Position numbers and translations under genes: made by a program. A stretch of 64,000 nucleotides of DNA from Mariniblastus fucicola (GTDB taxonomy: Bacteria; Planctomycetota; Planctomycetia; Pirellulales; Pirellulaceae). Shown one piece after another: positions 1-64,000 of this stretch. Positions within the stretch are counted from its first letter, which is position 1. Each line of letters starts with the position of its first letter. The stretch lies in the NCBI RefSeq assembly GCF_008087665.1, contig NZ_CP042912.1:4836001-4900000 (forward strand). Reading direction: 5' to 3'. Under the pieces are notes generated by a model. It was not told where the DNA came from and searched no databases. It saw only the letters and a program-made list of their open reading frames with translations.

Positions 1-661
1 AGTCGGCCAATTCGACGCCCGTCAGCTTGTCCGCTGTCGACTTGGTGGCGGTCTTGCGTTCTTCCTTGCGAATTAGGTTTAAGAGCGCCGCCGGGGCTTG
101 GGGGCGTTCGTAGCCGAACATTTGCGTAAAGTCGCTGAACCGATACTTCCCGCCTTGCCAATGAGCCGAACCAGCAATCACGACCAACCCGCCGTGCGAT
201 TTGATGTCGATGTCGGGAAAGCCTTCGATAACGTTTTTGAACTTCAACCCTTCCGGCACTGTCAGGTAGTATTGCCGCCCGCCGGTCGGCGATTCAACGC
301 ACGGCGCGATGTCCTCCAACGGCTGGGGCAACAACGCGTTAAGCTTCGCGAGTGATTCCATGCCCTGTTTGTTGGGACGTTCCTTCGTCGGCACGTCCAC
401 GTCGATGACAAGGTCGCACGGCCCAAGCGCCCACCCGATGCCGTGTTGCTGTTCGCGGTATAGCCTCAACGTGTCGACGTCGTGGTCGGTCGTTTGCCAG
501 CCTTTAAGCAATGGGGTTTTTGCCTTCTTATCGCCGATGTGTTGGCGACGTTTCAGCGGGAACAAACGGGCGGCGTATTGCTCAATGTAAATGCTAATTG
601 AATCGCTCACTTCATCGGAAGGGCGCCGATCGCCGCTAATTTGATCGGTGAACCAATTCAT
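1..661 (-). CDS. Bifunctional DNA primase/polymerase (Prim-Pol), C-terminus cut by window edge
   Basis: The frame is open from the ATG at 661 to the window edge, 220 codons without a stop. It reads as the N-terminal Prim-Pol domain found in replication proteins of plasmids, phages and integrative elements. Visible landmarks are the acidic VIDVD motif at residues 85-89 (likely metal ligands), SPTGGR at 124-129 and DIKSHGG at 152-158 followed by VVIAGS. These match the archaeo-eukaryotic primase-like fold. The start overlaps the stop of the upstream gene by four bases (ATGA), so the two are translationally coupled. A helicase or D5-like domain often follows, but it would lie outside the window. 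The protein probably primes replication of the element. Confidence 0.8.
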   Translation of the reverse strand, partial: MNWFTDQISGDRRPSDEVSDSISIYIEQYAARLFPLKRRQHIGDKKAKTPLLKGWQTTDHDVDTLRLYREQQHGIGWALGPCDLVIDVDVPTKERPNKQGMESLAKLNALLPQPLEDIAPCVESPTGGRQYYLTVPEGLKFKNVIEGFPDIDIKSHGGLVVIAGSAHWQGGKYRFSDFTQMFGYERPQAPAALLNLIRKEERKTATKSTADKLTGVELAD

Positions 662-1146
662 TGATTCACCCCGATTTCCGTCTGGTTTATCGGTTGCGTA
701 GGCCTAACAACCATCCGCCCCGGTTTGACGCAGTGGCGCTTTTTTGGGTCGACGCTAATCCAGTAGTTTCTACTGCCGCGACCGCAATCACTAACGCGAG
801 ATTCAACGTGCGTGTGATCGTGTCTTGAATCCCAAGAATGACGATGCTTTCGATCACAGATCGGGCATCGCACCACAAGTTGGCAACGAGTCGATTCGTA
901 TTCCGGGTGCCCTTGGATCGGCCGAAAATTTGTGTCGCTTGGGTAATAAATTTTCAGGACGCCGCGCGCGACCTTTCGGTTCCTCGCTGGCTCGATCGGA
1001 AGCCGAAGAAATTCTGGCGTCTCGATCGATTTGGCAGGTCGAGAGGCTCTACCGGGCGGTTGATCCTTGAAGCGTCGACCCTTTTTATACGCCGCTTCAA
1101 GTTCAACTTTTCTTGCTTCGTGTTCGTTGTTTGGTATACTTTTCAT
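658..1146 (-). CDS. Small Cys/His-rich protein of the integrative element
   Basis: This 162-residue protein has no recognised family. The N-terminal 60 residues are basic. The middle holds a CPIC pair at 94-97, then histidines at 101, 103, 109, 111 and 113 and a cysteine at 121, which suggests a zinc-binding or nucleic-acid-binding fold. An AGGA ribosome-binding site lies seven bases before the ATG, just downstream of a strong hairpin. It overlaps the Prim-Pol gene by four bases and is probably co-expressed with it. A replication accessory role is inferred from position only. Confidence 0.6.
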   Translation of the reverse strand: MKSIPNNEHEARKVELEAAYKKGRRFKDQPPGRASRPAKSIETPEFLRLPIEPARNRKVARGVLKIYYPSDTNFRPIQGHPEYESTRCQLVVRCPICDRKHRHSWDSRHDHTHVESRVSDCGRGSRNYWISVDPKKRHCVKPGRMVVRPTQPINQTEIGVNQ

Positions 1147-1158
1147 GTCAAATTCCTA

Positions 1159-1198
1159 AGCCGTCCCGACGCTTCGCCAGATGTCGGGCGGCTTTTTG
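1159..1198. other. Strong hairpin before a ribosome-binding site
   Basis: An 11 to 12 bp stem with one bulge (AGCCGTCCCGAC pairing with GTCGGGCGGCT) is followed by TTTTT on the plus strand. On the minus strand, the coding direction here, it sits directly before the AGGA of the gene starting at 1146. It could be a plus-strand terminator or a translational control element. Confidence 0.4.
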
Positions 1199-1254
1199 TG
1201 TTGCGGTTTCGGATTATTTGAAGTCGCCACCCAAAATCGCGTCTATCGGCTCGA

Positions 1255-1419
1255 TCAACCATTCGCCAAAATGAAGTCGATGATTGTCTTTCCAAGGACA
1301 TAGCCTTGCCGTCCGAAGTACTTCACTTCCAGACCGTTTCGGCGGGCATGCCGCGATGCGTTTAGATCCCTTCGGATTCCAGATACGCTTCGGTATCGCT
1401 TGCTGATTGGCTCACGCAC
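1255..1419 (-). CDS. Hidden 54-residue DNA-binding-like protein
   Basis: A short open frame with a GTG start overlaps the last 58 bases of the DUF1580-like gene and runs to a TGA at 1255. The product is basic and reads like the C-terminal half of a small helix-turn-helix or excisionase-type protein, with a run ASRHARRNGLEVKYFGRQGY and then a short helical tail ending in LANG. The residue pattern is much more protein-like than the other frames. The start is uncertain: no clear ribosome-binding site precedes the GTG, and translation may depend on coupling or frameshifting from the overlapping gene. A role in element excision or control is inference. Confidence 0.5.
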   Translation of the reverse strand: MREPISKRYRSVSGIRRDLNASRHARRNGLEVKYFGRQGYVLGKTIIDFILANG

Positions 1420-1691
1420 TGAGCTGCTGGGCCGTCCGACTCAAAGAACGCCAGCAAAGCTTCGACGGTTGTTACGCGCCGCCCGCCAACTTTTATCGTG
1501 GATAGAATGCGCCCGCCGGAGCCTCGCGTTGTCCACCGAAACACGGTGCTTCGATTCGGCTGGAATCCGCAGTGTTCGGAAACCCATGCAGGGACTTTGG
1601 AAATTGGGACGGGTGTCTCTGCTAACAAATTGATCACGGCAACAATCCTTAAAAAGTTCTGTCTTGTTGCTGTAGTATTCGTTTGAGTCAC
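1362..1691 (-). CDS. DUF1580-like helix-turn-helix protein
   Basis: The 109-residue protein resembles the DUF1580 family of planctomycete mobile elements. The central part (about residues 35-55) contains a serine-rich segment, STVFRWTTRGSGG, typical of a recognition helix and wing. It is followed by GGRRVTTVEALLAFF at about 68-82, the hallmark of the family and of excisionase-like proteins. The C-terminal tail is acidic and overlaps a second reading frame on the same strand. It lies between an unknown gene and the replication genes of the element. A role as excisionase or regulator is plausible but not shown. Confidence 0.65.
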   Translation of the reverse strand: MTQTNTTATRQNFLRIVAVINLLAETPVPISKVPAWVSEHCGFQPNRSTVFRWTTRGSGGRILSTIKVGGRRVTTVEALLAFFESDGPAAQCVSQSASDTEAYLESEGI

Positions 1692-1751
1692 CGGCTTTGA
1701 ATAGCCTTATTGACGCCTCAAATGAGCAATGTCACTTAATGTCAGTTGCGG

Positions 1752-2288
1752 TCACTTCTTTTTTAATCCCCGCAGCTCGGGCGCGGCCAAGTCAACCCAA
1801 TAGAAGTTTCCTTTGGATCTATAAATGAACGGTTTGTCATCCCGTTTTGACCAATCCCGAATCTGTTTCGGCGAAAGATGGAATTTGTCTTGGATATCTT
1901 GAGACTTATATTCGGCGATTGATTCAAGTGGCTTTCTCGCCGCATCGGGCATCTCTACCGCGCCCCCAATCAAACCAGTATCGCGGTTGAAGTCCCACTC
2001 GCGCCATTGATCTCGAACTGCCGCAAAAGAGATGTAGGAGGATTCACCTTGCGATTGCTCATCAAAGCAGTCGTTGATAAACCCGCTCATAAGTTCGTCA
2101 GCCGTCGCTGCAAAAAACGTGCTTGTATCGTCATTAGCGCTATGGCTGCTGCTCAATTCGGAAAACAAGTGCTTTAGCTCAAGCACGAGATTTGGATTCC
2201 GTTTTACGACTAATGGCACACTGAAAATTGCTTCGATTCTATCAACCAATTGTTCACAGCTTGCCAACGAAATTTCATGCAAATCCAT
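1752..2288 (-). CDS. Unknown protein of the integrative element
   Basis: This 178-residue soluble protein has no family I recognise. The N-terminal half is acidic and helical. The C-terminal third contains FHLSPKQIRDWSKRD followed by a short beta-like segment (FIYRSKGNFYWVDL), which suggests a winged or MerR-like DNA-binding region. No signal peptide or membrane segment is present. It lies between the integrase and the DUF1580-like gene on the same strand, a common place for regulatory genes in such elements. Function is unassigned. Confidence 0.55.
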   Translation of the reverse strand: MDLHEISLASCEQLVDRIEAIFSVPLVVKRNPNLVLELKHLFSELSSSHSANDDTSTFFAATADELMSGFINDCFDEQSQGESSYISFAAVRDQWREWDFNRDTGLIGGAVEMPDAARKPLESIAEYKSQDIQDKFHLSPKQIRDWSKRDDKPFIYRSKGNFYWVDLAAPELRGLKKK

Positions 2289-2416
2289 TCAGATACCCGT
2301 TTCATTCGTAGAAACCGGCTGCCGATCGACACGACGGAAACGGGTGTAACCTTCGCGACGATCGGCGTTGTGGGAGCTACCCAGCACCGGCGTTCGATTT
2401 GTATGTTGTACGAAAC

Positions 2417-3562
2417 TCAGCCGATCTTTGCCATTACTTGGGCTGCCTTTGCGATGTCGCGTTCGGCGTAAATTTCCGTTGTTCTTGCGTTCGCATGACC
2501 GGCAACAACTTGAGCCGCTTCCAGTCCATGTTCACGCCGTACAGTCGTTGCGGTGGCATGCCGCAACTGGTTTGGCGTCCAGTGATGCTCCTTCTCCCAT
2601 CGCTTCAACGCTTCGCCTACTGTTCCTTCCGGTGGTGGAAAAGCTTTGCGGCAAGCTCGATGAATCGCTTGGCTGTAGTGCAACCGCGCAAACGGTTTCC
2701 CACTACGGCGTTGAAAGCAAAGCTCCGATTCTTCGCGGTGGGGCGGAAGGAATGGCGACAGCACTTTCTGAGCCTCAGGGCCGATGACCACGACGCGACC
2801 CTGCCCATGATGCTCCGTCTTGTGCGACTCAGGGCGATAGAGCCAGACGCCATCGTGACCGCCGCCGGTGCGATCGATGTCCATTGACCGTAAAATGAAT
2901 AGCTCGCCAGGACGGCAGCCAACGAGACGCTGAAACCGAATCATTGCTCGCGTCGTCTCGTACGGCACATGCGCGAGCGTTGCGTTCACGACGTCATCGG
3001 GAACTGCTTCAACAGGTGCATACTCCGTAGCCGACGTCTTCCCCTTCCGCAACCACGACACGGTAGCGAGTGCCTGATGAACTCCAACCGGGACAAGTTC
3101 CCGTGAGACGCCCCATTTAAACGCACGCTTGATTCGGCCAGTCTGCTGATTCACATACTTTCTGCAAAGCCCGTCCTTTACCAACATGTTTTGGTAGGCA
3201 ATCAACAGCAACGGCCCAACTTCATCGACTGGCTTGGTTCCGTAGGCCTTACGAAACGTTCGGACAGCCGACTTCAACGGCGGAATTTCGCCAGTCGGCT
3301 TGCCGTTCTTCACGTAGAAGCCCTTCGCGAACTTCCAGTATGCCGCCATCAGGTCGGAGACGGTGATAGCTCGCTTCGATTCCGACTTTGGTAGCAGCCG
3401 GCCATTGGCAAGCCATTGAGCAACGAGCATGTCGTATTGCTGTTTACTGGCCTTTGAACCGTGAAGGCCAAGGTAGAAATCCTTGCCTGAAAGAGTGACG
3501 ACGGCTTGTCCCGTCTTTCTATGCTTCCGATATTTCGGCGGCGTTTTTGATGCTCCACGCAT
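2417..3562 (-). CDS. Tyrosine-type site-specific integrase
   Basis: The 381-residue protein has the layout of phage-type integrases: an N-terminal arm-binding part, a SAM-like core-binding domain (about 65-170) and a catalytic domain (about 190-381). Catalytic landmarks are the first Arg in GCRPGEL near 215, a Lys in SHKTEHHG, the box NQLRHATAT near 330, the His in AGHANARTT near 354 and the nucleophile Tyr in EIYAE near 365. Box II has Asn where most relatives have His, which I believe is common in planctomycete integrases. It faces away from the tRNA-Leu gene about 140 bases upstream, which is probably its attachment site. Confidence 0.9.
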   Translation of the reverse strand: MRGASKTPPKYRKHRKTGQAVVTLSGKDFYLGLHGSKASKQQYDMLVAQWLANGRLLPKSESKRAITVSDLMAAYWKFAKGFYVKNGKPTGEIPPLKSAVRTFRKAYGTKPVDEVGPLLLIAYQNMLVKDGLCRKYVNQQTGRIKRAFKWGVSRELVPVGVHQALATVSWLRKGKTSATEYAPVEAVPDDVVNATLAHVPYETTRAMIRFQRLVGCRPGELFILRSMDIDRTGGGHDGVWLYRPESHKTEHHGQGRVVVIGPEAQKVLSPFLPPHREESELCFQRRSGKPFARLHYSQAIHRACRKAFPPPEGTVGEALKRWEKEHHWTPNQLRHATATTVRREHGLEAAQVVAGHANARTTEIYAERDIAKAAQVMAKIG

Positions 3563-3583
3563 GACGATTCAGCTCCCGTTTAG

Positions 3584-3612
3584 AGCAAATCCGGTAGACT
3601 ACCGGATTTGCT
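3584..3612. repeat. Perfect 13-bp inverted repeat upstream of the integrase
   Basis: AGCAAATCCGGTA and its exact reverse complement are separated by three bases. The repeat lies 22 bases upstream of the integrase start, between the gene and the tRNA. It has no U-tract on either strand, so it is more likely an operator or an arm site for integrase or excisionase than a terminator. Confidence 0.6.
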
Positions 3613-3699
3613 GGTTTGGAAACGGGCTACTCTGCCACACTTGGGCAGGTAATCAGAAAGCTGAATCATCCGCGTTTTTACGAGGTTTTCACCTCAAAG

Positions 3700-3782
3700 T
3701 ACCGGCTAGAGGACTTGAACCTCCACTCCCAAAGGGAACTTGATTTTGAATCAAGCGCGTCTGCCAATTCCGCCAAGCCGGC
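3700..3782 (-). tRNA. tRNA-Leu (anticodon CAA)
   Basis: The minus strand folds as a class II tRNA of 83 bases. The acceptor stem begins GCCGGCT and closes with AGCCGGT plus discriminator A. The D-arm is TTGGCGGAATTGGCAGA. The anticodon stem is CTTGA/TCAAG around the loop TTCAAAA, giving anticodon CAA. A variable arm and the T-arm GAGGTTCAAGTCCTC follow. The CCA end is not encoded. The 3' end faces the integrative element, so this is the likely attachment gene. Confidence 0.93.
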
Positions 3783-3885
3783 TTGTCGCATGAAGGAATT
3801 TTAATCCAACGGCTACGGTTTGGACAAGTGGATTTCGGACGGGTTCGCAGCAATCGCGAATTTAAGCCAATACTGCCCAGACTGC

Positions 3886-6800
3886 CTAAGCTTTGAGCGA
3901 ATCCAGCAGATTCATTTGCGACAAGATTCGTGTTGCAAGGAGGCTGGCGACGATTCCGATAGCGAAAATCGCGATGAAGATTCCCCCGAGTGCAACCCAC
4001 GGAACCGAAGCATCACCAAAAAGGTAATGGGGCAGGGTACCGCATAACGCGGCGAGGATTCCGACGACCAATCCAGTCCCCAACAGCCATCCGTTCTCAA
4101 TCAAAATCATCCCGGCCAGGCGTCCTTTCCCGAAACCTACGGCTCGCATCAACCCGAGTTCTCGTTTGCGTTCCAAAACGTTGCGAATTTGGACCGCGGC
4201 GAGGCCGAATGTGCCCAGCAACAAACCGAGGGCTCCCAGCGATTGAAACGTGCTGAGGTAAGTATTCTGCACCGACATGAAATTCGCCAACAATCGCGGC
4301 GCGGACCGGGCATCAAACCCTTCGTCGCCCAGTTGCTGTTCGAGAACAGCGACGGCTTGCGCTGAATCCGTTTCGTTCTCGCTGTCAATCAAGAAGTATC
4401 GCGAGCCCCCAAGGTATGGAAAGGCTCGGACAAAGCTGTCTTCGGAAACCAACAGACTGCCTTGAAGAATTGTGTTGCTGAGAAATCCGACGACTCGAAA
4501 CGTAACGGTTTCGCCGGTATCAAAGTGCACCACATAGTCACCGCCAGGAGCAAAAATCTTCAAACTGTAGTTCGCGGTGTTCTTGTCAATAATGACTGGA
4601 ATGGCTCCATCGTCGTAGCTGCGATTCAACATCGTCCACGGGTTTGCGGATTCAGCATCCGATTCAGCCACCGATCCTCCCCATGCGAACGCTGGAACTT
4701 CTGCGTTGAAGCTGTCAATGAAATCCTGTGTCGCGCCGAGCACGCGTGGCTGGGTAGATTGATAGAGATTGTTGCAACTGGCGTCCTCTCCCGGTTTGAA
4801 TCGAAATCCGAAGACGCGCGTCGAAGGCGGAAGAGTCGCGTCAAGCAATTCAGTTTGCCCGTCGGCTGAACTCAGGTTTGAAAACAGCGGCTGGCTCGAC
4901 TGAGCCACGTAATCGAATCCGGCTGTTCCCTGTTCGGTTGGAGTCAGCCGAAAGGAACTGACGGCGGCGATCAGGAAACTGGCAACGGCGACCAGGCCAA
5001 TGGTCAGCGTACTTCGCAGTGGATTCCGCCTCAGACTCATCAGAGCCAACTGCTGCAGATCGGTTGCCGAATTGGATTCGCCATCGCGTTCCAGCATCGA
5101 GTAAACGAACATCAGCATCGCGGCCAAAACACAAAACCCACTGCCCATAAACGAACCGGCTTGCGCGTCGCCGCTGAGGTTAATCGCCAATACAGAAAGG
5201 ATGACAGCGAGAACCAGCATGCTGACGATTGCAACAGGCATCCATTTTTTCGACTTTCTGTTCGGCAAACTCGCAGACTCGTCAATCCGACCAGCCAACA
5301 TGCCGCGAACGCTTTGCCGACGCAGCGAACGCAAGGCCCAAAAGATCGTTCCGACACAAATCAAAATTCCGCTGACGAATCCGATCAAAATGCTTACCGG
5401 TCCGATGTGCAAGTCGATGATCGGTTTGGAAATGGCGCCAACCCACCAGGTCTTCAGCCCCCAAATCATGGCCGCGGCATAACCAATTCCGATCAGGATC
5501 CCGAGCACAGCTCCCAGTATGCAAACCAGCAGCATTTCACGTATCCAGATGCCCGAAACACGTTTTGCCGGCAGTCCAACGGCCTGTAATAATCCGACTT
5601 CGGAAGCTCGGGACTGCAGTGTCAATCGAAACAGCAGCGACACGAGAATCAGCCCGGACGCGATTACGAACATGCTGAGCGCGAGAAAAAGTACGTCAAA
5701 AGGGGTCGAGCCGGATGAAGCTGTCAACGCGTTTTGCCGCAGCGTAATCAGTTCGAATCCGGACGCTCCTTTCGTTTCCGCGATCGCAGACAGCAGCCGA
5801 GTTTGAATCTCGGATCGTTCCGTTTTCGCCGGAATGCGATAGGAGGTCACGTCTCCAAAACGGCTACTCCAAAGCTTCTGTCCGGTGGCGAACGACACAA
5901 ACGCTTTCGGCGTCGTGCGATGATTCTCCCAATACGTATCGTCAGAAGGACGAAGTTTGCTGGCCGTTTCAAATGGCAAGTCCCAGTTCTCGATCGATTC
6001 AGCGTCCGTCACGCCGGGGACTTCCGGAGTCAGATTGGGATCGTTGGCAAGCGTCGGGGCCGTGTCGAACTTCGCCGGAACAACTTCGCCGCGACGGCGA
6101 ACTTCGAAAGCTTCATACGGTTCAGTCAATGCCGCGATTGCGGAGACAACCAATGTCGCTTCCTGTTTTGTCTGTTTGCCGTGGGTCGTTTCGGGATCGA
6201 ACCAGGCAATCGTGAGGCTGTCTCCGACATCAACGTCGATATCGTTGGCTGCCCATTCGTTGATTACGATCTCGTCTTCACTTGGAGGCTGAATTCGCTG
6301 TCCGTCGACATCACGCAATGGAAACGCGTCATCGATGTCGATTGCTGCGATCATTGAAAACGGAATGCCGGATTCCGAATCTGATTTGCGAATATCGTTG
6401 GCGAGATAAGTGAAAACCGGTTTGGCGCCTGGAAAAGTTTCTTCGATCGCCGACACGACCGCCGGCAGAAGCACCAGTTGCTCAGAAGACAATGTCCAAT
6501 AGTCAAACACGGTTGCAGATTGTCCGTCGCTTTCGAAAGTCTGCGTGACGCGTTTGAGAGATATGCCTTCGTCTTCCAGTGTCCGTGGAAGCTCACGCAG
6601 AACGTTCTGAAAGTCTGCAGCGGCTGCACGATTGGCGTCAGTGCGGCCAAGGAAAGAAACGTTGACTTGCTCCGAACTCGACTTGTGCCGCAGTGCACTG
6701 CGTGAGAGCGAATCCTGGAGCATTTGAACGGGCACGAAAATGTTCGGACTATCCAGCTGGCTTTGGTGCATACTAAAACCTGCGAGACCTTCATTGGGCA

Positions 6801-7389
6801 AAATCTGAACGACTTCGATTCCGACCAGGCTTTCGATCAGATCACGCTTCGCCCCTAACGCACTTTCGGCAGGAAGCTGAGTCGGTTTCGGGATCCGCAA
6901 GGTGACAGGACTCGCGGACTCGCTATCAGCGATACCCAATTGGTCGGCGAGAGCCCGATTGATGATTGCGGTGTCGCCCGAAAGTTCGTTGACCGAAATG
7001 CCGCTGGTGTCGAGTTGCCAGAACTCGTTCGGGACACCGAAAACGTTGACGTTGGCCGCACGCTGAATGCCGGACTGGGAGGAATCTTGCGTTTCCACGG
7101 TTCCGTTGTTGAACAGAATTGCCGGGACAGACTGATCCCAAAACGCGGCAAGTTCCTGATTGTTGTCAGGTCGCATGGATGACTGGTCGAAGAACCCACG
7201 CGAAATCAGCAAGTCGTCTGTTTCACCAAGCCGGTCCAGCGTCAGGTCACGCAGACTCGTTCGCATACTGTCGCCAACGAGCAGTGCTCCCGTCAACACC
7301 GCGGTGGCGGCGGCGACGCCGAGCGCGATCGCGAGGTTGACCGGCAGGTAGTGCTTGAAGCTCTGGATTGCGAGATGCCAGGAATTCAT
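3886..7389 (-). CDS. Large FtsX-like ABC transporter permease
   Basis: The 1167-residue membrane protein has the doubled architecture of MacB/LolCE-type permeases: an N-terminal membrane segment (about 17-40), a large extracytoplasmic domain, a three-helix FtsX block (about 560-690), two more helices (about 715-765), a second extracytoplasmic region and a C-terminal FtsX block (about 1040-1167). The sequence GLLQAVGLPAKRVSG before the first block and GLMRAVGFGKGRLAG before the last are the coupling-helix motifs that contact the ATPase. The protein probably moves lipid or lipoprotein material out of the inner membrane. No ATP-binding partner lies next to it. A terminator separates it from the upstream thioredoxin-like gene, so it has its own promoter. 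Confidence 0.85.
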   Translation of the reverse strand: MNSWHLAIQSFKHYLPVNLAIALGVAAATAVLTGALLVGDSMRTSLRDLTLDRLGETDDLLISRGFFDQSSMRPDNNQELAAFWDQSVPAILFNNGTVETQDSSQSGIQRAANVNVFGVPNEFWQLDTSGISVNELSGDTAIINRALADQLGIADSESASPVTLRIPKPTQLPAESALGAKRDLIESLVGIEVVQILPNEGLAGFSMHQSQLDSPNIFVPVQMLQDSLSRSALRHKSSSEQVNVSFLGRTDANRAAAADFQNVLRELPRTLEDEGISLKRVTQTFESDGQSATVFDYWTLSSEQLVLLPAVVSAIEETFPGAKPVFTYLANDIRKSDSESGIPFSMIAAIDIDDAFPLRDVDGQRIQPPSEDEIVINEWAANDIDVDVGDSLTIAWFDPETTHGKQTKQEATLVVSAIAALTEPYEAFEVRRRGEVVPAKFDTAPTLANDPNLTPEVPGVTDAESIENWDLPFETASKLRPSDDTYWENHRTTPKAFVSFATGQKLWSSRFGDVTSYRIPAKTERSEIQTRLLSAIAETKGASGFELITLRQNALTASSGSTPFDVLFLALSMFVIASGLILVSLLFRLTLQSRASEVGLLQAVGLPAKRVSGIWIREMLLVCILGAVLGILIGIGYAAAMIWGLKTWWVGAISKPIIDLHIGPVSILIGFVSGILICVGTIFWALRSLRRQSVRGMLAGRIDESASLPNRKSKKWMPVAIVSMLVLAVILSVLAINLSGDAQAGSFMGSGFCVLAAMLMFVYSMLERDGESNSATDLQQLALMSLRRNPLRSTLTIGLVAVASFLIAAVSSFRLTPTEQGTAGFDYVAQSSQPLFSNLSSADGQTELLDATLPPSTRVFGFRFKPGEDASCNNLYQSTQPRVLGATQDFIDSFNAEVPAFAWGGSVAESDAESANPWTMLNRSYDDGAIPVIIDKNTANYSLKIFAPGGDYVVHFDTGETVTFRVVGFLSNTILQGSLLVSEDSFVRAFPYLGGSRYFLIDSENETDSAQAVAVLEQQLGDEGFDARSAPRLLANFMSVQNTYLSTFQSLGALGLLLGTFGLAAVQIRNVLERKRELGLMRAVGFGKGRLAGMILIENGWLLGTGLVVGILAALCGTLPHYLFGDASVPWVALGGIFIAIFAIGIVASLLATRILSQMNLLDSLKA

Positions 7390-7527
7390 AAAAACCTTGA
7401 ATTTTGGTTTGGAGCAAGATGTTTAAACGCCACGAGTTGGCGGGAGACCATGCACAGAAATTGCAAACCGACGTGGTTTGCGATATTGCAATGAGGCAAG
7501 CGACATTGTATCCATTTCTCAATACGT

Positions 7528-7561
7528 AAAAAAAGAGCCGACTGACAAAAGCAGTCGGCTC
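7528..7561 (-). terminator. Rho-independent terminator of the TlpA-like gene
   Basis: A perfect 10-bp stem (GAGCCGACTG / CAGTCGGCTC, seven-base loop) is followed on the minus strand by seven U residues. It lies 37 bases after the stop of the TlpA-like gene. Confidence 0.92.
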
Positions 7562-7597
7562 AAGTGAAATTGTTCGCAAGAGTGACAGAGGACGGAT

Positions 7598-8758
7598 CTA
7601 GCCTTTGCTCTCGCTCAGTTCCTTTTCCAGTTTTTCGAGGAACTTCTTGAACGATTCTTTGGTCGCAAGAGCAACTGCTTTCTTCTGTACTGCGATCGCA
7701 TCTTCAAGCTTGTTGCAAATGTACAGAAGGTTTGCGTGAGTGCTCAGTGCTGATGCAATGGCTTCGTCTTTGCCATCTTTCTCCGTAAGTTCAACGCTTC
7801 GTGCTGCCGCTTCGCAAGCCGTCTTTAGAAGCTCTTCCTCGAATTTCTCACCTGCTTTGTGCTGACTAACGACTCGCCCCGTGAGCCGATTGATCATGCG
7901 CGGTTCGTCACCGGCTGACTCAATCAATTCTTTATACGCTGCGATTGATTCTTCGCCACCAGCCGCCATCGCAGCAGAGATTCGCATTCCTTTCATACGC
8001 GCAATTGTGCGAGCGTCAGCAGTTTCAGAATTCTCTTCCAGATAGGTATCGATCTTCTTCAATGCTTCCTCTGGTTTGTCCGCTCGCAAGAGCTTGCCGA
8101 TCGAAGCCATCATCAAATCAGCCTTTTGCTGAACAGAGAATTCCTTCGCGAACGACTCGCGATCCCACTTGTCTTCAACGATTTCTTCAAGCGGCTTGTC
8201 CATTCTCATCGGGTGACCGATCCACTCGATTTCGCCTGTCTTGCCGACGATGAATGCTGTTGGAATACCGCCTTGGCCAGCGGCTGTCATGTAGTCTTTT
8301 GAGACCGAACCATCCGGGTCTGTGGTCAGGCAGTATGCACTGGTTAGTTCGGCATAGGTCTTCTCTTTATCGCCGCCTACGTTTTTCTTGAGAAACTTTT
8401 CAACCGTTTCAAGCTTCTCTTTGCTAACGCTGATGACCTGGACACCTTTATCAGCGTATTCGTCTTGAGTCTCAACAATATGAGGCATCGATGAGATGCA
8501 TGGGCCACACCATGTTGCCCAGAACTCGACAATGTAAACTTTGTCTGCTTCAAAACCAGTGAAGCCAGAAAATTCACCGTCGCGATCACTAAGCCAGTGC
8601 TCAATATCAAGCTTCGGAGCTTTGTCCCCAATGGTCAATGTATCGTCCGCAACCGCCACTGTTGCGAGACCAGATAACGCGCTAATTGCGCAAAGCGATA
8701 AAATGGCCGCGAAGCCCCATCGGCTCAACTTGCCGAAAGAATGCTGAGCAAAACTCAT
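7598..8758 (-). CDS. Secreted TlpA/redoxin-like thioredoxin protein
   Basis: The protein starts at an ATG preceded by a GGGG ribosome-binding site and has a signal peptide ending near AVA-DD (about residue 38). A redoxin domain follows, with active-site motif WATWCGPC and the cis-Pro segment GGIPTAFIVGKTG. It should act as a membrane-side or periplasmic thiol-disulfide reductant. After about residue 195 comes a helical region of some 190 residues with TPR-like helices, ending in a charged coiled stretch (KKFLEKLEKELSESKG). This layout is frequent in planctomycetes. The redox partner cannot be read from the neighbours. A strong terminator follows the gene. Confidence 0.85.
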   Translation of the reverse strand: MSFAQHSFGKLSRWGFAAILSLCAISALSGLATVAVADDTLTIGDKAPKLDIEHWLSDRDGEFSGFTGFEADKVYIVEFWATWCGPCISSMPHIVETQDEYADKGVQVISVSKEKLETVEKFLKKNVGGDKEKTYAELTSAYCLTTDPDGSVSKDYMTAAGQGGIPTAFIVGKTGEIEWIGHPMRMDKPLEEIVEDKWDRESFAKEFSVQQKADLMMASIGKLLRADKPEEALKKIDTYLEENSETADARTIARMKGMRISAAMAAGGEESIAAYKELIESAGDEPRMINRLTGRVVSQHKAGEKFEEELLKTACEAAARSVELTEKDGKDEAIASALSTHANLLYICNKLEDAIAVQKKAVALATKESFKKFLEKLEKELSESKG

Positions 8759-9152
8759 GGATTTCCCCACTTAGAAATATGATTTTGATTTGTAAGAACG
8801 CAGGACCGCACGCACACTAACTTGTCGCGGTGAGTGTCCCTTTCGATCACGACATAATAGCAGGAAAACCTTCAGTAAGGGAAAGCTTTTAAGCTTCGAA
8901 CGATGTGCATTTCGACCACAACACGTCCGTTCTGTGGCATAGGTTACGAAGCAGTCCACCGGAAAGGCGATGCAGAGTCGCAGACCATGCGACGCTGCGG
9001 CTGAACGACTGGTCGGCGCATTGCCTTTGCCGTTGGGATAGCCGCATGCTCCGCACTATAAATTTGTCGGACAGCGGTTGAGTCATGCACGCTCGATGCC
9101 TCGCCGTCGACGCGAGTTGAAGTCAACCCGCGTCGCAATCACCGACGCTGTG
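8759..9152. other. Intergenic region with a thiC-distal hairpin
   Basis: No convincing gene is visible. At 9108-9135 a 12-bp stem (CGACGCGAGTTG / CAACCCGCGTCG, one G-T pair) lies just after the thiC stop. It has no U-tract, so it may be a Rho-independent-like 3' end or an mRNA stabiliser. The rest holds the upstream region of the TlpA-like gene. Confidence 0.45.
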
Positions 9153-11267
<2,115 letters not shown>

Positions 11268-11341
11268 CTACCGGGGTAACAACGGGGAAAAACGACGCTG
11301 AAAGAAAGAGCGGCTTGTTCATAAAAGAAGAAACAGCCTCT

Positions 11342-11490
11342 CGCTCCCTTCGCCGGTATTATCCGTATCAGGTTCAAAGGGTTGTTCGGCATCTCAGCCA
11401 AAACTCTCAGTCCACTTAAAAGTAGGTCAGCCTGTCACAGACCAGGATTACGAGTCTGAAACCAACTACAACTTTGGACACCCCTGCGTT
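11342..11490 (-). promoter_or_regulatory. TPP riboswitch (THI element) controlling thiC
   Basis: The minus strand shows the conserved parts in order: GGGGTGTCC near the 5' end, CTGAGATGCCG in the centre, then ACCCTTTGAACCTGATACGG and ATAATACCGGCGAAGGGAGCG. The P1 stem closes by CGC/GCG. The segment before CTGAGA is long, about 75 bases, so helix P3 is extended. The aptamer ends about 92 bases before the thiC start. A downstream pairing of GAGAGGCT with AAGCCGCTC could serve as expression platform; this part is inferred. Confidence 0.95.
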
Positions 11491-11667
11491 GTATTAGTAT
11501 CGTGATTGGATTGTTTCTGGTCAAGGATTCATTTCGAGGATGAGGCCTACAACCAAGGCACCAACCGTAAAGAATGTCAGCAAAAAACTGAGGATTGAAG
11601 CTTCAGCGACAGATTATTCTGCGGCAAGGCATACCAACCGCACTCAAGCCCCGCTACGATTGGATAC

Positions 11668-12006
11668 ATGCACATTTTTAAAATAATTCATCGTGAACAA
11701 TGGGCCGCAGCGGAAGCCGAAGGGACTTTTGCCGGTGCCGCTATCGATCTTCAGGACGGCTACATTCATTTTTCAACGGCCGAACAAGCTGCCGAAACCG
11801 CGGCTAAACATTTTGCAGGCGAAGCTGACTTATTGCTGGTCGCCGTGAATCCGGAGACGCTAGGCGATTCGTTAAAATGGGAACCGTCGCGCGGCGGAGC
11901 ACTTTTCCCGCACCTCTACGCGTCGCTCAACCCCAAAAATGTCGACTGGGTCAAAGACCTGCCGCTTGGTGACAACGGCGTGCATCAATTTCCTGAATCT
12001 ACCTGA
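11668..12006 (+). CDS. DUF952 family protein
   Basis: The 112-residue cytosolic protein matches the DUF952 family. It begins IFKIIHREQWAAAEAEGTF, continues with DGYIHFSTAEQAAETAAKHF and carries LLLVAVNPETLGDSLKWEPSRGG and a C-terminal FPHLYASLN. These are the conserved family blocks, including the HFS and LKWE motifs. The fold is related to ADP-ribosyltransferase-like domains, but no reaction is established. It lies 12 bases before a GNAT acetyltransferase gene on the same strand, so the two are probably one operon. Confidence 0.85.
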   Translation: MHIFKIIHREQWAAAEAEGTFAGAAIDLQDGYIHFSTAEQAAETAAKHFAGEADLLLVAVNPETLGDSLKWEPSRGGALFPHLYASLNPKNVDWVKDLPLGDNGVHQFPEST

Positions 12007-12017
12007 GCAAAAAATCG

Positions 12018-12470
12018 ATGTACGATCCCATTCGCTTCGCTACCGCCGAAGACGCTGAATCGATTGCCGATTTTCAGATCGCGATGGCCCTGGAAACGGA
12101 AAACAAAACTCTTTGCCCCGATGAAGTTCTCACGGCGGTAAAGTCTGTATTCGCCGACACGCAAAAGGGATTCTATTTGGTCGCCGATGTCGACAGTGAA
12201 GTCGTCGGAAGTCTGATGATCACTTACGAATGGTCAGACTGGCGGAACTGCAACATGTGGTACATCCAGTCCGTGTTCGTAAAACCAGCGAACCGCGGCA
12301 AAGGCCTGTTCAGCCAGATGTTTCACAAAGTGGTCGAGCTGGCGAAAAAGGAGAACGCAATGTACGTGCGGCTCTACGTTGAAACGGAAAACGAAAAAGC
12401 GCAGGCAGCGTACGAAAACCTGGGCATGAAACGAATGCCCTATTTCATGTACGACATGAAAGTCGAGTAG
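12018..12470 (+). CDS. GNAT family N-acetyltransferase
   Basis: The 150-residue protein has the GNAT fold: an N-terminal helix region, central strands LVADVDSEVVGSLMITYEW, the acetyl-CoA binding loop VFVKPANRGKGLFSQMF (motif A, RGKG variant of the Q/RxxGxG/A signature) and a C-terminal NEKAQAAYENLGMKR block. The acceptor substrate cannot be predicted. The length is usual for a single-domain enzyme. It follows the DUF952 gene by 12 bases. Confidence 0.88.
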   Translation: MYDPIRFATAEDAESIADFQIAMALETENKTLCPDEVLTAVKSVFADTQKGFYLVADVDSEVVGSLMITYEWSDWRNCNMWYIQSVFVKPANRGKGLFSQMFHKVVELAKKENAMYVRLYVETENEKAQAAYENLGMKRMPYFMYDMKVE

Positions 12471-12547
12471 CGACAGCATCAAACCGTGTGACGCATGCCG
12501 TAGTTTGCTTGAGAAAGGTGAATGCAGACGGCCAACAAACTGCTTTC

Positions 12548-12907
12548 CTACGCCATTTTTTCGATAACTTCTGGCAAGGGTATTTCCAGGACCGACACTT
12601 CGCCCAGGGCTTTGATTTCGGCGAGTCGTTTCCAGCCGCGAGTCACCAGGGATTCGCGCTGCGCCACGTAGTCGGGATCCAGTTCTGCCTTCGAAAATTC
12701 ACCTTCAACGACCACCGGCTCAAATGACGCATCGACAATGAACTGAGCCAACAGGGGATTGCAGCGGATGTGACGTTCCGGCGTGGCGTGGAGCAATTCG
12801 GGATCAAGCAACCCGATCACGTATCGCAAATAGAGATCGCTGTCGGTAATTTCCGCGACGTCTTCGCCGCAGACGCTGCACAGGTAACCTTCGTCACACT
12901 TGGCCAT
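12548..12907 (-). CDS. Unknown small protein downstream of dapB
   Basis: The 119-residue protein starts at an ATG that overlaps the end of dapB by 14 bases. It opens with MAKCDEGYLCSVCGEDVAEI, so three cysteines with one CxxC pair may bind zinc. The rest is a mixed helical and strand domain with repeated LLDPELLHATPERH and FEPVVVEGEFSKAELDPDY segments. I do not recognise the family. A longer upstream extension in the same frame would run through dapB and is rejected as coding. It is probably co-transcribed with dapB. Confidence 0.65.
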   Translation of the reverse strand: MAKCDEGYLCSVCGEDVAEITDSDLYLRYVIGLLDPELLHATPERHIRCNPLLAQFIVDASFEPVVVEGEFSKAELDPDYVAQRESLVTRGWKRLAEIKALGEVSVLEIPLPEVIEKMA

Positions 12908-13703
12908 CAGACAGGCCCAGCACGTCGAACATGTTGTACAGTCCGGCAGTTTTTTTTGCGACGAATTTCGCGGCAGCCAAAGCGCCGAGCGCATAGCAAT
13001 CGCGGTTCGATGCAGCGACGTGTAATTCGATCTTCTCGCCCAACATGCCGAACAGGATCGTGTGCTGGCCGGGATCGTCTCCTGCGCGAATCGCGTGGTA
13101 GCCGATCTCATTGCGAGGTCTTTGCCCGATGACTCCTTCGCGACCATGTTGTTGGTGAGTCAACCCCATTGCGTCGCCAACGATTTGGCCAAACTTGAGC
13201 GCCGTGCCACTTGGAGAGTCGACTTTGAATCGGTGGTGACGCTCGATGACTTCGACATCGACGCCGCCGTCCAGATCCTTCAATGCCGTGCCAACAAACT
13301 CGGTGACTTTCATCATCAAGTTTACGGCCAGGCTCATACTCGGGGCCCAAACGACTGGAATCGTTTCAGCAGCAGACTTGATCGCGGCGATGTCATTTTC
13401 TTCCAACCCCGTCGTGGCCATCACCAACGGACATTTGTTCGCCACGCAATATTCGATTGCCAGCTTTGCTCCATCAGGCGTTGAGAAATCGATCACGGCT
13501 TCGGATTCGCCACAGTACTCAGATCCGATATTGACTCCGGATTCTCCAGAACCGGCGACCAGTCCGGCATCGGATCCCACAGACGGATGCTCAGATCGGT
13601 CAATTGCATCGACAACGGTCAGGTCCTCGTCGGCAGCCGCGCAAGCGATCAGTCGCTGCCCCATTCGTCCGGCGGCGCCGCTAATGGAAATCTTTAAAGA
13701 CAT
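12894..13703 (-). CDS. dapB: 4-hydroxy-tetrahydrodipicolinate reductase
   Basis: DapB performs the NAD(P)H-dependent reduction step toward tetrahydrodipicolinate in lysine and diaminopimelate synthesis. The 269-residue protein starts with the dinucleotide-binding loop SGAAGRMGQRL. It carries VIDFSTPDGA, ATTGL and the catalytic block EVIERHHRFKVDSPSGTAL, in which the His-His pair and Lys act on substrate. The C-terminal GMLGEKIELHVAASNRDCYALGAL is also typical. The length is normal. The gene overlaps the next, unknown gene by 14 bases. Confidence 0.96.
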   Translation of the reverse strand: MSLKISISGAAGRMGQRLIACAAADEDLTVVDAIDRSEHPSVGSDAGLVAGSGESGVNIGSEYCGESEAVIDFSTPDGAKLAIEYCVANKCPLVMATTGLEENDIAAIKSAAETIPVVWAPSMSLAVNLMMKVTEFVGTALKDLDGGVDVEVIERHHRFKVDSPSGTALKFGQIVGDAMGLTHQQHGREGVIGQRPRNEIGYHAIRAGDDPGQHTILFGMLGEKIELHVAASNRDCYALGALAAAKFVAKKTAGLYNMFDVLGLSDGQV

Positions 13704-14450
13704 GGTTTTGGTTTTCCTCGCAAAGCGTTACATCAAAGTCGAGCCACTATGACTTATTGCATCACCAAAGTCACCGGGGCGATCGCGACGGATCATGATG
13801 CACGATCGAAATCGGACAGGGCAGACAGGGCAACTTGCACGCATGTTGGCTGTTTGGGTTTGCTCCGGTTCGTCTCGTGCTCAAAGGTGACCAGCTCTCC
13901 CAACAGCTAATTCCCGACAATGAATCGAGGAATCTGGACTTGAGTTTCTCGACCGACCGACGACCAATATCGAGACCGGTTGGACAATTGACTACTCAGC
14001 GCAGCCAACTGAAGACTCAGTAATGCCAATTCTGCAAAGTTTGGGGCCGGAAACAATTTCTCATCGGCTCGCATTATGACACCGGTTTCAAATCTTCGCC
14101 AAATGCAAATACCGTTTGTCAAAAACCGGATTTGGAAGCTCTAAGGTGAACGTAATCCACCCAAAACGAATCAAACGTGTTAATTCGATGAATTTCCGAA
14201 ACCAAGTCTGGTGTTTGTTCGTAGAACGGCGATAGGATAATGCTCGAAACGGACTGGATCTTTCCCGCAGAAAGAGGCTTTGCAGGATGCCGGTAACGTT
14301 TCTTCCCTTAGAAAAACACGCTCGCTTCATCACTTTTTGAGTGATAACCAAATCGAATGCCGAAACAACTTTTCACGCATCGTGTTTAGATCTGTTCGGC
14401 GCTTAAGTTTGCGAAAGTGAATCGGGCGATAAACGGCGAAAGGAATAGAG
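13704..14450. other. Gene-poor intergenic stretch, 747 bases
   Basis: It separates divergent dapB and the dksA-like gene, so it should hold both promoters. Short open frames occur on both strands, but none has a ribosome-binding site or protein-like composition. I see no RNA gene. Confidence 0.5.
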
Positions 14451-14834
14451 ATGGCAAAGATGAAAAAGGCGGAAGTGAAGCCTTTCAAGGAGTTGCTGCT
14501 GAATCTTCGAGCAAGATTGCGTGGAGACGTGAGCACGCTCGCGAATTCGGCACTGTCTTCTGGCGGTTCCGGCGGTTCGGGCTCTTCTTCGGTCCCCAGT
14601 CATATGGCGGACATGGGAAGTGACACGTTCGAACAGGACAACACGATCCTGTTGATGAACAGCGAAGGCGAAACTCTGACCGCGGTCGAAGGTGCTCTTG
14701 AACGGATTGAAGAGGGTGTTTATGGTTCTTGCCTTGAATGCTCTGGGAAAATCCCAAAGACTCGACTCAAAGCGATTCCCTATACTCCGCATTGCGTGAA
14801 GTGTGCCAGTGAACTCGAAGACGGCAATTATTAA
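14451..14834 (+). CDS. DksA/TraR family zinc-finger protein
   Basis: The 127-residue protein has an N-terminal helical hairpin region (about 5-35), a Gly/Ser-rich spacer (37-48) and the C-terminal zinc finger with Cys 94, 97, 115 and 118. The finger reads GVYGSCLECSGKIPKTRLKAIPY-type sequence, as in DksA proteins that bind the RNA polymerase secondary channel. The second-finger sequence TPHCVKC is intact. The acidic tip motif seen in E. coli DksA is not obvious, so transcriptional potency is uncertain. A GGAA site precedes the ATG. The gene overlaps lspA by 32 bases. Confidence 0.85.
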   Translation: MAKMKKAEVKPFKELLLNLRARLRGDVSTLANSALSSGGSGGSGSSSVPSHMADMGSDTFEQDNTILLMNSEGETLTAVEGALERIEEGVYGSCLECSGKIPKTRLKAIPYTPHCVKCASELEDGNY

Positions 14835-15471
14835 CGACGCTTCGAACATCGATCAACAAATTACTCCGACGGACGAGCGACTTCCTGCAAGTCGCTTCGT
14901 CCTTTTTTTTGGGCTGTTGATAGCAGGACTTGCGGCTGACCTGATCACCAAAGCCTGGGTGTTCGACAACTATTTTGATCCTCAGATCGCAACGGAAGGC
15001 GTCCACGGCCAGTACGTGGCATTCTGGTGGATCGAAGGAATCTTCGGCGTCCAGCCTTCGACCAATCCAGGGGCTCTGTTTGGCATGGGTGCCGGCATGA
15101 GTTTTTACTTCGCGATCTTCTCGCTGGTTGCTTTGGCCGGCATTCTTGGCTGGCTGTTCGTGTATCGGGCAGCGGTCGATCTGTGGCTGACGTTCGCGCT
15201 TGGTCTGGTCTCCGGTGGCATTATCGGAAACCTGTACGACCGAGTTGGACTGGGAGCCAAACCGTCTTATCCGGAACACATTCGAGATAACGTCAGGGAC
15301 TGGATTCTGTTTCGCCTGGAGGGCGTTCCGTTCTTTGATCCCTGGCCGAATTTTAATATCGCTGACAGTTTGCTGGTTGTTGGAGCGATCATGCTTTTCA
15401 TTCACTCTCTTGTGCTTTACAAACAGGAGCTCAATGAACAGGCATCCTCTCAAACAACGGCAGAACCTTGA
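14803..15471 (+). CDS. lspA: Lipoprotein signal peptidase (signal peptidase II)
   Basis: LspA cleaves the signal peptide of prolipoproteins at the inner membrane. The 222-residue protein has four membrane segments. Family motifs present are LAADLITKAWVF in the first helix region, NPGALFGMG, the catalytic Asp segment GNLYDRVG and the second Asp in NFNIADSLLV. The loop before the final helix is longer than usual. The GTG start overlaps the dksA-like gene; another start a few codons later is possible. Several lipoprotein genes in this window carry lipoboxes that LspA would process. Confidence 0.93.
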   Translation: MPVNSKTAIINDASNIDQQITPTDERLPASRFVLFFGLLIAGLAADLITKAWVFDNYFDPQIATEGVHGQYVAFWWIEGIFGVQPSTNPGALFGMGAGMSFYFAIFSLVALAGILGWLFVYRAAVDLWLTFALGLVSGGIIGNLYDRVGLGAKPSYPEHIRDNVRDWILFRLEGVPFFDPWPNFNIADSLLVVGAIMLFIHSLVLYKQELNEQASSQTTAEP

Positions 15472-16286
15472 GCCAATCTGAATCCACACAGCGATATGAA
15501 CTCGCGCAGCAAATTGCAAAGTCCGCGGGCAAAGTCACTTTGAACTGGTTTCAAACCGACCGCTTTGAAGTTGAAAAGAAAGCCGACCGCTCGCCGTTGA
15601 CGATTGCCGATCGTGAATCGGAAAAGCATCTTCGCGAACAAATCGCCAAACACTTTCCTGACGATTCGATTGTGGGTGAAGAGTTCGGAGTGACCGAAGG
15701 CAGTTCTCCGTGGAGGTGGATTCTTGACCCGATCGACGGGACGAAGTCTTTCATTTCCGGCGTGCCACTTTACGGAACCATGGTCGCGGTTGATCGAGCC
15801 ATCGAAGGCAGTGACGATCGCGAATGTCTGATCGGTTCGGTTTATCTTCCCGGCCTCGACGAAGGCATCCACGCGATGAAAGGGCAGGGTGCCTGGCACT
15901 TCCGTGGTACTGAAACGCCGACAAAAGCGAGCGTTTCGACAACGACAGAAATCGCCGATGCGGTCATGGCGACATCCCAGGCGGAAACATTCGGCGAGGT
16001 CGGAGCAGCGGACGCGTGGAATCGCCTCGCGAAAGAAGTCTATTTTTGCCGCACTTGGGGCGACGTTTATGGCTACTTGCTGTTGGCCACAGGTCGAATC
16101 GAAGTGATGACTGACGCGATACTGAACATTTGGGACGCCGCCGCAGTGATGCCGATCGTTGAGGAAGCTGGCGGGGTTTTCACTGACTTTCGTGGCGAAC
16201 GAAAAATCGACAGCGGCAATGCGATGGCCAGCAACGGTCCGTTCCACGATCGCCTGCTTGAAATCGTTGGTGCGAAAACGGAATAA
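15468..16286 (+). CDS. Inositol-monophosphatase family protein, probable histidinol-phosphatase
   Basis: The 272-residue protein carries the metal-dependent phosphatase motifs of the family: VGEEFG, the signature WILDPIDGTKSFISGVP and the C-terminal WDAAAVMPIVEEAGG. The GTKSFISGVPLYG segment and length resemble HisN-type histidinol phosphatases more than inositol phosphatases, so a histidine-synthesis role is likely but not proven. Translation starts at a TTG that overlaps the lspA stop (TTGA). The order dksA-like, lspA, hisN-like is one operon. Confidence 0.85.
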   Translation: MSQSESTQRYELAQQIAKSAGKVTLNWFQTDRFEVEKKADRSPLTIADRESEKHLREQIAKHFPDDSIVGEEFGVTEGSSPWRWILDPIDGTKSFISGVPLYGTMVAVDRAIEGSDDRECLIGSVYLPGLDEGIHAMKGQGAWHFRGTETPTKASVSTTTEIADAVMATSQAETFGEVGAADAWNRLAKEVYFCRTWGDVYGYLLLATGRIEVMTDAILNIWDAAAVMPIVEEAGGVFTDFRGERKIDSGNAMASNGPFHDRLLEIVGAKTE

Positions 16287-16290
16287 GGTC

Positions 16291-17523
16291 TCACTGCAGC
16301 GGGTACGCGGCGGGCGTCGGCACGACAGGAATTGCCTGGACTGGATAGGTCGTTCCCAGCTGCTTGCTTTCGCCGAGACAGCCCCAAGGATCGCTTTCTG
16401 GTCCGCAATATCCGTTGTCCGTTCGTTGATAGTCGATCAGCCGAAAATTCGCCAAACGATCGAACGCGTCGATCAGCTTGTTCTCCTGGCATCCCGAATA
16501 TCGACTCGCTGCTCGCTCCGGATTATGCTCGTCCAACTTGGCTGAAAACGGACGAGGCCAGTAAGCGGAAAACTGCGGATGCTTGTTATTGCATCGCTTG
16601 CCGCAGGCATAGCCACCGGGTTCAGTCGGTTGGTAAGGCCGACCGTGCAGCCCTGTGCGGGCCACCGAACGACATCCACAGCCACGGCTCGGCCCCTGCG
16701 TACAGGGATTGTTTTGCTTTCGGGGATCGATCGGATAAACCGACGGGTCTCGATAGACGTCATAGTTGAGCTCTGGTTTTCGGTGAGCTTTGGCAGTCGC
16801 TTTGTCAGCAGCTTTCTTTGCCGGATCACTTTTCATCACGCCCTGCGCGTTCGCGGCAGGCGCGGGTTGTATTTGCTGAGTCGACGGCGGCACAATCGTC
16901 TGCGGATGAGCCTGAATCGGTGCTGGATCAAACGGAGACCTGTACTGTGGCGGCAACGTCTTGATCGAACCGAGTTCTCGTTCAGGTTCGACTTGGATTT
17001 TCGCAGGCTCCGGGCTGACCGGTGCCAGACGTTTCGGTACGGGGGCAGGCTCGGTTGGCCGAACCGGTTCTGGAACAATGCCTGATGGAGAATGCTGCTC
17101 GGTTGAGTTCGACTGTACGTTCGCTTTCGGCTGTACGTTTGCTTTCGGGATGGCCTTTGGCGACGGGCTCGCGATCGTTTCTCCGCCAAGCAAACTCGCC
17201 AACGGATTGGGAGCCAATTCAACTCCCGCGTAACTCGGGCCGCTTGATTCGTCCGAACTTTTCGAGCTCGACACTGGCGGAGTGACTGGCTGGCTTTGCA
17301 GAGCGGATTGGGGCGTGGCTGCACCCGTAGTATTCGCATTCACCTTGGGCGACGGCTCGCTGAACCCTGGATCGGCGGTGCTTTGATACTGCGGCACGGG
17401 GCCATCAAGTGCGGAATCCAGCAGATCGTCCTCCGACCCGGAATCATGGGTTGTGAACGAAAACGCACCGAGCAACATTCCTGCGGTGGCCAAGTGCCAG
17501 CTATTGAGCCTGAACAATTGCAT
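16291..17523 (-). CDS. Secreted proline-rich protein of unknown function
   Basis: Translation probably starts at the internal ATG giving MQLFRLNSWHLATAG, a signal-peptide-like start of about 25 residues. A long low-complexity segment rich in Pro, Ser and Ala (about 25-270) follows. The C-terminal 140 residues contain many cysteines (NPCTQGPSRGCGCRS, YACGKRCNN, GYCGPESDPWGCLG), which suggests a disulfide-rich extracellular domain. I do not recognise the family. It converges with the hisN-like gene and diverges from the LRR lipoprotein gene. Confidence 0.6.
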   Translation of the reverse strand: MQLFRLNSWHLATAGMLLGAFSFTTHDSGSEDDLLDSALDGPVPQYQSTADPGFSEPSPKVNANTTGAATPQSALQSQPVTPPVSSSKSSDESSGPSYAGVELAPNPLASLLGGETIASPSPKAIPKANVQPKANVQSNSTEQHSPSGIVPEPVRPTEPAPVPKRLAPVSPEPAKIQVEPERELGSIKTLPPQYRSPFDPAPIQAHPQTIVPPSTQQIQPAPAANAQGVMKSDPAKKAADKATAKAHRKPELNYDVYRDPSVYPIDPRKQNNPCTQGPSRGCGCRSVARTGLHGRPYQPTEPGGYACGKRCNNKHPQFSAYWPRPFSAKLDEHNPERAASRYSGCQENKLIDAFDRLANFRLIDYQRTDNGYCGPESDPWGCLGESKQLGTTYPVQAIPVVPTPAAYPLQ

Positions 17524-17752
17524 TTGAGTGGACCTCAATACAGATAAACGAACAATCATCATTTCGGTCACAACAGTCACAAGCCGCATATCTTGTCAGC
17601 GAATTTCCACATGTTCTGGTCAGCGAAAATGTTCGTCCTGGTTAAACTATGAGCTTTGTGCGGGCCAGGGGCTCAACCTCCTTCACTTCATCTACTGGCG
17701 TGCTACCCTATATTTTTGGCCTTTACCGGCGTCGCTATCAGGAGAAACCGAG

Positions 17753-19147
17753 TTGAACACGCGCGTACTTTCGACCATTTTGCTACTGCTTTCTTGCCTT
17801 GCCGTTGGCTGTCAGAAGACCAACTATGACGATCTGATCCAGGCGAAAAAGCAGCGGGATGAAGCTCGACAAAGATCAGTTGAATCAGACGTCGTGAGTT
17901 CTGAGCAACCGAAAGCTGAGCCGGTTCCAGTTGTCGAGCCACTGTCGGCTGAAGTTCGGGAAGCGTTGGTCAAAGAAATCGAAAACGTCGGCGGCTATGT
18001 TGTCCTTTCGAAAACCGACGGCACGATTTCTGAGGTCGACTTTGCGGACATCAGCAACGATAACGCTCTGCTGGAAAAGCTGGCAGATTGCACGGCCCTT
18101 ACGCGTCTTTCGTTCAACGGTTCGACTCTCGACGCAAAGTCCTTCGAGGTTCTCTCAAGCTTCGACACGCTTCAACGCGTTGACATGCCTGGAGCATCTT
18201 TGACGTCCGCAGACATCACGAACTTGGGCAAACTTCCCAAGCTCAAGTTTCTACAGATGGCGCGAGTCAGTTTCCCAGCCGATGGTTTCGACCTGTTCGC
18301 CAAGTTTCCAGCGTTGGAGCAGATTCGCTGCACTCAAACCCGCGTCAAATCCTCGGACATTGCCAAGCTGGCGGACTTGAAGACACTGCGAGCGCTCGAC
18401 CTTACCGATAACCAAATCGCAGACACGGCAGTCGAAGCGATTTCCGGATTGCCCAACCTTTCGTTTCTGAAAATTTGGGGCGGACAGATCAGCGACCGAA
18501 CTCTCGATTCGGTGGCCAAGATGAAAAAGCTGAAAGTGTTGGGTTTGAATTACACGCAAGTCACCGACGCAGGAATGAAGAAACTACAGGGACTTGAGAA
18601 CCTGAAGGAAATCTACCTGTTCGGCACTGACGTGGGCGACGAAGGCATGCGGGCTCTGGCAAAGATCCCCAGCCTCGAAGTCATGGTGCTTCGCAACACC
18701 AACATTTCGGATGCAGGAGTTGAGGCGCTTTCCGAGCTGCCGAACCTTCGAAAACTGGACTTGAGTGAGACGAATTCACCAGGCATCACGGATGCTTCAG
18801 CTCCGCATTTTGCTCGCATGGACAAGCTGAAAGAAGTCAATTTCTGGAGCACCAAAATCGGTGACCCGGTCGTCGAGAGCATCGCTACACTCGATTCGGT
18901 CACGTGGCTGAACATCGACAAGACCGCGGTGACTGACGCGAGCCTGAAGACGCTTGAGAAAATGCCTCAGCTCACATGGTTGCACTGCGGATCGAACAAG
19001 GAACGCTTGACCGACGACGGTGCCGAGTCGCTTTTGAAGCTTGAGAACCTGAAGTATCTCAACATCAGCCAAAACGATATCAGCGAAGACATGTTCTATG
19101 ATCTCGACGACATGATTGCCCCCGAAGGCGGCACCGTTATCTGGTAG
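17753..19147 (+). CDS. Leucine-rich-repeat lipoprotein
   Basis: The TTG start lies eight bases after an AGGAG site, and the N-terminus has a lipobox ending LSCLAVGC with the lipidated Cys at residue 20. A Glu/Gln/Ser-rich linker is followed by at least ten leucine-rich repeats of about 24 residues, with the LDLSxTxxxD/xITDAG pattern of bacterial RNI-like repeats. The mature protein is probably anchored to a membrane and used for protein contacts. The 464-residue length is common for planctomycete LRR lipoproteins. Ligand and partner are unknown. Confidence 0.85.
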   Translation: MNTRVLSTILLLLSCLAVGCQKTNYDDLIQAKKQRDEARQRSVESDVVSSEQPKAEPVPVVEPLSAEVREALVKEIENVGGYVVLSKTDGTISEVDFADISNDNALLEKLADCTALTRLSFNGSTLDAKSFEVLSSFDTLQRVDMPGASLTSADITNLGKLPKLKFLQMARVSFPADGFDLFAKFPALEQIRCTQTRVKSSDIAKLADLKTLRALDLTDNQIADTAVEAISGLPNLSFLKIWGGQISDRTLDSVAKMKKLKVLGLNYTQVTDAGMKKLQGLENLKEIYLFGTDVGDEGMRALAKIPSLEVMVLRNTNISDAGVEALSELPNLRKLDLSETNSPGITDASAPHFARMDKLKEVNFWSTKIGDPVVESIATLDSVTWLNIDKTAVTDASLKTLEKMPQLTWLHCGSNKERLTDDGAESLLKLENLKYLNISQNDISEDMFYDLDDMIAPEGGTVIW

Positions 19148-20470
19148 TCAGGCTTGCTGAAAAAACCGAATGACGGATTCAAAAACCTGAGTCTCACTGA
19201 GCACATCGCCATCGAGAAGGGCTGCATCGGAACAGGCTAACACACCCTGTTCCTTTCCCGGTTCCTGCGGCACGCCGTGCGATCCTTTGACTAGCGTGGC
19301 ATCCAGCGGGACTGACATGGTCGCCATGTCGAAGCACAATTCGATCGGATCGTAGCCAGGCTTTCGATGAATATCGACCGTGTGGGCGAAGGATGGCGCG
19401 AGCGAATCGTCCAGCCACCAATAGTAAGCTTGCCAGCTATTTGCGTTGGAAACCAGAACGACGTCTCCGCTGCGTTCGTGGTCCAGATCACCTCGCTCTG
19501 GTCCGACCAGAACTTTATCGATGCCTTCGGTGTCCTGAAAAAGCTCGACGACCCTCGCGATCGTTTCTTCATTTCGATCTTTCACGAACACGTGTGAGAA
19601 CTGGTGGTCGACCAATGCCCACGCGTCGCTGTGCTCAAAGTCCAACATCTCTTTGCCGGGATCTGAATCGGACTCGCAAACGGACAGCAATCCGGCGTTT
19701 CGTAAAATTCGATTGGGATAGCTCACGTGATCCACTGCGGTGATCACATACTCGCTCAACACCATCCACGATGGATCCTCCAAGCCGGCATTCATATCCG
19801 CGACCAGTTCGCCAATCAGCGCGTCCAGTTCTTCAACCGCCGCAATCGCCTGTTCGCTGTCAGGACCAAATTTCTGCGCCGCGTAATCCAGATGCGGCAG
19901 ATAGATGTAGAAGAAATCCGGTTTAAACTTTCTGGCACATTCAACGGCTGAATTGGCAATCCATTTGCTGGACTTGATATTGGCCAACGGGCCCCAAAAA
20001 TGTTTCAGCGGAAAGTGATCATACTTTTCCAGCAGTTCGCCGTAGAACTCCTGTGGTTTGGTGTAGCACCAAAGGTCTTCGCTGCCGTCAGGCTTGTGAA
20101 TTGGAGCCGGCATGCAAACATAGTCCGCGCCGCAACCTTTGCTCAGCATCGGAAACCAGGCAGCCGACTTGAGCCCTTTGTCTTTGAGCAAATCCCAAAT
20201 CTGCGGCTGTTGGATGACTTCGTTCCAGGCCGTCCACATTTCAACCTTGCATTCGTCTCGCCAGTAAAAACCATTGGCGACAACGCCATGACTGTCCGCT
20301 GCCTTTCCTGTCAAAACGTTGGCTTGGCTGGGCCAGGTGACGCAAGGGAACGCATGCCGGACGGTACTAACGCAACCTGAACTGGTTAGCATTTGCAAGT
20401 TTGGCATCTTCTGCAGGTCTTTGCGACGCAGGCCAGGGACGGTAAGAAAAACGAGTCGTTTGCTACTCAA
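19148..20470 (-). CDS. eboF: Alkaline-phosphatase-superfamily phosphodiesterase, EboF-like
   Basis: The 440-residue protein is a nucleotide pyrophosphatase/type I phosphodiesterase. It has the N-terminal metal site FLTVPGLRRKDL and the nucleophile region FPCVTWPSQANVLTGKAADSHGV, where the Thr in VTWPS is the likely nucleophile, with YIYLPHLDYAAQKFGPDS further on. A DHVSYPNRILRNAG segment and late SHGVP carry further metal ligands. The start overlaps the eboE stop by eight bases, so it is translated with the TIM-barrel gene. Both match ebo cluster members, linked in cyanobacteria to moving scytonemin precursors to the periplasm. Substrate here is unknown. Confidence 0.78.
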   Translation of the reverse strand: MSSKRLVFLTVPGLRRKDLQKMPNLQMLTSSGCVSTVRHAFPCVTWPSQANVLTGKAADSHGVVANGFYWRDECKVEMWTAWNEVIQQPQIWDLLKDKGLKSAAWFPMLSKGCGADYVCMPAPIHKPDGSEDLWCYTKPQEFYGELLEKYDHFPLKHFWGPLANIKSSKWIANSAVECARKFKPDFFYIYLPHLDYAAQKFGPDSEQAIAAVEELDALIGELVADMNAGLEDPSWMVLSEYVITAVDHVSYPNRILRNAGLLSVCESDSDPGKEMLDFEHSDAWALVDHQFSHVFVKDRNEETIARVVELFQDTEGIDKVLVGPERGDLDHERSGDVVLVSNANSWQAYYWWLDDSLAPSFAHTVDIHRKPGYDPIELCFDMATMSVPLDATLVKGSHGVPQEPGKEQGVLACSDAALLDGDVLSETQVFESVIRFFQQA

Positions 20471-21317
20471 GGTTTTTGGCCTTTGCTTGTTCGATAAGTG
20501 GAAAAAGGAAGTTGTAGCTGTTTTGAATCATCGCCGCAGCGTCCTGGCTGAAGTCAGGCAAGTCGACGTGAATTCCGCCGCAGTAGCCCGAACCGGCGAT
20601 CGCATTGAGCACTAACGGAAATCCGATTTGGCCCTCGCCCAGCGGAAGATGTTGATGCTTGCCTTCGCGAACATCTGCGATGTGGATGTTTGCGATTTTG
20701 TCTTTCCAGCGATCGAGCTGCGCGGCCAATGGAAGTTCGTCGTTGCAGAAAATGTGGCTGACGTCCAAGGTTAACATCATCCGTGGCGAATCGAAAAGGT
20801 GCAGCAGTCGATCAAATCGTCCCAGCGTATCAACCAGCATCCCGGGCTCCGGCTCGATGCTGACGACGACATCGCGTTCGGCGGCGTACAGGAGCAGTTC
20901 TTCGACACCATCAACCAGTCGACCCATCGCTTTCTCGAACGTCAAACCTTCGGGTCGGGTGCCTGAACGCATTGACATACAGTCGGCCTCAAGTTCCGCA
21001 GCAACGTCGACGCAATATTTCAGATAGCGCATTCGACTTTCCACCAGCCCCGGATCGTGGTCCATCAACGTCGGACCGTTTCGCGTTTCGGGATCCAACA
21101 GAAAGTTCGCGGTCGCTTCGACCACGCAGTTGATCCCTCGATCGTTGAGCAGCGATTTCACGCTATGAACATTTGCTTTGACACCGGCGTCTCCGGGCGC
21201 GAGCCAGCCGTGGTCGATGTTGATCGCCACACTCCGGTAACCGGTTTTGGCGAGCAGGTTCAGCCCGGCGAACAGACCGTGCTGCGTCATTCCATTGGTG
21301 TGATAGCCGATTCGCAT
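20463..21317 (-). CDS. eboE: Xylose-isomerase-like TIM-barrel protein, EboE-like
   Basis: The 284-residue protein is a sugar-phosphate isomerase/epimerase-like TIM barrel. Family features are GYHTNGMTQHGLFAGL at the start, INIDHGWLAP, the EPEPGMLVDTLGRF metal-binding strand and TLDVSHIFCNDE followed by HIADVREGKHQHLPLGEGQIGF. The Glu, Asp, His and Glu ligands are all visible. Together with the downstream phosphodiesterase it makes the eboE-eboF pair. A UbiA-like eboC candidate lies at 49935-50825, while eboA, eboB and eboD are not in the window. Reaction and substrate are not established. Confidence 0.75.
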   Translation of the reverse strand: MRIGYHTNGMTQHGLFAGLNLLAKTGYRSVAINIDHGWLAPGDAGVKANVHSVKSLLNDRGINCVVEATANFLLDPETRNGPTLMDHDPGLVESRMRYLKYCVDVAAELEADCMSMRSGTRPEGLTFEKAMGRLVDGVEELLLYAAERDVVVSIEPEPGMLVDTLGRFDRLLHLFDSPRMMLTLDVSHIFCNDELPLAAQLDRWKDKIANIHIADVREGKHQHLPLGEGQIGFPLVLNAIAGSGYCGGIHVDLPDFSQDAAAMIQNSYNFLFPLIEQAKAKNLE

Positions 21318-21413
21318 AGGTAGCTTGCAGCGGAGACGGAAACTGGAGCTGCAATTATAACCCGAAGCGGTTCCGACTGGTCACCGGGGGCGTGGCTCGG
21401 ATTGCGAATTGGT

Positions 21414-22757
21414 TCACGCCGCGTGTTCGAGGTCTTTCCGCGACTTGGACTGCAGGAACCGACCTAGAATTTCAACCGTTCGAGCTGCTGCTCCTCGATG
21501 CTGTTGCACGAACTCCTGAGCTCGTTTTCCCATCGATTCGCTTTCAACGCGATCACCCAACGCTCGGGCAACGAAATCGGTCAGCTGCACAGTATCCTCG
21601 ACGACTTTAGCGGCGTTGTGCGCGAGCAGACCGTCGACCGTGGATTGGAAATTCGCTGTATTGGGACCGAAGCAGACAGGAATTCCATAGGCCGCTGGCT
21701 CGATCATGTTTTGCCCACCTCGCGAGCCCATGCTTCCGCCGACGAAGGCCACGTCCGCCAAGCCCCACCAGCCTGAGAGCTCTCCAATGACGTCGACGAC
21801 AAGTATGTCCGAGTCGACTGAAACGCTGCCGTGCTGCGAACGTCGATTCGCAACCAGGCCTTTCTTTTCCAGCAACGATTCGATTTCTGCGAATCGATCG
21901 GGGTGACGCGGGACGATGACCAGTTTGAGATCGCCAAATTCACTTCGCAGCATTTCCCACGCGTTGACCGCGGCTGATTCGTCTTCGATTTGGGTGCTTC
22001 CGGCGATCAGGATCCGGTCGTCATCAGCGATTCCAAAATCCCTTGCAAGGCACCGGCAGGCTGACGTTTTTGCGTTGTTGCGATCTGTTTCAATGGCATC
22101 GTATTTGAGATTTCCAGTGACGATGACCCGATTAGGATCGCACCCAAGTTCGACAAATCGATCGGCAGAGATTCGATCCTGGGCGGCGACTCGATTCAAC
22201 TTTTGAAACATCGGCCGGGTGAAGAATTCAAAACGGCGATAATTGCGGTGGCTGTTTTCGCTCAGCCGTCCATTGGCGACAACGACTGGCAGTTCAAGAT
22301 CCGCAGAAATGTGAATCAGGTTGGGCCAGAGTTCCAGCTCTGCAAGGACCAGCAGGTCGGGATCGATTCGCCTGATCACGTTTCGAATCGCCCAGCTGAA
22401 ATCAAACGGAAAGAAGAAGACTTCATGCCGGTCTCCGAAGAGAGCCACCGCGCGGTCGTAGCCAGTTTCCGTTGTGGTGGAAATGAAGAGCTCGACATCG
22501 CCGTGATGCTGAAGCAACGAACCGACCAGCGTGTTGAGCAGATGGACTTCGCCGACGCTGACAGCATGCAGCCAAATCCGCTTTGAGCCAACCGGTTTGG
22601 CGGAAGCCGGAACCAACCCAAACAGCTTTTGACTCCAACCTCGACGGTTTTTGCCTTTGGACACAAAACGCCATGCGAGCCACGGCAAACCGATCAGCAA
22701 AATGATCAGCCAGATTCCGTTGAGGACGAAGGTGCGGATTTGGGATCGCAGGCGCAA
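21414..22757 (-). CDS. waaA: 3-deoxy-D-manno-octulosonic acid transferase
   Basis: WaaA transfers Kdo from CMP-Kdo onto lipid A precursor. The 447-residue protein starts with a membrane anchor (about 8-30) and then the GT30 N-terminal domain with IWLHAVSVGEVHLLN, where the Glu is catalytic, and VLAELELWPNLI. The C-terminal domain has VPRHPDRF and FVGGSMGSRGGQNMIEPAAYG, the CMP-Kdo binding block. A TTG start has AAGGA before it. The gene shows that this organism makes Kdo-containing lipopolysaccharide. It follows secA on the same strand with a palindromic repeat between. Confidence 0.95.
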   Translation of the reverse strand: MRLRSQIRTFVLNGIWLIILLIGLPWLAWRFVSKGKNRRGWSQKLFGLVPASAKPVGSKRIWLHAVSVGEVHLLNTLVGSLLQHHGDVELFISTTTETGYDRAVALFGDRHEVFFFPFDFSWAIRNVIRRIDPDLLVLAELELWPNLIHISADLELPVVVANGRLSENSHRNYRRFEFFTRPMFQKLNRVAAQDRISADRFVELGCDPNRVIVTGNLKYDAIETDRNNAKTSACRCLARDFGIADDDRILIAGSTQIEDESAAVNAWEMLRSEFGDLKLVIVPRHPDRFAEIESLLEKKGLVANRRSQHGSVSVDSDILVVDVIGELSGWWGLADVAFVGGSMGSRGGQNMIEPAAYGIPVCFGPNTANFQSTVDGLLAHNAAKVVEDTVQLTDFVARALGDRVESESMGKRAQEFVQQHRGAAARTVEILGRFLQSKSRKDLEHAA

Positions 22758-22800
22758 GTCAATCCTTTGCTCTTGGGCGATTTGGGGGTTGCTGTCGGGT

Positions 22801-22851
22801 GTCGGTCTGGGACAGACCGACCTACTAACGGACAGATCGACCTGCTGCTAA
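22801..22851. repeat. Palindromic repeat with a diverged direct copy
   Basis: A perfect 9-bp inverted repeat with three-base loop (GTCGGTCTG / CAGACCGAC) is followed by a second, partly changed copy: ACAGACCGACCTACTAAC and then ACAGATCGACCTGCTGCTAAC. It lies between secA and waaA. It resembles repetitive extragenic palindromes that I recall as abundant in planctomycete genomes, but copy number cannot be checked here. Confidence 0.5.
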
Positions 22852-25800
22852 CCGGCTTTTCTCATGCAGCAGTTCTTGTACTTCTTGCCGCTGTTACACG
22901 GACACGGATCGTTGCGACCAACTTTGTTATCGCGGTTGCGAATCGTTTCCGCTTTCTGTTTCGAACCTGCAGTATCGGCCGCGTCCTGATTCTCCTGCGT
23001 GGTATCGTCCTGATAGGTTTCACGCGTTTCGATCGTGCGAGTTTCTGTCGGCGGCTTGGCCATGGTTTCCGTAAGCGTGTGGCTGACGAAATCCGCGTTC
23101 ATATTTTCCATGCGGAAAACAAGATCGGTGACACGTTCGCCGATCGAGCTCCAAAGCCCTTCGAACATTCGCATACCTTCGCGCTTGTATTCGACTTTGG
23201 GATCAAGCTGAGCCATCCCTCGGTTGCGAACGGCACTGCGAAGGTAATCCATCGCCAACAGGTGGTCTTTCCAGGCCGAATCAACGACTTCCAACAAAAC
23301 CATTCGCTCCATGCGACGGAATTCAGGATGGTAATGATTCTCGACGATCGCTTCGAGCTGATCTTCAAGCTGATCTTTCTCAAGCCGATCAACATGTTCA
23401 AGATCCAGTTCGTAATCCAACGTATCCTTGAACCAACTGGCCAGAGAATCAGCAGCACCGTTGGCATTCTTCAAAGGCAGTTCGCCTTTCTGGGAAAGCT
23501 CGGTCAGTTTTTCATGCAGCGTGGCAATCGCTGTTTGAGCTTGTTGCTGATGGTGCAGGCTTTTGTCGATCAACAGATCGGCAATTTCCTGACGCTGTTT
23601 ATCCTGAATAACCGACGCCGTCATGTCAGCGTCTTCAAAACGCTGCGCGGCCCAGTCCATCAACTGCTCGCGATCAAGCCGCGGTTGCGCCCCGCCGCTG
23701 CCGGGAGTTGAGAACTGATAGAAACCAGCCATCACCGGGTATTCGGCTTCTTTGCGATCGTAAACTTCGATCGCCTTATCGGTCGCCAGTTCCGTGATCT
23801 CGTCGGCAGAAGCTTCGCTGTGCGATTCCGGATCAAGCTCGATACCGAATTTAGCCTTCAACCATGCGGCCGCTGTTCGGACGCCATAATTGTGATGCAG
23901 CATCTGCTCGGCATGAGAAATGTCGATCTTCTCGAGAGCCTTGCGAGCCTTGTCGATCAGAAATTCGTCGACCCGCTCACGACCCACCTTCTTCAATTCA
24001 TGCTCGTTGACTTTCAAGTCCCAGCGACTGTTAGCGAAATGAGCCAACGCTGACCAACTCCATTCGGATTCGTCTTCCGAGATCGGCAAATGGTCTTCGA
24101 CCTGACTGACGACCAGAGTTTCCGCCATCCGCTGCGCTTCATCGATCGCCGTTTTTTCTGCTTCATCCGGAGACAGCTTTCGAAACAGCTTTGGATCAAG
24201 CGAATCCACTGACAGCTGGTTGGCCGCAGAGCTTGCGAACGATTCATAGCCAAAGGAATCGTCGAGGCAAGTCGCAAGGTTGGACTCAATTTGCTCGCGA
24301 ATCATGTCCTGCACGATCTCGCGACAACTGGCTCCGTCGAGAATCCGCTGACGGAAGCTGTAGATACGCTTTCGCTGCTCGTCCATCACTTCGTCGTATT
24401 CGAGCAAGCTTTTACGGATCTCGAAGTTAAACTCTTCGCGCTTCTTCTGGGCACTGTCGATTCGACGTGAAACCATCTTACTTTCGATCGGCACATCGTC
24501 CTTGAAACCGCCCATTTCAAGCACGCGTTTCACGAACGGACCGGCGAAGATTCGCATCAGGTCATCGTCGAGGCTGAGGAAGAAACGGCTACTTCCGGGG
24601 TCACCTTGACGACCGCAACGACCACGAAGCTGAAGGTCGATCCGGCGAGCGTCATGACGTTCGGTTCCGAGTACGTGCAAGCCGCCCATGGCTTTCACTT
24701 CTTTGCCCATCTCGGCCATTCTGTGTTCTTCGTCGATCTCGGCGACCAACGCATCCCACTCTTCCTGCGGAACATCCAAACGTGTCGGATAGGTATCCTG
24801 CAAGCGCGCCCACGCCATCGTTTCCGGGTTACCACCCATGATAATGTCGGTACCACGACCGGCCATGTTCGTCGCGATCGTGACGGCACCAAAGCGACCC
24901 GCCTGAGCGACAATATCGGCTTCACGTTTATGGTTCTTGGCGTTGAGAACTTCGTGCTTGATCCCGCGTTTGGTCAACAGCTCTGACAACAACTCACTTT
25001 TCTCGATCGTGGTGGTACCCACAAGGATCGGACGTCCGGCTCGCTGTATTTTTTTGACCTTGCCCTGCGACAGCGTGTGTTCTTTGCCGTCCATGCTGTC
25101 CTTGATCACGACGTCGCCATCGTCGCTGACCAGTTTGCCGACGTAGATGTCACCGTTGTTCATGAAAACCATGTCGTGCATGTGATAGTTTTCGACTTCT
25201 TCGGCGACAGCGCTCCACTTATGCTTTTCGCTGCTGTAGATGATGTCCGGATGAGCAATCCGCAGCATCGTTTTGTTTGTCGGGATGGCGACAACATCGA
25301 GTTCGTAAATCTTGTAGAACTCTTCGGCTTCCGTCATCGCGGTACCGGTCATGCCGCAAATTTTGTCGTACAGCTTGAAGTAATTCTGCAGCGTGATCGT
25401 CGCCAGAGTCTGAGTCTCTTCCTTGATCTTGACGTTCTCTTTGGCCTCGACTGCCTGGTGCAAACCGTCGGACCATTGTCGACCGTCCATCAAGCGACCT
25501 GTGAACTCGTCAACGATCACAATTTGGCCATCTTTGACGACATAATTCACATCGCAAGTGTAGAGCGAATGGGCGCGGAGTGCGTTGTCGATCAGGTGCG
25601 GCCATTCCATATTGCCGGGCGTGTAGAAACTTTCGACGCCGGCAAGTTTTTCCGCATGACGCACACCTTCATCAGTCAGCGTCGCGGTGTGATCTTTTTC
25701 GTTTACCTGGTAGTGCAGATCGCGTTTCAACTGCAACGCGATCTTGTTGGCTTCGGCGTATCGGCCCGGATTCGTATGAGCCGGTCCGGAGATGATCAGC

Positions 25801-26552
25801 GGCGTACGGGCTTCGTCGATCAAAATATTGTCGACTTCGTCAATGATCGCAAACGCCAACTTGCCTTGCGACTGCTGCAAGCGCGAAGGAAAACGTTCAT
25901 CGCCGCGTGCCGCCGGACGCATGTTGTCGCGAAGGTAGTCGAATCCAAACTCGTTGTTGGTTCCGTAAGTGATGTTGCAACTGTAGGACTTTTGTCGATC
26001 CAGCACCGGCATGTTGGATTGGATGTTGCCGACGGTCAAACCAAGCCCCATGTAGAGTGGTGCCATCCATTCCATATCGCGACGCGCAAGATAGTCGTTC
26101 ACCGTCACGACATGCACTCCGCGGTCCTCAAGCGCGTTCAAGTAAGCCGGCAACGTCGCCACCAGAGTCTTACCTTCACCGGTCACCATTTCTGCAACCG
26201 CGCCGCTGTGCAGCACCATGCCACCTACCAGCTGAACGTCGTAGTGCCGCATGCCAAGAAATCGCTTGCCGCCTTCGCGACAGACAGCGAAAGCTTCGGT
26301 CAGAATGTCGTCGGTTGTTTCACCGTTTCGCAATCGCTGCATGAACAGCTGCGTTTGATTCCGCAACTCTTCATCGGTCATCTTTTCGTAGGTCGCTTCG
26401 AGCGCACCGATCGCGTCGACGCGGCCCTGAAGTTTCTTGACCTGGCGCGCGTTGGATGAACCAAACAGGTTCGTGATCGTTCGCTCAACATTTCGGACGA
26501 CGCCTGAAACGAAGTGCGTGGTGTTGTCCCAAAGAAGTTCCAGCTTTTCCAT
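22848..26552 (-). CDS. secA: Preprotein translocase ATPase SecA, oversized
   Basis: SecA drives preproteins through SecYEG. The 1234-residue protein is far longer than the about 900 of E. coli. Motor motifs are intact: MVTGEGKTLVATLPA (Walker A), DEVDNILIDEARTPL (DEAD-like box) and GTDIIMGGNPE. Two expansions stand out: a 50-residue insertion (about 450-505) between the preprotein-crosslinking region and the second motor domain, VLVG-type motif onward, and an enlarged helical scaffold region. The C-terminus ends in the zinc motif NDPCPCNSGKKYKNCC that contacts SecB or lipids. The upstream 490 bases hold its leader. Confidence 0.96.
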   Translation of the reverse strand: MEKLELLWDNTTHFVSGVVRNVERTITNLFGSSNARQVKKLQGRVDAIGALEATYEKMTDEELRNQTQLFMQRLRNGETTDDILTEAFAVCREGGKRFLGMRHYDVQLVGGMVLHSGAVAEMVTGEGKTLVATLPAYLNALEDRGVHVVTVNDYLARRDMEWMAPLYMGLGLTVGNIQSNMPVLDRQKSYSCNITYGTNNEFGFDYLRDNMRPAARGDERFPSRLQQSQGKLAFAIIDEVDNILIDEARTPLIISGPAHTNPGRYAEANKIALQLKRDLHYQVNEKDHTATLTDEGVRHAEKLAGVESFYTPGNMEWPHLIDNALRAHSLYTCDVNYVVKDGQIVIVDEFTGRLMDGRQWSDGLHQAVEAKENVKIKEETQTLATITLQNYFKLYDKICGMTGTAMTEAEEFYKIYELDVVAIPTNKTMLRIAHPDIIYSSEKHKWSAVAEEVENYHMHDMVFMNNGDIYVGKLVSDDGDVVIKDSMDGKEHTLSQGKVKKIQRAGRPILVGTTTIEKSELLSELLTKRGIKHEVLNAKNHKREADIVAQAGRFGAVTIATNMAGRGTDIIMGGNPETMAWARLQDTYPTRLDVPQEEWDALVAEIDEEHRMAEMGKEVKAMGGLHVLGTERHDARRIDLQLRGRCGRQGDPGSSRFFLSLDDDLMRIFAGPFVKRVLEMGGFKDDVPIESKMVSRRIDSAQKKREEFNFEIRKSLLEYDEVMDEQRKRIYSFRQRILDGASCREIVQDMIREQIESNLATCLDDSFGYESFASSAANQLSVDSLDPKLFRKLSPDEAEKTAIDEAQRMAETLVVSQVEDHLPISEDESEWSWSALAHFANSRWDLKVNEHELKKVGRERVDEFLIDKARKALEKIDISHAEQMLHHNYGVRTAAAWLKAKFGIELDPESHSEASADEITELATDKAIEVYDRKEAEYPVMAGFYQFSTPGSGGAQPRLDREQLMDWAAQRFEDADMTASVIQDKQRQEIADLLIDKSLHHQQQAQTAIATLHEKLTELSQKGELPLKNANGAADSLASWFKDTLDYELDLEHVDRLEKDQLEDQLEAIVENHYHPEFRRMERMVLLEVVDSAWKDHLLAMDYLRSAVRNRGMAQLDPKVEYKREGMRMFEGLWSSIGERVTDLVFRMENMNADFVSHTLTETMAKPPTETRTIETRETYQDDTTQENQDAADTAGSKQKAETIRNRDNKVGRNDPCPCNSGKKYKNCCMRKAG

Positions 26553-27042
26553 AATTCTTTCCGGTATCCGAACTAGCTGAGGTTGGTTCCAGCAAGAAAG
26601 TTCGGTTCGAATTTTTAAAGTTGATTGGTCTTGTCGCGCAGCTTTAACGCCATGCCGATCTGTCAGTCCTGTTGATCGACATTTGGCCTATTTTCAGCGT
26701 GTTTTCGGTTCCGTCAGGTTATCTTGCTGGCGAAAACGGGTCAATGTTAACTGAGCCGCCGTTAAGCCAACAAATGCTGATTTTGACCGGTCTTTCACAG
26801 CCCATCTTGCTTCAGATTGTCAGTCAGAAACGGGGAAGAAAGTTAGAAGGCAACAACCGTGCCCGAACTTCGCATGGCAGTGCATGATTTTCCCACGGTA
26901 AGCCCGGGCACTGTTTCAGTAAGCCCTGTCTTGAGTTTCAGTGCTGTATCGACAGCACGCCAATCTGATTATCCTTTTGAATTCCTGTTTTCGGATTCCC
27001 AATCCGCCTTATCCGCCCGACAAGCACCTGGCAAATTTTCTC
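26553..27042. other. Region between divergent secA and MBL-fold gene
   Basis: It should carry the promoter and leader of secA (minus strand) and of the MBL-fold gene (plus strand). No RNA gene or further coding frame is convincing. Confidence 0.45.
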
Positions 27043-27849
27043 GTGAGCAAGCAACCGGTCACAACTGACATCCGCGGCAAACTGATCCTGCTGGGGACGG
27101 GAACATCGGTCGGCGTGCCCGCGATCGGCTGCGGCTGCGACACCTGCCAAAGCGACAATCCCCGCAACAAACGGACTCGCTCGAGTGCTATCTTTGGGCT
27201 TCCAGAGGGCAATCTGCTGGTCGACACATCGCCGGATCTTCACCAACAATTGATCCGCGAAAAGATCGGCATCGTGCATTCGGTCATCTACACGCACGAG
27301 CACAGCGACCACATTATGGGCTTTGACGACCTCCGTCTGTTCCAGTTCTACCTCGGCCATCCGGTTCCGGTTTACTGCAACGAGACCGTGGAACAGCGAC
27401 TTCGGATGGCGTTCGATTACGCTTTTTCGGATCGCGAGGTGACGCATGCAGGCGCTGCCCCGTCGGTCGATCTGCGTCGGGTCTCAACGGAACCGATCGA
27501 TATCCTTGGTGCGACCGTGATTCCGATCCCGCTCAAACACGGGCCTTATTTTGACGTGCTTGGCTTTCGCATTGGCAACGTTGCGTATTGCACCGACGTG
27601 AGCCACATTCCGGAGTCGAGTTTTGAGTTGCTGGAGGGAGTCGAAGTCCTCGTTCTCGATGCACTTCGCAAAGACCCGCACCCGACTCATTTCAGCATCG
27701 ACCAGGCGATCGAAGTTGCCGCACGAATCGGCGCAAAGAAGACCTGGTTCACTCATTGCGCCTGCAAAGTGAACTACGAAGTCGTGAATCCGACGCTTCC
27801 TGACGGGATTGAAATCGGTTACGACGGTTTGCAGATCGACCTGTCGTAG
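27043..27849 (+). CDS. MBL-fold metallohydrolase, PhnP-like
   Basis: The protein carries the zinc motif THEHSDHIMGFDDL, then IPLKHGPYFDVLGF, VAYCTDVSHIP and the late His motif HPTHFS. An extra structural motif, VPAIGCGCDTCQSDNPRNKRTRSS, matches the cyclic-phosphate phosphodiesterases related to PhnP and the 5-phosphoribosyl 1,2-cyclic phosphodiesterases. The GTG at 27043 gives a normal length (268 residues); a longer start at 26941 adds a Pro-rich leader that does not look like protein. No phn genes are nearby, so a phosphonate role is only family-based. Confidence 0.83.
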   Translation: MSKQPVTTDIRGKLILLGTGTSVGVPAIGCGCDTCQSDNPRNKRTRSSAIFGLPEGNLLVDTSPDLHQQLIREKIGIVHSVIYTHEHSDHIMGFDDLRLFQFYLGHPVPVYCNETVEQRLRMAFDYAFSDREVTHAGAAPSVDLRRVSTEPIDILGATVIPIPLKHGPYFDVLGFRIGNVAYCTDVSHIPESSFELLEGVEVLVLDALRKDPHPTHFSIDQAIEVAARIGAKKTWFTHCACKVNYEVVNPTLPDGIEIGYDGLQIDLS

Positions 27850-28183
27850 TCCTGACAAGCGGAACGTTGCGTATTCAATTTCGATACGAATGGCAGGCCC
27901 CCGGGGAACGCTCCCAAACAATGAAACCGGTTGCGTAGGGTTTTATTCTTGGGCAGGACTGTCAGGTGTTACCCGGATCGACCGATTCGAAAGGTGGAAT
28001 GCGATACGGAATCTTTGCGTAATGTTGCTTCTGTCATGTTTCCCAATGGCTCTCATTGAAACTCGCGATAAAATAGGCTAACTGGGCGGTCAAATGCTGA
28101 CGATTAGATGTTAACCGCACCGCCTCTTTACAATCGCAGTTTTCACTAGCAACTGCAATTCTGCTACCCCTTGGAGAAACATC
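27850..28183. other. Upstream region of the disrupted PEP-CTERM gene
   Basis: No gene visible. The last 15 bases hold a GGAGA ribosome-binding site eight bases before the ATG at 28184. The remainder should include its promoter, but no clear -35/-10 pair was found. Confidence 0.4.
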
Positions 28184-28223
28184 ATGATCAGACGTTTTGC
28201 AACTACGTTAGTAGTTCTGCTAG

Positions 28224-29756
28224 TACTACAGCGCTAGGTTGAACCCCAGTAGCATCGTTTGATTTTGCTTACTTTGATGCCAATTCTCCGGAGTTTTTTG
28301 CGAGTTCTCTTGGCGTGTGATCGTGTTGCTTTTGCGTTTCGTTGTTGGTGGTACTGAATCGTAGCGGCAACCCGGTCCAGTAGCGCCGACGATGCCCGCC
28401 CCTTAAGCCACCAAGTCTGGACCAGTGCCGATACGGCGTCGTGAACCTGATAGACGGTGAACCCTGATTTTTTTCCCCCCGAGCTTCTCTCGCATCTTCG
28501 TCAAGAACAGGTAGCTTACGCACGACAGAATCATGTGTCGTTTGAGCCCGAGATACTTCCGGCCCTCCCAGGCGTCGAGTCCAATGTCCTGCTTTTGATC
28601 CTGGAAGCAACGTTCGACATGCCAGCGGCTGAAGGCAACGAGCAACAACTTTTGAACGCTTGTTGCAGCCGGCGCGTTGCTGAGAAAGTACTTGATCTCA
28701 TCCGGCTTGAGTGGGTTACGAGCCACCAACAAGTGCCAACGCTTGCTCGAAACACTCTTGCCGTCAGGACGATAAATCATCGCATGCTTGACTTCCCAGA
28801 CCATGGGACCTTTATCTCCATCTTTGACGCGATAACGCTCCCATGACTGATTCGTGAACCGCGTGGATTCTTCCAGCAGTTTGCGAAACGGCTGAGCTTT
28901 GGGATTGTCTTTGGCAACTCGCGCACCTTTTTGCGGCCGACCACGACACGGATCTTTGGGAGGATGTTGGAGCCCGGGTTTCTTGATCCAGCCGGTCATT
29001 GAAACCGGAACCTCGCCGATGAATAACTGTGCTTTGGCATCAAGAGCTCGTAAAAACGGGCCTTTGGAGCCGTAGCCTTCGTCAAAGGTGATCCACTCAA
29101 ACTCCAGACCGTTGGACAGCGCGCGATCGTAAAGCTCCAGTGCGATCTTCCACTTTGGCTGATACACCATCTCGTCGGGGATCCCGGCAACGCGACAACG
29201 CTCGCGATCTTCAGACCAGCTCTCAGGAAGGAACAACTCACCATCAAGCAAGCAGTGAAAGTCATCCTGAGCAAAAGCAAGATGAACCGTCACCATGCAG
29301 TTATCGGTCTTGCCAACCTTGCCACACCACTGACGCTGAACGCCAGGCGTCTTGGTGCCTTTCTTGACATCGCTCGTTTCGTCAAACACGCCGATGGCAC
29401 GCTTGCTACCGCGCTCCGTTGCCACCATCTGTTGCAGACGATCTCGCACGGCGTCTTCATTCCATGCGTATTGAGCAAGAAACTCCTGAAGCGTGCGAAC
29501 GGGAACTCCGGCAGCCAGTGCAATGGGCTCAACACTCTTGCGAGCAAGGTTTGATAGCTGACCCTGAACATACGTTGGCATATGAGCACGGGTATCTTTT
29601 CGACTAAAACAATCGGAGAACCGATTCAGAAAACGTGTCAAAGCTGGTTTCATCTGACGAATCCAAGTACCATCCATCAAAGCACCTCCTTGTGCGTGAA
29701 CGATATAGAATCCCAAATTTCAACTAATTCTCAAATATCAACCTAGCGCTGTAGTA
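28224..29756 (-). mobile_element. IS701-family insertion sequence, 1533 bp
   Basis: The ends are perfect 19-bp inverted repeats beginning TACTACAGCGCTAGGTTGA. They are flanked by the duplicated target CTAG (28220-28223 and 29757-29760), which fits the family's YTAR target. One complete transposase gene occupies most of the element. Repeat ends and transposase are intact, so it may be recent and active. Confidence 0.9.
28403..29677 (-). CDS. IS701-family DDE transposase
   Basis: The start at 29677 has a strong AAGGAGG site eight bases before it. The 424-residue protein shows the catalytic DDE residues in GVFDETSDVKK (near 98), EWITFDEGYG (near 197) and RWHVERCFQDQKQDIGLD (near 355). A zinc-free N-terminal helical DNA-binding part precedes them. 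Length and motif order match IS701 relatives. The final residues, SGSRRRIGTGPDLVA, run toward the left inverted repeat. No frameshift or internal stop is present. Confidence 0.93.
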   Translation of the reverse strand: MDGTWIRQMKPALTRFLNRFSDCFSRKDTRAHMPTYVQGQLSNLARKSVEPIALAAGVPVRTLQEFLAQYAWNEDAVRDRLQQMVATERGSKRAIGVFDETSDVKKGTKTPGVQRQWCGKVGKTDNCMVTVHLAFAQDDFHCLLDGELFLPESWSEDRERCRVAGIPDEMVYQPKWKIALELYDRALSNGLEFEWITFDEGYGSKGPFLRALDAKAQLFIGEVPVSMTGWIKKPGLQHPPKDPCRGRPQKGARVAKDNPKAQPFRKLLEESTRFTNQSWERYRVKDGDKGPMVWEVKHAMIYRPDGKSVSSKRWHLLVARNPLKPDEIKYFLSNAPAATSVQKLLLVAFSRWHVERCFQDQKQDIGLDAWEGRKYLGLKRHMILSCVSYLFLTKMREKLGGKKIRVHRLSGSRRRIGTGPDLVA

Positions 29757-29832
29757 CTAGCAGTCTGTCAAAGTTGAGTTGACTAGTTTTTGGCTATCGT
29801 TCATTGTCTTCTTTTTTGCCACGGAGGGCGAG

Positions 29833-30962
29833 ATGAAAACGAAGTCAGAACGTTTTGTTGTTGATTTGACTGATAGCGAACGTCATTTACTCAAAGACTT
29901 GATTCGCAAAGGCGGTAAGTCGGTTTCTGTTCTTGGTCGAGCTCGCGTTCTGCTCAAAGCCGACCAGGGAAAGACTGATCAGGAGAACGCAGAGTTTTCC
30001 GGAGTGAGCCTTTCGACGGTATTTCGCATTCGTCGGCGGTTCGTCGAAGAGGGGTTGGAGTCGGCAGTGTTTCGCAAGAACACTGGCAAGCGAATTTATC
30101 GTAAGCTTGACGGTAAAGCTGAGGCGACGTTGATTGCAACTGCATGTAGTGAAGCTCCCGAGGGCAGAAGTCGGTGGACATTGCGTTTGCTTGCTGATCG
30201 TCTGATCGCTTTGGAAGTTGTCGACTCGGTCAGCCACGAGTGTGTCCGCGAGACGCTGAAAAAAACGAACTCAAGCCTCACTTGAAGGAGCAGTGGGTGA
30301 TCCCTCCCGAGAAGAACGCTGAATTCGTAGCTGCCATGGAAGATGTCCTTGAGGTGTATCAACGCCCCTACGACGCCAAACGTCCTGTTGTGTGTCTTGA
30401 CGAAACGAGCAAGCAACTCGTTGGCGAAACTCGAACTCCAATCCCCGCCAAGCCGGGCACTCCAGCTCGAGAGGACTACGAATACAAACGCAACGGTGTT
30501 GCGAACCTGTTTATGCTTTTTGAGCCACTGGCAGGGTGGCGCCACGTCGAGGTGACCGATCGACGAACGAAAGTTGACTTCGCCCATGTCGTCAAGAAAC
30601 TTGTTGACGAGCTTGATCCTGACGCGGAGAAAATTGTCTTGGTCATGGATAACCTCAACACCCACAAGCCTGGCTCACTGTACGAGGCCTTTGAACCGCA
30701 GGAGGCTCGTCGGTTGATCGAGAAGTTGGAAATCCACTATACGCCCAAACACGGCAGCTGGCTCAACATGGCCGAAACCGAACTGGCTTCGCTGGCAAAG
30801 CAATGTCTCAACAGGCGAATCCCAACCAAAAAGACACTCGAAAAACAGGTTGCAGCCTGGAACCGTGGAAGAAACGAGTCGGAAGCAACCGTTGATTGGC
30901 AATTCAAAACTGACGATGCAAGAATAAAACTAAAGAAGCTTTACCCATCAATTCAGCTCTGA
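29833..30962 (+). CDS. IS630-family transposase made by -1 frameshift
   Basis: The first frame (29833-30285) encodes an N-terminal helix-turn-helix part with SGVSLSTVFRIRRRFVEEGLE. The second frame (through 30962) encodes the DDE domain: VVCLDETSKQL (near 188), KIVLVMDNLNTH (near 271) and WLNMAETELA (near 313). The two join at the A7 run at 30259-30265, giving ETLKKNELKPHLKEQW, a sequence continuous with full-length relatives. A GGAGG-type site precedes the ATG at 29833. It is probably functional. Confidence 0.9.
30259..30265 (+). other. A7 slippery site for -1 frameshifting
   Basis: Seven A residues follow CTG in the first frame (Leu-Lys-Lys). Slipping back one base places the ribosome in the frame of the DDE domain. 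Without the slip, translation ends after seven more codons. It could instead be a single-base mutation, but a frameshift is known in IS630 elements. Confidence 0.75.
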
Positions 30963-31659
30963 CAGACCACTAGTTACTGCGTGTTCCATGCCGGCTTCGG
31001 CAGACGTAGTGCTGACCTTCGATTCAGACACCGAAGGCTTTGCTGTCACCGGCACGACCACCGGAGCAGTTGTATCGCACGCGATCGTCGGCGGCGAAGG
31101 CATGCTAAAACTGGAAGCTCCTGCCGGTTGGGCTGGTGACATGGCCAAACTGGATGCATCCAATTGGTCATCTGCACTGTTTGATGAAGTCACTGCCGCA
31201 GCGGTCAATGGCGGAACGATCAGTTACGACGTTTTGATTCTGGAATCGGACCAAACTTACACAACCGCCCCACAGTGGTTTGAAACAACGCACATCACGC
31301 AAGGAGAATTCGCCGGATACGACTCTGACACAGTTCGATACGGATTGAATTCAGGAAGCTGGCCTCTCGCCGGCGGCCAGTTTGCAACAACAGTTGTCGC
31401 TCCGATTACAACGACCGCTCCTGGCGCAGACGACGTCTCAGGCTACTTCGATGTTACAGATACGTGGCGTAACTTCCACTTTGGTCTGAACAACGACAGT
31501 GGCAACCTCACCGGCAACGCTGTCGTGTATTTCGACAATCTGACGTTCTCAGCCAACGCCGTTCCAGAGCCATCGACGCTCGCAATCCTCGGCGCCTTCG
31601 GTTTGATCGGCATGGTTCGCCGACGTCGCTAGATTGAACCAGCTTTGACAACAGGTACA

Positions 31660-31688
31660 GGCCGTGCCATTTGGGCACGGCCTTTTTT
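31660..31688 (+). terminator. Terminator of the PEP-CTERM gene
   Basis: A perfect 9-bp stem (GGCCGTGCC / GGCACGGCC, five-base loop) is followed by six T residues. It lies 27 bases after the TAG of the disrupted PEP-CTERM gene. Confidence 0.92.
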
Positions 31689-31706
31689 CGTACCAACATG
31701 ATATCG

Positions 31707-33008
31707 CTAGTTATTGAAGAACGGCATTAAATTGTGGCTTTCCACGCTGATGGTTTCCACTTCGTAAGTCACCGTTGCAGCATCCATTTCTGCATCATCG
31801 ACTCCCCGACCTCCGTCGACCGTTGTCTCGTGACCGAGCTTGACTCCGCACAGCTTCACTGAGTCGTTGCCGTCACCGAGGGAGACATCAAGGTAGTCTC
31901 CGATCTCGACGCTATTTAACTTGACCACGTCGCTACCGTTATCAGTGTCGACCACGAGATCTCGCTTGAAAAGTCCACCCTGGAAGTGGAATTGATCAAC
32001 TTGATCGCCGCCGAAGACTTCAAGGTCGCGATCGCAATCGACATCTGAGAAATATCCGTAGTTGTTTCCGTCACGAGAAGCTCCGAGATCAATGACGGAC
32101 TGATCTGCCAAGTCACATTGAACCAACATTGCGTAGTCAGTCCCTTTGCCGGTCGTGACATAGAGGGTTTCCGATTGAACCGCGAACAATCTCAAAAAGT
32201 CATCCTCGGAAGTTCGGTTGAAAAGCGTGCCGGTCGTGGCGACTTCAATGTTTCTGGTAAAGACATTCCAGAGCGTAAAATCAGTCTTGGCCGAGTCGCG
32301 ATCAGCAGTCAGCCAAACCGATGATGGTTCAGGCGACACTCCGGTGCAAATCGGGCAGTACAAGCCAACGTCACCCCATGTCGTGTCGACATTGAAGATT
32401 GTCGCTTTGGTAGCCATCGCTCGAATCGCTCCAAGAAACCCGTCGACCGAAACCAGTTCGGCCTGTAGATCCGCACATCGAAACCGGCACTGGTTCAAGT
32501 GGACCCGTGACTTCGACAGTGTTGGATCGAGTGAGGTTGGCATCAGAAAACCGGTGGGACTATCGCCTACAAACAGAAAGTCGCCTTCGCAATCTTCGAC
32601 CTGCACTGAATCGTCGCCGGCTCCCATGATGGCGCCAAAGTTTGTAATTTTACAATTTGAAACGAACGCTTCTCCCGACCGGAATTCGTGTTCGAGCAAC
32701 AGCTCTTCAATCTGCAGATCATGAACATAAAACGTATCTCTGCCGCTTTTTAGATTTATATGTATTGCAGCAATGCCTGTTGGCGAAAAGTACTGGGCGC
32801 TTTGCCCGTTGATCGTTGTCCCGGCGTATCCTCTGACGACGATGCTCTTGGTGTTAAAGAATACTTCAACAGAATTGTCGCCGTTGTTTCCATCGATTTC
32901 GATCAGCCCGCTGCTGCTGGTAGCGATGATGTTGCTGCAAAACCCGGGCGCTGCTGCCACAAGACAAACGAGCGTGGCGAACAGAAAACGTGTTTGATGG
33001 CTTGACAT
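31707..33008 (-). CDS. Secreted beta-helix-like protein of unknown function
   Basis: The start at 33008 follows a GGGA site and gives a signal peptide MSSHQTRFLFATLVCLVAA ending near PGFCS. The mature 405 residues alternate short strands with turns such as NGDNSVEVFF, SGRDTFYVHDL, GAGDDSVQVEDC, NGSDVVKLNSVEIGD and LGDGNDSVKLCGV. The repeating G-D-D/N-S-V pattern suggests a right-handed beta helix, as in planctomycete surface proteins. Many Cys may form disulfides. I do not recognise the family; it faces the insertion-sequence region on the opposite strand. Confidence 0.65.
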   Translation of the reverse strand: MSSHQTRFLFATLVCLVAAAPGFCSNIIATSSSGLIEIDGNNGDNSVEVFFNTKSIVVRGYAGTTINGQSAQYFSPTGIAAIHINLKSGRDTFYVHDLQIEELLLEHEFRSGEAFVSNCKITNFGAIMGAGDDSVQVEDCEGDFLFVGDSPTGFLMPTSLDPTLSKSRVHLNQCRFRCADLQAELVSVDGFLGAIRAMATKATIFNVDTTWGDVGLYCPICTGVSPEPSSVWLTADRDSAKTDFTLWNVFTRNIEVATTGTLFNRTSEDDFLRLFAVQSETLYVTTGKGTDYAMLVQCDLADQSVIDLGASRDGNNYGYFSDVDCDRDLEVFGGDQVDQFHFQGGLFKRDLVVDTDNGSDVVKLNSVEIGDYLDVSLGDGNDSVKLCGVKLGHETTVDGGRGVDDAEMDAATVTYEVETISVESHNLMPFFNN

Positions 33009-33404
33009 GATTTTTCCCAATTTCGGTGAATGCATTGCGGTGGACGTACGTGGAGACCGCGGACGCCCGTGGTGAAGATGGCTTATTTACACAGCGTGTT
33101 GCCACGAAAAAGCGCACAAAGATTCTGGAAGAAACAGGATTTTTTTTCTGGCGCCCGCACGGCAGAGGACTCAGAGACCCCGTGAAAGTAAATCTGGACC
33201 GTTGCGAAGCAGACGAAAATTGGCCAAACCAAACGAGTGGTCTACCAGAACGGATATGACCAGCGGAACGGGTCCAATATCAAGCTTGGGCGAGCATGCT
33301 TGCGCGCTAGCAAACAGGGCGCTCTTCGATTGAGTCTTTACAATCCACCAAGCCTGATCGGTGTCACGCCACAGGACCTTTTCCCGTCCCGTCCGCGTGG
33401 CGAA
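33009..33404. other. Intergenic region, no gene seen
   Basis: It carries the upstream region of the beta-helix-like gene and the 3' end of ggt on the same strand. No terminator with a clear U-tract was found. Confidence 0.4.
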
Positions 33405-35132
33405 CTACTCTGACCCCATAGCGGAACCCGGGACTCGGGGATCGTGCACGCCCGTAAAAATTCCGGTCTCGGGATCGCGAGAAATCAACTGGCTCACACC
33501 CACATTGTCGGAATCGGCAATCTGTAGCTCGTGCCCAAACGAAGACAGCTCTGCCTTCAACGATTCGTCCATCGTCGACTCAACACGCAAACGATCTGGC
33601 GACCATTGGTGATGGAAGCGAGCCGCTCCAATCGCATCCTGTGGCGTCATCCCGAAATCGACAACGCGAATAATCGTCGACGCGACTTGCGTGATAATCT
33701 TCGGGCCACCCGCAGCCCCCAATGTCATCACTGGTTTTCCGTCCTTGAGAACAATCGTGGGGCTCATGCTCGACAACGGCCGCTTGCCAGGTTGAATCGC
33801 ATTGTTGTCCGCGCCGATCAAATCAAAAGCGTTGGGAACGCCAGGTGCGATTGCGAAATCGTCCATCTCATTATTCAGAATCACTCCCGTACCTGGCACG
33901 ATGACTTTCGAGCCAAACGTCGTGTTGATCGTTGAAGTGATCGCAACCCAATTGCCTTCCTCGTCCGCGGTCGCGATGTGCGTCGTGTGTCGATCCCGGA
34001 AAACGTCTGCCGGATTCGGCGGGCAGCCATGGGACTGAACATCTGACACAAATCCGGGATCAATCAGCTTGGCAAGTTCGCAAGCGTAAGGTTTGCAAAT
34101 CAGGCTTTTGGGAACGTTGGCAAACGCCGGATCCCCTGGCCAATGAGCGCGATCCGCGAAAGCCAGCTTCATCGCTTCGGCAATCAGGTGAATCGCCTCG
34201 GCCCGATTGCGCTGAGCGATCGCTGCGAGGTCGAAGTGTTCGACAATGTTGAGAATCTGAGCCACGTGAATGCCACCGGAGCTTGGCGGCGGAAATCCGA
34301 CCACGCAAACGTTGCGATACAGCGTAGCCACGGGAGCCCGATCCACGGTCTGGTAGTTGGCAAAATCGGATTCGGTAATGGCTCCTCCGGATTTTCGCAT
34401 CCATTCCGAAACCGATTTGGCGAACGGTCCGCGGTAGAACCAGTCCGTCCCGTTCGCGGCGATATTGCGATAAGTAGCGGCGAGATTTCGCTGCTGCAGA
34501 AGTTCCCCGGCGAGTTTGGGAGTTCCGTCCTCATGCAACAACAACGCAGCGGTTGCGGGAAACAGTTTGATTCGTTCTTGTGTTCGCGCGATCCGGGAAC
34601 TGTATAGCGGCGTGATCCTGAAACCTTCTTCCGCGATTTGGGCGGCAGGTTCGAGAAGTTCCGGAAACGCCCGCCTTCCGTGACGCGAGACGGCTTGTTC
34701 GAGGGCCAACAAAGCTCCAGGCACCGCGACAGCCCGTGCTCCGGTTTGAGATTGAGCAGACTGAATCTCTCCGTTTTCGTCTCGATAGAAATCCTGAAAC
34801 GCCATCGCCGGAGCAGTCTCACGGCCATCGATCGCATATAGCTGTCCGTCAGACGTATGGATCAGGATGAAGCAACCTCCTCCGATCCCGGAGTTGTAAC
34901 CGTCGACAACGCCCAGTGTCAGAGCCGCCGCAACGGCTGCATCGACTGCGTTTCCACCGCCACGAATCGCATCGAGACCTGCCTGAGTCGCGATCGGCGA
35001 TACGGTCGCCACCATGTTTTTCTTGCTGTGGCCGACGTTCGTTGGCTGACACGCGGACGCGTCGGCGAAGCAGATCGCTGCGATGGAAACGGCCAGCAAA
35101 GCGGCTGAGAATATAGAATAGCGCGTTTTCAT
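33405..35132 (-). CDS. ggt: Gamma-glutamyltransferase
   Basis: The enzyme cleaves or transfers gamma-glutamyl groups, for example from glutathione, outside the cytoplasm. The 575-residue precursor has a signal peptide (about 1-28, ending DASAC). Family features are GGNAVDAAVAAALTLGVVDGYNSGIGGGCF and PPPSSGGIHVAQIL. The autoprocessing site is DRHTTHIATADEEGN with the nucleophile Thr near 381, so it should mature into two subunits. NEMDDFAIAPGVPNAFDLIG and SSMSPTIVLKDGKPVMTLGAAGG complete the active site. A good GGAT-type site precedes the ATG. Confidence 0.95.
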   Translation of the reverse strand: MKTRYSIFSAALLAVSIAAICFADASACQPTNVGHSKKNMVATVSPIATQAGLDAIRGGGNAVDAAVAAALTLGVVDGYNSGIGGGCFILIHTSDGQLYAIDGRETAPAMAFQDFYRDENGEIQSAQSQTGARAVAVPGALLALEQAVSRHGRRAFPELLEPAAQIAEEGFRITPLYSSRIARTQERIKLFPATAALLLHEDGTPKLAGELLQQRNLAATYRNIAANGTDWFYRGPFAKSVSEWMRKSGGAITESDFANYQTVDRAPVATLYRNVCVVGFPPPSSGGIHVAQILNIVEHFDLAAIAQRNRAEAIHLIAEAMKLAFADRAHWPGDPAFANVPKSLICKPYACELAKLIDPGFVSDVQSHGCPPNPADVFRDRHTTHIATADEEGNWVAITSTINTTFGSKVIVPGTGVILNNEMDDFAIAPGVPNAFDLIGADNNAIQPGKRPLSSMSPTIVLKDGKPVMTLGAAGGPKIITQVASTIIRVVDFGMTPQDAIGAARFHHQWSPDRLRVESTMDESLKAELSSFGHELQIADSDNVGVSQLISRDPETGIFTGVHDPRVPGSAMGSE

Positions 35133-35635
35133 GATCCTTCACGTGTGGAAAGTGGGAGCCTGATTTCCTTACTTAATTGATCATAATTACCCAAACTAAT
35201 CCATACGCGAAGAGCGAATTTAGAACTGGAGAATGGTAGCTGTCGGCTAACGCATTCGCGCAGCTCTTTTGAGGGCCGGCCATGCAGATTGAACACCTCC
35301 TGTTGTTCACCAGTGAAGGACGAATGGTTGTGTGGCTTTGTTCCGGTCGCCCGTTCTGACAAGTTCGCGCGTTGAGTCAAAGTTTCGCGGCAGTTGAGGC
35401 AATGTACTCGGCCAAGCACAACGCAGATCATGCATCAACGGTCCGGAAACAGCCGCTTCTTTCGAATACCGGACATTGCGGCGTCCTGTCGCCAAGCCCC
35501 GGTCCAACTCGTCCGCCGTGGACGGAATCGAATATCGGCAATCGAAATCGTCCGTTGCAGCTTGCCAGTCTCGATTGAAAGCGAGATGATGAAAACGCGC
35601 GAAACTCCATTTTATTCTTTTTCAGGAGTAAACCG
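35133..35635. other. Divergent intergenic region, 503 bases
   Basis: It separates ggt from a lipoprotein gene on the other strand and should hold both promoters. Short frames on both strands lack ribosome-binding sites; I see no gene or RNA. Confidence 0.45.
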
Positions 35636-36499
35636 ATGAAGGCTGAACAATTCACGATTCCGCTCGCCCTGTTGATCACAATACTGGCCGGATGCTCAAG
35701 GCCGACGATGGCTCAATCGACTTTTGATCTTGAGCCGCCAATTCAGGCCAGCACGAATTCTTCTCAAGTCACCCTCTCGCCGGACCCCGCCGCGTTGCCG
35801 GTTTTCCGATTTGCGACTGCTGAATTTGACGATGCGGGAAACCTGAACATTGTCACCAAGCACGCGACTCAGACGCTGGTCGCTCCGATGCCAGGTCAAA
35901 TTGACCCAGAGCTCGACCCCAAAGGCATTCCCTACACGGAGAAAGTTACGCAGACCTACACCGTCGCCGTTCCCTACACTGAGAAAGACGACGACGGCAA
36001 TGTTGTCAGTAAGATTCGAACTGAAACCAGAACCCGTCAGGTTCCGTTGACTCGTTATCGAGCCCGCAACGCGGAGGAACAGGCTGAGTTCGAAGCCAGG
36101 GTTGCCGAACACAAAGCGGAATTGGAAGCCGCCGGAGACGACGTCATAAATCCAGCGGTCCCGAAAAACGTCACGATGGAGTACACCGTTAACGTGCCAC
36201 AACCTGTCACCGAAGATGGCAAGGTCGTCATGAAGACGCGGGCAGAAACCAGAAAACGAACGGTTGTTGTATACCGCGGCAAATCGGAGACGAAAACTGA
36301 GCTCACGACGAAAACCTATTCACTGGACGAGGTGAAGTGCTATGGCGTCGATGGAAGCGAGCTGGATGCTGAATCGCTGAAGCAACGACTGGTCGAGCGG
36401 CAGCCTGTGATTTTGCTAAACAGCATCGAAGGGATCACGCCGTTCTTCGAAACGCTGCTCAACCCGAACGCGATTTTCGTTGTTGAGCCTCAGGAATAG
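35636..36499 (+). CDS. Lipoprotein with YT-motif repeats, unknown function
   Basis: The N-terminus MKAEQFTIPLALLITILAGC is a lipoprotein signal with the lipobox Cys at 20. The middle repeats a planctomycete-style pattern: GIPYTEKVTQTYTVAVPYTEK and then TMEYTVNVPQPVTED. Between them lies a charged helical segment, EEQAEFEARVAEHKAELEAAG. The C-terminal 70 residues, KCYGVDGSELDAESLKQRL onward, form a small domain often found after such repeats. Function is unknown; membrane anchoring is inferred from the lipobox. The 3' end overlaps the convergent gene by 41 bases. Confidence 0.65.
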   Translation: MKAEQFTIPLALLITILAGCSRPTMAQSTFDLEPPIQASTNSSQVTLSPDPAALPVFRFATAEFDDAGNLNIVTKHATQTLVAPMPGQIDPELDPKGIPYTEKVTQTYTVAVPYTEKDDDGNVVSKIRTETRTRQVPLTRYRARNAEEQAEFEARVAEHKAELEAAGDDVINPAVPKNVTMEYTVNVPQPVTEDGKVVMKTRAETRKRTVVVYRGKSETKTELTTKTYSLDEVKCYGVDGSELDAESLKQRLVERQPVILLNSIEGITPFFETLLNPNAIFVVEPQE

Positions 36500-37301
36500 A
36501 GTCCGTTCGTTTCGTGTCGTGCAGTCCAACCAGTGACAATCCAATCAGGCAGGTCACGACTGAAAATAGCGACAGGTTGTTCGTTAACGCGATTCCGCAC
36601 AACACAATCATGGCCACGATCGATGCAACCTTTCGCGGCATCAGCCAAAGAAACGCGCAAATGCTCTCGCTGACCAGAACCATTCGCGAATGCCATGTGG
36701 CAAACTCTCGCAATCCCGCTTCGGTCATCGATTCACGCAGCAGGTTGTAAGTCCAAAAATCCCGACCCTTGAAGTAGATCTCATGAAGGACTTCGCCGGA
36801 CCAATATCCGGGCGTTAGCTTTCCAATCGTGCCGCCAAGAAAGATCAGGCTGAGGATGACGTGCGACAGCCAGGCGGCTCGCGGGTACAACGTTTGAAAT
36901 GATTCTCCTAACCGCGTCGTTAACCATAAACACCACAGCGAAGTCCAGGCACACGTCAGAAATGTGACGTCGTTGTAAGCGTTTTGATGAACGCAAAGAA
37001 TCGACAAACCAACAACGCTTCCGCAGCCCAGCAACAACAGCGGACGTTTGGCTCGAATAAAAATCGTCAACGCAGAGCAGGTCGTGGCGATTGCGTAGGC
37101 GGCTACCAAAACAAACTGAGACCGAAAAAAATCGGGGAAGAACGGATCGACGAGAGGATACTGCTCGTTGACGCCCAGCGAGAACCAATAGAACCGCACT
37201 TTCCAAATCAGCGACACCAGGATCCCGGCGTGTACCAGCTTCAACAACGAAAGCGTTTCTCCTTCGCCAGCGATCTGTTTGTCAGCTTCGCTACTGAGCA
37301 T
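36459..37301 (-). CDS. Polytopic membrane protein, DoxX/HTTM-like
   Basis: The 280-residue protein has about seven predicted membrane segments. These include LLKLVHAGILVSLIWKVRF, FVLVAAYAIATTCSALTIFI, LLLLGCGSVVGLSIL and a region HVILSLIFLGGTIGKLTPGYW. The His and charged residues inside HQNAYNDVTFLTCAW recall HTTM/DoxX-type proteins, but the assignment is weak. The start overlaps the upstream gene by 11 bases. Role unknown. Confidence 0.6.
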   Translation of the reverse strand: MLSSEADKQIAGEGETLSLLKLVHAGILVSLIWKVRFYWFSLGVNEQYPLVDPFFPDFFRSQFVLVAAYAIATTCSALTIFIRAKRPLLLLGCGSVVGLSILCVHQNAYNDVTFLTCAWTSLWCLWLTTRLGESFQTLYPRAAWLSHVILSLIFLGGTIGKLTPGYWSGEVLHEIYFKGRDFWTYNLLRESMTEAGLREFATWHSRMVLVSESICAFLWLMPRKVASIVAMIVLCGIALTNNLSLFSVVTCLIGLSLVGLHDTKRTDSIPEAQQRKSRSG

Positions 37302-37791
37302 CGTGCTGCACCCAGTTTTCGGAATAGCGTTGAACCAGCAGCGTGCCGTCCGGCTGCTCCTTGATTTCCCAACGCCCGATCAGTTCGGACTCGCGAAACT
37401 TCGTCGACATTTCAAACGTTCCGTGCTTCTGTTCCGCGAACCAGTGCGGCGAAAATTCTCCAAACGTCACGCAGCGTGCCGGGAAGTGATTTACGGGGCA
37501 GGCGAACCATGATTCGTGGTCGCTATCGATTGGAGCATCCCCGACCATTTCGTTGGTAAACTGCACGCTGTTTTCAAAGTTGTACATCGAAGGCACCGGC
37601 GCCATTGCCGCCCAAGCCGGGAACGACGGAGAAGCCAACTGAAAACGTCGCATCGCCTGTTCCCGGGTGGTTTGCGAAAACAGAATCGAAACAATCCAAC
37701 AGGAAATTACCAGCGCAACGAACAACAACGACAGCGCAAACCAGTCTTTCTGACGATAACTTTCAGCGATCAATTTTGCCGGACGAACCAT
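37291..37791 (-). CDS. Single-span membrane protein of unknown function
   Basis: The ATG at 37791 gives MVRPAKLIAESYRQKDWFAL with one membrane segment, LSLLFVALVISCWIVSILF (about 18-36). The extracytoplasmic part (about 130 residues) is not recognised. It probably forms a two-gene operon with the DoxX-like gene, with which it overlaps by 11 bases. A longer frame upstream exists but has no good start. Function unknown. Confidence 0.55.
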   Translation of the reverse strand: MVRPAKLIAESYRQKDWFALSLLFVALVISCWIVSILFSQTTREQAMRRFQLASPSFPAWAAMAPVPSMYNFENSVQFTNEMVGDAPIDSDHESWFACPVNHFPARCVTFGEFSPHWFAEQKHGTFEMSTKFRESELIGRWEIKEQPDGTLLVQRYSENWVQHDAQ

Positions 37792-37918
37792 GGCAAGAGA
37801 ATAGCAGAATCCAGCGAGCCACGGCCAGATTAGATTGCCGTCGCGAACCTGAGTTGACTCCAATGGTCTGATTGGCAAACAAACTCATCCTGCACGAACT
37901 ACTAACAGAAAGCAAATC

Positions 37919-38950
37919 ATGATCGAAATCGACGGCTCACAAGGCGAAAGCGGCGGACAAATCGTTCGATCTTCGCTGGCGCTGTCGTTGCTGACAGGGA
38001 CGCCATTTCGAATTTTCAATCTGCGAGCAGGTCGGAAAAAGCCGGGGCTCAAGCGGCAGCACCTGACCGCAGTCAATGCGGCCGCAGAAGTCGGAAACGC
38101 GATCGTTCGCGGTGCGGAAATCGGTTCGCGAGAAATTTTCTTCGAGCCCGGAACGGTTTCCCCAGGCGATTTCCGGTTTCAGATCTCGACCGCGGGCAGC
38201 ATCACATTGGTGCTGCAAACGGTGTTGCCAGCGTTGATGATGGCCGACGCGCCGTCAAGTTTGACTCTGTCCGGCGGCACTCACAACATGCTGGCGCCTC
38301 CGTTTGATTTCCTGGAGCGATCGTTTGTTCCGTTGTTGAATCGCATGGGACCGCAGGTCGATTTGAAGTTGAATCGGCACGGGTTTTATCCGGCTGGCGG
38401 AGGCGAGTTCGAGGCATCGATCGTTCCCGCAAAGCGTTTGCGTGGGCTGGAGATTGTTAGCCGTGGAAAGCTGTTGCAGCGTCGCGTTCGAGCCATCGTT
38501 TCAGAGTTGCCGATCGAAATCGCGCGACGGGAAACGGCTCGAGTCGTCCGCAAGATGAACTGGGATCGTACGCTTGAGGAGCAGGTCGTTGCTGCAGATC
38601 CGCAAGGGCCTGGCAACATTCTGTTCGCCGAGTTGGAGTACGATAATCTGACTTCTGTCTTCGCCGGGTTTGGACAACGCGGCGTGACGGCCGAGAACGT
38701 TGCAGATGCAGTCGTTCGTGACGTTCGTCGCTACCTGAAACACGATGCTCCCGTCGGACCACATCTGGCGGATCAATTGATGCTTCCGATGGCGATTGCG
38801 GCAGCAGTAAACGGAACGCCCAGCCAGTTTCGCACCGGTCCGTTGACCGGTCACTCGGAAACGCACGCGGTGATCATTCAACGGTTTTTGGAAGTGGATG
38901 TCGTTTTCAGCGAAAGTGATTCCGGTTCGGTTTCTGTCGCCATCACGTGA
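37919..38950 (+). CDS. rtcA: RNA 3'-terminal phosphate cyclase
   Basis: RtcA converts RNA 3'-phosphate ends to 2',3'-cyclic phosphate using ATP. The 343-residue protein begins IEIDGSQGESGGQIVRSSLA and continues with RAGRKKPGLKRQHLTAV, AGSITLVLQTVLPAL and HGFYPAGGGEFEA, all typical. The C-terminal catalytic His is in LTGHSETHAVI. HLADQLMLPMAIAA precedes it. No rtcB ligase or RtcR regulator gene lies alongside, unlike the usual E. coli operon. The start is the first ATG. Confidence 0.95.
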   Translation: MIEIDGSQGESGGQIVRSSLALSLLTGTPFRIFNLRAGRKKPGLKRQHLTAVNAAAEVGNAIVRGAEIGSREIFFEPGTVSPGDFRFQISTAGSITLVLQTVLPALMMADAPSSLTLSGGTHNMLAPPFDFLERSFVPLLNRMGPQVDLKLNRHGFYPAGGGEFEASIVPAKRLRGLEIVSRGKLLQRRVRAIVSELPIEIARRETARVVRKMNWDRTLEEQVVAADPQGPGNILFAELEYDNLTSVFAGFGQRGVTAENVADAVVRDVRRYLKHDAPVGPHLADQLMLPMAIAAAVNGTPSQFRTGPLTGHSETHAVIIQRFLEVDVVFSESDSGSVSVAIT

Positions 38951-39280
38951 CCGCAAAGGTGATCGATGGCGGCAGGAACGAGTTTCGCGCAGCCCGAGCG
39001 GCCATTTAATTCTTCAACTTTCGCCAGCCCGCAAAAACGGAACCCGGGGCTGACCCTCGAGACTGTCGTTCGCGAGCGATAGACGCTTTCTTCGGCTTAA
39101 CTGCGTCCAGCCGCACAATCGAACCGCTCCGCAAATCCGGAACAGACATCACAGGGCAGACGACCAAATCCTCGATCGGATTTTTGCCAAATCCCGTTCC
39201 AGAGGGTTAACCCTGACATTCCGTTCAAGACGAATGCTGTAATCGGACTCACCCTTCATTCCGTTTTACCAGGTGCATTC
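38951..39280. other. Intergenic region with a possible gene remnant
   Basis: On the minus strand a 47-codon frame (39149 to 39006) reads MSVPDLRSGSIVRLDAVKPK and onward in protein-like composition, and the same frame stays open further upstream without a start codon. It may be the remnant of a longer gene. Otherwise the region should hold the promoter of the downstream PEP-CTERM gene. Confidence 0.35.
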
Positions 39281-40051
39281 ATGACAAATGTATGTCGTCA
39301 ACTCACTGTGCTAATTACGGCGGTCGCTGCGATCGCCATTTCCGGAACCTGCCAAGCCGACCTTGTTTGGGAAGACCTGATGACAGACGAACAGGCGATC
39401 ACCAACAACCTGATGCTTTCCAGTGGCGGCACGACCATCACGTTTGGGACGGAAGTTTTCAGCGACAGCGATGGCGGAACCTTCGACCTCGTTCCGGAAC
39501 GAAGCGCGAACTTCTTTTCGTTTGAAGCAGAATCGACTGGGAACCATACGGGCTACCTTGAGATGACGTTCGACAACGAGAACGACGACCCGACGGACTA
39601 CCTGGAGCTGACTTTCAATTTTGGTCCGCCCGTGACGAACCTTCAGTTCACATTGCTGGATGTCGACGGGAATACCAACTTCAATTGGGACGACGGAGCG
39701 GAAATCTTTTTCAACGGCACGAACGTGAAAACAACTCCCGGCTACTACAGCATCGGAGCAATCAACTTTCTGGACAACGAAGCCTACATGGATGGGTTTG
39801 AGGCAGGAAATGTTGGTGCAGCGAGTGATGAAACGACTGGAAACATCGGATTTAATTTTGGCTCCGAGATCATCGACACTCTGACTATTCGTTACTTCAC
39901 GACTGACGATGCCGTCAACAATCCAGCGTCACAATTTATCGGAATCAGTGACTTGCAGTTCGTGGCCGCGGTGCCTGAACCAACCGCGGTTTCGCTGATC
40001 GCACTGGTCGGTATCGCCGCCTGGACACGGCGACGACGAACTCAAGTTTGA
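39281..40051 (+). CDS. PEP-CTERM sorting-domain protein
   Basis: The 256-residue protein has a signal peptide (about 1-26, ending GTCQA-D) and a C-terminal PEP-CTERM tail, AVPEPTAVSLIALVGIAAW then RRRR. Such tails are recognised by an exosortase that attaches the protein to the cell surface or matrix. The mature domain is a beta-rich sandwich with acidic loops (DVDGNTNFNWDDGAEIFFNG), possibly calcium-binding. I do not recognise a more specific family. A bidirectional terminator separates it from the convergent protease gene. Confidence 0.85.
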   Translation: MTNVCRQLTVLITAVAAIAISGTCQADLVWEDLMTDEQAITNNLMLSSGGTTITFGTEVFSDSDGGTFDLVPERSANFFSFEAESTGNHTGYLEMTFDNENDDPTDYLELTFNFGPPVTNLQFTLLDVDGNTNFNWDDGAEIFFNGTNVKTTPGYYSIGAINFLDNEAYMDGFEAGNVGAASDETTGNIGFNFGSEIIDTLTIRYFTTDDAVNNPASQFIGISDLQFVAAVPEPTAVSLIALVGIAAWTRRRRTQV

Positions 40052-40065
40052 AATGAAATTCCACG

Positions 40066-40098
40066 AAAAAACCCTCCTGGCAAAACGCTCAGGAGGGT
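40066..40098 (-). terminator. Terminator between convergent genes
   Basis: A 9-bp stem (ACCCTCCTG / CAGGAGGGT, ten-base loop) is followed on the minus strand by five U residues. It suits the protease gene on the minus strand and may also stop the PEP-CTERM transcript. Confidence 0.7.
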
Positions 40099-40225
40099 GT
40101 TGGAATTTCAGAATGTTCAGTTCACAAAGACGTCAGGAGTTCCGGTCAGAACTTGAAACGCCCCGACTAACACGCCTGCGATCTTGTGATGGGGGAAGTA
40201 GCCCCGTCATCGACCCGATCGTGGT

Positions 40226-42346
40226 CTAGCTTCTCTTCTCGAGCATGGTCATGTAATCGGCTGTAATTTCGAGGACCTCATCGAGGTAGTAATCCCGTTT
40301 GATTTCCTTGTTACCGGAAACCTGTTCTTCGATTACTTTCTCGTCTTCTTTCTCGGCACGAAGTTCGCGACTGCGAGCAAGAAACTCTTCCTCGTTCAGC
40401 GACACAGTTTTCATGTCCTTTTGGCGAACGTACTCTTCGATCCGTCGAATCCGCTTGGCGAACTTATCCGAAGCCTTGACTCGTTCCGCCGAACGAATTT
40501 GAAGTGCCTTTTTGACTTCTTCATCGGCAGAGCCATAACTGCTGTAGTCCGCCGCGGAAATACGATCGAACTCAACAGGGTACTCAAGGTCTGATTCGCC
40601 GACCGGCATTTTGTCAGTGACCGAAGGCAGCACCAAATCCGAAAGGACACCTCGTTTTTGGGTGCTGTCGCCGTTGGGACGATAGAACTGCGAACGCGTG
40701 ATTTTCAGTGCACCGTATTTGTTCGGAGCATTTCTCATTCGATAGAACACCTCGTTCAAATCCATCAACGTCTGCACCGTGCCTTTGCCGTGTGTTGTGG
40801 TGTCGCCGACAATGATTCCACGGTCGTAGTCCTGCAGAGCACCGGCAAGGATTTCGCTGGCACTTGCACTGAATTTACTGGTCAAAACCACAACCGGCTT
40901 ACTCCAGGAAGCTCCACGATTGTTGTCGTCGAGCTTAATAATCTGGTTGGACGCGTCCTTAATCTGAACAACCGGACCGGCATCGATGAACAAACCGGTG
41001 CAATCGATGGCTTCTTGTAAAGAACCGCCGCCGTTCTTTCTCAAGTCCAGAACAACGCCATCGACGCCTTCGTCATTGAACTGGTCGAGAATTCGCTTCA
41101 CATCGGTGGTTGTGCTGCGACCGTCGGGACGGCCAGACATATCCGCGTAGAAGCTTGGCAACTCGATGATGCCGATTTTTCGCGGACTTCCGTCAGCATT
41201 GGTGCCTTGCTCAAAAACTTTGCCTTGAGCCGCGCTGTCTTCAAGTTTGATTTTCTCGCGAACGATTTCGACCGTGCGAATGTCGCCACCTTCTTCGGAC
41301 TGCACGTTCAAACGCACAACCGTTCCGGCTTTTCCGCGAATCATGCCAACGACGTCATCCAGCTTCATTGAGTTGATGTCAATGAAGTCGGTACCGTTCT
41401 TTTCAGCCAACGTGGGATCGACACGATTTCCGGTTTCGTCGCCCTGTCCGACTTCCATGATGACGTCGTCAACTGAAATGCCACCTTGCGTATCACAGGC
41501 TCCACCAGGAACGATGCTGCGGATGACCGTGTAGCCTTCGTCGTTTCCGGAAAGCGTTGCTCCGATGCCTTCGAGTTCCAGAGAAAGAGATATTACAAAA
41601 TTTTCATACGACCGACGCGACATATAGGAAGTGTGTGGATCGAACGAATTGGTCACGGCTGTGACGTACATTTCGATAATGTCTTCAGTGTCGGTCTGCA
41701 TCATTCGGCGAGCGAAAGACGTGTATCGCTTTTGCAGTTTCTCAACCGGGTCTACTTTCTTCTTTTTCTTTTCGCTGTTCCCGTCTTCTTTGTCCAGTTC
41801 TTCGTCGCCACGGAATACGAGCAAGTTGTATTTGATTCGCTTTCGCCACACGTCACGAGCCTCGGCCTCCGACGTCGCGTAAGTTGCCAGATCCGGGTCG
41901 GTAATCATTTCTTCCTTGACGGTAAAATCGTGTTCGACACCGGCTAGTTCAATCGCCAACTCGGTTCGTTGCTTGACTCGTTCGAGGAACGTCTTGTACA
42001 CCTTGATACCAAAGTCAAAGTTTCCATTCTTTACGTTCTCTGCGATCGATTTTTTTTCAGCGGCAAAGTCGTCGACATCGCTTTGCAGAAAGTACGACTT
42101 GGTCGGGTCGAGCATCTTCATATAGAGCTTGAAGGCACGGCTTGAAATCTCCGTGTCCAATTCCCGTCGCGAAAGATGAGTTCGCGTCATGAGTTCGGCA
42201 ACGAGTTTCCCGACACGTTTCTGGGATCTCGACGGAGGCGTAATGATGTCGTCCGCGTTGACGGCCGGAACCACCGTCAGGACCATCACGGCCAGCATCA
42301 GGATCTTTGCGTAGCAGCGATTTAGGAGTCTCGTTTGAGCAATCAT
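40226..42346 (-). CDS. prc: Carboxy-terminal processing protease (Prc/Tsp, S41 family)
   Basis: The 706-residue protein has a signal peptide (ending VNADD) and the Tsp layout: an N-terminal helical part with FKLYMKMLDPTKSYFLQSDV, a PDZ domain (about 250-350) and the S41 core. The catalytic Ser-Lys pair is in SKFSASASEILAGALQD (Ser near 493) and THGKGTVQ (Lys near 520). YYLDEVLEITADYM at the C-terminus is typical of the long Prc group. It should degrade or trim misfolded periplasmic proteins. The PDZ segment LEGIGATLSGNDEGYTVIRS has the usual carboxylate-binding loop. Confidence 0.93.
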   Translation of the reverse strand: MIAQTRLLNRCYAKILMLAVMVLTVVPAVNADDIITPPSRSQKRVGKLVAELMTRTHLSRRELDTEISSRAFKLYMKMLDPTKSYFLQSDVDDFAAEKKSIAENVKNGNFDFGIKVYKTFLERVKQRTELAIELAGVEHDFTVKEEMITDPDLATYATSEAEARDVWRKRIKYNLLVFRGDEELDKEDGNSEKKKKKVDPVEKLQKRYTSFARRMMQTDTEDIIEMYVTAVTNSFDPHTSYMSRRSYENFVISLSLELEGIGATLSGNDEGYTVIRSIVPGGACDTQGGISVDDVIMEVGQGDETGNRVDPTLAEKNGTDFIDINSMKLDDVVGMIRGKAGTVVRLNVQSEEGGDIRTVEIVREKIKLEDSAAQGKVFEQGTNADGSPRKIGIIELPSFYADMSGRPDGRSTTTDVKRILDQFNDEGVDGVVLDLRKNGGGSLQEAIDCTGLFIDAGPVVQIKDASNQIIKLDDNNRGASWSKPVVVLTSKFSASASEILAGALQDYDRGIIVGDTTTHGKGTVQTLMDLNEVFYRMRNAPNKYGALKITRSQFYRPNGDSTQKRGVLSDLVLPSVTDKMPVGESDLEYPVEFDRISAADYSSYGSADEEVKKALQIRSAERVKASDKFAKRIRRIEEYVRQKDMKTVSLNEEEFLARSRELRAEKEDEKVIEEQVSGNKEIKRDYYLDEVLEITADYMTMLEKRS

Positions 42347-42605
42347 GTGGGACCTTGCGATGAATTATTCTGCGGCGTGGGATTTGGGCCGTGGTCTACG
42401 GGCCAATGCATTAAACCAATTGTGGCAAGAAAGTTCTCGCCTCAATTGCATGGGCCGATATCGAAACTTGGGATTATTGTCTATAATCCAGCTAATAGTA
42501 GGGTTTCAGAAAACCCCAGACAATACCGATCCGTGATCAGTACGTCTGCTGCGATCCTGTTTGTTCAGTCCCTGTTCGAAAATCTCACTGGAAGTTCTTC
42601 CTGCC

Positions 42606-44441
42606 GTGCCAGCGTTTTTGATGATGAACTCGGGCTCCAATTCAGGGGCCAGATTTGAACTCAGTGCCGAAGAGGACAATTTTCTCGGCCGCGACTGGGA
42701 GTGCCGTGTTGTTCTCAACGACCCTCAGTGTTCCCGTAAACACGCCCGGATTTACACCAATGAAGACGGTTGGTGGATCGAAGACAACGGCAGCAGCAAC
42801 GGCACGTACGTCAATGGTCAGACGATTCGGGAAGCCAGGCTCGACGAAGGACATTTGATCCGTGTCGGCGGCAGCGCTTTCACGTTTACCGAATCTGCCA
42901 CCAAGACGCTTCCCGAAGAGGAAAGCAAAACGGGCGAGATGCGAGGTCCGGCGGCACAGACCGTGATCTTTGACGAATCGCACGACCCGATGGACACCGG
43001 TCAGTACACGTTGTCGTTCCTGAAAGGACATGATTGGGGCCAGGACTTTTTCTTCCTGTTCCAGCTCAGCGTCAAACTGCTGGGACTCGACGACCCGGAT
43101 GCGATGATCCAAACCAGCATCAAACGGCTTAGCGAACGCACAGACTCAAGTGCCGCCGGGTTCCTTTGGGCATCCGATGGAGGAAAGCTGACTCCGAAAG
43201 TTGTCTATCCGAAAGAGTTGGCGAATGAACTGACGCTCGACCCGGAGTTGACGCGTCGTGTCGTTGCGCAAGGGCACGCGATTCGATTTGAGTACGACAC
43301 CAGACACCAGGATAGTTTCACGGACAGCATTTGCGTGCCGCTGAACTCGGATGGCAAGATCAAGGGCGCGATCCATCTGTATAAAAAAGGCACCCGTTTC
43401 CACGATTCGCATTTCAATCTCGCATGTGCAATTGCCAATATCATGGTTCGGTCGCTGGACCGTGCGGACCGACATAGCGTGTTGGCGGCGGATCATTCGC
43501 GACTGAAAGAAAAGTCTGCGAACTTTGACGAGTTGCTGGGCGAGAGCCCGAAGATGCTGGAGCTGAAGTCGAAAATTCAGCGTGTCGCCAAAGCTTCTGG
43601 CTGCGTTCTGGTTCGCGGTGAAAGCGGAGCCGGTAAGGAACTGGTCGCTCGAGCTCTGCACAAAGCCAGCCCTCGAGCTGATCGGCCGATGCTCAGTGTC
43701 AACTGTGCCGCGATCCCACGGGATCTGATGGAGAGCCAGTTGTTCGGCCACAAGAAGGGCTCGTTCACCAGCGCCGATCGTGACCACAGCGGTTGGTTTG
43801 AACAGGCTGACCGCGGGACACTGTTTCTCGACGAGATCGGCGAACTGACTCTTGAAGGCCAGGCCAAACTGCTGCGAACGCTGGAGGGGCATCCCTTCCT
43901 TCCCGTCGGCGGAACGGAAGAAATTTCGGTTGACGTTCGTGTTATCTGTGCGACGAATCGTGACCTGAAAGAGTTCGTGGCGGAAAAGCGTTTCCGCGAG
44001 GATCTGTTTTATCGGCTGAGCGTGTACGAGCTTTACATTCCGCCGCTGCGAGATCGTGAAGCCGACATCGAGATGTTGGTGAACCACTTCCTCGCTCACT
44101 TCAAAACGCAACACGGAAAACATGACTTGCAGTTGTCACGCGAAGCTAAAGCCAGGTTGATCGGCTATCAATGGCCCGGCAATGTTCGTCAGCTTCGCAA
44201 CGTGATTGACAGCGCGATCGTGATGGCGGAAACCAATGAAGTCGCCGCAGATGAACTTGGAATTCGCGATGCGACCGACGGTGAATTCGAAACGCTTCGC
44301 ATCGATCACTGGGAACGCAAGTTGATTGTTGACGCGCTCAAACGAACTTCGAACAATGTGCCTGGTGCGGCAGAGTTGCTGGGCATCAGTCGGGCGACGT
44401 TGTATCGTAAGATTGAACAGTATGGTGTGGTGCGTAAGTAG
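42606..44441 (+). CDS. FHA-GAF-AAA+ sigma54-type regulator with altered GAFTGA motif
   Basis: A GTG start at 42606 places the FHA domain at residue 1, with GRDWECRVVLNDPQCSRKHAR and SSNGTYVNG as the phosphothreonine-binding loop. A GAF-like region (about 140-300) follows. The AAA+ domain has Walker A VRGESGAGKE near 338 and Walker B GTLFLDEIGEL. The sigma54 contact loop reads GSFTSA instead of GAFTGA, so true sigma54 activation is in doubt. The C-terminal Fis helix-turn-helix has NNVPGAAELLGISRATLYRKI. Phosphorylated partners are probably read through the FHA domain. It is followed by an AP2-type gene after seven bases. Confidence 0.9.
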   Translation: MPAFLMMNSGSNSGARFELSAEEDNFLGRDWECRVVLNDPQCSRKHARIYTNEDGWWIEDNGSSNGTYVNGQTIREARLDEGHLIRVGGSAFTFTESATKTLPEEESKTGEMRGPAAQTVIFDESHDPMDTGQYTLSFLKGHDWGQDFFFLFQLSVKLLGLDDPDAMIQTSIKRLSERTDSSAAGFLWASDGGKLTPKVVYPKELANELTLDPELTRRVVAQGHAIRFEYDTRHQDSFTDSICVPLNSDGKIKGAIHLYKKGTRFHDSHFNLACAIANIMVRSLDRADRHSVLAADHSRLKEKSANFDELLGESPKMLELKSKIQRVAKASGCVLVRGESGAGKELVARALHKASPRADRPMLSVNCAAIPRDLMESQLFGHKKGSFTSADRDHSGWFEQADRGTLFLDEIGELTLEGQAKLLRTLEGHPFLPVGGTEEISVDVRVICATNRDLKEFVAEKRFREDLFYRLSVYELYIPPLRDREADIEMLVNHFLAHFKTQHGKHDLQLSREAKARLIGYQWPGNVRQLRNVIDSAIVMAETNEVAADELGIRDATDGEFETLRIDHWERKLIVDALKRTSNNVPGAAELLGISRATLYRKIEQYGVVRK

Positions 44442-44448
44442 GACGTAG

Positions 44449-44904
44449 ATGGCTCGCAAGAATCCACGTCGCAACATTTCACGCGTTGAGCATCTTGACC
44501 GTGACGGAAAATCCAGCGGCTGGCTGGTTCGCATGCAGCGGAAGTACGAAAAGATTAGCAGCTTCTTTTCGGATTCCGTCTACGGCGGCAATCGGGCCGC
44601 GCTTCAGGCAGCCAAAGAGTTCCGTGATGAATTGGAAAGCGAATCCGAAAAGCTGACGACCGAAGAGCGAAGTGCCGCACCTTCGACTCGCAACAAAAGC
44701 GGCGTTGTTGGTGTTCGGCTGCATCGCCAAAAAGACGTTCGTGGAAAATACGAATATCAATACTGGTATTGGGTCGCCCAATGGATCGACGGGCGGGGCA
44801 GACGACGAACCCGCTCGTTTTCAATCCACAATCACGGCGACGACAAAGCGTACCGCATGGCGTGCAAGGCCAGACGCGAAGGCGTTGCCAGCGCACATCG
44901 ATAG
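44449..44904 (+). CDS. AP2-like DNA-binding protein
   Basis: The 151-residue basic protein has an AP2/ERF-like fold at its C-terminus: SGVVGVRLHRQKDVRGKYEY, then YWYWVAQWIDGRGRRRTRSF, then a helix KAYRMACKARREGV. This matches bacterial AP2 domains that bind DNA in homing endonucleases and phage proteins. The N-terminal 50 residues are basic and unknown. It follows the FHA-GAF-AAA+ gene by seven bases and may be its partner or target-side regulator. A domain assignment from sequence alone is uncertain. Confidence 0.75.
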   Translation: MARKNPRRNISRVEHLDRDGKSSGWLVRMQRKYEKISSFFSDSVYGGNRAALQAAKEFRDELESESEKLTTEERSAAPSTRNKSGVVGVRLHRQKDVRGKYEYQYWYWVAQWIDGRGRRRTRSFSIHNHGDDKAYRMACKARREGVASAHR

Positions 44905-45064
44905 GCGGCAGTACTGCCGGCCCCAATCAGATCGGTACGTTTCCGAGTTCGAGTAGTGGCAACCAAGGTTCGATATCGATCGCTTCTATGTCATCATAGG
45001 AAGAGAAATTCTCTCGCTACGATTTCCCCTCTGACTTCTCCGCCTAAAGAATTATCTGGACTGA

Positions 45065-46126
45065 CTACTGAGCCGAAGTCCGAAAACCGTCGGGGCCGCC
45101 AGAGATTGGACGACCGGCACTTAGAGGCCAGCTGGCCATCTGAAACCCGTGCTCGTGAAGCCAGTCTTTGAGCTTTGCATGCGAGTCGTAGCTGTTCGGA
45201 TAAACCCAAACCGAAACCGTTGTGCGGCGCGGCTCAAGGCGACTGAGAACGTTCATGAAATGCGAGCCTTCCTGCAACGCCTGCTCCATCGGCTCGCCAA
45301 CGTCCGAAGAAACGGGCTGAATCGTGAATCGCTTGAAACGTACGACGCGAGCATTCGGCTGGCCGGTCTGACTGTCAGGAACGATGCCCAACTCGTACTG
45401 CAAACGGAATCCGTTGACCGGACCGATGGTTTCCCGAGTCCCGTCGGCCTGCTTCAGCTTTTCAGCCTTGAGCCGGATCTCGCCCTTCATCTGTTCGATC
45501 AACTGGTCCATGGGAACGTGCACAATCCGGCCACGATCAAGCCGGAAGTGGATCTCGTTGGAGAATACGGTTTTGGCAATCGGATTCGGAAAGTGATCAA
45601 TCGTTTCCACCGACGTTTCGATCTGAGTCACAGAAACCGCGTTGATCGATTTCTCGAGTGACTCCAACTGCGACACCAATTGGATTTTCTCGGATTGCAG
45701 CTCCAGTTGTTTTTGCTGTTGTTGATTCAGCTCGTCGCGGACTTCCTTTTTTCGCTGTTCGTGTTTGGCGCGAACGAACTCAAGCTGCATCAACATCGTG
45801 TGGCGACGAGTCGCGAGTTGCTGAGCCAGACGCTTTTCGTCGTTGGCTTGCATCTCCAAACGTGCCAGGTCCAGCCGTAGTTTGCTGGAGACCAATTCGC
45901 GAGAGGCCTGTTCAGCCTGCAGGTTTACCTTCTGTGTTTCGAACGCCAAGTCCTGCTCTGCTTCCTCCGCCTGCTGAGCGACCGCAGATTCGGTATCGGG
46001 CTCCGCAAGTAAACCTGACGTCGCCTGAGCTCCGACGATCACGACCAGAATGATCAACACGCCAACAAGGTTCGCGATGATGTCGAGGAACGAGTCCTGG
46101 CCTTCATTGAGATTGTTGAGGCTCAT
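45065..46126 (-). CDS. ExbD/MotB-like membrane protein with membrane Asp
   Basis: The 353-residue protein begins with a membrane helix (about 13-35), reading SFLDIIANLVGVLIILVVIV. The Asp aligns with the essential proton-carrying Asp of ExbD, TolR and MotB. A coiled coil (about 50-165) follows, with segments such as LDLARLEMQANDEKRLAQQL. The C-terminal domain (about 190-353) is a periplasmic unit not recognised as OmpA-like. The start overlaps the upstream gene by four bases. It is the third gene of the ExbB-like operon. Confidence 0.7.
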   Translation of the reverse strand: MSLNNLNEGQDSFLDIIANLVGVLIILVVIVGAQATSGLLAEPDTESAVAQQAEEAEQDLAFETQKVNLQAEQASRELVSSKLRLDLARLEMQANDEKRLAQQLATRRHTMLMQLEFVRAKHEQRKKEVRDELNQQQQKQLELQSEKIQLVSQLESLEKSINAVSVTQIETSVETIDHFPNPIAKTVFSNEIHFRLDRGRIVHVPMDQLIEQMKGEIRLKAEKLKQADGTRETIGPVNGFRLQYELGIVPDSQTGQPNARVVRFKRFTIQPVSSDVGEPMEQALQEGSHFMNVLSRLEPRRTTVSVWVYPNSYDSHAKLKDWLHEHGFQMASWPLSAGRPISGGPDGFRTSAQ

Positions 46127-47838
46127 GGTGACACCTCCTCGATCCCCAAACCGCTGCCGCGAAGCATCTGCTTGATCGACTGGAACTGCTGTCGGGCTCC
46201 CGGTTCAACGACGACGGCCAGGTTTGGCTTCCAGTACGCGCTGGCACCGGCGATTCCCCAAGCGTCGATTCGCTGCCATATGATGTTCACCATCTTGTCG
46301 ATCGCTTCGGCCGGCTGATTCTTGTATGGAATTACGATCGTATCACCAGCCACGTTTTTGATAGCCAGTGAGTCCTTTCCACAGACCAAACCGACAGGCC
46401 GGACGTAGCCGGTAGCGCCGCTGGTTTGCGTTGGCAGCGCCCAATCGGCACCGCGTGCGTTGGCGAGGCTATCGCTGGGAGTCGTGGTTCCGTTGGCGTT
46501 CGAACCGCCGGCGCCCTGCTTCATGCTGCTCGCAAAACTGGCGTTGGTGTTCCGGGAATTATTGGAATCGAAGCGTGATGCAATCTTCGAATTCTGGAAG
46601 TCACCGCCGTTCGCAACATCCTGCGGGCCAGGCGAATCGGTTCCCATTTCGGAACTGTTTGGACTGCCGAAATCGCCACCGCTTTCTCCGCGGGATTCAG
46701 ACTCCTGATAGGCGACTTGCTGGTTTGCCTTTTGTCCAGTCCCTGCCGACGCTGGTGAAAATCCACCTTTGCGAGCAGAACTTCCTCGCTGCGAGGATGA
46801 TCCAAATCCGCCTGAATTTCCAGCTCCGGCGCCAACGCCACCGTCCTGCGCGAATCCGCGCCGGGCGCTAGCCAAAGCAGCGCGCCGCTGCCGGAGAGCC
46901 AACTGAGTCAATTTGGATTTCTTGACCGCGTCCTGAATTTCGCTTTCCAGCTGCGGGTCGATCGTTCCAAAATCGAGATCTTTCTCCTGCGACACCAACT
47001 CGTATCCGAATTCGTCGTCCCAACTGATCAACGAACGACGAGCCAGCCCGTAAGACTGTGCACCGTCGGGGCGAACCACCAACAGAGGATAAGGGCGCTG
47101 GTCTTTATCAGCCAGTTCATGCTGTTGATAGTAATTTCGAACCGTCGACAAAGCCGCATCGACAGGATTGCCTGCTGCGACAGGATGAAAGAAATCTTCG
47201 CGAGACAGCTTGATACCCCACGGCTGCAGCACCAATCCGTCACGATTACACTCCACAAACACCGGTACGCGTTTCGTCCCTCCGGTGCCGTGGTAGGGTA
47301 CGATCGCGTACTTCTTTTGCTCGATCGTCGTAACTTCGCTGCGTTTCTGTTCCAGCCGGGATTTGGCCAGTTCGACTTGATCGCGAAGTCGTTGCAAATC
47401 GTTGTCATCCACCTCAACCACTGCGTCTTTTCGATCCTCGTCCAACAGCTTCATTTCGTCGACGAGTCGCTGAGCCTGCGATTCAAGTTCGGCCAGCTCT
47501 TTTTCCAAATGAGCCCGGTAGTCGCGAGCCGAAGTAAGTTCACGGCGTGCCTCGGGACGCATTTCTTCAAAGCCTTCCGCTTCGAGAATGCTTCGATCGA
47601 TATCGTCTTCCAGTTTATCGATCAGCTGCCTCTGTTGCTCGCGTTTCGCCGTCAGTTCAGCTTGAGTTTCCGCAGCCGATTCAGCAATGGCATTGGCGTG
47701 ATCCGCCTGCTTGATACTGGCTGACTTGACGGCCAGCACCAGCAACACGATCAGCACTCCCAGCGTACAAATGAGCACGGCCAGAAAGGGAAACAGCGAG
47801 ACTCCGGGCTGCGTTGATTTTGGACGTCGGCGCCTCAT
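46123..47838 (-). CDS. ExbD-like membrane protein without membrane Asp
   Basis: The 571-residue protein has one membrane helix near the start, VSLFPFLAVLICTLGVLIVL. It has the ExbD-like SLFPF entry but no Asp in the helix. A coiled coil (about 40-190) is followed by a domain that reads AIVPYHGTGGTKRVPVFVEC and then LLVVRPDGAQSYGLARRSL. A Gly/Ser/Asn-rich linker and a C-terminal domain (about 470-571) close it. It overlaps both neighbours by four bases, so the three are translated together. Partner role to the Asp-bearing protein is inferred. Confidence 0.65.
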   Translation of the reverse strand: MRRRRPKSTQPGVSLFPFLAVLICTLGVLIVLLVLAVKSASIKQADHANAIAESAAETQAELTAKREQQRQLIDKLEDDIDRSILEAEGFEEMRPEARRELTSARDYRAHLEKELAELESQAQRLVDEMKLLDEDRKDAVVEVDDNDLQRLRDQVELAKSRLEQKRSEVTTIEQKKYAIVPYHGTGGTKRVPVFVECNRDGLVLQPWGIKLSREDFFHPVAAGNPVDAALSTVRNYYQQHELADKDQRPYPLLVVRPDGAQSYGLARRSLISWDDEFGYELVSQEKDLDFGTIDPQLESEIQDAVKKSKLTQLALRQRRAALASARRGFAQDGGVGAGAGNSGGFGSSSQRGSSARKGGFSPASAGTGQKANQQVAYQESESRGESGGDFGSPNSSEMGTDSPGPQDVANGGDFQNSKIASRFDSNNSRNTNASFASSMKQGAGGSNANGTTTPSDSLANARGADWALPTQTSGATGYVRPVGLVCGKDSLAIKNVAGDTIVIPYKNQPAEAIDKMVNIIWQRIDAWGIAGASAYWKPNLAVVVEPGARQQFQSIKQMLRGSGLGIEEVSP

Positions 47839-49544
47839 GCGGCCCTTCGGTTCCCGTTTGATTCGTCAGAATTCTTCGACGCACGCACGCCACTGACAGG
47901 CACTTTGAAAGTCACGTCCGAACTTGAGATGCCGCCCGCATCGCCTGCAAGGGCTCGGGCAACTCGCGCCGAATTCGACTGGTTGATCACCTGTGTGTCG
48001 CTGACTTCCACAGGAAACTTGATTGAATCGAATTCGCGTTCTGAATCGGCTGGGGGCGCATCTTCAACAGCGTCATCAGACTCGTTGAACAGCCGAATCG
48101 TTGGCTGTTCGAGCTCGACATCATCTTCAATCGATTCGACAACTTCCTGATCCACGTCTGCCACAACGATGTTGTCGGCAGAGCTTTGAGCCGCAACAGG
48201 ACTTTGCGTCGCGACAGGACTTTGCGTCGCAACAGGACTTTGCGTCGCAACAGGACTTTGCGTCGCAACAGGACTTGCCAGCGGTGCATCTGCGACCAAG
48301 CCAGCGTCTTTGACCTTTTCCAGCAGCTCATTGAGCACTCGGTGCGTTCGCGTCGTCGCCAGAATGGCATCCTGCTGATGTTGCAGAGCAGCATCGAAGG
48401 CGGTGGAGTTTTCCAGTGACCCGACAATCGTTTGCACCGACTCGGTTTGGCTTGCCAAAGTCAGCAAATGCTTCTCCATCAGCCTCGCATTCTCCGACAG
48501 GCAAACTTGCCACTGCGACCAGCGATGCGAAATCGACATATCAGCTTTCTCGATCGCCTCGCCAAGATAGTGAGCCAATGCCGCGATGTTTTCGTCCAGC
48601 GATTCGGTCAACTGATTGCGAACGAGGTCACTGGTCTGAGTCAGCGATGCCGTCCACGCCTGTTCGGCTTTGCGAATGCTGTCTCGCCAGATCTCGGTCT
48701 GGTCGACCATCACATTTTTAATCGTCTCGATGACCTGTTGTGAGTCAAAGCTTCCGCCGCTGGCGGTCAGTTCGTAGTGTCTGGCAATTTCAGATCGAGC
48801 ACGCTGATCCACCAGTCGCAACAATTGTGATTCGAAACGCTCAACAAGGAACTGGGCGAACATCATGACCATCGACAAAGTCAACGCGAGTGCCGTGGTA
48901 TCGAAGGCGATGTAGAGGTTGCCTCGCAGCCCATCCATCATCTGTTGGAAATCATTGTCAGGCCCGACAGCAATCCCACCGAGCGCCTGTGAAATACCGA
49001 GAACCGTGCCGAGGAAACCCAGCATTGGCGTGGCCCAAATCAGGATTCGTACCAGTGCGTATCGTTGCTGTTGACGTTCCAGATCGATATCGGAAAGGTA
49101 CTTCAGTTCCTCTTCGACGTTCCCGGTCGAACCCGTGCGGTAGATCGAATGCACAGCATTGACCAGTCGCTCCCACAAATAGTGGCTGTGCAACCGATCT
49201 GGCAGATCCAACATTGACTGCCCATGATCAACAGCGGTCTCGCGGACGTCTTTTCCTTCAGCGCCGTTGGAATCGGTGCCTTCTTCGCCCAGCGTAATTT
49301 CGCTTTCAGAGGAAAACTGTCCGACCAAATTCCACCCAATCATCATCAACGATGACATTCCAATCAGCGCCATCGCGACGGTGATTCTGGAAACCGGGTG
49401 GCCGGTCAGGTAGCGTAAAACGGTTTCGTCGGCGATCGCTTTTGTGTCAATCAAATACTGCAGCCCAAGGTAGAAGCTCAGCCCAAGACAGACCGGTACG
49501 ACCAGCGATGGGAGAACAGTAATCCAGCTTGGAGTTCGTTTCAC
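47835..49544 (-). CDS. MotA/TolQ/ExbB-like proton channel protein with long tail
   Basis: The 569-residue protein has four membrane segments: near 10-30, 55-77, 165-190 and 210-235. The third carries ATPMLGFLGTVLGISQALGG, the core motif of the MotA/TolQ/ExbB family. The fourth, LYIAFDTTALALTLSMVMM, carries the conserved Thr residues. After the channel there is a 300-residue cytoplasmic or periplasmic tail with coiled coil and five SPVATQ repeats. The family couples proton flow to motion or to outer-membrane work. It leads a three-gene operon with two ExbD-like partners. Confidence 0.85.
   Translation of the reverse strand: MKRTPSWITVLPSLVVPVCLGLSFYLGLQYLIDTKAIADETVLRYLTGHPVSRITVAMALIGMSSLMMIGWNLVGQFSSESEITLGEEGTDSNGAEGKDVRETAVDHGQSMLDLPDRLHSHYLWERLVNAVHSIYRTGSTGNVEEELKYLSDIDLERQQQRYALVRILIWATPMLGFLGTVLGISQALGGIAVGPDNDFQQMMDGLRGNLYIAFDTTALALTLSMVMMFAQFLVERFESQLLRLVDQRARSEIARHYELTASGGSFDSQQVIETIKNVMVDQTEIWRDSIRKAEQAWTASLTQTSDLVRNQLTESLDENIAALAHYLGEAIEKADMSISHRWSQWQVCLSENARLMEKHLLTLASQTESVQTIVGSLENSTAFDAALQHQQDAILATTRTHRVLNELLEKVKDAGLVADAPLASPVATQSPVATQSPVATQSPVATQSPVAAQSSADNIVVADVDQEVVESIEDDVELEQPTIRLFNESDDAVEDAPPADSEREFDSIKFPVEVSDTQVINQSNSARVARALAGDAGGISSSDVTFKVPVSGVRASKNSDESNGNRRAA
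48193..48279 (-). repeat. 18-bp tandem repeat, nearly five copies, inside the ExbB-like gene
   Basis: The unit gcaacaggactttgcgtc is repeated almost perfectly and encodes SPVATQ in each copy. Being in multiples of three, copy-number change would leave the frame intact, so the linker length may vary between strains. Confidence 0.9.
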
Positions 49545-49934
49545 GTTGCTATCTTGTTGGCGAAAAGAGCTGTCAGTAATCGACGCGCAGCAGTCCCGGC
49601 GCTGTCGGTTATTTCGGACCTCGACGCCGACCGGTATGAGCGAATTTCGACGTCACAATCCAGAAATCCGAACTTTCTTGCCTGGTCGTGCAATCTTTAC
49701 CAATCGGCAGCATTTGTGAAGATTCGCTCAAACCACCACGCTTGCGGAACGATAAAGACAGCAACAGAGAGCGGTTTAACCGCAACATTGCGAGTCGAAA
49801 GACGAACGCAATACCCAGGGGGGTTTACCCGGCTCGTCCACATGGACGAGTCGGGTTATTTTTTGCGCTGGTCAAAACGTTGCCCTGAATCACCTTTGTG
49901 GCAACGACAACGAATTCCACTGTAGAAAGTATGC
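49545..49934 (+). other. Intergenic region with an isolated plus-strand terminator
   Basis: No convincing gene is seen. At 49827-49864 a 13-bp stem with one wobble (ACCCGGCTCGTCC / GGACGAGTCGGGT) is followed by TATTTTTT, a good terminator on the plus strand. Nothing annotated on that strand ends here, so it may stop a small RNA or act as attenuator of the following gene. Confidence 0.55.
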
Positions 49935-50825
49935 ATGGCGTGGCTCAGACTTTTACGAATCGCGGCGCTGCCCTCGGCGCTGGCGAACCTGCTGATCGGA
50001 TACCTGCTGGCAAACCTGTCGTGGCAGCCCGCTTTGCCACTGGTCTGGCTACTGCTTTCGTCAGCCTGCCTGTACCTGGCGGGCATGGTGTTGAACGATG
50101 TGTTTGACATCGAAATTGATCGTGTGGAAAGGCCATCGCGACCACTGCCATCCGCGTCTGTTTCCCTCTCGCTAGCCCGAATGGTTGGATACGGGCTGTT
50201 GATTGCAGGGCCGATTTTCGCAGCACTGGCTTCGGTGACCAGCCTGATCATTGCGATCGGTTTGGCCATCGCGGTATACCTCTACGATGGTCCGTTGAAG
50301 CGAACGTTGCTGGCTCCCGCCTTGATGGGATCCTGTCGCACATTGAATATTTTGCTGGGCGCGTCGACGGTTGCCACGATTCCATCGGTTGCGATTTGGT
50401 ACGCCGTCGGGATCGGAGTCTTCGTCGCAGGGATCACATTGCTGGCCCGACGGGAAGCGGAAACGAACCAATCGGCTTCGTTGCTGATTCCGGGAAGTGC
50501 TCTGATGGTTGGCGGAATGTTGGTGATCGGTTATTTCGTCTGGACTTACGCCTCGCAAAACGTTTCCGATCCCAAGCTCGCACGTTTCTTTCCGCTCGCG
50601 TTTGGCTTCTTGTTTCTGCCGATTCTGCGCCGACTGGCGATCGCGATTTCAAAACGATCCGGCAGCGCGGTTCAGGCCACGGTCATCACGAGCCTTCGAA
50701 GCCTGATACTTTTCGATGCTTGCACCGCGATGTTGATTGAGAACGGCCGGCCGTATTATTCGATCGTGTTCGTGGGCTTGCTGGCGGCGTCATGGTTGCT
50801 GGGGCGAGCAACGAGGCTGACTTGA
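49935..50825 (+). CDS. eboC: UbiA-family prenyltransferase, EboC-like
   Basis: The 296-residue membrane protein has about eight membrane segments. The first Asp-rich motif is NDVFDIEIDRVERPSRPLP, which binds the prenyl diphosphate magnesium; the second reads LYDGPLKRTLLAPALMG, lacking a full DxxxD but with D, as in related enzymes. ARREAETNQSASLLIPGS near the middle resembles EboC proteins from ebo clusters. It lies 29 kb from the eboE-eboF pair. The isoprenoid and acceptor are unknown. No ubiquinone or menaquinone gene is next to it. Confidence 0.75.
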   Translation: MAWLRLLRIAALPSALANLLIGYLLANLSWQPALPLVWLLLSSACLYLAGMVLNDVFDIEIDRVERPSRPLPSASVSLSLARMVGYGLLIAGPIFAALASVTSLIIAIGLAIAVYLYDGPLKRTLLAPALMGSCRTLNILLGASTVATIPSVAIWYAVGIGVFVAGITLLARREAETNQSASLLIPGSALMVGGMLVIGYFVWTYASQNVSDPKLARFFPLAFGFLFLPILRRLAIAISKRSGSAVQATVITSLRSLILFDACTAMLIENGRPYYSIVFVGLLAASWLLGRATRLT

Positions 50826-50964
50826 TGGCGAACGTCTCCAGCGACGCGAAAGCGGACTAATCGGACAAAATACGGGCTTTTGACTGGAAGAATTGGCGGT
50901 TTTCGCTATCATACCGAACTGTTTGAGACGCTCGAGCCCGGGCTGTTTCTCTTTGTACGTATCC

Positions 50965-51004
50965 AGGTGACGCTAACGAAAGCGTTGCCATGCGGGCCCC
51001 ACCT
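50965..51004 (+). promoter_or_regulatory. Possible structured leader of metK
   Basis: The leader can form an AGGTG / CACCT closing stem around a 5-bp hairpin ACGCT-aacgaa-AGCGT. It lies 43 bases before the metK start. It does not match SAM-I, SAM-II or SAM-IV consensus sequences that I know. Its regulatory role is a guess. Confidence 0.3.
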
Positions 51005-51047
51005 ACCACCCAAGGCTCGCTGTAACTGTTTACCTCGGGAGAGTTTA

Positions 51048-52202
51048 GTGGCCTCTGGCAAATATCTATTTACAAGCGAATCCGTCAGCATGGGTCACCC
51101 CGACAAGCTGGCAGATCAAATTTCTGACGCAATTCTTGACGCGATGCTTGAGCAGGATCCTGCCAGCCGCGTAGCTTGCGAAACCATGGTTTCAACCGAG
51201 ATGGCAGTCATCGCCGGCGAGATCACTTCGAAGGCCGACGTTGACATCGAGAAAGTCGTCCGCGACGTAATCCGCGACGTCGGTTACACGGATGCTTCGA
51301 TCGGAATCGGTTGCGATTCATGTCAGGTGCAAGTCAACCTTGATCAGCAGAGCCCTGACATTGCGATGGGTGTCGACGCTGATGGTGCTGGCGACCAGGG
51401 TTTGATGTTCGGCTTCGCTTGCGATGATACTGAAGAGCTGATGCCTCTTCCGATCGCGCTTTCGCACAAAATTCTTGACCGCCTGAACAAAGCACGCTTC
51501 GACAAAGAAGTTGATTGGTTGCGTCCGGACAGCAAGAGCCAGGTGACGGTCGAATACGATGGCTTCAAGCCAGTTCGCATCGACACCGTTGTTGTTTCGA
51601 CCCAACACGATCCTGGCGTCGACAACGAGACGATTCAAAAGTTCGTTCGCGAACAGATTGTTGAGCCTTTGTTGCCTGCAGAATTGAACAAGGGCGACAT
51701 CAAGTATCACATCAACCCAACGGGTAACTTTGTGATCGGCGGTCCTCATGGCGACTGCGGGTTGACGGGTCGCAAGATCATCGTTGACACCTACGGTGGC
51801 TGGGGACGTCACGGCGGCGGTGCATTCAGCGGCAAGGACTCGACGAAGGTTGACCGCAGTGCGGCTTACATGGCGCGGCACGTTGCCAAGAACATTGTGG
51901 CATCCGGCCTGGCCAGTCGCTGCGAAGTTCAACTGGCTTATGCGATCGGCGTTGCTGACCCTGTCAGCGTTCATGTTGACACTCAGGGCACTGGCTCGAT
52001 TCCCGATGAGAAGATTTGCGAAATCGTGACGGAGCAGTATCCGCTGTCGACTCAGGGAATCATCAAGTACCTCGAGTTGCGTCGTCCGATCTTCCGCAAG
52101 ACAGCCGCTGGCGGTCACTTTGGCCGCAGCGATGCAGATTTCTCATGGGAGAATACTTCTTCTGCAAAGGCTTTGGCCGACAAGGCAAGTGCTTTGGTTT
52201 AA
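51048..52202 (+). CDS. metK: S-adenosylmethionine synthetase
   Basis: MetK makes S-adenosylmethionine from methionine and ATP. The GTG at 51048, preceded by GGGAG, gives a normal 384-residue protein; an upstream in-frame extension is not conserved-looking. Signatures are [49 protein letters not shown] and the Gly-rich [16 protein letters not shown]. The catalytic His of GHPDK and the Lys residues are present. A clean terminator follows 26 bases after the stop. Confidence 0.97.
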
Positions 52203-52227
52203 GTCTGAGAATATTTGAAAACACCTC

Positions 52228-52254
52228 GGCAGGAGTCTATCTCCTGCCTTTTTT
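52228..52254 (+). terminator. Rho-independent terminator of metK
   Basis: A perfect 8-bp stem (GGCAGGAG / CTCCTGCC, five-base loop) is followed by six T residues. Confidence 0.93.
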
Positions 52255-52344
52255 GTGCGCAGATTCAGCTCCGCGGCAAACTCACGTTCGAAAATTAATA
52301 TAATTCTGTTAGTCTTCCCGGACTGATTCGAACTGAGCCAACCA

Positions 52345-52845
52345 ATGTCCGACCTTTCAGCCATAGCCAAATCCGACCCAGATTTTTACGATCCGCAAGC
52401 GATCGAAGCGCGGCTTAATGCGCTCGCCGGAATCGGTGATGAAGCACCGATACTGGATCAACCGGAAACTCCTGAACTGCAGGATCAGTTTCTCGCCGAC
52501 ACGACGTTGACCTACCTTGGTTCGCGCACCACTTCTCGAGGCGAAAACGGCCAGGACATCGACGCTCTGATCGAGTACCACCGGCTGGAAGTTTTGCCGA
52601 ATCAATCAAGGATCATTCTTCATCTCGTTTTCCGTCCCGATTTCGAAACCGCCCCAACGATCGACGTGAATCTCGTTGACGTTTCCGGCCGGACGCGAAT
52701 CACTCAATGCTCCAGATTCGGAGCACGAATCGAGATCACTCTTTCACAACGCCAGTCGTCCGCATCCATCATCTGCGTAGAAGCACTCTGCTCGACTCTG
52801 GCATCCAATGAACAACCTGATGCACCTAACTCACCGGAGACTTAA
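52345..52845 (+). CDS. Unknown protein upstream of a UDP-sugar pyrophosphorylase
   Basis: The 166-residue soluble protein is acidic at its N-terminus and beta-rich in the middle (LEVLPNQSRIILHLVFRPDF, VNLVDVSGRTRITQCSRFGA). I do not recognise the family. Its TAA is followed after one base by the TTG start of the next gene, so the two are tightly coupled. A role connected with sugar nucleotide metabolism is suggested by position only. Confidence 0.6.
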   Translation: MSDLSAIAKSDPDFYDPQAIEARLNALAGIGDEAPILDQPETPELQDQFLADTTLTYLGSRTTSRGENGQDIDALIEYHRLEVLPNQSRIILHLVFRPDFETAPTIDVNLVDVSGRTRITQCSRFGARIEITLSQRQSSASIICVEALCSTLASNEQPDAPNSPET

Positions 52846-52846
52846 A

Positions 52847-54250
52847 TTGAACGCGACAATCGACTCGGGACTTAGACAGCAACTTGAGCAATACGAGCAG
52901 CAGCACGTTCTGCAGTTCTGGGATCAACTCGACGCCGAACAGCAAAGTTCGCTCGCAGAATCCCTCTCCAATATTGACTTCGCCCAGCTTGGCGAACTCT
53001 TCGCTGCCGCATCTTCGGAATCCAGCTGGGCAGAGCTCGCAGCAGCGGCAAAAGTTCCTCCGGCCAAAACGTTGGAAGATTTTGCAAACGCCGCATCGTT
53101 TGCCAAAGCCCGCGAGAAAGGGCTGGAAACTTTGCGCGGTGGAAAAGTCGCCATGGTGATCGTGGCTGGAGGGCAGGGCAGCCGACTTGGATTCGATCAC
53201 CCCAAAGGTCTGTTTCCGATCGGACCGATCAGCGAACGGACTCTGTTCCAGATCTTTTTCGAAAACGTAAAAGCTCGCGGCGCCGAATCGGACACCACGA
53301 TCCCGCTGTACATCATGACCAGCCCGCCAACGCATGTCGAAACTGTAGAGTTCCTGAAGCAAAACAACTGGTTTGGAATCGACGAGAAAGACGTTCGCGT
53401 TTTCTGCCAGGGGACGATGCCTGCGGTAGATGAAAACGGAAAACTGATCCTCGAATCGAAAGGCAGCATTTTCCGCAGCCCCGACGGGCATGGTGGCACG
53501 CTTAAAGCGCTCGAAGTCAACGGTTGCCTGGCTGACATGGAACAGCGAGGCATCGAACATCTTTTCTATGCGCAAATCGACAATCCACTGGTTCAGGTCT
53601 GCCACCCCGCGCTGATTGGGTATCACGTTTTGTCGGGATCAGAGATGACGTCTCAAGTGGTCCGCAAGTCGGAACCGCTACAGAAAGTCGGCAATGTGGT
53701 CGAGGTCGACGGTGTTGTACAGATCATCGAATACAGTGACTTGCCAGAAGAATACGCGAGGCAGACGAACGACGATGGATCGTTGAAGCTCTGGGCGGGA
53801 AGTATCGCTGTCCACATCTTCACCGCTGACTTTCTCAAACGATCGGTCGCCAACGCGGATTCGTTGCCGTTTCATCGGGCTCACAAAAAAGTCCCGTTTG
53901 TGAACACCGAGGGTACTTTGGTTTCGCCAGACGCTCCGAATGCTTTCAAGTTTGAAAAGTTCATTTTTGATCTTCTTCCATCGGCGAAGAATGCGATCGT
54001 TTGCGAAGTCGATCCGGCAGAAGGATTTTGCGCCGTCAAGAATGCTCCTCCAGCACCATCGGAGACTCCGCAACACGTCAAAGATGCGATCGCCAACCTG
54101 CATCGTAGTTGGTTGGAATCAGCCGGCGCAACGGTGGCAGACGAAGTCAAAGTCGAAATCAGTCCATTGTTCGCGACGGACCGGGAAGCTCTGGCTGCGA
54201 AGATCGAACCCGGCACAACGATCGACTCTGACAAATACTTCGACGCCTGA
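52847..54250 (+). CDS. UDP-N-acetylhexosamine/UDP-glucose-type pyrophosphorylase
   Basis: The TTG start has GGAGA seven bases before it and lies one base after the preceding stop. The 467-residue protein is a UDPGP-family nucleotidyltransferase. An N-terminal helical part (1-90) precedes the signature AGGQGSRLGFDHPKGLFPIG, and later come SPDGHGGTLKAL and YAQIDNPLVQVCHP. This layout is like eukaryote-type UDP-N-acetylglucosamine pyrophosphorylase, so the sugar is probably an N-acetylhexosamine 1-phosphate. The exact sugar is not proven. It would feed envelope glycan synthesis. Confidence 0.85.
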   Translation: MNATIDSGLRQQLEQYEQQHVLQFWDQLDAEQQSSLAESLSNIDFAQLGELFAAASSESSWAELAAAAKVPPAKTLEDFANAASFAKAREKGLETLRGGKVAMVIVAGGQGSRLGFDHPKGLFPIGPISERTLFQIFFENVKARGAESDTTIPLYIMTSPPTHVETVEFLKQNNWFGIDEKDVRVFCQGTMPAVDENGKLILESKGSIFRSPDGHGGTLKALEVNGCLADMEQRGIEHLFYAQIDNPLVQVCHPALIGYHVLSGSEMTSQVVRKSEPLQKVGNVVEVDGVVQIIEYSDLPEEYARQTNDDGSLKLWAGSIAVHIFTADFLKRSVANADSLPFHRAHKKVPFVNTEGTLVSPDAPNAFKFEKFIFDLLPSAKNAIVCEVDPAEGFCAVKNAPPAPSETPQHVKDAIANLHRSWLESAGATVADEVKVEISPLFATDREALAAKIEPGTTIDSDKYFDA

Positions 54251-54406
54251 AATTGGCTGACGCAGAATTCGCATCGCATCTACGTAGGTTGAAAGCTTCC
54301 GCACAACCACGGTGAGGATAGCGAGGTTCGTCGCAACAACTCGAAAACTCAAAACTGACGGCTCGGCAATTCGACCGGGCGTTTCATTTAAACAAGAAAA
54401 CTAAAA

Positions 54407-55483
54407 ATGATTTACGCAACGATAATGGCCGGCGGCGCTGGCACCCGGTTCTGGCCAGCCAGCCGCAAAATGACTCCCAAACAGTTGCTCAATCTGGCTG
54501 GCGACCGTTCCATGATTCAGTCGACCGTAGATCGACTCGGTACGTTGTGTCCGCCGAAAAATGTACTGGTCGTGACAAACGAAGTACTCGTTGACGCGAT
54601 TCGCGATCAGCTTCCCGACGTTCCTGCTGAATCCATCATTGGCGAACCCGCAAAGCGGGACACGGCTCCCTGTGTGGGACTTGCTGCGGCGTGGGTGATG
54701 GCGATGGACCCGGAAGCAATCATGGCCGTGATGCCTGCCGACCACGTGATCTCGCCGGACGATGTGTTACAGAAAGCCATGCAACATGCGGCCAGCCTTG
54801 TCGAAGAAGACGAAACTCGAATCGTTACTTTCGGTATCAAGCCAACCTATCCGGCGGAAGTGTTTGGCTATATCGAACGCAGCGAAGAGCTGCCAGGGAC
54901 TGAGTACCCGACATTCGATGTCGCACGATTCCGGGAGAAACCCGACGCAAAAACTGCTGCCGAATTTCTGAAAGCCGGCACGTTTTATTGGAACTCCGGC
55001 ATTTTTGTCTGGAAAGCAAAGACGATTCTGGCAGCGTTGGAAAAGTTCGAGCCAGAGATGACAGCTCATCTGAAAACGATTCAGGCTTCGATCGGCACCG
55101 ATTCATTCGCCGAAACGCTGACTAAAGAGTTCACTGCGATCAAGGGAACGTCGATTGACTACGCGGTCATGGAGCGATACGACAACGTGAAAGTTGTCGA
55201 AGCTCCATTTCAATGGGACGATCTTGGCAACTGGACTGCTCTTCCGCGGCAACGGGGAGTCGACGATGAGGGAAACACGATCGACGCGAAACACCTCGGG
55301 ATCAAGACCAGCAACAGCATTGTTCGCAGTGATGACGATCACCTGATCGTCACCGTGGGCATGGAAGACTGCATCGTGGTACGCACTCCTGACGCGACGC
55401 TGATCGCAAACCGCAACGATGAATCAGCGGTGAAAGAAGTCGTCAAAAAGCTGGCTGAGAACGGCTGGACCGAGTATCTCTAA
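54407..55483 (+). CDS. manC: Mannose-1-phosphate guanylyltransferase
   Basis: The enzyme makes GDP-mannose from mannose 1-phosphate and GTP. The 358-residue protein carries the signature IMAGGAGTRFWPASRKMTPKQ, then EPAKRDTAPCVGLAA and MPADHVI, and the late GYIERSEE and FREKPDAKTAAEFL segments. FYWNSGIFVWKA and WDDLGNW are also typical. It lacks the isomerase domain of bifunctional ManC. A 156-base spacer separates it from the UDP-sugar pyrophosphorylase. It likely supplies glycans for the envelope. Confidence 0.95.
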   Translation: MIYATIMAGGAGTRFWPASRKMTPKQLLNLAGDRSMIQSTVDRLGTLCPPKNVLVVTNEVLVDAIRDQLPDVPAESIIGEPAKRDTAPCVGLAAAWVMAMDPEAIMAVMPADHVISPDDVLQKAMQHAASLVEEDETRIVTFGIKPTYPAEVFGYIERSEELPGTEYPTFDVARFREKPDAKTAAEFLKAGTFYWNSGIFVWKAKTILAALEKFEPEMTAHLKTIQASIGTDSFAETLTKEFTAIKGTSIDYAVMERYDNVKVVEAPFQWDDLGNWTALPRQRGVDDEGNTIDAKHLGIKTSNSIVRSDDDHLIVTVGMEDCIVVRTPDATLIANRNDESAVKEVVKKLAENGWTEYL

Positions 55484-55505
55484 AGTGCAACGAACGGAGC
55501 GGCCC

Positions 55506-56567
55506 ATGAGACACTTCATTTTTCTGGCCATCGTTTTTTTAATGGGCTCGCTCGTTCAAGCTCAGACAGAACCGAAGAAAAACGACCCGCCAAAATTTAG
55601 TTTCGGTTCAATTGAACCAAAAAACGTTGCATACCCAAACTGGAAAACAGCCACGTTTGGCGGGACCCAGTTCTGGACTGACGTCCGCGTTGCTTCCGAC
55701 TGGCGGATCCAGCGCAACAGCAGTTTCGGCCATTTCCGTTTGCTTGATGAAGATAACATTCGCCAAGCCTGGGGTGAAGAATCGAAGTGCACCGCAGAGC
55801 TTGAAAAGAGACTGAAGACTGGAACGGTCAAACCGTGCCGAGGTGAAGTGGTCATTCTGTTGCACGGACTTTGCCGCTCGTGGCGTTCCATGAAGACACT
55901 GGCCGAGCATCTCGAAACGATGGGCTACGAAACGATTCTTTTTCGCTATGCGAGCTCTCGCCAGCCCGTTGCAGAGCACGCCCGCTGCCTGAGGCAAGTG
56001 ATCGATTCGCTGCCTCCAGATGTAACAGAAATCAATTTCGTGGCCCATTCCCTGGGCAACATCGTCGTCCGACACTACGTTTCGGATTGTGCCAAATCAT
56101 CCGATTGCAAACTCGATTCCCGAATCAATCGCATGGTTATGATCGGCCCGCCGAATCAGGGGTCGCGAATGGCGAGACTGATGAAAGACAGCTTGAGTTT
56201 CAAAATGATCGCAGGCGCCAGTGGAGCCCAACTTTCGCTCGGCTGGGAGAAACTGAGCGAGAATCTAGCGACGCCTGAATTTGAATTTGGCATCATCGCG
56301 GGAGGCTATGGTGCGGATGGTTCGGCATTGAGCAATCCAGTGCTTTACGGCCAGGACGATTTTACGGTTTCGAAATGGGAAACGATGTTGCCCGGCGCTG
56401 ATGACTTCCTGGTCAAGCATCTGGTCCATTCAACGATGATGAATCAGCTGGAGGTACTTGAAGCGACAACACAATTCTTGGACAAGGGTTATTTCATCTC
56501 GAATGAACGCAAGCGGCCCATTCAATCGCTGCCAGCAAAACCAGGCCTTGAAGAGGTGGCGAAGTGA
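55506..56567 (+). CDS. Secreted alpha/beta hydrolase, lipase-like
   Basis: The start ATG has a GGAG site; an earlier GTG would add seven residues. The signal peptide ends about residue 20 (LVQAQ). A lipase-type core follows: VILLHGLCRSWRSMKTLAEH is the oxyanion region, and NFVAHSLGNIVVRHYVSD holds the nucleophile Ser in HSLGN. A late Asp is in GQDDFTVSKWE, and a His in DFLVKHLVHSTMM, completing a plausible triad. Substrate unknown. It overlaps ruvX by four bases (GTGA). Confidence 0.82.
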   Translation: MRHFIFLAIVFLMGSLVQAQTEPKKNDPPKFSFGSIEPKNVAYPNWKTATFGGTQFWTDVRVASDWRIQRNSSFGHFRLLDEDNIRQAWGEESKCTAELEKRLKTGTVKPCRGEVVILLHGLCRSWRSMKTLAEHLETMGYETILFRYASSRQPVAEHARCLRQVIDSLPPDVTEINFVAHSLGNIVVRHYVSDCAKSSDCKLDSRINRMVMIGPPNQGSRMARLMKDSLSFKMIAGASGAQLSLGWEKLSENLATPEFEFGIIAGGYGADGSALSNPVLYGQDDFTVSKWETMLPGADDFLVKHLVHSTMMNQLEVLEATTQFLDKGYFISNERKRPIQSLPAKPGLEEVAK

Positions 56568-57067
56568 GCCACGAAGCGGAATCCTCGAATCCAGTTTCCG
56601 ACCCGATTCCTGATTCCGGAAGAGTCATCGGTATCGATTTTGGAACGGCACGAATCGGCATCGCGGTTAGCGACCCCGGTCAGTCGATTGCCAGCCCGCT
56701 GGAGATTCGTCAGGTTCAGAATCAGAACTCGGACGGCAATTATTTTCAACAGCTGGTCAAAACGGAAACCGCGGTTGGATTCGTCGTTGGCCTGCCCGTT
56801 CACATGAGCGGCGATGAGAGCAAGAAATCTCGGGAAGCCGTAGCGTTCGGTCAGTGGCTGCACGAGATCACCGAACGCCCGGTTGCGTTTCACGACGAAC
56901 GATTTTCCACAGCGATGGCCAAAGAAATCTGCTCTCAACTGGGCCTCAAAGGTCCGAAACGGAAAACCCACCTGGACAAAATTGCCGCTCAGGTGATTCT
57001 GGCATCCTGGCTGGAACTGGAAGACCGGAACCAGAACCTGCCGAAGTCGCTCGACTCAAATCAGTAG
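56564..57067 (+). CDS. ruvX: Holliday junction resolvase RuvX (YqgF family)
   Basis: The 167-residue protein has the RNase-H-like fold: GIDFGTARIGIAVSDPG, VGFVVGLPVHMSGDES, FHDERFST and KIAAQVILASWLE. The first Asp, the central Glu-like FHDERFST segment and the final motif are the catalytic acids. It overlaps the lipase-like gene with GTG/TGA. The N-terminal 18 residues are a short extension before the domain. It probably takes part in ribosomal RNA processing or recombination, as in YqgF proteins. Confidence 0.92.
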   Translation: MSHEAESSNPVSDPIPDSGRVIGIDFGTARIGIAVSDPGQSIASPLEIRQVQNQNSDGNYFQQLVKTETAVGFVVGLPVHMSGDESKKSREAVAFGQWLHEITERPVAFHDERFSTAMAKEICSQLGLKGPKRKTHLDKIAAQVILASWLELEDRNQNLPKSLDSNQ

Positions 57068-57094
57068 CGAGCGACTCATCAAGAAGCATCGCGC

Positions 57095-58453
57095 CTAGTA
57101 CTTCTTGCCGGCCTTCATCGCGTCGAGCTGACGTTCAAGTTTACGAATCGACCGCTCGACTTCTTTGTTCTTCGACTCAAGAACACGTTTCTTCTTCGCG
57201 AGATCCTGGCGATTTTCGTACACCTCTTTGATCCGCTCGGTGATTTCACGTTTCATACGTTCCAACTCTTCGATCTTCGCAGAACTGTCATCGACGCCTT
57301 CGATGCTTTCCTCGACAGTCTCCTTGTTCGATTCCAGACGCTCCTGCATCGCAGCGATTTCCATCTCCGAGTTACGAATTCGACTTGCATAAACTTTCAC
57401 AGGAGAAAACTCGCCCGTCTTAAGTTTTTCGATGACGGAGATGACGGCATCGATCGGAATCGCAAGGCTGGAAACACGACCAGAACGAGCGATGTTGATT
57501 CCCACGATCTGACCATCAAGGTCAACAACCGGACTGCCACAATGTTTGGCTTCGAGTGCCATATCATGCTGAAAAGCACGTGGAAAATTTTTGCCACGAC
57601 GACTCAGACGACTACCCATACTGTTTTGAATTCGACTTCGATTGTTCATCGGGCTGACTGACGAAGCGTCGGCAAGCGTGAGCTTGATGACCATCTCTTC
57701 ATCGTCCCGCTTGACGGTCAGCGCCACATCGGTGCCCGGCGTGTATTTGCCAATAGCCTGCTTCAAAGCGTTACGGTTTTTCACTTCAACCTGATCGATT
57801 TTCAAGATCACATCTTCAATTCGCAGTTTCGCTTTCTGAGCCGGAGTGTTTTCGACAACTTTGGTAATCAGAACGCCACCGTCGCTGACTTCGTCCAACA
57901 TTTGAATGCCAATGAACGCCTGTGAGGCGGGAATCTTTCGCTCATCGACGCCAACGACGCCAACTTTCAGCGAACCGTTTTGATCGGTGGGCGAGACAAT
58001 CCACTTCCCACGCGTCGGTGGAGCAACAGGAGCAAGAGGAGCGACTGCCAAGCCGTCTGCGTCAATCTTCAGCAGCGCGAGATCATTTTCGGTATCGATC
58101 CCAAAGACGCTGGCCGGGATCACATCCCCGTTGGGTAATCGACACTTCAAATCGCCGCGCATCTCGCTGGCCTTGGTCAGAATCAAACCGCTTGAGTCCA
58201 CAACGGTGCCTACCGCAATCTGGCGAGTGCCGCTTTGGACGCGGACAGTCGACTCACCAGCCGAAATCGCAACCGGTTCGAAAACCGAGAGTAGCGACGA
58301 GTCTTCCTTGGTCAACGATCGTCGAGATCGCCGAGTCGTTTTGGAACTGCTGTCCTCGTCTGACTGAGCCGAGGCCGTCAAGGTGGACAAAAGGCTTGCG
58401 CCGATGAACGCGACGATGATCGCGGTGATCGAAAAATTGCCTGTCTTCTTCAT
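57095..58453 (-). CDS. HtrA-like protein with dead protease site and inserted PDZ domain
   Basis: The ATG at 58453 has GGAG six bases before it. The 452-residue protein has a signal peptide (ending TASAQ) and an HtrA-like barrel. Where active proteases have the His of AAHV, this has Ser 96 in ILTKASEM. Where they have the Ser of GNSGGP, this has Cys 305 in EAKHCGSPV. Asp 124 remains. A PDZ domain (about 178-262) lies between the two protease halves, and a coiled coil (about 360-452) ends the protein. A structural or regulatory role beside the active HtrA is likely. Confidence 0.85.
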   Translation of the reverse strand: MKKTGNFSITAIIVAFIGASLLSTLTASAQSDEDSSSKTTRRSRRSLTKEDSSLLSVFEPVAISAGESTVRVQSGTRQIAVGTVVDSSGLILTKASEMRGDLKCRLPNGDVIPASVFGIDTENDLALLKIDADGLAVAPLAPVAPPTRGKWIVSPTDQNGSLKVGVVGVDERKIPASQAFIGIQMLDEVSDGGVLITKVVENTPAQKAKLRIEDVILKIDQVEVKNRNALKQAIGKYTPGTDVALTVKRDDEEMVIKLTLADASSVSPMNNRSRIQNSMGSRLSRRGKNFPRAFQHDMALEAKHCGSPVVDLDGQIVGINIARSGRVSSLAIPIDAVISVIEKLKTGEFSPVKVYASRIRNSEMEIAAMQERLESNKETVEESIEGVDDSSAKIEELERMKREITERIKEVYENRQDLAKKKRVLESKNKEVERSIRKLERQLDAMKAGKKY

Positions 58454-58466
58454 GATACGCTCCATA

Positions 58467-59918
58467 CTATCGAAACCCCACTTTTTCAGACTTCTCGCCA
58501 ATCGTGACGTCAACTACTGTCTTTTTACCTTTACGCTGAACTTCAAATTCGACTTGCTGATACGGCTTCAAATCTGAAATCGCATCGTCGAATTGAAGCT
58601 TGTCATAAATTTCTTTGTCACCAACCCGGATGACTCGATCTGAAGATCGCAGGCCACTGCGGGCAGCAAGCGAGCGGCGAGGAACACTCGCGATGACATT
58701 CGTTCGCCCGCGAAAATTCAAGTTCACTTCCGGATCTCGATCGTGAACAACCGGATTGATCAAAGCAGTCCAGTTATCAACAAAGTCGTTCGACGGAACG
58801 TGAAAGTTCTGCCTCAACTGCATACCGATGCGGCTGTGAATTCCGACTACGCTTCCATCCATTCCGATCAGAGGTCCTCCAGAGTCACCGCCGACAAGCG
58901 TGCAGTCGGTGCTGACGTAGACGCTATCTTCTTCGCGTTTAATTTCGTTGATTCGGCCGACCCGAAGTACGATACCGCGGTCTTCATCGATGCCACCGGG
59001 ATGGCCGACTGCGATGACCCACTGACCGAGCTTGAGTTCTGCAGAGTCACCAATTTCGAGATAGCTGAATGAAGGGAGATCATCTGCGACAGCGAAACGG
59101 TCTACTTTTTCAGGGCCGGTGTCCTCTTCAGAATCACCTTCGGCGTCGGATTTGTCTTCTTCGTCATCGGATTCAGAGTCACCAGAATCTGATTCGGGTT
59201 CCTCCTGCTCATCCGGCACGTCTGTATCAGAGCTGTCTTCGTCAGAGCTGTCTTCGTCAGAGCTGTTTTTGTCAGAGTCCATTTTGGAATCGTCGGACTC
59301 ATCAGCCTCCGGCGTTTCCTCCTCATCACCATCGTTCGAATCAGCATCCTCAACTTCGGCTTCTTCTTTGCCTTCGTCCTTGGACGGATCAGACGCTTCA
59401 GGCACCATGGCGTAAATCTTCAACAGTCCAGCATCGAGTCCTCGAAACAAACCTAACGTCTGAGCTCTGGCGCGCGAACCGTCCGGGAACGTAATGATCG
59501 CCGATCGGTTGGGAATCGAAATCACGTGTGCTGCCGTCAGGATGTAGCCGTCACTGGTCACCACCACGCCGCTGCCCTGGCCCATGCCTGACTGGATATT
59601 GACGACCGCGGGTTCGACTCGTTGATAGAGACTTGCGACGTGATCTTGCATTGCCTTCAGTTGATCAATCGACGTTGGCGATTCTCCAGAGTTCAAAAAC
59701 TCCAGATCGGCAATCGTGGACTTGTCCACCAATCGCGAAAGCTCTTCACTGCCTTCTTCGGATTCACCAAGAATCGTTTCGACTTCAAGCAGGATGTCGC
59801 CTTGAACTTCAAGCGTCTGGGCAAACCCGACTGGAACAGAAACAAAAAGTGCGACGAGGCAGATCAAAGAAGCCGCTCGCAGATAAAACGTTGTTCGCAG
59901 ATCGTTCAATTTTGACAT
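58467..59918 (-). CDS. Secreted HtrA-like serine protease with acidic insertion
   Basis: The 483-residue protein starts at an ATG giving MSKLNDLRTTFYLRAASLIC and a signal peptide ending VGFA-Q. The catalytic triad is complete: His 131 in TAAHV, Asp 162 in LDAGLLKI and Ser 346 in VGGDSGGPL. A nearly 100-residue segment (about 177-270) rich in Asp, Glu and Ser separates the Asp and Ser regions and probably sits on the barrel surface. A C-terminal PDZ domain (about 385-475) follows. It should cleave misfolded secreted proteins. It precedes the dead HtrA-like gene by 13 bases. Confidence 0.88.
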   Translation of the reverse strand: MSKLNDLRTTFYLRAASLICLVALFVSVPVGFAQTLEVQGDILLEVETILGESEEGSEELSRLVDKSTIADLEFLNSGESPTSIDQLKAMQDHVASLYQRVEPAVVNIQSGMGQGSGVVVTSDGYILTAAHVISIPNRSAIITFPDGSRARAQTLGLFRGLDAGLLKIYAMVPEASDPSKDEGKEEAEVEDADSNDGDEEETPEADESDDSKMDSDKNSSDEDSSDEDSSDTDVPDEQEEPESDSGDSESDDEEDKSDAEGDSEEDTGPEKVDRFAVADDLPSFSYLEIGDSAELKLGQWVIAVGHPGGIDEDRGIVLRVGRINEIKREEDSVYVSTDCTLVGGDSGGPLIGMDGSVVGIHSRIGMQLRQNFHVPSNDFVDNWTALINPVVHDRDPEVNLNFRGRTNVIASVPRRSLAARSGLRSSDRVIRVGDKEIYDKLQFDDAISDLKPYQQVEFEVQRKGKKTVVDVTIGEKSEKVGFR

Positions 59919-60094
59919 CCAAATTCCGCAGTAACAAAACTTCTGGCCCACGATACAGTTTATCATGGGAATTCAATAATACCGTTGCGCTAAAGGTTAG
60001 GTCGAGTTTTGTAGGTCCTTCTATCATAGACCGCAAATTTGGGCCATTATGCACCGCTGCGGTTCTTCAACTTCACCAACTAACCCTTAAAACT

Positions 60095-60943
60095 GTGAAA
60101 AGACTCGTAATTGGCTGCGGATTTCTTGGTTTACCACTGGCAAAATTTTGGCAATCCAGCGGCGACAGCGTGCATGTGACGACGCGCAGTGAGCAACGAG
60201 CCGCCGATTTTTTTGCCGCAGGACTACTGCCTTTAGTATTGGACACTACCAAACCGACGACGGTTCAGCAGCTTGAATCGATGGAGTTCGACACGGTCGT
60301 GTCTGCCGTCGGCATGGACCGCAGCCAATACAAAAGCGTCCATGATGTATACGTCGGCGGGATGCAAAACGTTCTGAATCATCTGAACGAAAACACGGGA
60401 CAGCTAGTTTACGTGAGCTCGACCGGCGTTTACGGCGATTTCGATGGAGCGTGGGTCGACGAGTCTTCTCCGACCGACCCGCAGCGTGATGGCGGCAAGG
60501 CCTGCCTGGCTGCCGAAGAGCTTTTGAAGGCAAGTCGCTTTGCTGACCGGACCACGATTTTGCGAATGGCGGGTCTGTATGGAAACGAACGGATTCCGAC
60601 GAAGTCCGCGGTTGCATCGAAACAGTGGAGCAAACTTTCAGCCACCGGATTTCTGAACTTGATCCACGTAGACGATGCGGTGCAAGCGATTTGCGTCGTT
60701 TCGGACCGACGGAATTTCGCGGAAACCTATTTGGTCGCTGACTCGAATCCGACGTTGCGCAGGGAGTACTATCAGTATCTTGCCGACCAGTTCGAGCTTG
60801 GCCCAATTCCATGGAGCGACGCTCGGCCGGACCCGAACTCCCGCGGCTCAAGCAGCAAGCGAATCAGCAACCGGAAACTGCTGGAGCAAACGGGTCTGGT
60901 TTTGAAGCATCCAGATTTCCGCAGCGGCCTGGCCGGAACCTGA
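60095..60943 (+). CDS. NAD(P)-dependent epimerase/dehydratase-like protein
   Basis: The GTG at 60095 gives 282 residues beginning MKRLVIGCGFLGLPLAKFW, the NAD-binding GxGxxG motif of the extended SDR fold. FDTVVSAVGMDRSQY and VYVSSTGVYGDFDGAWVDES follow, the latter with YxxxK-like catalytic region and STGVY. LRMAGLYGNERIP and NLIHVDDAVQAI are typical late blocks. The catalytic Lys is less clear (GKACLAAEELL in place), so enzymatic activity is not certain. A longer frame upstream of the GTG is rejected. Function within sugar metabolism is a family guess. Confidence 0.8.
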   Translation: MKRLVIGCGFLGLPLAKFWQSSGDSVHVTTRSEQRAADFFAAGLLPLVLDTTKPTTVQQLESMEFDTVVSAVGMDRSQYKSVHDVYVGGMQNVLNHLNENTGQLVYVSSTGVYGDFDGAWVDESSPTDPQRDGGKACLAAEELLKASRFADRTTILRMAGLYGNERIPTKSAVASKQWSKLSATGFLNLIHVDDAVQAICVVSDRRNFAETYLVADSNPTLRREYYQYLADQFELGPIPWSDARPDPNSRGSSSKRISNRKLLEQTGLVLKHPDFRSGLAGT

Positions 60944-61160
60944 ACCGAAACCGCCAGCAAGTTCGGGCGATCGCCAATGGCTGGGTAAACTTTGCGGGCA
61001 CGCGAACAGGAGTTCTCCAGATTGTGCGGTCATTGCAGCATATTCAGTTAAACGCGGCTATGCCGGCCAGCCGAATAGTGCCTTGAGTAGAACCGACTCG
61101 ATGTCGTTCATATCAGGACCCAGTTCAGGCGGCCTTGCCGTCCCAACGGAGGAATTCTCC

Positions 61161-61487
61161 ATGTTTCGTCGAATTTGCATTGCTGCCGTCTGCGCCGTCG
61201 CGCTGACATTGGTCGCCACCGAGACCAGCCAGGCACAGGAAAAAGGTTATGGAGCCAGTTGGGGTGTCCGTCAATCTTCTCAAAACCTGAGCCGATTTTA
61301 CCATTACCCCTACGTCACATATCCCCACAACTACTGGGGCAACGAGTACTTCCGTAGCTCGGACAACATGTACCATCGCTATCCTGCAGAAATGCGGATC
61401 CCGGTTTACAACAAGCAGTGGCACAACTATTACCCGTCGCCACGTCGCTATCATTGGGGTCACCACTTCATCACGGACGTCTTCTAG
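61161..61487 (+). CDS. Small secreted Tyr/His-rich protein
   Basis: The ATG at 61161 is preceded by GGAGGA. The 108-residue protein has a signal peptide ending TSQAQE and then 80 residues with YHYPYVTYPHNYWGNEYFR, MYHRYPAEMRIPVYNKQW and PSPRRYHWGHHF. This is a conserved planctomycete family, sometimes annotated as calmodulin-binding without evidence. It lacks known domains. A strong terminator follows. A cell-surface role is possible. Confidence 0.75.
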   Translation: MFRRICIAAVCAVALTLVATETSQAQEKGYGASWGVRQSSQNLSRFYHYPYVTYPHNYWGNEYFRSSDNMYHRYPAEMRIPVYNKQWHNYYPSPRRYHWGHHFITDVF

Positions 61488-61531
61488 GACGGTTCGTCGA
61501 GAATTGAACACACGCTTCGTTTGAAGCGAAG

Positions 61532-61562
61532 AAACGCCCTCCAATTTCGGGGGCGTTTTTTA
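61532..61562 (+). terminator. Terminator of the small secreted protein gene
   Basis: An eight-to-nine-bp stem (AACGCCC and GGGCGTT core, around TCCAATTTCGG) is followed by six T residues. A second hairpin CGCTTC/GAAGCG lies just upstream at 61513-61528. Confidence 0.85.
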
Positions 61563-61707
61563 ATTGATACAGCCCGCACCTGTTCCCGGTTTGCCAAATT
61601 CGGAAAATGTTCCCGCAAAATTGGAACAGTTTCTATTGACGCACGTACGACACAAGTAATACTACCTTTGTCGGGCCGCCAGAGCATACCTTCTTGTTCT
61701 GGTTATC

Positions 61708-62133
61708 ATGCGTAGCAGTCAATTCAAAACCTGGTTCTTGCTGGGCTACCTGGTTCTATTATTGAACTTTGGGCCGTCGCTGCATCACGCCCAGATTTTT
61801 GGGTTGCACAGCCATTCACATCGCAACGGTAGCGACGATACTGCGTCCGGCTCTTCTTGCTGTTGCCACCACCATTCCGGCGAAACGCTCATCGCGTCGC
61901 TTTCTGTCAACGACACAGGCGACCATGATCCCTCCGTAGCTTCACTTCGAAGCGTCAAAAGCGGAGTTCACGACTGTGCGTTTTGTAAATTCTTCGATGA
62001 ATACAACGTCGTCGTAGACTCGTTTGAGTTGCAACACGTTGAACAACCAATCTTCCTTTTGGCGTCCCTACGCCCCAGTGCCGCAGCGGCCGAGTTCGTG
62101 CCGACAATTGCACGCGGTCCACCTGCTTCGTAA
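61708..62133 (+). CDS. His-rich secreted protein, DUF2946-like
   Basis: The 141-residue protein has a signal or membrane segment (about 8-25, FKTWFLLGYLVLLLNFG). The mature part has metal-binding-type patches: HSHSHRN, SSCCCHHHSGE and DCAFCKFFDE, and ends IARGPPAS, a tail seen in DUF2946 proteins. It may bind copper or another metal at the envelope. The evidence is from composition and weak family likeness. No metal transporter is next to it. Confidence 0.65.
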   Translation: MRSSQFKTWFLLGYLVLLLNFGPSLHHAQIFGLHSHSHRNGSDDTASGSSCCCHHHSGETLIASLSVNDTGDHDPSVASLRSVKSGVHDCAFCKFFDEYNVVVDSFELQHVEQPIFLLASLRPSAAAAEFVPTIARGPPAS

Positions 62134-62620
62134 GTCGCCACTGATCTGGTACTGACCCTATTCAAAACTTGGCCTTGAAGCGTCACGCTTCCGCACGGCA
62201 CTGAATTTGTCGTGCGTAACGCTCGGTAAAGCCCTGCGGTTTTGAAAATGGCTTGCACAATCACGTTTTAGTCTGCTCGATTTGCGCGACCAACTCGTGA
62301 CTGGATTCTCCAGATCTCTTTCATTCGGCGATCCAAAACCGGAAGTGGATCTTCTGCCTTAAATGACTAACGTGCTTTCCTCCTGAGGACCATCCTGTTG
62401 ATGGCTGGCGCGTTCGTGCTGCTCACTTGTACGAGTTCGCGATGCAGATCTCTCTCACAAAACAACTCAGCAAACGCCGTCGTGGGCAACCGCGACGTTC
62501 AAGGCGGCCCGACAAATCCGTTTCGAACTAACGGTCTGCCCCGACGGTCTTTTGCTACCCCTCCGCTGCCTCACACTCCGTCCGTGTGAGCCCAAGGAAA
62601 CTATGTCTGAAGGAAGTCAA
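62134..62620. other. Leader region of a DUF1559 gene, 487 bases
   Basis: No clear gene. A hairpin with a perfect 7-bp stem (CTCACAC / GTGTGAG) lies at 62570-62590, directly before two tandem start candidates at 62603 and 62621. It could control translation of the following gene. Confidence 0.45.
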
Positions 62621-63706
62621 ATGTCACGAACCGACCAACGCCAAACCGGATTTACGCTTGTTGAACTTCTGGTCGTAATTGCGATTATCGGAATCCTGAT
62701 CGGCATGCTGCTTCCCGCAGTTCAGTCCGTGCGGGCGGCTGCAAGACGGACGGTCTGCGCGAACAATTTGCGACAGATCTCTCTGTCCGTGTTGAACTAT
62801 GAGTCCGCACATGGCTACTTCCCCGAGAATCAAATTGGGCCTGGCGAAGCCAATGGTGCCGGGGGATTCGAGACCGGTTACTACAGCTGGCTCGTTCCGA
62901 TTTTGCCGCACATTGAACAGAACAATCTTCACGACCTTTTCGACCTCCGCGTAAACAATGGCGACGGTGACGGTTACAAGGTCAGCGACACGCATATCAA
63001 CGCAAACGCAGTCTCCACGTTGGTGCCGACGTTTCTTTGTCCTTCCGACGAACCCAACACGGAGAACGAGGTCATCCTGGGCAGTGCCAATCCAGCACCG
63101 GGCAACTATGCTGCCAACGCAGGATGGCCATCCTATTCAAGCGGCTTCTCTGGCGAGCGAGCAACTCCCGGACGTTACAACGGAGTCATCTCGCTTCGTC
63201 ACCCATCGAGTCCAGTTTCATGGCACGGCAATTCCCGTATCGGTTTCGCCCACGTCAGCGATGGTTCTTCGAACACGGCACTGGTTTCCGAGCGTCTGAT
63301 TCAATCCGGAAATAGCGCGACTGCGATTAACAATGGCGATGAACGACTTCGTTCACTGCACATCGTCGAACGCGTTGAATCACAGCCAGAGATCGTCGAC
63401 CAAATGGCCAGCTCGCATGCTCACGTTTTCGAATCGGCTCATATCGGACGCTCGTGGTCCAGCGGGTCGCCGCTGACGGCACCGACTTACATGCACGTGC
63501 AAACTCCGAATTCGACGATCGGTCACTACAACACAAGCATGGAGCAAGGTGACTTTGTTGTCACACCGAGCAGCCAGCACACCAACGGAATCAACCTTGG
63601 CATGACCGACGGTTCCATCCATTTCGTTTCTGACTCGATCTCACCGGAGGTCTGGTGGGCGATTGGTGGACGGAACGACGGTCGCGCCGAAACACTTTCA
63701 AACTAA
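62621..63706 (+). CDS. DUF1559 protein with prepilin-like N-terminus
   Basis: The start at 62621 has AGGA six bases before it; an ATG at 62603 is an alternative. The N-terminus TGFTLVELLVVIAIIGILIG is a type IV prepilin-like signal cut at Gly-Phe, so the protein is probably assembled or anchored by a pilin-like system. The following domain has NLRQISLSVLNYESAHGYFP and late NSTIGHYNTSMEQGDFVVTP and GMTDGSIHFVSDSISPEVWW, which are DUF1559 hallmarks. Planctomycetes have many such genes; their function is unknown. Confidence 0.93.
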   Translation: MSRTDQRQTGFTLVELLVVIAIIGILIGMLLPAVQSVRAAARRTVCANNLRQISLSVLNYESAHGYFPENQIGPGEANGAGGFETGYYSWLVPILPHIEQNNLHDLFDLRVNNGDGDGYKVSDTHINANAVSTLVPTFLCPSDEPNTENEVILGSANPAPGNYAANAGWPSYSSGFSGERATPGRYNGVISLRHPSSPVSWHGNSRIGFAHVSDGSSNTALVSERLIQSGNSATAINNGDERLRSLHIVERVESQPEIVDQMASSHAHVFESAHIGRSWSSGSPLTAPTYMHVQTPNSTIGHYNTSMEQGDFVVTPSSQHTNGINLGMTDGSIHFVSDSISPEVWWAIGGRNDGRAETLSN

Positions 63707-63745
63707 TTTCCTACAGCAAGTTTTTTCTAATCTGGAGTATCAACT

Positions 63746-64000
63746 ATGAAGTTTCGTTTCCTTTCCCTGATCGCAGCTGCCGTACCGTGCTTGCTTGCGA
63801 CCAACGCATTTGCCCAGCACGCAGGCGATGTCGAGGTGGGCTATGACAGCCTTGCCACACCAAGCTCGCTGATTGTCGAAGTCATCGAATCGACTTCAGA
63901 AGGGATTGCACTTTTCGAAGCGGATTTTGAAGAGCTGGATCCATTCAACGCAGGTGACTTCAGCGCCGATGAGCCTGGCTTTAACACCAATCCTGGCGAA
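63746..64000 (+). CDS. Secreted protein, C-terminus cut by window edge
   Basis: The ATG has a GGAG site nine bases before it. The signal peptide MKFRFLSLIAAAVPCLLATN ends AFAQ-H near residue 23. The frame continues for 85 codons without stop. The visible part, QHAGDVEVGYDSLATPSSL onward, is acidic. It resembles secreted proteins that often follow DUF1559 genes, but the C-terminus, which may have a PEP-CTERM motif, is not in the window. Confidence 0.7.
   Translation, partial: MKFRFLSLIAAAVPCLLATNAFAQHAGDVEVGYDSLATPSSLIVEVIESTSEGIALFEADFEELDPFNAGDFSADEPGFNTNPGE

Follow-up and report, generated by a model that had tools for sequence, protein, structure and literature searches.

Models of 5:2 ion-driven motors rest on two equivalent ion-binding aspartates, and a review describes ten-fold symmetry as 'almost certain' to be universal (PMC9389320). 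The conserved operon analysed here would give a motor whose axle consists of two different proteins, with the acid that normally binds protons in only one of them; for this reason, it may represent a natural test of how rotary motors work.

Gene order and the wheel protein

Analysis of the window (the whole stretch of 64,000 nucleotides studied) showed an operon of three genes only, all on the minus strand. P1 (47835-49544) has a GTG start and encodes a MotA/TolQ/ExbB-type wheel protein of 569 aa. P2 (46123-47838; 571 aa) encodes a putative axle partner lacking the Asp, with a membrane helix, a coiled coil and two ExbD-like heads, and P3 (45065-46126; 353 aa) encodes a putative Asp-bearing partner with a membrane helix, a coiled coil and one ExbD-like head. 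Both junctions read ATGA in the sequence, at the P1 stop and P2 start (47835-47838, minus strand) and at the P2 stop and P3 start (46123-46126, minus strand), in agreement with the four-base overlaps reported in the preliminary description. The operon arrangement was also found in relatives. The four-base overlap is common, not universal: for P1/P2 it was present in 32/35 of a first set of loci and 82/97 of a larger set that included the window, and for P2/P3 in 16/40 and 48/101, respectively.

P1 scored 39.7 bits against the Pfam family MotA_ExbB (PF01618), above the gathering cut-off of 22.9. Inspection by eye, with the family alignment consulted, indicated two N-terminal hydrophobic segments, the TM3/TM4 pair of the pore and a tail that is both long and variable. 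The residue tables rest on 101 distinct trios, left from 113 once near-identical P2 sequences had been removed; in these tables the P1 of L206 was misaligned (Pro at position 215). Separate pattern-based residue reads left out 11 P3 and 4 P2 rows, and a P1 read left out 4 rows. The pore threonines of TM3 and TM4 known from MotA/TolQ/ExbB were present in the P1 family, as Thr180 in the GFLGTVLGIS motif (codon 49005-49007, minus strand; 100/101 distinct trios) and Thr217 (99/101). Thr217 lies in the AFDTT motif of TM4, where the codons of Asp215-Thr216-Thr217 occupy 48894-48902 on the minus strand; Thr216 was kept in 100 and Asp215 in 91 of the 101 trios, whereas the genome's seven classical wheel proteins have, by eye, Ile, Val or Leu at the matching position. 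Position 183 was Gly in 96 and His in four distinct trios (gap in one), and position 184 was Ile in 94, Phe in four and Leu in two (gap in one). Gly183-Ile184 (48993-48998, minus strand) is replaced by His-Phe, and Asp215 by Asn, in an alternative wheel protein. The P1 C-terminus ends in Ala-Ala (47838-47843, minus strand), as do 97/120 usual P1 and 20/21 alternative P1 proteins, against a background of 8/515.

The two putative axle partners

No Pfam cut-off was passed by P2 or P3, and neither protein matched the ExbD/TolR axle family PF02472 at E up to 1. The comparison of P2 and P3 profile parts with the ExbD proteins of the genome gave a probability of at most 0.6%, with no sequence match; sequence libraries returned only coiled-coil-type or weak matches, and a Foldseek comparison of the whole models yielded nothing at E up to 0.001. 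The structure models were consistent with the two single-span partners with long coiled coils described previously. Each contains one membrane helix, together with long coiled-coil helices at residues 17-138 and 145-169 in P2 (coiled-coil region 37-169, 47332-47730, minus strand; model m28982dae7a5a) and at residues 10-36 and 48-166 in P3 (48-166, 45629-45985, minus strand; model me538ec56d1f1).

Beyond the coiled coils, the models contain heads. The first P2 head (residues 178-283, 46990-47307, minus strand) has a putative TolR/ExbD-like fold by VIA (TolR 5by4, Z 6.0, 85 aligned) and is homologous to the second P2 head, with a probability of 86.8%. The two are joined through a Gly/Ser-rich, low-confidence linker (residues 335-452, 46483-46836, minus strand; pLDDT under 50). 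The second head (residues 476-570, 46129-46413, minus strand) has a putative ExbD-like fold by VIA (8p9r, Z 6.2, 70/73 aligned), this match being ranked second after YqgF 7w89 (Z 6.4). The P3 head (residues 190-343, 45098-45559, minus strand) is ExbD-like with an insertion, and its best VIA match was the ExbD periplasmic dimer 8pek (Z 7.1, 86/98 aligned). The fold matches are middling (Z 6 to 7) and stand amid unrelated rows of up to 6.4.

When the membrane segments were aligned alone, P2 and P3 matched each other with an hhalign probability of 92.5% (E 4.9e-7), and Ala20 of P2 (GCC, 47779-47781, minus strand) was placed opposite Asp15 of P3 (GAC, 46082-46084, minus strand; DSFLD motif), the presumed ion-binding residue. 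The P3 site was Asp in 101/101 distinct trios, and the P2 site was Ala in 93, Asp in four, Thr in three and Ser in one. The membrane-helix Asp typical of ExbD/TolR axles is thus found in P3 and not in P2, and both the reading frames and the codons bear out the earlier reading of a three-gene ExbB/ExbD-like operon in which one partner has the Asp and the other does not. A chance resemblance of P2 was ruled out by its conservation and its homology to P3. A general asymmetry of tandem ExbD pairs was also ruled out, as none of the 10 classical ExbD proteins encoded in the genome, four tandem pairs among them, has lost the Asp.

In the co-occurrence check proposed in the preliminary description, P2 and P3 were matched together in 60/60 genomes (the genome itself and 59 relatives); the trio is also present in Blastopirellula marina DSM 3645 (L223). 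Among 195 genomes sampled across the phylum, both were present in 26 of the 27 listed as belonging to the same genome, family, order or class; the remaining genome (G137) was without P2, P3 and P1. A genome with one partner only would count against a heteromer, and none was observed within the class. Beyond the class, weak single-partner matches occur.

These findings bear on a reading in which the axle is an ExbD-like P3 homodimer with two Asp, and P2 stays outside the channel as a TonB/TolA-like accessory or a wall anchor. P3 alone carries the full axle signature, including the invariant Asp, and P2 bears additional heads together with a linker that is long and flexible, as might be expected of an accessory. 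The P2 heads, however, resemble those of ExbD/TolR, and the P2 membrane helix in the window contains neither the SHLS motif of TonB/TolA (PMC12204202, partial text) nor any His. On the missing motif and the ExbD-like heads, P2 as a TonB/TolA-like protein was rejected.

The lengths of the two proteins were also linked. Among the 111 trios in which both P2 and P3 were complete (105 of these also with P1), the membrane-to-head spans of P2 and P3 were correlated (Pearson 0.94; contrasts r 0.91), a value reached by 0/2000 sign flips, while the contrasts of 20 other (control) length pairs were at most 0.48. With the ten largest products removed, the contrasts still gave r 0.71; for spans under 170, r was 0.60, falling to 0.39 once the five largest products were left out. 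The raw length of the P1 tail followed the two spans (Spearman 0.50 and 0.63), but not in contrasts (0.14 and 0.09). The spans could be equal because both proteins reach the same envelope layer. Their co-variation further disfavours an axle made of P3 only.

The specific co-variation of P2 and P3 is also at odds with separate P2 and P3 homodimers alternating in one wheel, the P3 pairs being active and the Ala/Ala P2 pairs idle or regulatory, as is the presence of both partners in every genome of the class that has either. This arrangement would accommodate the four-base P2/P3 overlap in only 48/101 trios and the dependence of residue 20 in P2 on the P1 type set out below, which fits a P2 homodimer in the pore, and the question of hetero- or homodimers is likewise open for AglQ/AglS (PMC9389320, partial text). 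On balance, we regard it as quite improbable.

Coupling of P2 residue 20 to the wheel type

The alternative P1 carries the signature GTVxHFG...AFN (His183-Phe184, Asn215). In the 21 genomes in which it was present, P2 residue 20 was Asp in 18, Glu in one, Ser in one and Ala in one (19/21 acidic), and in the 97 trios without it, residue 20 was acidic in 0/97. The alternative P1 of L073, L090 and L271 was assigned by hand, as it is located elsewhere or on the other strand. In G267, the alternative P1 was the only P1 match, yet P2 residue 20 was Ser.

The four first-found P2-Asp trios have Asn at P1 position 215 and form one clade in the P1 tree (support 1.0), whereas a single clade of these rows was rejected by the AU test in the tree of P2 and P3 bodies (p 0.00094). 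This tree comprised 55 rows, and a quick P2 tree comprised 73 after the addition of 18 rows; the rows were the known P2-Asp rows, chosen neighbours and 32 random others. At least six changes at residue 20 were forced by the starred branches of the quick P2 tree. P1 type shifted in the same direction as residue 20 in 5.5 changes on average and never in the opposite direction (sign test, p 0.03 to 0.06), with G465 scored as 'usual P1' after its state had been seen. These quick trees do not distinguish gain from loss at residue 20. In one sister pair, the resident P1 of G465, which has the pore threonines, Asp215 and an Arg at position 183, accompanies a P2-Ala, and the resident P1 of G253, without those threonines, accompanies a P2-Asp.

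As residue 20 of P2 tracks the P1 type, a P2 helix outside the pore is hard to reconcile with the data, and the P3 homodimer with P2 outside the channel is considered improbable. The association might instead have arisen through common ancestry, or through the joint transfer of P2 N-termini with P1. Such an origin would be consistent with the features common to some P2-Asp helices (Ser or Thr for Pro17 in several), the few pairs behind the sign test, and the location of the alternative P1 within a few kb of P2 on the same contig in 11/21 genomes. The AU result argues against it, as does the alternative P1 lying on a contig other than that of P2 in 10/21 genomes, and we give this explanation only a slim chance. 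Even recombination of the helix alone would imply that helix and wheel must match.

A strict exchange of charge between P1 position 215 and P2 residue 20 was ruled out, as L244, L256 and L270 combine P1 Asn with Ala, Ser or Thr in P2, and two distant relatives, L173 and L177, combine P1 Glu with Asp in P2; the non-acidic P1 of L255, L259, L261 and L269 also contradicts it. A different role for Asp215 would place the ion site in the wheel, with this residue as the working carboxylate and the axle acids secondary. Asp215 lies beside the pore threonines and is replaced by Asn in the first-found P2-Asp trios, and the comparable Glu49 of GldL is essential in GldLM (PMC8986121, partial text). P3 Asp15 is nevertheless more conserved than P1 Asp215, and some trios with P2-Ala have Asn, Gly, Ala or Ser at position 215. 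An ion site in the wheel is judged unlikely.

A probable heterodimeric axle and related systems

The trio is probably an ion-driven motor of the MotAB/ExbBD/TolQR kind, in which P1 would be the wheel around a P2/P3 heterodimeric axle and only P3 Asp15 would bind the ion. Both membrane helices would run through the P1 wheel, and the two coiled coils would extend side by side up to the ExbD-like periplasmic heads; level with Asp15, P2 would place a residue that is small and neutral, in most cases Ala. Besides the usual Thr180 and Thr217, the wheel has Asp215 as an extra residue next to the threonines of TM4, and a wheel of this type would go with an axle bearing one Asp. In genomes that have the alternative P1, the usual P1 being lost, decayed or replaced, P2 nearly always has Asp or Glu, which would give a two-acid axle.

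The heteromeric stator proposed in the preliminary description was supported indirectly by the co-occurrence of the partners, the co-variation of their spans and the P2 acid that follows the P1 type; its interpretation overall was supported in part. We infer a 5:1:1 stoichiometry, rotation, and the passage of some five ions in each turn, half of the usual ten. More tentatively, and with somewhat less than even confidence, a P1 pentamer may turn about the P2(Ala)/P3(Asp) axle in steps of 72 degrees, taking approximately five ions per turn, rather than in the 36-degree steps of a ten-ion motor, with the ring of P1 Asp215 as the counterpart; on this view, the two-acid axles of lineages with a changed wheel would amount to a swap experiment repeated in evolution. 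For the role in the cell, we would guess at an autonomous envelope-spanning force generator in this planctomycete class.

The earlier statement that no described system has this layout was too strong. AglR-AglQ-AglS of Myxococcus xanthus likewise has a single MotA/TolQ-like wheel gene, with two genes of the ExbD/TolR type behind it (PMC3169522 and PMC9389320, both in part), the arrangement seen in the window, and the same genome contains four ExbB-ExbD-ExbD trios. However, AglQ and AglS are both described as carrying the conserved Asp (PMC9389320, partial text), in contrast to Ala20 of P2, and are short PF02472 proteins of 162 and 194 aa (PMC3169522, partial text), whereas P2 and P3 do not match PF02472 and contain long coiled coils. 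The TolR pairs of the PVC group and the TPH-vWA pairs are similarly heterologous axle pairs with a TolQ-like gene, and for the TPH helices insertion into the pentamer is predicted; in the TPH-vWA pairs, each member has the Asp that P2 lacks (PMC12204202, partial text). The operon in the window differs in being limited to its three genes, and the four ExbD pairs of the genome itself are all Asp/Asp, unlike P2/P3. Paired axle genes are thus already known, and the distinctive feature here is the conserved absence of the Asp in one partner. A conserved Asp-less partner tied to the wheel type was not found in the literature searched, which covered few subscription papers.

The trio shares with ExbB5-ExbD2, TolQ5-TolR2 and MotA5-MotB2 a PF01618 wheel with pore threonines, a one-Asp axle helix (P3) and putative ExbD/TolR-like heads. 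Those motors have homodimeric two-Asp axles, and the trio differs in P2 Ala20, the extra P1 Asp215 and the lack of a PF02472 match. Zorya is similar in its wheel: in PADLOC, P1 matched ZorA best, though weakly (E 1.2e-4), ZorA 8qyy was the best-scoring motor protein for P1 in the PDB search (E 0.0035), and both proteins have a long cytoplasmic tail. However, the trio has two axle genes instead of one and is spread across the whole class, and PADLOC listed a ZorB match for neither P2 nor P3. GldL-GldM of gliding Bacteroidota resembles the trio in the importance of an acid in the wheel and in the long shaft that its axle extends into the periplasm (PMC8986121 and PMC9389320, both in part); it differs in that GldM is a homodimer, and in the PF01618 membership of P1. 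The main text of an essential-gene paper on Planctopirus limnophila names no ExbB, TolQ, MotA or ExbD.

If correct, a conserved one-Asp axle would break the ten-fold rule, with step size and ions per turn as testable quantities, and the recurrent wheel changes provide natural pairs (G465, G253) for what sets the number of axle acids. The trio represents a widespread machine of this planctomycete class that is so far without a name. The flanking genes were variable, and thus no function could be deduced from the neighbourhood. Among 93 loci, genes identified by eye as UbiA-like and gatB-like were present in 28 and 27, respectively, and an AP2-type gene flanked the trio in 22.

Gene order and predicted architecture

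The three genes of the trio lie on the minus strand. The first (47835-49544) encodes P1, a MotA/TolQ/ExbB protein with Thr180 in TM3 and Thr216-Thr217 in TM4; the second (P2, 46123-47838) and the third (P3, 45065-46126) encode the putative axle partners, which scored above no Pfam cut-off. The four-base overlap of the genes noted in the preliminary description was confirmed as an ATGA at both the P1/P2 and P2/P3 junctions of the window. Across 101 distinct trios, a four-base overlap was present at 82 of the 97 P1/P2 junctions counted and at P2/P3 in 48/101. The P1 and P2 genes of one genome (G254, locus L269) were on one contig and P3 on another.

The AlphaFold models of P2 and P3 (mean pLDDT 78.5 and 85.6) each had a single membrane helix together with long helices of coiled-coil type. 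The end of P2 formed two small alpha/beta heads with a flexible linker between them, and that of P3 a single head. When PDB chains were re-aligned to the models, the scores were middling: the P3 head matched the ExbD periplasmic dimer 8pek best (Z 7.1), and for P2 a YqgF protein came first (Z 6.4), followed by ExbD 8p9r on the second head (Z 6.2) and TolR 5by4 on the first (Z 6.0). The two P2 heads were mutually homologous (86.8% probability). The tail of P1 contained tandem SPVATQ/SPVAAQ-like repeats (residues ~424-452), giving rise to a Pfam Cementoin match. Ala-Gln was a common P3 C-terminus in the relatives (85 of the P3 rows tallied).

Co-occurrence of the partners and the missing Asp

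The proposed co-occurrence of the partners was upheld, with both P2 and P3 matched in 60/60 genomes (M. fucicola and 59 relatives from its genus, family and order), some of these matches being fragments. In a phylum sample of 195 genomes, both were found in 26/27 genomes of the same family, order or class, the window's own included; the sole exception within the class (G137) had neither partner and also lacked P1. Outside the class, both profiles matched in four genomes, three of them of a short type, while P2 alone matched in five genomes and P3 alone in eight, all weakly (E 7e-7 to 6e-4). A species-genome scan returned 464 pattern matches, of which 453 were P2 relatives; the 80 kept were mostly from Pirellulaceae, Pirellulales or Planctomycetaceae, and included Mariniblastus, Blastopirellula and Thermogutta.

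Alignment of the membrane segments alone placed P2 Ala20 opposite P3 Asp15 (92.5% probability). The Asp had been described in the last gene's protein only, and this was the prevailing pattern: P3 carried Asp in 101/101 trios, and P2 carried Ala in 93, Asp in 4, Thr in 3 and Ser in 1. The classical ExbD proteins of M. fucicola kept the Asp in 10/10 cases, including four tandem pairs, each with one ExbB ahead. These ExbB genes, at genome positions 256040, 629088, 5738124 and 5879465, are each followed by two ExbD genes with Asp throughout. A wheel gene with two axle genes is thus an ordinary layout in this genome; the absent Asp is not, because the tandem ExbD pairs all keep it.

In short relatives elsewhere, the P2 site was mostly Ser (L103, L165-L167, L169-L172, L175), and it was Asp in the more distant L173, L174 and L177. 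In this shorter paralogous system (L103, L165-L172, L175), P2 measured about 270-320 aa and usually had Ser at the position of the Asp, and P3 measured about 375 aa; in two genomes (G111, G202) its P1-P2 genes lay far from the P3-like gene.

According to a review of 5:2 motors (PMC9389320), AglQ and AglS both carry the Asp, unlike P2 of the trio, and their kind of dimer is left open; ten-fold symmetry of 5:2 motors is called almost certain to be universal. Descriptions exist of heterologous TolR-like pairs in PVC bacteria, and also of TPH-vWA pairs (PMC12204202, section 8). No motor with one conserved Asp-less partner was found in the literature searched, which included passages of these two papers and of PMC9120999, PMC3169522, PMC3858216, PMC12505986, PMC11658791, PMC8986121 and PMC10632474.

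P2 residue 20 and the wheel type

The first four trios with P2 Asp (L073, L089, L090, L271) came from genomes with an alternative P1, carrying GTVxHFG and AFNTT or AFNTS, as against the usual GTVxGI and AFDTT. The alternative P1 of the four formed one clade (support 1.0), and their P2 and P3 were scattered among P2-Ala relatives. In a tree of 55 rows built from P2 and P3 bodies without the membrane helix, the AU test rejected a single clade for the four (p 0.00094), so that the tree required four changes.

The alternative P1 was present in 21/396 genomes of the order (scores of 342-769 bits, against 243 for the next match), with GTVxHFG in 21/21, and both P2 and P3 were found in all 21. P2 residue 20 in these genomes was Asp in 18, Glu in one (G275), Ser in one (G267) and Ala in one (G465), and was acidic in 0/97 distinct trios without the alternative P1 (the P1 of L206 was unreadable). 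The P3 Asp was kept in 21/21 and in G253. The alternative P1 was on a different contig from P2 in 10/21 and within a few kb in 11/21. A quick tree built from 73 P2 rows, in which gain was not told from loss, had six changes forced by starred branches and nine on the best tree. P1 type moved in the same direction in 5.5/6 changes on average and never in the opposite one (sign test p 0.03 to 0.06; G465 was scored on the basis of its intact resident P1, which was decided once G465 had been seen).

The resident P1 of G465, upstream of a P2 with Ala, carried the pore Thr and AFDTT, although its residue 183 was Arg. Its sister G253 (P2 64% identical, with Asp) had a resident P1 without the Thr (GGIVGL, ALDVL), and the resident P1 of G426, of family f7 (a code of the search tool, as are all family and genus codes), likewise lacked the pore Thr (LGALSRG, VALDMIA). 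A second P1 match was present in the remaining five f7 genomes; in G293 the pore region of the resident P1 was unrecognisable. In most other genomes with the alternative P1, a second full-length P1 match was not found. Resident P1 copies at L271:1895-3424, L323:3-1481 and L376:5387-6457 retained the operon place and the tail without the pore threonines, and the same genomes held an alternative P1. Such copies are possible pseudo-wheel subunits.

Because residue 20 of P2 varies with the pore type of P1, it most likely faces that pore, and the best position for P2 is inside the wheel alongside P3. On this reading, an axle in the usual wheel would hold a single acid, and an axle in the alternative wheel would usually hold two. 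On the P1-ZorA alignment, counted by hand, P1 Asp215 aligned to ZorA Leu182, two residues ahead of Ser184; ZorA residues 147 and 184 line the ion path. As a second acid close to the pore, Asp215 may complement or take over the ion site. The exchange between Asp215 and P2 residue 20 is not strict, because there are exceptions (L244, L256, L270; L173, L177; L255, L259, L261, L269).

Matched reach of P2 and P3, and flanking features

The span between the Ala/Asp site and the beginning of the head ranged from 138 to 231 residues in P2 and from 137 to 243 in P3, and the two were closely correlated (Pearson 0.945, Spearman 0.82; 111 trios). Phylogenetic contrasts (105 trios) gave r 0.91, with 0/2000 sign flips as high; the other 20 pairs among seven length features reached at most 0.48. 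The correlation was 0.71 after removal of the ten largest products, and 0.60 for spans under 170 (0.39 minus the five largest products). The P1 tail correlated with the P2 and P3 spans when uncorrected (Spearman 0.50 and 0.63), but contrasts gave only 0.14 and 0.09. The reach of P2 and P3 is matched, as expected of a pair; equal spans would also be expected if each separately reached the same layer. In the longest P2/P3 pairs, most of the added length was immediately outside the membrane, and part of it was in the coiled coil.

P1 ended in Ala-Ala (window 47838-47843) after a very variable tail in 97/120 usual and 20/21 alternative P1. This ending was present in 13/17 P1 without the ATGA overlap and in 8/515 background ORFs; it resembles a C-terminal signal for recognition or degradation. 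Near the trio, on the plus strand, are an FHA-GAF-sigma54 activator (42561-44441) and a small protein (44449-44904) with an AP2-type DNA-binding match of 32.9 bits, just below the Pfam cut-off of 33.3. The family of the latter was found near the trio in 22/93 loci, the window counted.
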